A stretch of DNA of 22,092 nucleotides from a virus. The DNA lies in IMG/VR virus record IMGVR_UViG_3300024518_001502, positions 1 to 22,092 of that record; one strand, written 5' to 3'. Position numbers and translations under genes: made by a program. Shown here piece after piece: positions 1 through 22,092 of this stretch. A model generated the notes under the pieces. It did no database searches, was not told the origin of the DNA, and saw only the letters and a list, made by a program, of their open reading frames with translations. How positions within the stretch are numbered: position 1 is the stretch's first letter; each line of letters starts with the position of its first letter.

Positions 1-1
1 T

Positions 2-406
2 GTCCCCTCTTCCCTCACAGTAGGGGTTCTTATTTCAGATAATCCTGCTGCGTACTTCTCACATGGCACAACTATTGATATCAATGGCGCTGTTCATGCT
101 GTGAGCGTGGGGGAAAGTTTCGGTGGTGGGGTGGGTGATGTATTCATAGCGGGAACAAGGCATACTGTGAGCGGAGCTATGTATGTCACATTTGATGTTC
201 CTTCTATATCCACAGCTACAATAAACGGTCTTCTTCATACTATTACAGGAATACGATATGTAGTGGATGCAGCGGGAGTTAACAAGTGGCCCGAGGGTTT
301 CTCAGCTGGAGCTACTGGTATAGAGGGTACGACAACTATACTCGGTGGACTAGCTATAAGAGCAATCAATCGTACTACTGATGGCCGTATGTTGATTGAC
401 CTGTAA
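2..406 (+). CDS. C-terminal part of a phage structural protein (5' truncated by window edge)
   Basis: The frame is open from base 2 to a TAA at 404-406, so the true start lies left of the window; the GTG at 101 is probably internal. About 134 residues are visible, rich in Gly, Thr, Ser and Val with alternating hydrophobic residues, as in beta-rich virion proteins. A short motif of the form (I/A)-(N/A)-G-x-x-H-(A/T)-(V/I)-(S/T) occurs three times, with its His at visible residues 32, 54 and 79. It sits directly upstream of the adaptor and tail genes on the same strand, which suggests a neck, head-decoration or tail component. I do not recognise the family; the structural role is inferred from context and composition. 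Confidence 0.6.
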   Translation, partial: VPSSLTVGVLISDNPAAYFSHGTTIDINGAVHAVSVGESFGGGVGDVFIAGTRHTVSGAMYVTFDVPSISTATINGLLHTITGIRYVVDAAGVNKWPEGFSAGATGIEGTTTILGGLAIRAINRTTDGRMLIDL

Positions 407-467
407 TGCTTGCCTTGAATCGCAAATTAGCGGTATACTTGGCATACCAAGAACAAGGAGAATAGAA

Positions 468-1079
468 ATGTTACCTGAAGCTGATTTTGCCATGACTCAG
501 GATGCTATGCAACAGCATAATCGTACTCGTGGGGATGAAAATCTGTATGTTAAGTTTTTCACCCAACCTTTGGAGAATAGAGAGAAATCTCTGGAGGAAG
601 GTAGACCTATTTATGATGATGCTGAGTTTATCAGTATCATGGTCCCAGGTGATAAGGATAACATTGTTGTCCGTACAGTTCGTGAAACAGATTTAACTCG
701 TTTTCCTCGTCATTATGCAGCGTACAAGAATAAGCAAGAAACGCTCGGTGAGGGTACTCCACTTGAGCGGTGGGGGTTCCTAACTGCATCCCAATGCGAG
801 GAACTAAAATTCTTTAATATCCACACAGTGGAACAACTGGCAAATGTTTCTGATGTTAATGCTCAGAAGTTCATGGGGATTCAAGCACTTAAGAGAAGTG
901 CCCAGGAATTTATTGATTCCTCTAAGGGAGATGCCCCTACATTGCAATTACAAGAGAAGCTTTCCAAGAGTGAGGCCAAGATAAACGAAATGGAGAGCCT
1001 TATAGTTGAACTTCAGAAGCGGCTTAGAAAACTTGATCCTGAAGGCGAGCAAGAGAAGAAAGGATTTTTTAGCAGATGA
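468..1079 (+). CDS. conserved phage structural-region protein, 203 aa
   Basis: The start is set at ATG 468 because AAGGAG (455-460) stands 7 nt upstream; a TTG at 396 would overlap the previous gene and has no such site. The N-terminal half has a pattern recurrent in phage structural modules: an acidic PGD segment, then RFPRHYAAYKN and a GTPLERWGFL motif. A segment near residues 120-150 (TVEQLANVSD) resembles a helix-hairpin-helix-like turn. The last 45 residues form a charged Glu/Lys heptad-like coiled coil ending in GFFSR. Related proteins are commonly found between capsid and tail-adaptor genes of podoviruses and are annotated as hypothetical or structural. Its stop overlaps the next start by ATGA (1076-1079), which implies translational coupling. 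Exact function unknown. Confidence 0.8.
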   Translation: MLPEADFAMTQDAMQQHNRTRGDENLYVKFFTQPLENREKSLEEGRPIYDDAEFISIMVPGDKDNIVVRTVRETDLTRFPRHYAAYKNKQETLGEGTPLERWGFLTASQCEELKFFNIHTVEQLANVSDVNAQKFMGIQALKRSAQEFIDSSKGDAPTLQLQEKLSKSEAKINEMESLIVELQKRLRKLDPEGEQEKKGFFSR

Positions 1080-1813
1080 CTGCAAGGTACATATCAGCGC
1101 AAGACATTGTCAACCGAGCTGCTGTTGAAGTCGGCGTAGGTGTGTCTACTGACGTATTCGCTGATGTTAACCCCTCGATTGTGCAGTTTCGTAATCTCTT
1201 AACCTCGTGTGGGCAAGAACTTGTGGAGTCCCATGAGTGGGACTACATGCGAAGAGAACACAGCATTACGACTGCCGCTATTGATGATGGGGACTATGCT
1301 CTTCCAGCTGATTTTGGCTACATGATTAATCAGACTGGCTGGGACAGGACTAACAGACTCCCAGTCACTGGCCCTCTGTCCCCTCAACAGTGGCAGTATC
1401 TTAAAGGCCGCAATCTTGCGACCTCCACTATATACGTAAGCTTCCGGATACACGAGAATAAGTTCAACGTGTTCCCGGATGATCCAGTACCTGATGGGCT
1501 CAATATTCGCTTTGAGTATATGAGCCGTGATTGGGTTATCCCCATTAGTGCTCCAACAACTTTTGAGGATACAGTACAGGCCAACGGTGACATCGTCCTC
1601 TTCAAACCAGTGATGATTGTTCAGTACCTGAAATACAAGTTTCTTGATGCTAAGGGGTTTGATTCACACTCAGCTCTGCAAGCATTCACGGCATCCTATA
1701 TGAAGGAGTCGGGGAGGAACAAAGGTGCTCCAATCTTATCCGCTGGTATGGGCATCAGTCGTCTCCCTCTCTTAGACCATAGGAATGTCCCATACACTAA
1801 CTTCGGGGTCTAA
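1076..1813 (+). CDS. putative head-tail adaptor / tail tubular protein A-like
   Basis: This 245-aa protein begins with a helical segment (ISAQDIVNRAAVEVG), continues with helices carrying ESHEWDYMRREHSI, and then a beta-rich core (DYALPADFGYMI, FNVFPDDPVPDGLNIRFEYMSRDWV). It ends with a helical region (FKPVMIVQYLKYKFLDAKGFD). This layout matches the phage gp11/gp4-type adaptor family, whose helices dock on the portal and whose beta domain contacts the tail hub. The ATG at 1076 overlaps the previous stop, and the next gene is the stabilisation/hub protein, the usual order in podoviruses. It would act in the virion at the head-tail joint. The family call is by pattern, not by search. Confidence 0.7.
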   Translation: MTARYISAQDIVNRAAVEVGVGVSTDVFADVNPSIVQFRNLLTSCGQELVESHEWDYMRREHSITTAAIDDGDYALPADFGYMINQTGWDRTNRLPVTGPLSPQQWQYLKGRNLATSTIYVSFRIHENKFNVFPDDPVPDGLNIRFEYMSRDWVIPISAPTTFEDTVQANGDIVLFKPVMIVQYLKYKFLDAKGFDSHSALQAFTASYMKESGRNKGAPILSAGMGISRLPLLDHRNVPYTNFGV

Positions 1814-1815
1814 CC

Positions 1816-3390
1816 TTGAGTATTAGTCCGGGAACTATTCCTGCTCCAGTAGCTGGGATTAACTCCATATCATCACTTGCAGCAATGCAAGGGAGTGATG
1901 CCATCTATACTAAGAATATAGATGGCACTTCTCTTGGGTGTAAAGTTCGCCCGGGATATGCTGAGTGGGCGAACGGCTATGCCGGAGATGAGGTTAAGAC
2001 AGTCATCCCATACAAAGGAACTTTAGAGGATGGGACCAAGGACAAGCTCTTTGCTTGTACTTCTAACGGTATCTACGATATCACTGCCTCTACTGAATCG
2101 CCTACTCTAGATCATGGTTGGGGTATAACTTCTAGTGATGCGGGCTGGTGCTCGTATGAAGTGTTCACTAATGATGCCGGAGCACGAGTACTCATGGTGT
2201 GCGATTTAGCTAACGGCTACCGCATATACACAGAGTCAACTGATCTGTGGACAACTCCGACGATTACTGGTCCTACTGGTGGTGCAGCAGACCTTGTATT
2301 CCTTGCTTCTTGGAAAAACAGAGTCTGGTTTATAGAGAAAGATACTAACTCAGCATGGTACACGGGCATTGGAGTCTTTCAAGGTGCGGTCACAGAATTC
2401 AATTTTGGTAACAAACTTCGCTATGGTGGGAATCTTAAATCTTTACACGGGTGGACTCTTGATTCAGGGGTTGGTCCTGATGACTACCTTGTAGTTCTGG
2501 GGTCTGCTGGGGATGTTCTTGTTTATGCGGGAACTAACCCCACTAGTTCTAGTACTTTTGGCCAGATTGGGGCATTCTACATAGGGGATATACCCAAAGG
2601 TAGACGATGTGGTCTCTCTGTGGGCGGGGACCTGTACCTTCTTTCAACGTATGGGGTTATTTCTGCTCGTGATCTTCTTAGTGGGCAGAACCCGTATACT
2701 TACGAGGGCAGTCTCAGCTATAAGATCAATCCTCTTCTTCGGGCTTCTTTAAAGAACGACCCTAATTCTTTTGGCTGGGAACTACAGGTTCTTCCTGACC
2801 TAGCTAAGATTATAGTGACAGTACCTAAAGAAACAAACCAGCAACATCTTCAGTATGTCTATGATATGAATATGCAGAGTTGGGGCATTTGGAATGGTGT
2901 TCCCATGACTACTGTGGTTACATGGAAGAATGAAGTGTACAGCGGGGCTGTTCTAAAGGTACATAAGATTACTGGTACTTTAGACAATGTGCTCATCACT
3001 TCCCCTGCCCCGGATCCGATTTATTGGTCACTTTTGACAGCATACAATGAAATGCAGAGTCCCCAAATGAACAAGATCGTTGAGTTTATTCGTCCGAGGT
3101 TCGTAGCTGAAGGAGAGCCGTCAGTTGATGTTAAGGCATTCTTTGATTACGACTTATCTGAACTTGTACGAGCATCAATTGTTGGTAGTGGCACAGATAT
3201 CTGGGACACAGGTACTTGGGATGCAGCTATCTGGGGAGGAGGTCAAGATAGGTTCCAAAATCTTGAAGGAGCATCAGGTATGGGTAAGACAGTCGCAGTA
3301 GCTTTAGCGGGTGCTTCTACTCTTTCCACTACTCTAGTTGATCTTGGCATCTTATGGCGAACAGCTTCTAGTAATAGAGGCTTGATATGA
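1816..3390 (+). CDS. P22 gp10-like DNA stabilisation / tail hub protein
   Basis: The 524-aa product opens with PAPVAGINSISSLAAMQGSD and then VRPGYAEWANGYAGDEVKT. This is the signature of the family of packaged-DNA stabilisation or tail-tube-B-like proteins (variants of GGIN..DSLA.MP..DA....N....VRKGY...ATG). The rest is a repeating beta-strand pattern, consistent with a beta-propeller-like hub. It would close the portal channel and carry the fibres. The start is a TTG, the first possible start after an in-frame stop at 1798, with only a weak GGGG (1805-1808) 7 nt upstream. Initiation may therefore depend on termination of the upstream gene 3 nt away. The 3' end overlaps the next start as ATGA. 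Confidence 0.75.
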   Translation: MSISPGTIPAPVAGINSISSLAAMQGSDAIYTKNIDGTSLGCKVRPGYAEWANGYAGDEVKTVIPYKGTLEDGTKDKLFACTSNGIYDITASTESPTLDHGWGITSSDAGWCSYEVFTNDAGARVLMVCDLANGYRIYTESTDLWTTPTITGPTGGAADLVFLASWKNRVWFIEKDTNSAWYTGIGVFQGAVTEFNFGNKLRYGGNLKSLHGWTLDSGVGPDDYLVVLGSAGDVLVYAGTNPTSSSTFGQIGAFYIGDIPKGRRCGLSVGGDLYLLSTYGVISARDLLSGQNPYTYEGSLSYKINPLLRASLKNDPNSFGWELQVLPDLAKIIVTVPKETNQQHLQYVYDMNMQSWGIWNGVPMTTVVTWKNEVYSGAVLKVHKITGTLDNVLITSPAPDPIYWSLLTAYNEMQSPQMNKIVEFIRPRFVAEGEPSVDVKAFFDYDLSELVRASIVGSGTDIWDTGTWDAAIWGGGQDRFQNLEGASGMGKTVAVALAGASTLSTTLVDLGILWRTASSNRGLI

Positions 3391-3839
3391 GTAATTGGTT
3401 TATAGAACCTATGGAATACGAACATCAGTTTACTTGGTTAAGTGAAAGAGCTGAGTGTTCTCACTGCGAGGACACTAAAGGTATCGTCGTCTACAGAGAT
3501 GATCAGCTTGTTGGGGCAGTTGCTATGGACAGTTGGTCTTACAATAGCTGCACGATTCACATAGCTATTGATGATATGCTGGCTTTTAAGAATAATTTTC
3601 CAGAGGAAGTCTTTAACTATATCTTTAATACTTGCGACAAGGGTGTGGTTATAGGAGTCACTCCGGCAGATAATGAACGAGCTCTTCGTTTTAATAAGAC
3701 GGTAGGGCTGGTGGAACTTTATCGTATCAAGGACGGCTACGAAGTCGGTGTTGACTACGTTGTGCAAGAACTCCGTAAGGAGAATTGCAAATACCTGAGG
3801 ATTGAGAATGGGCAAGAAGAGCACTCCCGCGCCGCCTGA
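3387..3839 (+). CDS. GNAT-family acetyltransferase
   Basis: This 150-aa product has the reduced GNAT layout: a central strand pair (IVVYRDDQLVGAVAMD, residues 33-48), a second beta region (SCTIHIAIDD), and a C-terminal NERALRFNKTVGLVELYRIKDG motif near residues 96-117. The last part matches the N..A.r.~~k.GF.e..r.. end of GNAT folds. Homologues recur between tail-hub and ejection genes of many podoviruses. Acetyl-CoA would be the donor; the acceptor is unknown and might be a virion or host protein. Both ends overlap neighbours (ATGA at 3387; the next ATG at 3808 lies inside this gene), so it is embedded in the structural operon and should be expressed late. Confidence 0.72.
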   Translation: MSNWFIEPMEYEHQFTWLSERAECSHCEDTKGIVVYRDDQLVGAVAMDSWSYNSCTIHIAIDDMLAFKNNFPEEVFNYIFNTCDKGVVIGVTPADNERALRFNKTVGLVELYRIKDGYEVGVDYVVQELRKENCKYLRIENGQEEHSRAA

Positions 3840-4689
3840 CTATAGAGCTGCTGCTGAAGAAACTGCTGCGGGGAATTTAGCCCTCGTTGAATCTCAAACG
3901 AGGGCTAATCGCCCAAACCAGTATACTCCATGGGGATCATCTGAATGGTCCCAAGATGCTGAGGGAAATTGGTCCCAGAATATAGGACTGCACCCTGATC
4001 AACAAGCATCTCTTGATGATCAGCTTAGAATTACTGCTGCTAGGAGTAATCTAGCCGGGGGTATGTTTGAAAGATCTCAGGAGGAGTTCGGCTCCCCTAT
4101 GGACTGGGATCAGTTTGGGGAGTACCAATCAGATCTAGGTACGGGTGATGAGGCTAGACAGAGTGCTATTGATGAGATGTACGGTCAAGCAACCAGTCGT
4201 TTGGATGACAGATGGGAACAAGGTACTGAAGCTAAATTAGACAGCCTTCGTAACCAAGGACTTCGCCCAGGAGATCAAGCTTACGATGATGCTCTTGAGC
4301 AACATGAAAATCAGAAGACTGATGCCTATAACCAAGCTATGTTCAGCGCAATTCGTCATGGTGGGTCTGAAGGTAGTAGGGTCTTTGACATCAATCGTAG
4401 TTCAGCTGCGTTTGATAATACAGTTCGTCAGTCGCAGATTTCTGAAGAAATGCAGCGCAGAGGGTTCAGTCTTAATGAGATTAACGCTATACTCAGTGGA
4501 CAACAAGTGCAGATGCCCGGGATGCCTGGATTCAACAGCGCAGAGAGATCAGCAGGGACAGATTACAGTGGCGCAGCCCGTGATTCATTCAATGCTGACA
4601 TGGATATATTCTCAGCTCAACAGGCTGGATCCCAAGGATGGATGAGTGGAATAACCGGGTTAGCCGGACAAGCTATGATGTTTGGGTGA
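3808..4689 (+). CDS. putative virion-internal (ejection-type) protein, 293 aa
   Basis: ATG 3808 is chosen over TTG 3802 because a CTGAGG site (3795-3800) stands 7 nt before it. The N-terminus (GKKSTPAPPDYRAAAEETAAG) followed by ANRPNQYTPWGSSEW is a widespread podovirus signature (P.PDY..AA..TA.GN......R.NQ.TPyG...W). The middle is Gln-, Asp- and Glu-rich helix (EQGTEAKLDSLRNQGLRPGD), and the last 30 residues are Gly/Met-rich and hydrophobic (WMSGITGLAGQAMMFG). It lies between the acetyltransferase and further internal-protein candidates. I infer a virion protein, possibly released with the DNA; direct evidence for ejection is lacking. The start overlaps the previous gene by 32 nt. Confidence 0.65.
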   Translation: MGKKSTPAPPDYRAAAEETAAGNLALVESQTRANRPNQYTPWGSSEWSQDAEGNWSQNIGLHPDQQASLDDQLRITAARSNLAGGMFERSQEEFGSPMDWDQFGEYQSDLGTGDEARQSAIDEMYGQATSRLDDRWEQGTEAKLDSLRNQGLRPGDQAYDDALEQHENQKTDAYNQAMFSAIRHGGSEGSRVFDINRSSAAFDNTVRQSQISEEMQRRGFSLNEINAILSGQQVQMPGMPGFNSAERSAGTDYSGAARDSFNADMDIFSAQQAGSQGWMSGITGLAGQAMMFG

Positions 4690-4708
4690 CAATTTTGGAG
4701 AATTTAAA

Positions 4709-4909
4709 ATGAAAAGTGTTTCACAAGGCGGCGGCTATAGAGGAGGGTTCATTCCTAGAGGCAGCAGGACACCCCCTCCTCGTCCGGCGAATGCGCCTCC
4801 TCAACCTCAAGTTGCACCTGCTATGCAACGTCAAATGGCTACAGCTCAAGGTATGCGAAGAGGTGGTGGGATGCCCAACCGAGGCCAGCCAAGCCCTAGG
4901 AGATACTGA
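4709..4909 (+). CDS. small Pro/Gly/Arg-rich protein, 66 aa
   Basis: ATG 4709 follows a TTTGGAG site ending at 4700 with an 8-nt spacer, so it is preferred over the TTG at 4682. The product is strongly basic and disordered: GGGYRGGFIPRGSRTPPPRP, then PPQPQ, then MRRGGGMPNRGQPSPRRY. It has no recognisable fold. Its stop overlaps the next start (TGATG at 4907-4911), which fixes it as a translated member of the structural operon. A basic disordered protein at this location could bind DNA or act as a linker in the virion, but nothing in the sequence decides this. Confidence 0.65.
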   Translation: MKSVSQGGGYRGGFIPRGSRTPPPRPANAPPQPQVAPAMQRQMATAQGMRRGGGMPNRGQPSPRRY

Positions 4910-5580
4910 TGTCGAGCCCGTATGAAGGTAACTACCATTGGAACAAGCAGAAGGAAGCTATGTTGAACAGCTTACTCCAACAAGGTGTGCCTATGGACCG
5001 AGCACAAGCTCAGGTGGCTAAAATTGCTCAGATACAAGCTGATGCTGGGAATATTCCCGCGGGTCACCCGGATAGTATATCTGACGTGATGCAAGCTTCT
5101 GTTGGCGTACCGGAACCCCCAGCTCAGTTATCCGGCCCGAGTACACCCTCTGTGCCTCCTCCGCCGCAAGCTTCTGGGCCTATGGGTCCCCCAGCTACAG
5201 CTCAGCAAGCTCCTTCTATTGCTGCCCCCTCCTCTCCTGGGATTGCTGAGCCATCTGCGGGTATGGGCAGCGTATTTGACAATGCTGATGCTGTGGACTC
5301 TATACTTGGTATGGGTGGTATAGACAGACAGATGGCGCAGGCCGAAGCTCTTCGTGATAAGGCTGGCCCACAAGGTCGCGGTGGACTTGGCACAAGAAAT
5401 ACTTATGTCGCTGCTAATCCTCTAGAGCATATCTCTAGTGGAGTTGAGAAATACAGAGCTAAGAAGGACATCAAGAGACTTGATGTTGAATCTAAGGATG
5501 CCCGTAAAGCCCTTATTGAGCTACTTCGTAACAGGAAGTCAACCCCCCCAATAATGCCGGGAGGAGGTCCGTTAGTATGA
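4909..5580 (+). CDS. Pro-rich putative virion protein, 223 aa
   Basis: ATG 4909 is preceded by TAGGAG about 6 nt upstream. Residues 1-50 form an amphipathic helical segment (NWHK-like start, KEAMLNSLLQQGVPMDRAQA). Residues 60-120 are a Pro/Ala/Ser linker with PSVPPPPQASG. The C-terminal 80 residues are helical and charged (EKYRAKKDIKRLDVESKDAR) and end in MPGGGPLV. Long Pro/Ala linkers between short helical segments are common in phage internal or tail-associated proteins. No catalytic motif was seen. The 3' end overlaps the next gene as ATGA (5577-5580). Function unknown; a virion role is inferred from position. Confidence 0.65.
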   Translation: MSSPYEGNYHWNKQKEAMLNSLLQQGVPMDRAQAQVAKIAQIQADAGNIPAGHPDSISDVMQASVGVPEPPAQLSGPSTPSVPPPPQASGPMGPPATAQQAPSIAAPSSPGIAEPSAGMGSVFDNADAVDSILGMGGIDRQMAQAEALRDKAGPQGRGGLGTRNTYVAANPLEHISSGVEKYRAKKDIKRLDVESKDARKALIELLRNRKSTPPIMPGGGPLV

Positions 5581-6473
5581 GTAGCCCAATGGAAGTACTC
5601 TTAGGTGATAACCGGGATAAGAAGCGGTTACTTGCTCTGTCTGGAGGTCTTCGTAGGAACAAAGAGATAGCTCAGTTAGCCATGCTTTCTGGAAGCTCCC
5701 CTGTCGAGAGATTCGGACAGGGTATGTACGGCGATGTTCAGGATAAATTTAAGACCCGTATGGCGGAGAAAGAGAAGCAGAAGAATCGTGACTTAACTCA
5801 AGGATACTATAACCAGATAGCTGGGCAGAATGCTCTGGCTAACACGATGGCTAACCGCAGAATGACTGAAACTGAGCGTCACAATTTGGCTATGGAGAAC
5901 CGAGCTATTCCTGGGTCGGTTACTCCCAAGGATGTGTCCAGAGGAGTGCAACGGTTATCTGCTGCTCTAGACAGAGGTGGTACGCTTGAACTACAAAGTG
6001 CTATGGCGTCTGTTAGGGAAGAACTTGATAAATACAAAGAGAAAGGTTCAGATATTCCGGGGTACGGAGCCGGTAGGATGTTGCCCCTCCCCTTCTTAGA
6101 AGAAGATGGCAAGGCTCTGCGTACTAAGGTCCAAGCTGTTACCAATATCTTGCTTAAGAAGAGGTCTGGCGGCGCTGTTACTCCTCAAGAAGCTGAGAGG
6201 TTAGCCAAAGAGTTTGGCGCTACATTTGGACTCTCTGATAAGGACTTTATGAATGCTTGGGGTAGCTTGGAGAGTAACTTCAACGCTGGACTTGCTGGTA
6301 TTTTCGCTGGTTACGATGATGAGGTGATTCAAGCATATAACCACAACATGGGCAGACAACTTGGTGCTGGCGTTGCCAATCCTTCTGGTAAACCTGAAGC
6401 TCCTGGGACCTCTCTACAGCCCCCTGAGTCGTCACCTCCTCAACAAGGTGTAACTAAATGGAGTGATATGTAG
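5577..6473 (+). CDS. putative internal virion / DNA ejection protein, 298 aa
   Basis: Mostly helical: residues 10-110 hold basic, Gln/Asn-rich helices (KKRLLALSGGLRRNKEIAQL; MAEKEKQKNRDLTQGYYNQI). Residues 180-215 carry the pattern TKVQAVTNILLKKRSG followed by GAVTPQEAERLAKEFGA. That R..VQ.I.L..RSGGAVT..EA.R...E element recurs in podovirus internal-core and DNA-transfer proteins. The C-terminus is a short Pro-rich tail. Translation is coupled to the upstream gene (ATGA). It probably belongs with the 3808 and 6474 products in the set of proteins released into the host envelope at infection; that role is inferred from the family pattern and gene order. Confidence 0.68.
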   Translation: MSSPMEVLLGDNRDKKRLLALSGGLRRNKEIAQLAMLSGSSPVERFGQGMYGDVQDKFKTRMAEKEKQKNRDLTQGYYNQIAGQNALANTMANRRMTETERHNLAMENRAIPGSVTPKDVSRGVQRLSAALDRGGTLELQSAMASVREELDKYKEKGSDIPGYGAGRMLPLPFLEEDGKALRTKVQAVTNILLKKRSGGAVTPQEAERLAKEFGATFGLSDKDFMNAWGSLESNFNAGLAGIFAGYDDEVIQAYNHNMGRQLGAGVANPSGKPEAPGTSLQPPESSPPQQGVTKWSDM

Positions 6474-8129
6474 GTGGATGTTGAACTACCAAATGGCTAT
6501 GTAGTCCAGGGAGTGCCTGACGGAACTCCCAAACACGCTATTGCGATGAAGGCAATACGGGCAGGTCTGGCTAAGAACTCCGATTTTGGTTACGATGATA
6601 GTGATGCGGCTATTGAGGGTAGCTTCATAGAAGGTGTTGGTGCTGGCATGACCAATGTCGGCAGACAGGTGGGTAACATCGTAGGGCTAGTTGATGATGA
6701 AACTTTAGAGGAACAGAAAAACCTTGACCGTCACATGACTTTTGGTAAAGGAGGTGGTGGTAAATTCGTTGGTGAAATGGTCGCTACTGCGCCGGTAGGC
6801 ATGGGGGTTGGCGGCGCAGTTGCGAAGGGTGCGAACGCCCTTCGACTTGCATCGAGGCCAGGAAAAGCTTTGGCTAGTACATTGCAAAGGGGCGCAGGTA
6901 GAGCAGCAGTCGAGGGCGCTACATACGGTGGTGTACTGGCTGGCCCCGACGATAGAGGTACTGGAGCAGTTGTTGGGGCCGCCGCAGGTTCTCTTCTTAG
7001 CGGGGCAGGTGAAGTCTTAGGTAAAGCTATCGGTAAAGGCCAGTTCATTAAACTTAAGAAAGAAGCCACTCGTACCCAAATGATGACAGGGCAGTTTATA
7101 CCTCTGTCTCAGTCAGCTGAGGCTGGCCTAGGAAGAATGATTTATAATGCCCTCTTATCCAACATGACAGGTGTTGGGGGTAAGATCAGAGGTCAGTACA
7201 AAACAGCTCTTAATGATTTTAGAAGATTTGTTGGGGAGCATGCTCATCCTGAAAAAGCTTTAGTGGACATTAAACCCACAGATAGTATTGGTCAGATGAT
7301 GGGCAAACTTAAGAACTATTGGGACACTGCCTTTGATGAGATTAAGACGTGGCCTATTAAAGCTTTTGGAGACGTGACCCCTATGGCTCCTAAGTGGTTG
7401 GTCAAGAAGATAACCAAAGAGTCTGAAGGTACAGTTAAAGCTCTTATTTCTGGGTCCGAAGTTACAGGGGCAGAAATATTAAGTCTTAATACAGTCCTGG
7501 GTACTATCATTAGTACTATGGGGAACAGCCCTGCTAAAGCTCAAGCCATAGCGTACCAGAAGAGTCTTAGGGAATTGCTAAAACGGAACTTAAATCCTTC
7601 CGGCAAGGGGACAGGTGCGGCTGCTCGTGTACTGCATGAATACGAAGAAGCTGTGAGGTATTACCCCGCTTGGCAATCAGTTCAAAAAGCTGCCGCTGCT
7701 GCGGATGACAAAATTAAATTTTCTCCAACACAGCATCTAGCTAAGGCGGATAGAGGTAAGACAGTTAGCAGTCCTTATGATAGAGCTCCAGGAGAACGGG
7801 TTAGTCAATTAGCTGTTGAATCTCTTAAAGATTTCCCCTCTCGTCAGGGTCTCTTCCAGCAACTTGCTGCGGGAGCTCCTACTTACGGCGCTGCTGCTGG
7901 AGTTGGCGCGGCTGCTGGAGGTCCAGTGGGCGCAGCGGTTGGGGTTGGGATTGTGTATGCTCTGGCCAGGATAGGCGCTTCCAAAGGACTTCAGAAATAC
8001 TTGAGTCGACAAACTACTGGCCAGAAGCTTAACAGAGCTTTAATGCAGAAGTACAAGAAAGAACTCATACGTTTAGGAGCTACTGCGAGACAAGCTATGG
8101 TGATATTAGGAGAGCAAGATGGCACGTGA
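6474..8129 (+). CDS. large ejection-type internal virion protein, 551 aa
   Basis: Starts at GTG 6474, directly after the previous stop, with GGAG at 6460-6463 ten nt upstream. The N-terminus VELPNGYVVQGVPDGTPKHA matches the short LP.G.vi.GVP.GT module at the front of many podovirus internal virion proteins. Residues 85-175 are rich in Gly/Ala with GEMVATAPVGMGVGGAVA and GAVVGAAAGSLLSGAG. A second Gly/Ala hydrophobic stretch near residues 465-495 (GAAAGVGAAAGGPVGAAVGV) could insert into membranes. The central part is helical and basic. Such membrane-active segments fit a protein that helps form the DNA conduit across the envelope. No lytic transglycosylase motif was found. It overlaps the tail-fibre start by 11 nt. 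Confidence 0.72.
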   Translation: MDVELPNGYVVQGVPDGTPKHAIAMKAIRAGLAKNSDFGYDDSDAAIEGSFIEGVGAGMTNVGRQVGNIVGLVDDETLEEQKNLDRHMTFGKGGGGKFVGEMVATAPVGMGVGGAVAKGANALRLASRPGKALASTLQRGAGRAAVEGATYGGVLAGPDDRGTGAVVGAAAGSLLSGAGEVLGKAIGKGQFIKLKKEATRTQMMTGQFIPLSQSAEAGLGRMIYNALLSNMTGVGGKIRGQYKTALNDFRRFVGEHAHPEKALVDIKPTDSIGQMMGKLKNYWDTAFDEIKTWPIKAFGDVTPMAPKWLVKKITKESEGTVKALISGSEVTGAEILSLNTVLGTIISTMGNSPAKAQAIAYQKSLRELLKRNLNPSGKGTGAAARVLHEYEEAVRYYPAWQSVQKAAAAADDKIKFSPTQHLAKADRGKTVSSPYDRAPGERVSQLAVESLKDFPSRQGLFQQLAAGAPTYGAAAGVGAAAGGPVGAAVGVGIVYALARIGASKGLQKYLSRQTTGQKLNRALMQKYKKELIRLGATARQAMVILGEQDGT

Positions 8130-9135
8130 CGGAAGTGGAACTTATACTCTCCCTGCTGGGAATCCTGTAGTAACAGGAACAACTATTGATGCATCGTGGG
8201 CTAATAACACGATGAACGATCTTGTTACTGAGATGACAGACAGTTTATCTCGTAGTGGTAAGGGCGGGATGCTTACAGCATTTGAATTTGCTGATGGAAC
8301 AGCGGCTCTTCCGGGCCTTGCTTTTACAAGTGAAGTATCCTCTGGGTTCTACCGAGCGGCTACTAATGATGTCAGGGCTTCCATTGCTGGTGTTGATAGG
8401 GCACGATGGAGAGTTGATGCGGCTAACCCGTTCCAGATATGGTCTAGTGCTGCGTGGGCAAATGTTCTTGCAGATATAGACACTACCATTACTTCTGATT
8501 GGGTATTCAGTGGGCTACTAACTGTCCCTGTTGCTAGTGTTACAGCGCATGAGGCATCTATTGATCATGATGCCCTAGCGAATTTCTTAGCTGCTGAGCA
8601 TATTGACTGGGCGATTACAGGTGCAGAAAATTTGCATACTGATCGTATTCCAGCGGCAACTCTTACGGCTATTGGTGGGGTTGAACGAGCTACACAGGCA
8701 GAAGTTGATGCAGGGACTGATGTAAGCCGGTATGTTACTCCAGAGACTTTAACTGCTCATGCTAGTACTCCCATAACTGGGGCTTGGACCCCTTCTGCCT
8801 ATGTTGGGTTTTCAGTAGATCCAACGATAGTATTTCATTATCAGGTATTAGGTCAGGTCGTAACTGTGTGGGCCTTTTCGGGAACTACGGTTGGTACGAG
8901 TGATACTGCTGGCTTTACTTGGACTTGTAGTGGAAGTATGCCTGCGGCGATTACACCGACTACCCAGAGTGCTGCTGCTACTTATGTCCAAGATAATTCA
9001 AGTAATGAAGGTGGGATAGTAAATATTAGTAATGCGGGAGTTATGGCATTTTCTAAGAGTGATGGATCTGTATGGACAGGATCAGGTAGCAATGGCCTCT
9101 TAACAGGGGCTACCTTTACTTACAACTTAGATTAG
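8119..9135 (+). CDS. tail fibre / receptor-binding protein
   Basis: TTAGGAGAG (8105-8113) precedes ATG 8119. The N-terminal module GSGTYTLPAGNPVVTGTTID followed by ANNTMNDLVTEMTDSLSR is the classic virion-attachment start of phage tail fibres. It is followed by DGTAALPGLAFTSEVSSGFY and a VDRARW strand. The middle contains HDALANFLAAEHIDW and ATQAEVDAGTDVSRYVTPET, both recurrent fibre-shaft/trimerisation motifs. The C-terminal 120 residues are a Thr/Ser/Gly-rich beta domain (from about residue 218, GAWTPSAYVG) likely to be the receptor-binding tip. At 338 aa it is short. The N-terminus should bind the hub and the tip should decide host range. Confidence 0.88.
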   Translation: MARDGSGTYTLPAGNPVVTGTTIDASWANNTMNDLVTEMTDSLSRSGKGGMLTAFEFADGTAALPGLAFTSEVSSGFYRAATNDVRASIAGVDRARWRVDAANPFQIWSSAAWANVLADIDTTITSDWVFSGLLTVPVASVTAHEASIDHDALANFLAAEHIDWAITGAENLHTDRIPAATLTAIGGVERATQAEVDAGTDVSRYVTPETLTAHASTPITGAWTPSAYVGFSVDPTIVFHYQVLGQVVTVWAFSGTTVGTSDTAGFTWTCSGSMPAAITPTTQSAAATYVQDNSSNEGGIVNISNAGVMAFSKSDGSVWTGSGSNGLLTGATFTYNLD

Positions 9136-9144
9136 GGAAGATAA

Positions 9145-9498
9145 ATGACTCTTAAACAGAAAGTAGAGGGGAACCCTGTGTTTACATCTCTAACAATTAT
9201 TGCTATCATAGCAGCGGCTATCACAGGTCTTGGTACGATTACAGGAGCCTATGACGCTAGCCATACTAGCGAAGCAGAGCTAGTAGTATCGCATCCTGTA
9301 CAGCAATCTCAGGTTGATGCGGTTAAAGTTTTATCTGTGTGCTCTACTCTAGACATACGGATAGCTATGGTAGAAGAACAGATATACCAGATGGAAGTAT
9401 CAGGAACTAATTCACCCCGTCTTGTTGAGAAGAAGCGCGATCTCCGTAAGATGGAACAGCAGTATCGTACTCTAAATTGCGCTAGTCTACTAAAATAA
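9145..9498 (+). CDS. single-pass membrane protein with coiled-coil ectodomain (spanin-like candidate)
   Basis: GGGAAG about 5 nt before ATG 9145 is the likely ribosome site. Residues 12-34 (VFTSLTIIAIIAAAITGLG) form one transmembrane segment after a short basic N-terminus, predicting N-in/C-out topology. Residues 55-112 are two charged helices (AVKVLSVCSTLDIRIAMVEE; LVEKKRDLRKMEQQYRTLNC) joined by a Gly-Thr-Asn-Ser-Pro turn. Cys66 and Cys112 sit near the open ends of that hairpin and could pair in the periplasm. Position just before the endolysin and holin suggests a lysis role such as an inner-membrane spanin. No outer-membrane partner gene was seen beside it, so the spanin label is tentative. 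Confidence 0.6.
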   Translation: MTLKQKVEGNPVFTSLTIIAIIAAAITGLGTITGAYDASHTSEAELVVSHPVQQSQVDAVKVLSVCSTLDIRIAMVEEQIYQMEVSGTNSPRLVEKKRDLRKMEQQYRTLNCASLLK

Positions 9499-9508
9499 GG
9501 AAAACGAA

Positions 9509-9715
9509 ATGAGCACACCAGCACAAATGCTCCCCATCCCTCGGGAAGTTGATCTTACAACCCATGAAGGTATGGCCTCGGAACTCTTAGCTTTGCTCAC
9601 ACAATCCAATCTCCAAGTACCTATTTCTAAGAACAAAGAAATGGGTGAACTTTTGGATTGGTTAGAAGCTATTAAGGAAGGTCAACTTTTTGTGACAGAA
9701 GTAGCCAAGCAATGA
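9509..9715 (+). CDS. small acidic protein in the lysis block, 68 aa
   Basis: TAAGG (9496-9500) stands upstream of ATG 9509, and the stop overlaps the endolysin start as ATGA (9712-9715), so the gene is clearly part of the lysis operon. The product has two predicted helices (HEGMASELLALLTQSN and KEMGELLDWLEAIKEGQLF), no Cys, no membrane segment and no signal peptide, so it should be cytoplasmic. I do not recognise a family. Its placement between the coiled-coil membrane protein and the endolysin suggests a regulator or chaperone of lysis, but that is speculation. Confidence 0.65.
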   Translation: MSTPAQMLPIPREVDLTTHEGMASELLALLTQSNLQVPISKNKEMGELLDWLEAIKEGQLFVTEVAKQ

Positions 9716-10053
9716 GACTTGGAACTAAGCAGGAGCTCTTTGCAGAGCTCCTTGCTGCTCACATTACTTGGCTCTACGAAATGGGCTACCGTGTCCGTAT
9801 AGGGGATGTTTTTGCACATGACCGCCACAGGCGGGGAAGCTGTCACTTCATCAAGATAGCAGCGGATCTAAACCTGTTTAAAGACGGAGAATACTTGATT
9901 GAAACAGAGGATCATCGTGAGTCAGGCGAAAAGTGGGAGAGTCGGCATGAACTATGCCGCTGGGGAGGAAACTGGGACAAGGATGATCACCCCGGAGAAC
10001 CTGGGGAAGATGACGGGAATCATTATTCACTTATACACGAGGGAAGGATGTGA
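9712..10053 (+). CDS. endolysin, M15-type L,D-peptidase (zinc metallopeptidase)
   Basis: The 113-aa product matches the small phage M15 peptidoglycan peptidase type. The first zinc motif is SCHFIKIAADLNLFKDGEYL with His45 and Asp52 as likely ligands. A KWE segment (Glu76) follows, then RWGG (83-86), and the second His in GNHYS (His104). The common form is H......A.DLNLF.DG.YL...G..WE....RWGG....D.NHFS. These enzymes cut the L-Ala-D-Glu or D-Ala peptide bond of peptidoglycan at lysis. No signal peptide is present, so release should depend on the holin encoded next (GTGA overlap at 10050-10053). An insertion with GEPGEDDG lies just before the last His. Confidence 0.85.
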   Translation: MRLGTKQELFAELLAAHITWLYEMGYRVRIGDVFAHDRHRRGSCHFIKIAADLNLFKDGEYLIETEDHRESGEKWESRHELCRWGGNWDKDDHPGEPGEDDGNHYSLIHEGRM

Positions 10054-10463
10054 ACGTACTACAACTCATTGGTAGTATCTTTAAGCCAGCGGCTGAGCTT
10101 ATTGACAATATGCACACTTCTGAAGAAGAGAAACTTGTGCAGAAGGCAGTACTCCTTGAATTGCAAACAAAGTTCTTACAGGACGGACTACAGTATGAAT
10201 TGGCTCAGCTGGAAGCTAAGGCTGCGATTATTACTGCGGAAGTTAAGAGTGACCATTTTCTCACTTCTACTTGGCGTCCTATTACTATGCTTACTTTTCT
10301 TGCTCTGGTTGTTTGTGATCAGTTTGGTCTTCTTACTTTTCGTCTCGCTGATGATGCTTGGACTCTACTACAACTTGGCCTCGGCGGTTACGTCGTTGGC
10401 AGGTCTGTGGAAAAAGTAGTGCCCGCTATCACACAGGCACTCAAGAAGAAGGATGAGACCTAA
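10050..10463 (+). CDS. holin of the three-helix GTA/HP1-like family
   Basis: GTG 10050 overlaps the endolysin stop; GAGG (10039-10042) lies 7 nt upstream. The 137-aa protein has an amphipathic N-terminal helix, a charged helical region with AAIITAEVKSDHFLTSTWRP, then hydrophobic segments ITMLTFLALVVCDQFGLLTF (78-97) and WTLLQLGLGGYVVGRSVEK (104-122), ending in Lys residues. The TSTWRPI and GLGGYVVGRSVEK motifs are the hallmarks of the GTA_holin_3TM type. It would form inner-membrane holes that let the endolysin out. It is the last plus-strand gene; its TAA (10461-10463) overlaps the stop of the convergent minus-strand gene. Confidence 0.85.
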   Translation: MNVLQLIGSIFKPAAELIDNMHTSEEEKLVQKAVLLELQTKFLQDGLQYELAQLEAKAAIITAEVKSDHFLTSTWRPITMLTFLALVVCDQFGLLTFRLADDAWTLLQLGLGGYVVGRSVEKVVPAITQALKKKDET

Positions 10464-10852
10464 GCTATCCTCAGCAAACTTTTTCGCATCATTAACGAGA
10501 TAACTGCGCTGACCTTATTCGGGTTACTTTTGTTGTACTCTTTCAAGTTATTCGTGATAGTAGATCTCTTCAGCATATTACCTTTTTGAGTTTCCAGCAT
10601 CTTATCTATCTTTACTGCGATCTTGTGCTGCTGAGTACCGGGGGTAAGAACATCAATACCCTTATTGGTACGCCTCATCCTAGTTTCAGGGCTCATGTGC
10701 GGAACACCCCTATAGCCACTTTTATCGCTACCGTTTGTCTTGGATGCTTCCTCAATTGAAGCATAGGGGATATTCCATTCATTAAGCACGTTTAGAATAT
10801 CAGGTAATTTCCTGGCATCCACTGGTCCTACTGTGATTTGAAACTTAACCAT
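10460..10852 (-). CDS. unknown protein, 130 aa, possible winged-helix C-terminus
   Basis: ATG at 10852 has GGAG 7 nt upstream on the minus strand (CTCC at 10860-10863 on the plus strand). The N-terminal 35 residues look like an alpha/beta ferredoxin-like start (VKFQITVGPVDARKLPDILN, then VLNEWNIPYASIEE). The middle has a basic loop with SPETRMRRTNKGIDVLTPG. The C-terminus (QKGNMLKRSTITNNLKEYNK, then SAVISLMMRKSLLRI) resembles a small helix-turn-helix or winged-helix unit, so DNA binding is possible. It is the terminal gene of the minus-strand block and its stop overlaps the holin stop tail to tail. Separated from the upstream gene by a hairpin. Confidence 0.6.
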   Translation of the reverse strand: MVKFQITVGPVDARKLPDILNVLNEWNIPYASIEEASKTNGSDKSGYRGVPHMSPETRMRRTNKGIDVLTPGTQQHKIAVKIDKMLETQKGNMLKRSTITNNLKEYNKSNPNKVSAVISLMMRKSLLRIA

Positions 10853-10870
10853 CTTACATCTCCATAGTTA

Positions 10871-10910
10871 GAAAACAACAGGGGCTCGTCCGCTCATCTC
10901 TGCGCCCCTG
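10871..10910 (-). terminator. possible rho-independent terminator/attenuator hairpin
   Basis: On the minus strand a 7-bp perfect stem CAGGGGC/GCCCCTG (10904-10910 with 10879-10885) encloses an 18-nt loop and is followed by TTGTTTTC. It lies between the DUF3310 gene and the final minus-strand gene. The long loop and interrupted T tract make it a moderate candidate. The 109-nt gap it sits in holds no convincing ORF. Confidence 0.4.
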
Positions 10911-10961
10911 CGCTTGCAGAGCTAACTACCTAGTCGGACTTAGTTGGTACGCGGATTGGTG

Positions 10962-11198
10962 TCAGTCCTGATTAACGTACCCATCTTCGTCAGCCTGTAT
11001 TAGTTCAATGTACTTTTCAAGTGCGTGTTTTGCTTTCTCAAGGTCTTGCAGACCTCCCTTCTTCTTATGGCGCTCCACCCACTTAGTAATGATATACTGA
11101 AAGGGATCGTAGTTCAAGCGATAAGCTCTGTCCCAGTGTTCCTCCCCTCCCACCTTGTAGTGATCGCCACCTACTTGTCTTTTGTTAGCTTCATTCAT
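10962..11198 (-). CDS. DUF3310 family protein
   Basis: ATG at 11198 follows GGGAGG with a 6-nt spacer. The 78-aa sequence carries the family hallmarks: KRQVGGDHYKVGG near the start, a central FQYIITKWVERHKKKGGLQD and the DLEKAKHALEKYIELI helix. DUF3310 (SaV-like) proteins are small, all-helical and very common in phage early regions, often beside nucleotide-metabolism genes; their biochemical role is not settled. Here it follows an HD phosphohydrolase and a thymidylate synthase-fold enzyme, which agrees with that habit. Confidence 0.85.
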   Translation of the reverse strand: MNEANKRQVGGDHYKVGGEEHWDRAYRLNYDPFQYIITKWVERHKKKGGLQDLEKAKHALEKYIELIQADEDGYVNQD

Positions 11199-11248
11199 TT
11201 CTTGCCTCCCAGCAGGAGTAAAAGGGCTACGTCCTTACCCTGTTTGTA

Positions 11249-11383
11249 TCATGCTATACGGTCTAGGTAGAACCCAGCAAATTGGAGTATAAAAATTCCA
11301 ACAAGAGTCCATCGTATGTGAAGTACGTTCTTGTACAACCCGTGAGTAAAATCCTCAATGGGCATATCTCCATGATCATCCAA
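11249..11383 (-). CDS. small single-pass membrane protein, 44 aa
   Basis: A frame from TTG at 11383 to TGA at 11249 encodes 44 residues with an acidic, His-containing N-terminus (MDDHGDMPIEDFTHG) and one hydrophobic segment (WTLVGIFILQFAGFYL) ending in DRIA. GAGGAG stands 8 nt before the TTG, inside the end of the upstream HD gene; an in-frame ATG at 11365 is an alternative start, but its GGAG is only 2 nt away. It overlaps the HD gene by 8 nt, as expected for a coupled gene in this compact genome. The basic residues before the segment (K, H, R) and the single acidic-basic tail do not settle topology. Function unknown. Confidence 0.55.
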   Translation of the reverse strand: MDDHGDMPIEDFTHGLYKNVLHIRWTLVGIFILQFAGFYLDRIA

Positions 11384-11909
11384 AATGTATTCTCCTCACC
11401 CTAAGTTGATAATCAATATCATGCCTAAGCTCTTTCAATATTGCTTGGGCACTACTGGGTAATTTTACCCCGTCTAGTATTCGCAAGCCAGTTTCAAGAG
11501 CAGGTTTTAATTCCAAGTTCCCTTTGGTAACTTCATCCATAGCTGCATAGGTAAGATCCAGTATATCAGCAGCTTTGAACACATCGTACTCCATGCCGCT
11601 TAGAGTGGGTATATCGAGCTCATTAACAAACAGAAATCTTTCTTCAGCTTTGTCCAACGTTTGCTTTACTACTGGATTTCTGGCTTTGAAAGGGTAGGGA
11701 ATATCACCAGTCCATTGTTCTGCTAAGTCGTGCATCAAAGCATACATGATTAACTTTTTCGTGCATTTCTCCCCCAATAGAATACTGCACAACATAGCGA
11801 CATTCGCGCTATGCTGACCGATAGTATCTGGTACTATCGTCGGGTTAGCGTGATACCGAAGTACCCGATATCCTCGCCTAATTATTTCTACGCGCTGCCC
11901 ATTCTTCAC
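11376..11909 (-). CDS. HD-domain nucleotide phosphohydrolase (YfbR/DatZ-like)
   Basis: The 177-aa protein has the HD superfamily metal residues in order: His33 (TIGQHSANVAML), His60-Asp61 (ALMHDLAEQWTGDIPYPF) and Asp115 (FKAADILDL). The RYH...P..PDT.G.HS beginning and Glu64 are typical of 5'-deoxynucleotidase YfbR-type and phage dNTPase (DatZ-type) enzymes. The start is GTG 11909 with GGAG 8 nt upstream, so it overlaps the upstream thymidylate synthase-fold gene by 32 nt. It would remove phosphate from deoxynucleotides, recycling host nucleotides or lowering a competing canonical pool. Substrate cannot be read from sequence. Tight coupling to the synthase gene suggests joint action on the dNTP pool. 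Confidence 0.85.
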   Translation of the reverse strand: MKNGQRVEIIRRGYRVLRYHANPTIVPDTIGQHSANVAMLCSILLGEKCTKKLIMYALMHDLAEQWTGDIPYPFKARNPVVKQTLDKAEERFLFVNELDIPTLSGMEYDVFKAADILDLTYAAMDEVTKGNLELKPALETGLRILDGVKLPSSAQAILKELRHDIDYQLRVRRIHFG

Positions 11910-12834
11910 AAGCTATTCTCCAGTCATCTGCTGCTATTTTTTCAATGTAATAGTGCCTATTCTTTTTATCCACATAGGCATCATGAATTGGCGCTCCCAC
12001 ATTATTCATCCAAGTAGTTAAGAATTTGTAGCCTCCTGCTCTTACTAAGCGCAATAAAGTCTTACAATCTATAATGAAGTTCTCCCAATCTTCACCGTAC
12101 TGTAGTAGTGGGAATGATTGAAATGCTTCGTAGGTATCATAGCATTCTGTGCTCGTATACAGTTCTTCAAACTTCGGCATACCTGTGTAGATATGCAGGT
12201 TATTAGTGAACACATGGTAAGTCCCCTGTTTCATACCCACAGCTCTACTGATTAATTCGTGAAGCATGGTCATATGCACAGCATTCGCACCCATCATCCC
12301 CCAGATTAAATCATTTGATCTATTACAAACAGTCATGTTTAGTCTGTTGTCTTTATCTTTTCTGAAATAGATATGCGTATTGCATGGCCGGTCCGATGTT
12401 CTGGCTCTGTAACCATCGAAAACTGGATCCCACATCGTAAGAACTGCTTGACGTGTTTCGGGAGATGTCTGTAAAAGGCGTATGGTATCAGAAATTTGCG
12501 GTGAAGGATTGGTCCATCGCCAGCCGTAGGCTCCACGGAGAATTTTATTATCAGCATACTCTATCATCCTTTTGTTAAACTGGCTCAACCACACAGCATC
12601 GTTAGAACCTGCCATCATCCACACAAACTCCATACAATGAAAGAAAGGGTTAGCATCTCTAACAGGGTCGGTAAGGACACGTTCCCACGGTCTTTCTATA
12701 GTCAGCACAACGGGGTGAGGAATAGCTATCACTTCTCCGCCTCTACTGTTCTCTTTTTCCCCGTATGTACGCATCTTCCACAAAGCTTCTGTATATGCCT
12801 GTGGCACATTGGCCCCATAGATTTCAATAATCAT
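11878..12834 (-). CDS. thymidylate synthase-fold enzyme (thymidylate synthase or dUMP/dCMP hydroxymethylase)
   Basis: The 318-aa protein has the thymidylate synthase core: catalytic Cys151 in DRPCNTH, phosphate-binding Arg128 (ETRQAV) and Arg171 in NRSNDLIW, Asn184 in GANAVH, and His214/Tyr216 in NNLHIY. The folate-side Glu is Glu69 (MEFVWMMAG). Instead of the ThyA LGLPFN motif it has WGMMGANAVH, and by eye the Trp pair of ThyA (W80, W83) aligns to Met90 and Tyr93 in RMIEYAD. These features belong to the phage branch annotated either as thymidylate synthase or as pyrimidine hydroxymethylase, which transfers a one-carbon unit from methylene-THF and adds water rather than reducing. AAGGG precedes ATG 12834. 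Its neighbours favour hydroxymethylation; this is inferred. Confidence 0.85.
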   Translation of the reverse strand: MIIEIYGANVPQAYTEALWKMRTYGEKENSRGGEVIAIPHPVVLTIERPWERVLTDPVRDANPFFHCMEFVWMMAGSNDAVWLSQFNKRMIEYADNKILRGAYGWRWTNPSPQISDTIRLLQTSPETRQAVLTMWDPVFDGYRARTSDRPCNTHIYFRKDKDNRLNMTVCNRSNDLIWGMMGANAVHMTMLHELISRAVGMKQGTYHVFTNNLHIYTGMPKFEELYTSTECYDTYEAFQSFPLLQYGEDWENFIIDCKTLLRLVRAGGYKFLTTWMNNVGAPIHDAYVDKKNRHYYIEKIAADDWRIACEEWAARRNN

Positions 12835-12956
12835 GCTTGTAACCCTTTGTTTTTACTGCGGTTTACTACAGACTTGGTCGACTGGCTGTTTTTTTGGCAA
12901 TAGCTAGGCAAGGGGCTACCCGGGATTATGCGTCGAGCGGCCACTGGTAAAGCCAT
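12831..12956 (-). CDS. candidate small basic protein, 41 aa
   Basis: A frame runs from ATG 12956 to TGA 12831, filling the gap between the helical-domain gene (stop 2 nt before the ATG) and the thymidylate synthase-fold gene (ATGA overlap at 12831-12834). The product starts MALPVAARRIIPGSPLPSY and is Lys/Arg/Asn/Ser-rich afterwards, with one Cys. The upstream sequence GGCGGGAACTAAAT offers only a weak ribosome site. The exact fit and 4-nt stop/start overlap argue for translation; the weak site and unremarkable composition argue against. If it is not coding, this 124-nt stretch is an untranslated leader of the synthase gene. Confidence 0.4.
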   Translation of the reverse strand: MALPVAARRIIPGSPLPSYCQKNSQSTKSVVNRSKNKGLQA

Positions 12957-12958
12957 AT

Positions 12959-13786
12959 TTAGTTCCCGCCGTTGTATTTGCGCTTAGACCTACCTGTACC
13001 TGTGAGAACACGGCAATACTTGTCAAACTCGCACATACAGTTCTGCAAGTCTTGCATTTCGCCGATCCAATAAAGGTCATCTGCCACACCTCTGATTAAA
13101 CGAGGATACTCACCTGGAGTAACCTTATCATGCTCCCAGTACCACGCCAGCCCTCTAAGGCTCCCCGGTCCTGGGGCGCTGAAGCTCATCCGGTCGTCTG
13201 CATTTTGGAGAACGTGTCCTTCAGTATTTTTTAAGTCAGCCACTACCTGAGCAGCAAGGAAGCTGCCAATACCGTCTATTATCATAAGGCGATCATAGTA
13301 TTCTCGGCAAGTAGTTCCATGCTTGTATGGTAAGAGCATGTTAGCTTCTTGTAGTAGTTCTACGCAATAGTCTATCTTCGACATCTTCTGACCATGCGTA
13401 GTTATCAGGTACGCCCCGCCCCATATCTGAATCTTCTCTTTCTGAAGATCCTCCAGCATAGAAGCTAGTGTGTTCATTCGGTAAGGGTTCAGGTAGCCCA
13501 GTACTCGTAGCAACGTAGGTGGATAATTGAATATCCTAGCTGCCACCATACCTAGTTCAAGGCTTTGGCTTAGAGAATTATAGGTGTAGTTCTCTCTAAC
13601 CCATTTTGTTACTCTATCATCCTCACGATGTACATTGGTGAAATACGTAGTCTGAAAAACTCTATCATCACTCCAAGGACGAGGTTCTCCATCCTCTTTA
13701 AGAACTCTAATCGCTTCTCGTTCCTCTATCCAGTATGCCAGCAACTCCGGCGGCGTGTAACTTTTTCCATTGACCTCGAAAATCAA
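12959..13786 (-). CDS. 5-hmdU DNA kinase helical-domain family protein (ex alpha-glutamyl/putrescinyl thymidine pyrophosphorylase family)
   Basis: I set the start at TTG 13786 because GGGAGG stands 8 nt upstream; a TTG at 13828 would add 14 residues. Of 275 residues, the recognisable family pattern is: IEEREAIR and EPRPWSDD (N-terminus), FTNVHREDDRVTKWV (from residue 49), WGGAYLITTHG (about 122-132), a hairpin-like IDGIGSFLAAQVVADLK (170-186), DDRMSF (197-202), GPGSLRGL (206-213) and LQNCMCEFDKY (247-257) before a basic tail. This helical, DNA-glycosylase-like fold is known from enzymes acting on 5-hydroxymethyl-dU in phage DNA and from standalone proteins of unknown activity. No P-loop kinase domain is present. 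It overlaps the glycosyltransferase gene by 80 nt. Confidence 0.78.
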   Translation of the reverse strand: MIFEVNGKSYTPPELLAYWIEEREAIRVLKEDGEPRPWSDDRVFQTTYFTNVHREDDRVTKWVRENYTYNSLSQSLELGMVAARIFNYPPTLLRVLGYLNPYRMNTLASMLEDLQKEKIQIWGGAYLITTHGQKMSKIDYCVELLQEANMLLPYKHGTTCREYYDRLMIIDGIGSFLAAQVVADLKNTEGHVLQNADDRMSFSAPGPGSLRGLAWYWEHDKVTPGEYPRLIRGVADDLYWIGEMQDLQNCMCEFDKYCRVLTGTGRSKRKYNGGN

Positions 13787-14528
13787 CTCGCTTACCTCCC
13801 AGCCAACCACTCTTGGCTTCTTTTTCAACAGCTTTGATATAAGGACCGAAGCGTTCTTCCAACCAGTAACAGGCTTCGGCTTGCATTTCTGGTGTCCGAG
13901 AGAGGGAACACCCTCCGTCAGCTTGGCACGGATACCAGTCTATGAATAATGTAGTAATGATCTTGTTCCCCTGCCCGCGTTCTAGTAGTGTAGCGTTGAG
14001 TACTACGTCAGCAAGGATAGGGAACCTATTGAGATTAGGAATGCTACCAATGAGACTACGATTAAATCCTTGAACACACACAATCTTACCATTCTCAACA
14101 TATGGCGGCTCCTTTGTGTGACCCATCTGGCGGGGATGAAAGGAAACGAGAGCCGTATCGTCCAGTAAACTTTCCATGAATTGGAACCCTTCTTCAATTC
14201 GCTTGCCTGAATCTCCTGGCCCGATAGTTTGGAGACGACGCGCCCCGTCATCGCGTTGATACGGATATGAGAACTTAAGATCGTCATCTATTATTACTCC
14301 TTTGGTGTACCCGTCTTTTAGTTCGAGTATCCACTTAAATTTGTCGCTATAGTTATGCACCCATTGAGGAGATCCTATAAGGACTTCCTTTGGTATACCA
14401 GAATCTATATGCAGTTGTTTTTCTGCCATAGGACATACGATGTATGTCCTCCTGCGAAGTTGGTCTGGGAGAGCATTCCATGTGTGCTGCCGGTTGACTC
14501 GTCCCTTCGTCATAATGTATATGTTCAT
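13707..14528 (-). CDS. GT-A fold glycosyltransferase, TAGT-like (possible DNA base glycosyltransferase)
   Basis: The 273-aa protein begins IYIMTKGRVNRQHTWNALPD, a start typical of phage GT-A enzymes of the TET-associated glycosyltransferase type (I...gR....TW..LP...). Residues 77-86 (GVIIDDDLKF) hold the DDD metal/sugar-nucleotide motif on a buried strand. An ADVVLNATLLERG segment (173-185) offers the second acidic residue common in these folds, and WYPCQADGGCS (198-208) follows. No membrane segment or signal peptide, so it should be cytoplasmic. The ATG at 14528 overlaps the lipoprotein stop (ATGA). Its last 27 codons share DNA with the next gene in another frame. With the neighbouring base-modification family genes, a DNA acceptor is the favoured idea; a protein or polysaccharide acceptor is possible. 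Confidence 0.72.
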   Translation of the reverse strand: MNIYIMTKGRVNRQHTWNALPDQLRRRTYIVCPMAEKQLHIDSGIPKEVLIGSPQWVHNYSDKFKWILELKDGYTKGVIIDDDLKFSYPYQRDDGARRLQTIGPGDSGKRIEEGFQFMESLLDDTALVSFHPRQMGHTKEPPYVENGKIVCVQGFNRSLIGSIPNLNRFPILADVVLNATLLERGQGNKIITTLFIDWYPCQADGGCSLSRTPEMQAEACYWLEERFGPYIKAVEKEAKSGWLGGKRVDFRGQWKKLHAAGVAGILDRGTRSD

Positions 14529-14782
14529 TTCTTCCCCAAATAGAGTTTATACCCAAGAATGAAATCATTAGTTACTATTTCTGGACTTGATTTAAACTGA
14601 GACCTGTGCCTAAATTCAAGGTACAGATTATTGTCGAATTCAACCCCACCTCCGTATGCCCCGCAGCCGCCACGATTTTCAACATTGTAGTCGTTATCCA
14701 CTGCATCGTAGCATAGTTCCCCAAATACATAGGGTGTCGCACAGCCGCTAAGGAGTGAAGCAAGTATAAGGATAACCTTCAC
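14525..14782 (-). CDS. small outer-membrane-type lipoprotein, 85 aa
   Basis: GTG 14782 overlaps the upstream stop (GTGA). Residues 1-13 (MKVILILASLLSG) form a signal peptide and LLSGC is a lipobox, so Cys14 should be lipidated after cleavage. The mature part is short, with FGELCYDAVDNDYN, a Gly-rich CGAYGGGVEFD stretch, then alternating strands (NLYLEFRHRSQF, NDFILGYKLYLGKK) that look like a few beta strands. No Lys/Asp sorting signal was judged decisive. Lipoproteins made from an early region are often superinfection-exclusion factors, and an outer spanin is the other usual option; nothing here decides. Position beside modification genes rather than the lysis block favours the first. Confidence 0.7.
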   Translation of the reverse strand: MKVILILASLLSGCATPYVFGELCYDAVDNDYNVENRGGCGAYGGGVEFDNNLYLEFRHRSQFKSSPEIVTNDFILGYKLYLGKK

Positions 14783-15036
14783 CCAGCTCTCTCTTTCATG
14801 CCTTGTATAGCTCCTGTAAGGTTCTCAATCAACCCAGCAGTCAACATGGCTACGTACTTCTGGCCGTCTTCATCTTCAAAGACAAAGTCAACCGTGGGGT
14901 TTCCAGCCACTGTACCTTTGCCTACTACGACAGCAGTTGTTAGATTTGCGCCTTTGTAATCTGGCTTCTCATAGTTCGGAGCTTCACTTGGTGTGTCAGC
15001 CATTACAATCTTTAAGCTATTCGTTCCTAAATCCAT
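14779..15036 (-). CDS. conserved unknown phage protein, 85 aa
   Basis: ATG 15036 has GGAG 8 nt upstream; a downstream in-frame ATG at residue 12 lacks a good site. The product has an N-terminal acidic linker and then a compact alpha/beta unit: TTAVVVGKGTVAGNPTVDFV, DEDGQKYVAMLTAGLIENL, and a short helix TGAIQGMKERAG. The YVAMLT..LIE.L..AI.GM pattern recurs in small phage proteins of unknown role. It follows a strong terminator (15056-15080), so its promoter is unclear: either the terminator leaks or a start lies inside the 20-nt gap. It is translationally coupled to the lipoprotein. Confidence 0.65.
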   Translation of the reverse strand: MDLGTNSLKIVMADTPSEAPNYEKPDYKGANLTTAVVVGKGTVAGNPTVDFVFEDEDGQKYVAMLTAGLIENLTGAIQGMKERAG

Positions 15037-15055
15037 CGTTCGATCTCCAGGTCAT

Positions 15056-15084
15056 AAAAAGCCCCAGCCGAAGCTGAGGCTTTT
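15056..15084 (-). terminator. rho-independent terminator with UUCG tetraloop
   Basis: On the minus strand, GCCTCAGC-TTCG-GCTGGGGC (15080 to 15061) forms an 8-bp stem with one G-T wobble and a TTCG tetraloop, followed by TTTTT (15060-15056). It begins 9 nt after the stop of the 15089-15418 gene. AAAA on the other side pairs with the T tract, so it could also work weakly on the plus strand. Confidence 0.88.
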
Positions 15085-15088
15085 AGGG

Positions 15089-15418
15089 TTATGCCGCCTT
15101 TGTTTCTTTCTTAGCAGCAGCAGGAGGAGTTCCCCCCTCCAATGTAGCAGCTTCGTTCTGAATGAAGAACCGGAGCCAGCCACGCGGCGGATCCTTTTCA
15201 TTCTTGTTGTTATCCAGGAAGTGTGCCACGGTCTTTCCGTTGCTTTTCTTGAGAGCTTCGTACATCGCAAGGCGTTTGCCTCTGTACGTTTTATCACCAT
15301 CAGTAAGGACAATTTTAGCATCTTTAGCGAAGCCATAATCTTGTCTTGCGGCGCGGGGTTTCTTAGCCCCATCTTTCTTTGGGGTTTTTGTTTCTCCCTT
15401 TGGAGGTGCAGTACCCAT
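15089..15418 (-). CDS. small basic protein, possibly DNA-binding, 109 aa
   Basis: AAGGAG with a 7-nt spacer precedes ATG 15418. Both ends are Lys/Ala/Pro-rich and disordered (PKGETKTPKKDGAKKPRAAR; AAAKKETKAA) around a core of about 60 residues: YGFAKDAKIVLTDGDKTYRG, KRLAMYEALKKSNGKTVAHF, then PPRGWLRFFIQNE. A conserved ARQDYGF...I.VL start to the core is shared with small phage proteins of unknown role. Charge and layout resemble nucleoid-type DNA-binding proteins, but no defining motif was seen. It is the only gene between a sigma70-type promoter (15463-15492) and a strong terminator (15056-15084), so it should be made as its own abundant transcript. Confidence 0.72.
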   Translation of the reverse strand: MGTAPPKGETKTPKKDGAKKPRAARQDYGFAKDAKIVLTDGDKTYRGKRLAMYEALKKSNGKTVAHFLDNNKNEKDPPRGWLRFFIQNEAATLEGGTPPAAAKKETKAA

Positions 15419-15462
15419 TTTTCATTCTCCTTTTTAGAATTGATAATGGTTTTAGCTGGGTC

Positions 15463-15492
15463 AGTATAACACAGGAGAGAGTCAGCTTGCAA
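15463..15492 (-). promoter_or_regulatory. sigma70-type promoter P1
   Basis: On the minus strand TTGCAA (15492-15487) and TATACT (15468-15463) are separated by 18 nt. TATACT matches the -10 consensus at five of six bases and TTGCAA the -35 at four of six. Transcription would start near 15456, giving a leader of about 38 nt to ATG 15418. The core GTTATACTGA and an upstream GCAAGCT recur at the second promoter (21026-21055). Confidence 0.65.
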
Positions 15493-15502
15493 CATTATTT
15501 GC

Positions 15503-16864
15503 TCAGTTGGTAAGCGCATGGAACAGGTCTTGCTGAGTACAGTCTTTAAACTTTAGAACACGCATTACCTTTTCATCTAGGGTATCCTCAGCAACTATGT
15601 GGTATACGAATACAGGGTTCCTCTGACCTTGTCTGTAAATGCGTCTTATAGACTGGTCATAGTGCTCAAAATTCCAGGTAATGCCAAAGAAGATAATGTG
15701 ATGGCATACATCTTGGAGATTAAGTCCATGAGCCATGGATGCAGGGTGGCAGAACATGACGGAAATATGTCCGTTATTGAACTGTCTAATATACTCATCT
15801 GCTTTTTTAGTCGATGTTCCGCCCCCGAGAGTTGGGACACCATCACCAAATCTAGCTCTAAGTCTGGCAAGGTCATGATTGAATTCATACATGACAAGTG
15901 TTGGAGCGCCTCCAAGTTCTTCAAGGAGATCTGACAGAGCATCAATTTTCTCTGTATGCGTTTCAATCCAGTCGTGCTGATCGTTTGTGTACAGTCCCCC
16001 ATTAGCAACTTGACGGCATTTTCCACCTGCGACAGCTGAGTTTGCAGCAACGATAAATCCTTCATCGATCTTTGTAATGAAGTCATCTTCTAACTCCTGG
16101 TATATCTTACGAGCCTTCGGAGGAAGCTCCACCATCGTAGGCTCAGGTATAATCAGATCAGGCATCGACAGGTAATCTTCTGCTGACATCCTCATAACTA
16201 AAGGATCTACTAAGTCTACTATTTTGTCAAAGGCCCAGTCGTGGGGGATATACTCATAGGGTTTCCAAGACTCCGTGTAGAAGTACTTAGTCCTAAAGTG
16301 AGTTATGTATCTTCCAAGCGCAGCTCCAAGATCAAGTATGTAGATCTGGCCAAACAAATCACTGATGCCGTTGGGAACAGGCGTTCCAGTAAGGATCCAT
16401 CTCCGGGTAAAACTTTCAAAGTGCTTACGCATAAGTTTGAATCTTTTGGTTTGCGTATCTTTAAATCTAGTGGACTCGTCGATAACGAGAATGTCCCAGT
16501 CTCTCCATCGGCGAGCTTTTGGATCAAAGAGCCAAGCAAGTCCCTCGGGGTTAACAATATGTATGTCAGCATTCCGTTCGAGGGCTTCTTCTTTATGCGG
16601 TCCATGTAATACCTCTATTTGTAAGTCACAGAAGTTAGTCCACTTAAGTATTTCTGCTGGCCAGACATTGTGGCATACCCGAAGTGGGGCGATGATGAGC
16701 ATACCTTTAGAAGTATACCCTTCCTTCTTGAGTATTTTGTATGCTGATAAGACAATGCTAGTCTTCCCCAAACCGGGGTCTAAGAATAACCCCGCGCTTC
16801 CCTGACTTAGCAACAGGCTCACTGCTTTCTTCTGATAGTCGTGCGGCTTCCAAATCGTCGACAA
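15503..16864 (-). CDS. SNF2/DEAD-type DNA helicase (superfamily 2)
   Basis: The start is placed at TTG 16864, which follows AGGGG with a 7-nt spacer and gives the family-typical beginning STIWKPHDYQKKAVSLLL; a TTG at 16897 is possible. In 453 residues the SF2 motifs are in order: Walker A LDPGLGKT (28-35), DEST Walker B box (129-132), TGTPVPN (159-165), HGLNLQ (379-384) and QSIRRIYRQGQ (404-414). The RRIYRQGQ form of motif VI is characteristic of SNF2-like phage helicases. It would translocate on duplex DNA with ATP, in replication, recombination or branch processing. It overlaps the VRR-NUC gene by 107 nt, and both proteins probably act together with the polymerase. Confidence 0.9.
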   Translation of the reverse strand: MSTIWKPHDYQKKAVSLLLSQGSAGLFLDPGLGKTSIVLSAYKILKKEGYTSKGMLIIAPLRVCHNVWPAEILKWTNFCDLQIEVLHGPHKEEALERNADIHIVNPEGLAWLFDPKARRWRDWDILVIDESTRFKDTQTKRFKLMRKHFESFTRRWILTGTPVPNGISDLFGQIYILDLGAALGRYITHFRTKYFYTESWKPYEYIPHDWAFDKIVDLVDPLVMRMSAEDYLSMPDLIIPEPTMVELPPKARKIYQELEDDFITKIDEGFIVAANSAVAGGKCRQVANGGLYTNDQHDWIETHTEKIDALSDLLEELGGAPTLVMYEFNHDLARLRARFGDGVPTLGGGTSTKKADEYIRQFNNGHISVMFCHPASMAHGLNLQDVCHHIIFFGITWNFEHYDQSIRRIYRQGQRNPVFVYHIVAEDTLDEKVMRVLKFKDCTQQDLFHALTN

Positions 16865-17123
16865 GTTCTTTCCCCTCTTTTTCGTCGTCGCATACAAAGA
16901 CCATAAAGCCTCTACTGGCTAGTACTGCCTGTCTGTGTAGCTGTATAGGGGTACAGGGCTTCCCTTTTTGTTTAAACTCAATCCAAACACACCAACCTTC
17001 AGGGTCTATAAACAGACGGTCAGGCCAGCCACGTTCTCCTATTACGTTAATCTTAGGTGTGAGGAACCCTTTCTTCTGGGCATATTCACAGACATTACCC
17101 TCTATTTTCTTTTCAAGAGCCAT
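16758..17123 (-). CDS. VRR-NUC domain nuclease
   Basis: The 121-aa product starts at ATG 17123 (GTG 17132 is the alternative; both have weak ribosome sites). The VRR-NUC pattern is complete: an N-terminal helix (LEKKIEGNVCEYAQKKGFL), GERGWPDRLFI with Asp35, WIEFKQKGKPCTPIQ with Glu49, Lys51 and Gln61, and GFMVFVCDD. This is a PD-(D/E)XK fold endonuclease seen as standalone proteins in phages and fused to helicases elsewhere, thought to cut branched DNA. Residues from about 88 on (VDDLEAARLS onward) are encoded by DNA that also codes the helicase N-terminus, so this tail may be dispensable. Neighbours point to Holliday-junction or fork processing. Confidence 0.88.
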   Translation of the reverse strand: MALEKKIEGNVCEYAQKKGFLTPKINVIGERGWPDRLFIDPEGWCVWIEFKQKGKPCTPIQLHRQAVLASRGFMVFVCDDEKEGKELVDDLEAARLSEESSEPVAKSGKRGVILRPRFGED

Positions 17124-17259
17124 CTCTATCACACCACCGACAACGATACTGTATTAGAACTCCATGTTTACACACATCTGGTGTACACATCATGTATAGC
17201 CCGAATATTGCTATTGCGAGAAATGCTACAGTGACAACTATTGGGATTAAAATTGACAT
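17113..17259 (-). CDS. small membrane protein with Cys pairs, 48 aa
   Basis: ATG 17259 to TGA 17113 encodes 48 residues: a hydrophobic N-terminal segment (MSILIPIVVTVAFLAIAIFG) spanning about residues 2-22, then a Cys-rich tail with MMCTPDVC, YRCRWCDRDGS. GGAG lies 4 nt before the ATG, inside the end of the upstream nuclease gene. It overlaps that gene by 13 nt and the VRR-NUC start by 11 nt, filling the gap exactly. The CTPDVC and CRWC pairs could bind a metal or form disulfides depending on topology. Family unknown. It is too short for usual ORF cut-offs. Confidence 0.6.
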   Translation of the reverse strand: MSILIPIVVTVAFLAIAIFGLYMMCTPDVCKHGVLIQYRCRWCDRDGS

Positions 17260-17915
17260 GGCCCTCCATTGTGTCTACTGAATTTGCACCACTTACATTT
17301 GAAGCTCGGCATCGTGGGGAAGCGGGTAGCGTCAGCTATTGTCCCTATTTCCCTACGTAGAGCTGGCTTGTACTCAAACATCATAGTCTGCGGGTATGCA
17401 ACCTTCTTGTAGTCATGCTGATCAAAGTAGGTCAGCATGGCATCTACACCGGGGTATTCTGGGAAGTGACTCATAAGAGCTATAGAGTATTTGTTTATTT
17501 GATCGTTGTGTGGCTCTCGGTATATCTTACCTGTCTTCCACTCATACAAATCTATGCTGGCATTCGTATCCTCCGGCAGTATGACTAGGTCCATATACCC
17601 GTGAAGCATACAGTCCGCAGCATCATACGCACAGGGCTTGAACTCCCAAGTTATCCCCCACTCCCACTCAGGGCGTATATCTCCTGGCCCTTCTCGTATT
17701 CCCAACATAAACTGTCCGTAATTACTGTGTATGTCTGGGTGCAAGAATTCTACGCTACCATTGAGATAGTCCTCCACACTATTGTGGATAGTAGTACCTC
17801 GTTCTAGAGCAGGGCCGGGAGGTATACCCGGTACGTCTGGCTTCGTTATATACGCAAACTCAAACTTAGCTGGACATTGCTTGTAGGTGGCGATTGACGA
17901 ATAACTGTACTTCAC
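17247..17915 (-). CDS. Cas4/RecB-like PD-(D/E)XK exonuclease
   Basis: The 222-aa product opens with SYSSIATYKQCPAKFEFAYI, the RecB/Cas4 start motif with Cys14. The nuclease residues follow: His44 (RGTTIHNSVEDYL), Asp109 (GYMDLVIL), Glu125 and Lys127 (DLYEWKTGK) and Gln139 (DQINKYSIAL). Near the end Cys207, Cys210 and Cys220 (CKWCKFSRHNGGPC) with Cys14 can form the four-Cys iron-sulfur site of Cas4/AddB-type enzymes. It probably resects DNA ends in recombination or replication-linked processing. No CRISPR array is nearby, so a CRISPR role is unlikely. The start is GTG 17915 with a weak AGGT site; the polymerase gene ends 24 nt upstream. Confidence 0.88.
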   Translation of the reverse strand: MKYSYSSIATYKQCPAKFEFAYITKPDVPGIPPGPALERGTTIHNSVEDYLNGSVEFLHPDIHSNYGQFMLGIREGPGDIRPEWEWGITWEFKPCAYDAADCMLHGYMDLVILPEDTNASIDLYEWKTGKIYREPHNDQINKYSIALMSHFPEYPGVDAMLTYFDQHDYKKVAYPQTMMFEYKPALRREIGTIADATRFPTMPSFKCKWCKFSRHNGGPCQF

Positions 17916-17939
17916 TCTTGACCTATTTGTTGTCTGATT

Positions 17940-19730
17940 TCAGCCTGTTCCATAGTCCATTTCCCTTGTCATTTTCTTTAGAGCTCCCCAGTTCTTCCCA
18001 TAGGAGCCTTCACTACGCATGGGTGCGTCAAATAATGGTTGATCCATAGCAGCTTGAAGCTGCTGCATCTCCCCACGCCAAGTATCCAAAGGCGTTGAAG
18101 CATTGAGTTCATCATGTATGGTGGTCATAAAGATAGTTTCTGGGTCTTTGTAATCTTCCCACCAATCATTAAGGACTTGTTTAGTCTGGTCTCCAGCGCT
18201 TCCTTGTATGAGGTAGTTCAACAGCTTATACTCAAAGCTACGCATACGGCCATTGACCACTTTAGAAGGCTCTGTGTAGTACTGACGGCCCCCCCATGTG
18301 GTAATAAACCCTCCAGACTGCCCCCTAGCCCTTGTCGACGCTGCGAGTTGTGCTGCCGCTGGCATGGCCTTAAAGTATGCCTCGCGTAGTTCGAACGCCA
18401 CTCCCTTAGGTCTACCAAGCTGCTGAGCCAGCCCCGGCACGCCAGCCCCGTATATAATGCTGAACCCTGTTATTTTTACGTCCTTACGCTCGTACAGAAA
18501 TTCAGTTATCTGCAATATAAGCTGTCTAGCCATTTCATGGGGATCAAGAAAGGGGTCATTGATGTACGCGGCCAGTAAAGCTCCATCCTCAAAGTGAGCT
18601 AGTATTCTAATTTCTTGAGAACTGAAATCCCGTTGGATCCATATATGGTGCTCCTCTGGTAATAGGTAGCCTCGCATATTGGGCAGGTCAACAAGTCCTT
18701 CTGGTACAGTAATTCCAAACGGGTTAGGGGGATTCTGGAAATTTGGTCTAGAAGAGGACAGTCTGCCTGTTCGTGCCCCAGCGTGGACTCCTTCGTCGTT
18801 CGCAACTTGGTTCCATTCAGTGTGGACACGGCCATCTTCCTCGCTAAAATTGAGCCACGGGAGCATAAATGTTCCCGTACAAGTTTTCATTGTACTACGA
18901 TATGCGAGGAGTTGCACTAGGTCTAAATCTTTACAGACTTTAATAAGATTATCCTTAGCTGTAGACCTGCGGCCTTTCGGGGTTAGTATCCAATTGTCTA
19001 CCAAACCTGCCTTGTCTAATCGATCCGCCAACTGTATGCCTGAACCAATGTTAAACTCTTCGCATCCGAGTCGCTCATATATACGGTCGTCGCAGGTTGA
19101 CATCGATTCAAGACAAGTGTTAGTGTCAATTTCCAGCCGTTCTCGGTCCAAGCGAATTCCCTTGACGCTACTTGCTCTAAGTTTGGGAGCCAAGCGTCGC
19201 TCTCTGTCGTAGGCCTCAAGGCTAATTCCACCAATGTATTTATCAAACAAGAGTCTGGTACGATACACGTCACCGATAGCGTAGGGTGCGACAAGCTGAA
19301 CCGGCGCACGGCAGATATAAGCGCCTGCTGTTTTCGCGGTGGCTTCTGGTACGTTAGCCAGTATCCAGTTATGGAGGTCGTTTTCCTCTTGTGCTGGTAA
19401 ATCCAGTAAGCGGTCTGCAGACGGCTTAAGCGACAAGCTATGGCTGTACGGATCTTGTTGAAAAAGGATGAACATTGTATCATGTACGCGCTCCCATTTG
19501 GGTTCTTTTCCGCCGAGCCAATGCAGTCCTACGCTTAGGTCAAATGGGGCGTTGTGGAATAGTAAGTCATCAGAGCTTAATGCCCAGAGCCAGATATCCC
19601 GCATATAAGTCCAATTAGTGACGTACTTAGGGTCTGACCATTCGGCCCATATTGCTAGACCTACTGGTTTAGGAGGATGAACTAGGGGGTTCCCTACTAT
19701 GCCCTCCGTTTCGAAATCAAGTGTTATCAT
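17940..19730 (-). CDS. polA: DNA polymerase I (family A) with 3'-5' exonuclease
   Basis: The 596-aa enzyme has a DEDDy exonuclease domain: LDFETE (Asp5, Glu7), FHNAPFD (Asn60, Asp64) and YAIGDVYRT (Tyr150, Asp154). The polymerase domain carries TGRLSSSRPNFQNPP (about 321-335), motif A RDFSSQEIRILAHFEDG (Asp368), motif B RKDVKITGFSIIYGAG (Arg415, Lys419, Phe423, Tyr427) and motif C IHDELNAS (His539, Asp540, Glu541). Phe423 takes the place of E. coli Phe762. There is no 5'-3' exonuclease domain and no obvious insertion. AAGGA lies 5 nt before ATG 19730. It is the replicative polymerase, working with the SSB upstream and the helicase downstream. Confidence 0.95.
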   Translation of the reverse strand: MITLDFETEGIVGNPLVHPPKPVGLAIWAEWSDPKYVTNWTYMRDIWLWALSSDDLLFHNAPFDLSVGLHWLGGKEPKWERVHDTMFILFQQDPYSHSLSLKPSADRLLDLPAQEENDLHNWILANVPEATAKTAGAYICRAPVQLVAPYAIGDVYRTRLLFDKYIGGISLEAYDRERRLAPKLRASSVKGIRLDRERLEIDTNTCLESMSTCDDRIYERLGCEEFNIGSGIQLADRLDKAGLVDNWILTPKGRRSTAKDNLIKVCKDLDLVQLLAYRSTMKTCTGTFMLPWLNFSEEDGRVHTEWNQVANDEGVHAGARTGRLSSSRPNFQNPPNPFGITVPEGLVDLPNMRGYLLPEEHHIWIQRDFSSQEIRILAHFEDGALLAAYINDPFLDPHEMARQLILQITEFLYERKDVKITGFSIIYGAGVPGLAQQLGRPKGVAFELREAYFKAMPAAAQLAASTRARGQSGGFITTWGGRQYYTEPSKVVNGRMRSFEYKLLNYLIQGSAGDQTKQVLNDWWEDYKDPETIFMTTIHDELNASTPLDTWRGEMQQLQAAMDQPLFDAPMRSEGSYGKNWGALKKMTREMDYGTG

Positions 19731-19756
19731 TGTCGTCCTTAGTTAGAGTAACGTAA

Positions 19757-19823
19757 CCTCCGGGTTGAATTGGGGACAACCCGGAGGCACGAGCTATTGC
19801 GGGCCACAGGGAGCTACCCTGTG
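19757..19823 (-). other. structured leader with two perfect hairpins before polA
   Basis: The 130-nt gap 19731-19860 holds no convincing ORF. On the minus strand it can form CACAGGG/CCCTGTG (19823-19817 with 19811-19805, 5-nt loop) and then CCTCCGGGTTG/CAACCCGGAGG (19787-19777 with 19767-19757, 9-nt loop). The second stem is 11 bp and perfect and ends 26 nt before the polymerase ATG. No T tract follows either stem, so they are poor terminators; a smaller CTCC/GGAG stem sits at 19842-19853. They may act as a processing, stabilising or translation-control structure between the SSB and polymerase genes. Confidence 0.6.
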
Positions 19824-19860
19824 CTTGGACTTTACTCAGCCCTCCGCACGGAGATGCGTT

Positions 19861-20610
19861 TTAGTATTTCTTATCCCCCTCCTCTTCTTGATGCTGTTCG
19901 GGGTTCATCTCGTACGGTATCATAAGCGAACTAAGTGCCACATCAATCCTTGAATGCACGAGAGGTAGTTGCTCATGATTTAACGGTTCTTGTGCCGTAA
20001 AGCTGACCTTAAATTGATTCTTAGCATCAGGCACAAGGGTAACTCGTGTAAGTACTCCCCACGGCGGTCGTTGTGTTGCTGCTGACAGTTTGTTGACATA
20101 ATTAGCCCATTGCTTCACAGACGTAACGGGTATAGACATCATAGCCAGCTCGCTGTCCTTAATGTGATCTAATGACTGCGGAGCGGGTATTACTGCTAGA
20201 CGTCTACGTTCACTGCAAGCCTTGCCTCTACCACCTTCAGGGTCACTGTTCCACTTAAACTTAGGACACCCATCACAGTTCTCGTGTATAGGATTTGGGA
20301 CTTTAGCATGGGGAAACAAGGGCTCTCCAGCCTCACCCAATGCAAAACATCCAGGTGGCTTAATGTCATTAGCCTTCCACTTTTCTGGATACCAGACATG
20401 CTCGGCTATTGCTGCCACTATAATGCAGTCAAGTGTGTTATCCGGCATGGCGTTGTCCATGTAGGACATAATGCCTGATGTAAACTTGATTTTATTTACA
20501 CTGGGAGTTTCTGTTTTGGCAATAACTTTCGCTTGCTTGCCAAGTTCGTCTTCCCAGTTTATTACCTCTGTTCCTGGTTCTTCGTTCTCAGTTTTTGATT
20601 TCTTAGCCAT
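19861..20610 (-). CDS. putative ssDNA-binding protein with Cys motif, 249 aa
   Basis: ATG 20610 lies just after the previous stop; GAG 7 nt upstream serves as ribosome site. The N-terminus is charged and disordered. Residues 40-240 form a likely OB-type core with PPGCFALGEAG, CDGCPKFKW, GRGKACSERRRLAVIP, a helical middle, and strands such as PPWGVLTRVTLVPDAKNQFK. Cys88, Cys112, Cys115 and Cys132 could bind zinc. The tail EQHQEEEGDKKY is acidic, as in ssDNA-binding proteins that touch the polymerase or helicase through an acidic tail. Position directly before polA supports a replication SSB role. I infer SSB from the layout and from related phage proteins; the OB fold is not proven. Confidence 0.68.
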   Translation of the reverse strand: MAKKSKTENEEPGTEVINWEDELGKQAKVIAKTETPSVNKIKFTSGIMSYMDNAMPDNTLDCIIVAAIAEHVWYPEKWKANDIKPPGCFALGEAGEPLFPHAKVPNPIHENCDGCPKFKWNSDPEGGRGKACSERRRLAVIPAPQSLDHIKDSELAMMSIPVTSVKQWANYVNKLSAATQRPPWGVLTRVTLVPDAKNQFKVSFTAQEPLNHEQLPLVHSRIDVALSSLMIPYEMNPEQHQEEEGDKKY

Positions 20611-20991
20611 TTAAGTTCTCGCCTTTGCATAGGTGATGTAGCTATAGTCCATTAAAGACACCCCCGGTATTAGAATTCCGTCATCCCTACGGAGCAATAC
20701 GGCTGAGTCAGTCAGTCGCTTGTGCAACAAATCAAACGCATCATTCTTACGCACATACTCGTGAATCTCTGACCAATCACCAGCAATAGCTCGTGTTCTT
20801 ATAGAACGGTTAATGACCGCCACTTTACCCCCGGCGGAAGACAAACCTGCTGTCTCCATTTCGGTAATGAGCTGGGTTTTAAGTTCGTTTTCGTCTGATT
20901 TAAGTGATGCCGCTGTCTTATCAGCAGCTAGTCTTTTGGTACGGGCATCGTCTAGCCGATCGGCTAATGCCCCAAGTTCTGCTAAGTCCAT
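20611..20991 (-). CDS. coiled-coil phage early protein, 126 aa
   Basis: ATG 20991 has GAGGG (21003-20999) 7 nt upstream. Residues 1-50 are a charged heptad-like helix (LADRLDDARTKRLAADKTAA; SLKSDENELKTQLITEMETA). The C-terminal 70 residues are alpha/beta (GGKVAVINRSIRTRAIAGDW, FDLLHKRLTDSAVLLRRDDG, IPGVSLMDYSYITYAKART). The FDLL..RL....V..~..~G..IPGV pattern recurs in phage proteins coded beside SSB genes. Function unknown; a replication or recombination accessory is likely. It is the first gene after promoter P2, and its ribosome site is part of a long inverted repeat. Confidence 0.72.
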   Translation of the reverse strand: MDLAELGALADRLDDARTKRLAADKTAASLKSDENELKTQLITEMETAGLSSAGGKVAVINRSIRTRAIAGDWSEIHEYVRKNDAFDLLHKRLTDSAVLLRRDDGILIPGVSLMDYSYITYAKART

Positions 20992-20998
20992 TGTGTGT

Positions 20999-21066
20999 CC
21001 CTCGTAATGGTGGCTTGCGTAGCTCAGTATAACATACGGGGGCTGAGCTTGCCACCATTACGAGGG
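20999..21066 (-). repeat. 16-bp perfect inverted repeat with a nested 7-bp repeat around promoter P2
   Basis: CCCTCGTAATGGTGGC (20999-21014) is the exact reverse complement of GCCACCATTACGAGGG (21051-21066). Inside, AGCTCAG (21021-21027) pairs with CTGAGCT (21043-21049) around a 15-nt loop. On the minus strand the distal arm contains the GAGGG ribosome site of the 20611-20991 gene. Confidence 0.9.
21026..21055 (-). promoter_or_regulatory. sigma70-type promoter P2 inside the inverted repeat
   Basis: On the minus strand TATACT (21031-21026) matches the -10 consensus at five of six bases; GTGGCA (21055-21050) is a -35 with four of six at 18 nt (TGGCAA at 17 nt is the alternative). The start would fall near 21019, between the repeat arms, giving a leader of about 28 nt. 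It shares GTTATACTGA and an upstream GCAAGCT with P1. Confidence 0.6.
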
Positions 21067-21071
21067 TAGTG

Positions 21072-21350
21072 TTATCTACTGATCCACTCCTCCATGGCTC
21101 CGGGGAACCCCCAACACCCAGAAGGGGCATAGTTGTAGAACCATCTAATGTAGTTGGGGAGCAATAGCATGTTCTGATCGTCAGCCCTACCTACAGCTTC
21201 TTTCAAGTCGTTGTTAATAACAGCAGTAAGAAAATCACCGGGAGGTATTTCGTTATCTATGTATCTAACTATTGACCCTCGCATTCTATCTGGGATTCCC
21301 AATTCTGCCATCATCATAACAGATTTTTCAGAAAGTTGGTATTTACTCAT
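21072..21350 (-). CDS. conserved small phage protein, 92 aa
   Basis: GGAGGAG with a 6-nt spacer precedes ATG 21350. The product is helical with the recurrent phage pattern GIPDRMRGSIVRYIDNEIPP, GDFLTAVINNDLKEAVGRAD and NYIRWFYNYAPSGCWGFPGA. The order DRMRG..~RY....PG.FL.AV..NDL..A..RAD..N.......~~~~~N..P..CWG defines a family common in phage early regions, of unknown function. It overlaps the upstream small membrane ORF by 8 nt and ends just before the inverted repeat of P2. Confidence 0.8.
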   Translation of the reverse strand: MSKYQLSEKSVMMMAELGIPDRMRGSIVRYIDNEIPPGDFLTAVINNDLKEAVGRADDQNMLLLPNYIRWFYNYAPSGCWGFPGAMEEWISR

Positions 21351-21459
21351 TATTTTCTCCTCCTGCTAGGGTTAAAACGCCAGACCCAATTACGAAAATA
21401 GCAGGTCCGAATGCTGCAAGGATAACAGCCACAGCTAAGATGTCAAGGGTCAATGACAT
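21343..21459 (-). CDS. small single-pass membrane protein, 38 aa
   Basis: ATG 21459 follows GGAG with a 7-nt spacer and the frame ends at TAA 21343, overlapping the next gene's start by 8 nt. Residues 2-32 are almost entirely hydrophobic (LDILAVAVILAAFGPAIFVI then GSGVLTLAG), followed by the acidic tail GENNE. The good ribosome site, tight overlap on both sides and clear transmembrane segment support translation. Function unknown; such peptides in early regions often act on the host envelope. Confidence 0.65.
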   Translation of the reverse strand: MSLTLDILAVAVILAAFGPAIFVIGSGVLTLAGGENNE

Positions 21460-21613
21460 TGTTCATCTCCTGTATGAGTTCTTCGCGTACCATTTCCAAG
21501 TTATGCTTAGCCCCAGAAATAAACATAAGGTTGAACAGAGCCTTAATTGGACCTTTCTGCTCAGCCCATGCTTCTTCAAACCCCTTATCAAGTTCTTCAC
21601 TTTTGTTATCCAT
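21443..21613 (-). CDS. small helical protein, 56 aa
   Basis: AGGAG (21625-21621) lies 7 nt before ATG 21613; an adjacent in-frame ATG at 21616 is only 4 nt away. The product is charged and helical (MDNKSEELDKGFEEAWAEQK, PIKALFNLMFISGAKHNLEM, VREELIQEMNNVIDP) with no Cys and no membrane segment. It overlaps the following membrane ORF by 17 nt. The codon pattern, ribosome site and exact fit between neighbours support it. No family recognised. Confidence 0.65.
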   Translation of the reverse strand: MDNKSEELDKGFEEAWAEQKGPIKALFNLMFISGAKHNLEMVREELIQEMNNVIDP

Positions 21614-21631
21614 CATCTTTCTCCTAATAGG

Positions 21632-21659
21632 TGGAGCCGGCAGTTCCCCGCCGGCTCCA
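21632..21659 (-). other. 10-bp perfect GC-rich hairpin
   Basis: TGGAGCCGGC (21632-21641) and GCCGGCTCCA (21650-21659) form a perfect stem with an 8-nt loop, between the 21727-22080 gene and the next small ORF. No T tract follows on either strand, so it is an unlikely simple terminator; RNA processing or stabilisation is possible. The rest of 21617-21726 shows nothing convincing. Confidence 0.6.
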
Positions 21660-21726
21660 GTTCAGGCTAGTTTCAGTAGTGACAAGAAGGAGTATTGCCC
21701 CTACCGTCACTCTCGCCCAGAACGCT

Positions 21727-22080
21727 TTAATGCTGAGTTGCCTCAGCTTCGATTTCAGCAAGGATTTCTTCAGCAAGTTCTTTGTTAACAGTAGAACTAT
21801 CGCCTCCAAAATCTATTTTATTAAGCGCACAGTTCATTTCAACGTTGCGCTCAAGGTTGACTTTAAACCCACTGACTAGTGCTTCTACTACTCCCTTCGC
21901 ACTTAGGTCTTCTTCACAATGCTCACACTTACGATCACCTACTTCTAAAGCCAGCAATGTCCCTGCGGCTGTGTGTAGAGCTTCGAGATACTGCACGTAA
22001 TCTATCAATTCTTCTGGTTTCATACGCGCTATCTTGGATATTTTCCTTTTAATCTTTTGATTCATTTTCTTGTTCATCAT
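21727..22080 (-). CDS. unknown early protein with CxxC, 117 aa
   Basis: AAGGAG at 22085-22090 stands 4 nt before ATG 22080 and 7 nt before a second in-frame ATG at 22077, which may be the true start. The N-terminus is very basic (NKKMNQKIKRKISKIARMKP), followed by a helical EELIDYVQYLEALHTAAGTL, then DRKCEHCEEDLSAKG and a helical acidic C-terminus. CEHC is a single Cys pair and might bind a metal in a dimer. The family is not recognised. It is the first visible gene of the minus-strand block; its promoter lies beyond the window end. Confidence 0.65.
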   Translation of the reverse strand: MMNKKMNQKIKRKISKIARMKPEELIDYVQYLEALHTAAGTLLALEVGDRKCEHCEEDLSAKGVVEALVSGFKVNLERNVEMNCALNKIDFGGDSSTVNKELAEEILAEIEAEATQH

Positions 22081-22092
22081 CTATCTCCTTCA

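Follow-up and report, generated by a model that had tools for sequence, protein, structure and literature searches.

Introduction

The described loci closest to the one studied here are the thymidine hypermodification loci of Pseudomonas phages M6 and PaMx11 (5-NedU and GlyT/5-NmdU, respectively). Near the gene for the phage DNA polymerase I, these contain a gene for a HMUDK_hel family protein (hel), a dUMP hydroxymethylase gene and a gene for an HD-domain protein, in this order, and the two phages also own a P-loop 5-hmdU DNA kinase and an amino-acid:DNA transferase (AADT, encoded by ADDT genes). The roles of the M6 genes are taken here from Pfam names, PDB titles and papers citing the primary work.

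Glucosylated 5-hmdU was stated in 2019 to be unreported in phages (PMC6449724). A related base, base J (beta-D-glucosyl-hydroxymethyluracil), is present in kinetoplastids, where it is made from thymine that is oxidised in DNA by JBP/TET. Among phage enzymes, the T6 beta-glucosyl-HMC-alpha-glucosyltransferase (PF20691, TAGT) is a GT-A DNA glycosyltransferase that acts on DNA bases; it extends glucosyl-hmC in an hmC genome that also encodes an alpha-GT (PMC13216743). The same study, of 2026, considered 753 phage genomes with GT homologues and noted solitary TAGTs in 288 of them, leaving their role open.

Results

Genetic organization of the cassette

The locus lies on a 22 kb phage record, IMG/VR IMGVR_UViG_3300024518_001502. 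This whole stretch of 22,092 nt, which we refer to as the window, is a fragment, and further genes may therefore exist. Inspection of the sequence alone had led to the prediction that four minus-strand genes at positions 11376-14528 form a DNA hypermodification cassette based on 5-hmdU. The four genes and all four family calls held:

13707..14528, minus strand: GT-A fold glycosyltransferase (GT), TAGT / T6 beta-glucosyl-HMC-alpha-glucosyltransferase-like, putative 5-hmdU-DNA glycosyltransferase; 273 aa; IIDDDL DxD motif (D81-D83); Pfam TAGT, PHROG_842
12959..13786, minus strand: HMUDK_hel family protein (hel), putative DNA/base-handling partner; 275 aa from TTG 13786; PF18723; helix-hairpin-helix (HhH) glycosylase/AADT-like fold
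11878..12834, minus strand: predicted dUMP 5-hydroxymethylase with a thymidylate synthase (TS) fold; 318 aa; C151 nucleophile, N152 (PCN), N184 uracil-type Asn
11376..11909, minus strand: HD-domain phosphohydrolase, YfbR 5'-deoxynucleotidase-like, putative clearance of competing dTMP/dTTP; 177 aa; Pfam YfbR-like, PHROG_7076

The genes had also been described as all contiguous and overlapping, which holds only in part: GT and hel overlap by 80 bp, and the TS-fold and HD genes by 32 bp, but a gap of 124 bp separates hel from the TS-fold gene. Because the identical order GT-hel-TS-HD was found again in many divergent phage contigs, this arrangement is far beyond chance.

Compared with M6 and PaMx11, the window has the same hel, dUMP hydroxymethylase and HD order, likewise close to a phage DNA polymerase I gene, with 26-30% identity for hel and 34-37% for the hydroxymethylase, and the HD proteins are homologous. 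The difference is that a GT occupies the slot of the kinase, and neither a kinase nor an ADDT was found in the window with in-house HMMs that do detect those of M6 and PaMx11. The requirement for an M6-type pathway, a 5-hmdU DNA kinase plus an AADT, was fulfilled neither in the window fragment nor in any GT-carrying relative. A separate profile scan gave no match in the window to TET/Tet_JBP or kinase profiles, but its positive-control genomes gave none either.

These results support the predicted distinct route that lacks a P-loop kinase and an amino-acid transferase and possibly glycosylates 5-hmdU directly, as far as the window fragment allows. The combination is not unique to the window, though, and this part of the prediction must be amended. 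HTVC023P-type pelagiphages were described in 2022 with this gene set among their AMGs, as co-located genes that may broaden function (PMC9599517). The likeness concerns the gene set as listed; that paper describes neither an exchange of kinase and GT nor a mechanism, and it contains no residue test or fold analysis.

A cultured phage provides a further comparison. Genes gp38-gp41 of Brevibacterium phage LuckyBarnes encode a TS-fold enzyme, two TAGTs and hel next to each other, in a complete genome of 50.8 kb without kinase or AADT. It differs from the window in that the GTs form a tandem pair, the TS-fold gene is upstream of them and encodes a C-terminal extension, and no HD gene was found nearby.

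The TS-fold enzyme and the HD phosphohydrolase

The TS-fold protein scored 60 bits in Pfam, matched PHROG_5131 (E 1.6e-83) and is 37% identical to M6 gp58. As had been predicted, its motif is not that of ThyA. In the alignment, the window enzyme, the dUMP hydroxymethylase gp29 of SPO1 and M6 gp58 have the PCN and GAN motifs in common, and C151 and N184 align with residues of the latter two enzymes. The position of N184 is occupied by Asp in the dCMP hydroxymethylase gp42 of T4, and the uracil-type Asn is kept in 130/130 hydroxymethylase copies, those of the GT class included. The type of catalytic residue is thus that of a dUMP hydroxymethylase; that the enzyme forms 5-hmdUMP is inferred from residues and homology.

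We considered two other roles for this enzyme. The first is plain thymidylate supply, in which it would make dTMP and the other genes would be unrelated morons. Public records do annotate the gene generically as “thymidylate synthase”. We regard this as very unlikely, given an active-site region unlike that of ThyA (PCN instead of PCH, and the tryptophan pair of the IWDEWAD segment is missing), the CMP 5-hydroxymethylase MilA as the nearest solved structure, and nearest phage relatives that include the enzyme of M6, a phage carrying 5-hmdU-derived bases. By itself, the non-ThyA active-site region is merely suggestive of 5-hmdUMP rather than dTMP as the product.

The second is a cytosine route in the style of the T-even phages, in which the enzyme would be a dCMP hydroxymethylase and the GT would glucosylate 5-hmC. 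In its favour, TAGT/bgagt enzymes are known to act on glucosyl-hmC DNA (PMC13216743, PMC13390438). This route is nevertheless unlikely: the invariant residue is Asn, where T4 gp42 has Asp, the enzyme shares its PCN and GAN motifs with those of SPO1 and M6, and hel accompanies 5-hmdU kinases and AADTs elsewhere.

The HD protein belongs to the YfbR-like family (PF12917, 51.9 bits against a cut-off of 25.9), also matches PHROG_7076 (dATP triphosphohydrolase, E 5e-15), and contains H33 and the H60-D61 motif. Its homologues M6 gp59 and PaMx11 gp52 occupy the equivalent place.

The glycosyltransferase

The GT passed the Pfam TAGT cut-off (PF20691) only marginally, with 28.2 bits against 27.5, and matched PHROG_842 over nearly its full length (residues 1-256, E 2e-23). 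Residues D81, D82, D83, R133, D174, GG205-206 and W254 are invariant among 48 homologues. The AlphaFold model (pLDDT 93.9) gave GT-A matches in Foldseek with a probability of 1.00 and matched TAGT proteins in BFVD; the nearest solved structures are those of protein or polysaccharide GTs. These data show that the protein belongs to the TAGT family and has a GT-A fold with a DxD metal motif, as predicted from its IIDDDLKF sequence. That it transfers a sugar to a DNA base, hydroxymethylated or already glycosylated, is inferred, in the absence of enzyme data.

The original prediction would have been refuted if profile searches had placed the GT in protein or polysaccharide glycosylation, or the 12959-13786 protein outside the HMUDK_hel family. 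Neither was the case; the GT profile is that of the TAGT/bgagt DNA-glucosyltransferase family.

The hel protein

The hel protein matched HMUDK_hel (PF18723) with 115 bits against a cut-off of 25, over profile positions 6-276 of 281. Its open frame reaches TTG 13828, but TTG 13786, as originally proposed, is the best start because a GGAGG ribosome-binding site is located just upstream.

The protein had been predicted to be of the 5-hmdU kinase family, and this has to be amended. A Walker A motif is absent from the window protein and from all of its 75 homologues (0/75), while 35/36 kinase ORFs were positive, and Pfam gave no match of hel to the 5-hmdU DNA kinase (PF18748). We also found no fusion of hel to a P-loop domain, ViI included, and rejected hel as a kinase.

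The best structural match of the hel AlphaFold model (pLDDT 92.2) is 8z2n, the 5-PmdU glycinyltransferase gp46 of PaMx11 (Z 11.7), followed by HhH DNA glycosylases (Z 8-10). A Z of 11.7 is within the chance range for helical folds. The profile comparison with ADDT (PF18724) gave an hhalign probability of 0.2%, and there was no Pfam match to it; we therefore rejected hel as an AADT by sequence and keep a similarity in fold only. Against PDB sequences, the hel profile gave only chance matches to antibodies. Because a Walker A motif is absent and the fold matches PaMx11 gp46 and HhH DNA glycosylases, hel is probably a base-handling DNA protein common to the kinase and GT routes and not a kinase, its role being inferred.

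It is possible, alternatively, that hel itself is a catalyst of the pathway. It would act on 5-hmdU DNA or its phosphorylated or glycosylated form, for example by a displacement like that of PaMx11 gp46 or to restore T; the GT or kinase would either supply its substrate or compete for it. Three observations favour this: 20 columns do not vary among the 75 divergent homologues, and many of these hold polar residues (R37, N65, R68, D71, K151, D198, C266, E267 and K270), the structure most similar to hel is that of a transferase whose substrate is 5-PmdU DNA, and the DNA of M6-type phages mixes T and modified T (PMC6449724). Against it, separate ADDT genes already fill the AADT role in M6 and PaMx11, no cofactor site is evident, and the conserved residues could equally bind DNA.

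Exchange of kinase and GT genes among hel loci

We surveyed 130 hel loci, of which 85 contain a GT, 27 a kinase and none both. Among 79 non-redundant hel rows, a TAGT-type GT was present in 53 and a kinase in 16, again never together (Fisher P 2.5e-10, uncorrected for phylogeny), and whole-record Pfam scans of 50 records revealed no overlap of the two either. The ADDT accompanies the kinase only and is absent from the GT-carrying relatives scanned. On the hel tree, well-supported branches force at least nine changes for the GT and at least eight for the kinase. Among the surveyed loci, kinase and GT are thus mutually exclusive, and the partner gene of hel has been swapped repeatedly. In nearly all GT loci the GT is located directly 5' of hel, often overlapping it. 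Within the flanks searched, an HD gene is present in 16/85 GT loci versus 23/27 kinase loci.

In four other loci the slot is filled by another gene, which is GT-B-like in two cases and without a family call in the other two. Those of L019/L090 gave only weak Glyco_transf_4 matches, and those of L020/L113 only remote matches to hypothetical proteins of two Escherichia phages. The slot genes of L019/L090 and L020/L113/L141 were rejected as homologues of the T4 alpha-GT and beta-GT, since neither comparison was significant (hhalign P 0.019 and 0.076). A second 5-hmdU kinase family (PF18747) hidden in the GT genomes was likewise rejected; apart from a weak match in a kinase-carrying record, ViI alone had it. 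The complete circular 40 kb genome MW202897 has TAGT, hydroxymethylase and HD genes without hel, and hel is therefore not always needed.

The GT might act on a host surface polysaccharide or a virion protein and be a mere neighbour of modification genes, as the GT-A fold is generic and the nearest solved structures point that way. This is unlikely in view of its position directly 5' of hel, its mutual exclusion with the kinase, its independent replacement by GT-B-like genes and its TAGT family membership. The survey agrees with a 5-hmdU-based cassette ending in glycosylation.

Discussion

Profile searches, residue tests and the locus survey support the predicted 5-hmdU-based cassette; the base modification itself is inferred. 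In our preferred reading, which we consider likely although the chemistry is untested, the phage incorporates 5-hmdU into DNA and then glycosylates it. The hydroxymethylase would convert dUMP to 5-hmdUMP. The HD enzyme would remove competing dTMP/dTTP, and the phage polymerase would insert 5-hmdU at T sites. The TAGT-family GT would then move a sugar from a nucleotide-sugar onto the CH2OH of 5-hmdU in DNA, and hel, a DNA-glycosylase/AADT-like helical protein, may expose or select 5-hmdU for its partner enzyme, which is a 5-hmdU DNA kinase in M6-type phages and a glycosyltransferase here. The product would be a hypermodified base resistant to host nucleases and resembling base J, with a sugar O-linked to 5-hydroxymethyluracil in DNA; in contrast to base J, 5-hmdU would arise at the nucleotide level. 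Every reaction and the identity of the sugar are inferred.

Some points stand against this reading: the GT is barely over the TAGT cut-off, the likeness of hel to AADTs is one of fold only, and HD genes are scarce in GT loci within the flanks searched. In addition, the sugar acceptor of the T6 TAGT is an already glucosylated hmC and not a bare hydroxymethyl group, and the window TAGT is solitary and located beside a dUMP-type hydroxymethylase.

That kinase and GT have been exchanged repeatedly beside a conserved hel speaks against regarding HMUDK_hel as a component of the kinase. A bolder reading, which we consider somewhat less likely than not, is that HMUDK_hel is a general module exposing 5-hmdU in DNA. 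Its catalytic partners would be interchangeable: the kinase, on the route to amino-acid hypermodification, GT-A enzymes of the TAGT type, and one or more other kinds of GT (GT-B). DNA with base-J-like, sugar-modified thymine derived at the nucleotide level would then be present in many environmental phages, and the solitary TAGTs to which no role has been assigned would act as 5-hmdU glycosyltransferases.

For those solitary TAGTs that occur together with hel and a hydroxymethylase of the dUMP type, the locus offers a specific, testable role, and the repeated exchange next to a single conserved protein suggests that the hypermodification system is modular. If true, this would be relevant to phage counter-defence, restriction of metagenomic DNA and enzyme discovery.

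Layout of the cassette and family assignments

The window, an IMG/VR virus record of 22,092 bases, contains tail, virion and holin genes in its plus-strand half. Its minus-strand half encodes a DNA polymerase A, an exonuclease, an endonuclease and a helicase, downstream of which lie the four cassette genes, in transcription order:

13707-14528, minus strand: first, GT-A glycosyltransferase (GT); Pfam TAGT and phrog_842
12959-13786, minus strand: second, helical-domain protein (Hel); Pfam HMUDK_hel
11878-12834, minus strand: third, thymidylate synthase-fold enzyme (TS), a putative dUMP hydroxymethylase; Pfam Thymidylat_synt and phrog_5131
11376-11909, minus strand: fourth, HD phosphohydrolase (HD); Pfam YfbR-like

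The GT and hel genes overlap, as do those of TS and HD, and 124 bp separate hel from TS; a clear GGAGG lies just upstream of the hel start codon (TTG, 13786). Pfam placed Hel firmly (115 bits), TS with 60 bits and HD with 51.9 bits, and the GT barely inside TAGT (28.2 bits versus a cut-off of 27.5). In PHROGs, the GT matched phrog_842 (beta-glucosyl-HMC-alpha-glucosyltransferase; E 2e-23) and TS phrog_5131 (E 1.6e-83). Foldseek matched the AlphaFold model of the GT (pLDDT 93.9) to GT-A proteins with probability 1.00; Z was 14 against polypeptide GalNAc-transferases, and its matches in BFVD include annotated phage TAGT proteins. Elsewhere in the window, the gene at 1816-3390, which follows a tail-protein gene, has 'amidase' as its best PHROG (phrog_5107, E 2.5e-80), a label that may be wrong.

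The TS-fold enzyme has uracil-type residues

The nearest solved structures to TS are those of the CMP 5-hydroxymethylase MilA, ranking above every thymidylate synthase. In this enzyme family, Asn or Asp distinguishes uracil from cytosine. We aligned TS with SPO1 gp29 (annotated dUMP hydroxymethylase), M6 gp58 and T4 gp42 (annotated dCMP hydroxymethylase): C151-N152 and the uracil-type N184 are as in SPO1 and M6, whereas T4 gp42 has Asp. C151, N152, D175 and N184 were invariant in all 130 TS homologues surveyed (86 with a GT, 27 with a kinase and 17 others).

GT and kinase genes alternate beside hel

In phage M6, gp54 (5-hmdU DNA kinase, PF18748), gp55 (HMUDK_hel), gp58 (TS) and gp59 (HD) follow in that order, with the amino-acid:DNA transferase (ADDT) gp51 upstream; the PaMx11 order is gp46 (ADDT), gp47, gp48, gp49 (P-loop), gp50 (Hel), gp51 (TS) and gp52 (HD). 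The window retains hel-TS-HD, but a GT takes the place of the kinase. The order is TS-GT-GT-hel in LuckyBarnes and GT-TS-HD, without hel, in MW202897; Hel is therefore not strictly needed in every TAGT system. M6 gp54 (L003:5695-6258) and PaMx11 gp49 (L006:8396-8965) are 'terminase small subunit' in GenBank, yet are P-loop proteins, and M6 gp54 matches PF18748 (E 8e-18). A relative in the same position in locus L017 matches PHROG_800, 'terminase small subunit'; the GenBank label is probably a propagated misannotation.

HMMs built from the proteins of the window and these four phages were searched in all six-frame ORFs of loci from three viral-contig scans, the third of which kept 80 of 574 matching relatives. 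A GT was found in 85/130 hel loci and a kinase in 27/130, and in none of the 130 did these searches detect both; ADDT occurred in 10, every one with a kinase. When viral rows were made non-redundant at 80% identity, the remaining 79 rows comprised 53 with GT, 16 with kinase, 2 with a GT4-like GT-B gene (L019, L090), 2 with a neighbouring gene of no assigned family (L020, L113) and 6 with none or a contig edge (Fisher P 2.5e-10 for GT/kinase exclusion, uncorrected for shared ancestry). Whole-record Pfam scans of 50 records gave TAGT in 24, PF18748 in 9 and ADDT in 7, with no record combining TAGT with PF18748 or ADDT, and a PF18747 search revealed no hidden kinase in GT records. Because the survey started from proteins of the window itself, the GT:kinase ratio is biased; this bias does not explain the complete lack of co-occurrence.

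On a maximum-likelihood Hel tree, GT required 11 changes and kinase 10, of which well-supported branches force at least 9 and at least 8, respectively. Kinase locus L095, for instance, pairs with GT locus L132, and kinase loci L039/L032 cluster with GT loci L028/L137. These counts rest on one tree.

Two loci (L002:8989-10600, L028:7852-9443) each carry two TAGT genes in tandem, which could make a disaccharide on the base. In L044, L045, L046, L049, L050, L051 and L052, a tandem pair of 5-hmdU kinase-like genes precedes hel, and HD lies ~6 kb downstream rather than directly after TS.

Other neighbours of hel

Evidence for GT-B and unassigned genes 5' of hel comes from few loci only. The GT4-like (GT-B) genes (L019:8692-10005, L090:8210-9439; Pfam E ~2e-3) occur without a GT-A gene there. 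A conserved protein occupies this position in L020:4561-5499, L113:8875-9996 and L141:5965-6906; those of L020 and L113, the only two scanned, had no Pfam matches, and the protein might be a further glycosyltransferase. In four 31-70 kb contigs with hel (L029, L129, L130, L055), record-wide scans found no TAGT, 5-hmdU kinase or ADDT; judged by eye, UvrD-like helicase genes lie immediately upstream of hel in L029 and L129.

Bacterial HMUDK_hel genes without TS nearby (L150:7461-8846, L154:7299-8840, L155:7956-8837; from Ramlibacter, a planctomycete and a myxococcote MAG) have DNA adenine methyltransferases (Eco57I / N6_N4 MTase) within ~4 kb. A use of hel in restriction or defence is possible; DefensePredictor flagged aGPT-Pplase as a predicted defence domain (PMC13092281).

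Structure of Hel

Foldseek with the AlphaFold model of Hel (pLDDT 92.2; 75 sequences) returned nothing with E < 0.001, the top match being a 3-methyladenine DNA glycosylase. The best VIA-align match was 8z2n, the 5-PmdU glycinyltransferase PaMx11 gp46 (Z 11.7, 215 residues, 4.2 A), followed at Z 8-10 by HhH DNA glycosylases (8-oxoguanine and 3-methyladenine types) and by queuosine salvage enzymes of the DUF2419 family. Because such Z values can come from an arrangement common in helical proteins, and a profile comparison of Hel with ADDT showed no relation, we regard the likeness to gp46 as one of fold only. Walker A was found in none of 75 Hel homologues, as against 35/36 kinase ORFs.

Discussion

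The 2022 description of this gene set in pelagiphages (PMC9599517) does not describe the kinase exchange, and a 2026 study identifying T6 TAGT as GT-A (PMC13216743) left the role of solitary TAGTs open. In the literature searched, outside which most subscription papers fall, we found no report of glucosylated 5-hmdU in phage DNA later than PMC6449724, the 2019 statement that none had been reported. The window is a fragment; its host, sugar donor and modified base have not been identified, and all reactions are inferred.

The most economical reading, which we favor by a modest margin, is a 5-hmdU route ending in a sugar, not an amino acid. The hydroxymethylase and HD would supply 5-hmdU nucleotides at the cost of dT nucleotides, the phage polymerase would place 5-hmdU into DNA, Hel would recognize or expose it there, and the GT would add a sugar to it within DNA. 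The main rival explanation, that Hel has a catalytic role of its own, seems to us the less convincing, without being excluded. Hel is the constant protein where the accompanying chemistry varies (two kinds, apparently more), and its role is therefore most likely common to all of these; we infer that this common role is probably the recognition or exposure of 5-hmdU in DNA.

Follow-up and report, generated by a model that had tools for sequence, protein, structure and literature searches.

A promoter enclosed by a perfect inverted repeat ahead of phage replication genes, and a conserved start-codon hairpin in its leader

In the phage DNA analysed here, a promoter designated P2 lies between the arms of a perfect 16-nt inverted repeat directly ahead of a replication gene cluster. 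The arrangement is real and unusual at the level of sequence, and appears so far to be unique to one phage. A plausible mechanism, to which we give about an even chance, is an RNA fold governed by the point at which the transcript begins and that would muffle translation of the first gene of the cluster, coding for 126 amino acids, on read-through RNA. The element does not appear to be conserved: the repeat that would hide the Shine-Dalgarno sequence (SD) is best regarded as a feature of one lineage and not as a conserved switch, because relatives sharing the promoter and the leader motif GCCACCA lack the distal arm and folding predicts burial of the SD by read-through in none of six relatives. 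The better supported regulatory element at the site seems to be a different one, a conserved leader hairpin that pairs the start codon, which the initial annotation of this DNA had missed.

The window, meaning the whole stretch of DNA that was analysed, is an IMG/VR virus record of 22,092 bases from a phage and is probably a fragment; its minus-strand genes include DNA polymerase, exonuclease, helicase and thymidylate synthase, and its DNA found no match among phage records. The features around the repeat are as follows, in the order in which the minus strand is read.

21072-21350, minus strand: gene of 92 amino acids, upstream of the repeat and presumed source of read-through RNA
21051-21066, minus strand: distal arm, CCCTCGTAATGGTGGC, beginning 5 nt past the 92-aa stop codon and overlapping the -35 region at its inner end
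21026-21054, minus strand: promoter P2, with TGGCAA (21049-21054), a 17-nt spacer, TATACT (21026-21031) and a TG extension (21033-21034); predicted start near 21019
21043-21049, minus strand: inner arm AGCTCAG, absent from relatives
21021-21027, minus strand: inner arm CTGAGCT, overlapping the end of the -10 and absent from relatives
20999-21014, minus strand: proximal arm, GCCACCATTACGAGGG, whose first 7 nt are conserved leader sequence and whose last 5 nt are the SD
20999-21003, minus strand: SD (GAGGG) serving the 126-aa gene, seven bases ahead of its ATG
20611-20991, minus strand: 126-aa gene, first behind P2
19861-20610, minus strand: 249-aa gene, second behind P2, of unknown function and conserved gene order
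17940-19730, minus strand: family A DNA polymerase gene, third behind P2

P2 precedes a conserved replication gene cluster that includes the family A DNA polymerase. The upstream genes are tightly spaced and share its strand, and between the 92-aa gene and P2 no terminator-like site was found. A search for relatives of the 92-aa gene found none. The 126-aa protein has weak similarity to phage proteins without known function (PHROG 13900), some relatives of which match the Pam3 gp33-like DUF7307; its predicted structure has a mean pLDDT of 91.5, and a structure search with this model gave no PDB match. For the 249-aa protein the model was poor and the structure search gave no fold match, and a scan of genome contigs with its family was also without a match. 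Two further features were noted on the minus strand. An unlisted small hydrophobic ORF of about 38 aa (window 21348-21462) has a stop codon overlapping the start of the 92-aa gene, and a perfect 11-bp hairpin, CCTCCGGGTTG/CAACCCGGAGG (window 19757-19787), includes GGAGG and lies 26 nt before the start codon of the DNA polymerase.

On the minus strand the elements follow one another as ...TAA-CACTA-CCCTCGTAATGGTGGC-AAGCTCAGCCCCCGTATGTTATACTGAGCTACGCAA-GCCACCATTACGAGGG-ACACACA-ATG. The initial annotation had described 16-nt arms flanking P2, and these are present exactly as described, complementary at 16/16 positions around a 36-nt loop, with all pairs Watson-Crick and no G-U; the inner AGCTCAG/CTGAGCT and the GAGGG that it named are there too. 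The 7-nt inner pair prolongs the fold, giving 16 bp, an asymmetric internal loop and 7 bp, or about 23 bp stacked in read-through RNA. The repeat is the strongest inverted repeat of the window. When arms of 11 or more nt within 100 nt were counted in 200 order-1 Markov versions of the window, the mean numbers per randomised version were 0.36 for 11 nt, 0.08 for 12 nt, 0.02 for 13 nt and 0.01 for 14 nt, and no longer arms occurred. No further copy of the arm sequence exists in the window with up to three mismatches allowed, and the full repeat pattern was found in no other IMG/VR contig; in a scan of IMG/VR with 14 bases of the arm, which returned at least 119 stretches, only the window's own copies had a partner arm among the loci examined. 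Rfam gave no match at the gathering score, and its sub-threshold microRNA hits to the palindrome itself are meaningless. An intrinsic terminator was set aside for lack of a U-run after the stem, and tandem operator copies for lack of further copies.

A consensus scan of the window for promoters gave 20 hits against 19 expected; at such a chance number the scan alone is not evidence, and the evidence for P2 is its conservation in relatives. In five related phages (L127, L128, L135, L136 and L137) the 126-aa and 249-aa genes both have homologues, which stand in unchanged order and are followed by a DNA polymerase, of about 67% identity where checked (L127, L128). All five have an extended -10 promoter at the matching place before the homologous gene, each reading TG-N-TATACT or TG-N-TATTAT, about 10 nt, GCCACCA, a ribosome site and the start codon. 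Since five related phages carry it at the matching place, P2 is judged from comparative sequence to be a real promoter, and the claim of a promoter between the arms is borne out. By its sequence it resembles promoters read by host sigma70. The L127 group can also be read as TTGAMA-16-TGTAAW, which makes the exact start uncertain in those phages; it might truncate the first stem of the leader hairpin to which we come later. Another promoter of the P2 form, TTGCAA-18-TATACT with a TG extension, was observed at window 15463-15492 (minus strand; 15471), and L128, L130 and L131 have counterparts at the matching place.

The two RNAs that could cover the 126-aa gene differ sharply in their predicted folding. 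Computed as equilibrium predictions at 37 °C, with the same contrast at 25 °C (temperatures that may not be those of the host), the cost of opening the SD was 8.9-11.4 kcal/mol in read-through RNA of various lengths against 1.0 kcal/mol in P2 RNA starting at 21018-21021, in agreement with the earlier proposal that the SD is locked in the former and open in the latter. With 60 nt of upstream sequence the cost was 11.3, a value reached by none of 300 randomised upstream segments (their mean being 3.1 and their maximum 9.9) and by none of about 300 borrowed ones (maximum 9.7). With a ribosome placed at the stop codon of the 92-aa gene, covering the base of the distal arm, the cost drops to 3.2-5.4, so coupling to the upstream gene is possible.

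Read as an RNA fold, the repeat would act as follows. Read-through RNA from the upstream early genes would contain both arms and form a 16-bp stem, at whose base CCCUC pairs with the GAGGG of the SD; the 126-aa gene would be poorly translated from it, and the genes coupled to it probably likewise. As the SD-pairing base of the stem lies 5 nt past the stop codon of the 92-aa gene, a terminating ribosome could partly reopen the stem. RNA starting at P2 would be free of the distal arm and expose the SD, which would leave P2 in control of the replication genes, and in this RNA the proximal arm would return to its older role, common to the family, of forming the 5' side of a weak hairpin that covers the start codon. 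Most probably the distal arm is a gain of the window's lineage, made perhaps when the 92-aa gene took the place of a different upstream gene; a gain in one lineage is simpler than losses in the others.

The relatives bear on this reading in two ways. The annotation had named, as an outcome that would speak against it, relatives in which one arm varies without compensation in the other, and this is partly what was found: all five keep the promoter as well as GCCACCA, the first bases of the proximal arm, which supports the promoter, and the distal arm is absent from all five, which weighs against the pairing. Within 100 nt upstream, the best complement to their leaders was 8 or 9 of 16 positions, as in shuffles, and folding gave burial of the SD specific to the long RNA in none of six relatives; conservation of arm pairing, which had been named as a check, was therefore looked for and not found. 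The sixth relative, L129, is the nearest by the 126-aa protein (52%). Its corresponding gap has a perfect 13-nt repeat, TGGGGTCCGGTGG-N55-CCACCGGACCCCA, beginning 2 nt past the upstream stop codon and forming a stem of 18 pairs when G-U is counted; the L129 promoter (TGGTATAAT) and ribosome site both come after the repeat, which hence covers neither. Homology of this repeat to that of the window was considered and dropped, the shared GCCACC being too short and the position alone being in common. Counting the window, a long repeat stands in the gap in two of seven phages and buries the SD in one.

We count in favour of an RNA fold the arms beyond chance, the conserved P2, the energy contrast, the close-packed upstream genes and the precedent of T4 gene e and I-TevI. 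Against it stand the single instance of the distal arm, the L129 repeat that spares promoter and ribosome site, the 16/16 Watson-Crick pairing, which is equally expected of a recent or a DNA-level palindrome, and a sigma70-like P2 with no evident timing difference.

A rival reading is RNA processing. Between T7 early genes there are RNase III sites, and the stem here, likewise a long one in an intergenic gap beside a promoter, is a candidate site by its structure: RNase III or another activity might cut it in read-through RNA and so part the upstream message from the replication message. About 23 stacked bp is a length compatible with about two helical turns, and in L129 too the long stem lies between the upstream stop codon and the next promoter, where it is unable to hide the SD, a common placement that suits a message boundary. 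Five relatives, however, do without such a stem, and we think this explanation unlikely.

The arms may instead work as DNA. Lying at about -47 to -32 and +6 to +21, they could be inverted protein sites some 52 bp apart from centre to centre, through which P2 would be shut by occlusion or looping, with the RNA fold incidental. Their perfect symmetry without G-U pairs, their position astride the promoter and a 9-bp dyad, ATAATACCA/TGGTATTAT, over the -10 of L135 are what such an operator would lead one to expect. It becomes improbable in view of an arm sequence that occurs nowhere else in the window and is not conserved in relatives having the same promoter. The inner dyad fares no better: the nested AGCTCAG/CTGAGCT had been suggested as an operator, yet it has only its symmetry in its favour and is not conserved either. 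In L135 the 9-bp dyad (L135:2432-2464) joins the upstream stop codon to the -10; at the same place L127 keeps the pairing through a double change, and L136 and L137 do not keep it fully.

The repeat might also be a neutral by-product, left by a template-switch (quasi-palindrome) event that placed a copy of the leader in the gap before the promoter, with no selected function. In the distal arm the leader is repeated exactly in inverted form, the arm is unique to the window record, and the gap from stop codon to promoter is longer in the window than in L127 and L128. Yet the copy ends exactly where the SD becomes fully paired, and the stem would disturb expression of the replication genes unless tolerated; here again our estimate of the probability is low. 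Lastly, perfect inverted repeats flanking a promoter are how invertible promoters are laid out, and recombination at the arms would flip the 36-bp segment. The spacer is short beside known invertible segments, the orientation is constant in all relatives, and no recombinase family was found among the proteins scanned, which were part of those of the window, itself probably a fragment. Inversion is extremely improbable and was dropped on the short spacer and constant orientation.

In addition to the repeat, the leader of P2 RNA contains a hairpin that is shared across the family.

20981-21018, minus strand: leader hairpin of P2 RNA (found by RNAalifold from six sequences; of its 10 pairs, 3 show compensatory changes)

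The leaders of the window, L128, L127, L135, L136 and L137 were aligned with no structure supplied, and RNAalifold returned a consensus hairpin of 10 bp, GCARG...CCAYW / WRUGG-A-CYU-A-GC. In the window, GCAAG (21014-21018) and CCAUU (21006-21010) pair with AAUGG (20988-20992), CUU (20984-20986) and GC (20981-20982); AAUGG contains the start codon, and the SD lies in the loop, so that the proximal arm comprises the 5' strand of this hairpin and the SD. Three pairs covary: in L128, which has a GTG start codon and a matching change in the leader, U-A becomes C-G; A-U becomes U-A in the window; and G-C becomes A-U in the window and L128, matching a synonymous CTA/TTA change. Of the cells, 98.3% are paired, against at most 32% in slid controls; the covariation score and the paired percentage were reached by no shuffle and the number of covarying pairs by 17 of 500, in a sample whose six sequences are only about three lineages. 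The hairpin is weak in the window, for which a slightly different fold is predicted as best.

Hairpin and repeat together would make a leader with two states, where the RNA comes from deciding which half of the initiation site is masked: P2 RNA would mask the start codon and show the SD, read-through RNA would do the reverse, and ribosomes from the upstream gene could reopen the latter, the whole having arisen from the start-codon hairpin of the family when a single inverted copy of 16 nt was added. We put this forward tentatively and with considerable doubt.

The closest precedents are T4 gene e and also soc, 49 and I-TevI, in which long transcripts sequester the ribosome site and internal-promoter transcripts do not; for gene e the effect on translation was measured and close relatives share the predicted structure (PMC3014915, PMC2988022). 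As in gene e and I-TevI, an SD hairpin would form in upstream RNA, with pairing of the SD predicted by folding, and promoter RNA would be without the 5' strand of the hairpin, P2 lying between the arms with a predicted start site. There, however, a T4 late promoter serves a late gene, whereas here a sigma70-like extended -10 promoter, neither promoter nor gene being late, precedes replication genes; and there the effect was measured and the structure is shared, whereas here the fold is known by prediction and is not shared by relatives. We do not file the element with the T4 gene e type, because its promoter is not a late one and relatives do not share the structure. Nor does the likeness to T4 extend to timing, since a sigma70-like P2 implies no built-in early/late timing.

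Other systems resemble it by design. In the Aeromonas phage Aeh1, an RNA hairpin sequesters the ribosome site of mobE, a gene embedded in a longer message (PMC2988022). The likeness is one of design, a ribosome-site hairpin in a longer message, and mobE is a homing endonuclease gene. The MS2 replicase has a phage translational operator with the start codon in a hairpin; the leader hairpin likewise pairs the start codon, but here the SD is in the loop and not the stem, and no binding protein is known. Fold-back inhibition of outside RNA occurs in IS10 and IS50. According to a passage in PMC3196728, the stem-loops of IS200 guard against impinging outside transcription. In these elements, for IS200 as far as that passage goes, incoming RNA hides the ribosome site of the element's own gene, as proposed here, with the difference that they represent transposon self-restraint and not a phage operon. 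Literature searches on phage promoters flanked by inverted repeats, and on the RNase III sites of T7, yielded nothing useful.

If the RNA-fold reading is right, a T4-style trick would be of independent origin here, applied to replication genes and driven by a host-type promoter, and the locus would be a rare case in which an ancestral leader, with its conserved start-codon hairpin, could be compared with a derived switch. The conserved hairpin is itself a testable translational control element in the replication operon of an uncultured phage group.

Several features outside the site were also observed. A minus-strand protein at window 13707-14528 matches Pfam TAGT (TET-associated glycosyltransferase) barely above the cut-off, a hint of hypermodified phage DNA. 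Relatives carry clustered arrays of a box, TATTATGTTAAAT(GG), in roughly 6 to 14 copies and both orientations, which are candidates for a replication origin or an operator array.

G001:294-924 (L153): array of TATTATGTTAAAT boxes
G002:9137-9636 (L155): array of TATTATGTTAAAT boxes
G004:1631-2337 (L160): array of TATTATGTTAAAT boxes
G006:25347-25955 (L165): array of TATTATGTTAAAT boxes

The box is absent from the window, and a link between this iteron-like sequence and P2 in the L127 group was rejected, the partial resemblance not being close enough. The array in G002 lies near a 695-aa gene resembling a putative P4-type primase-helicase. The L129 phage carries several long perfect repeats; in one of its regions (L129:2774-2893) a perfect 15-nt inverted repeat, nearly 23 nt with one mismatch (GACTATTRCGAGGCGCATACTAG), flanks most of the gap between two divergent genes. 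In L159, a perfect 30-bp palindrome (L159:2159-2188; G003 42159-42188) stands right after a stop codon, between two converging ORFs.
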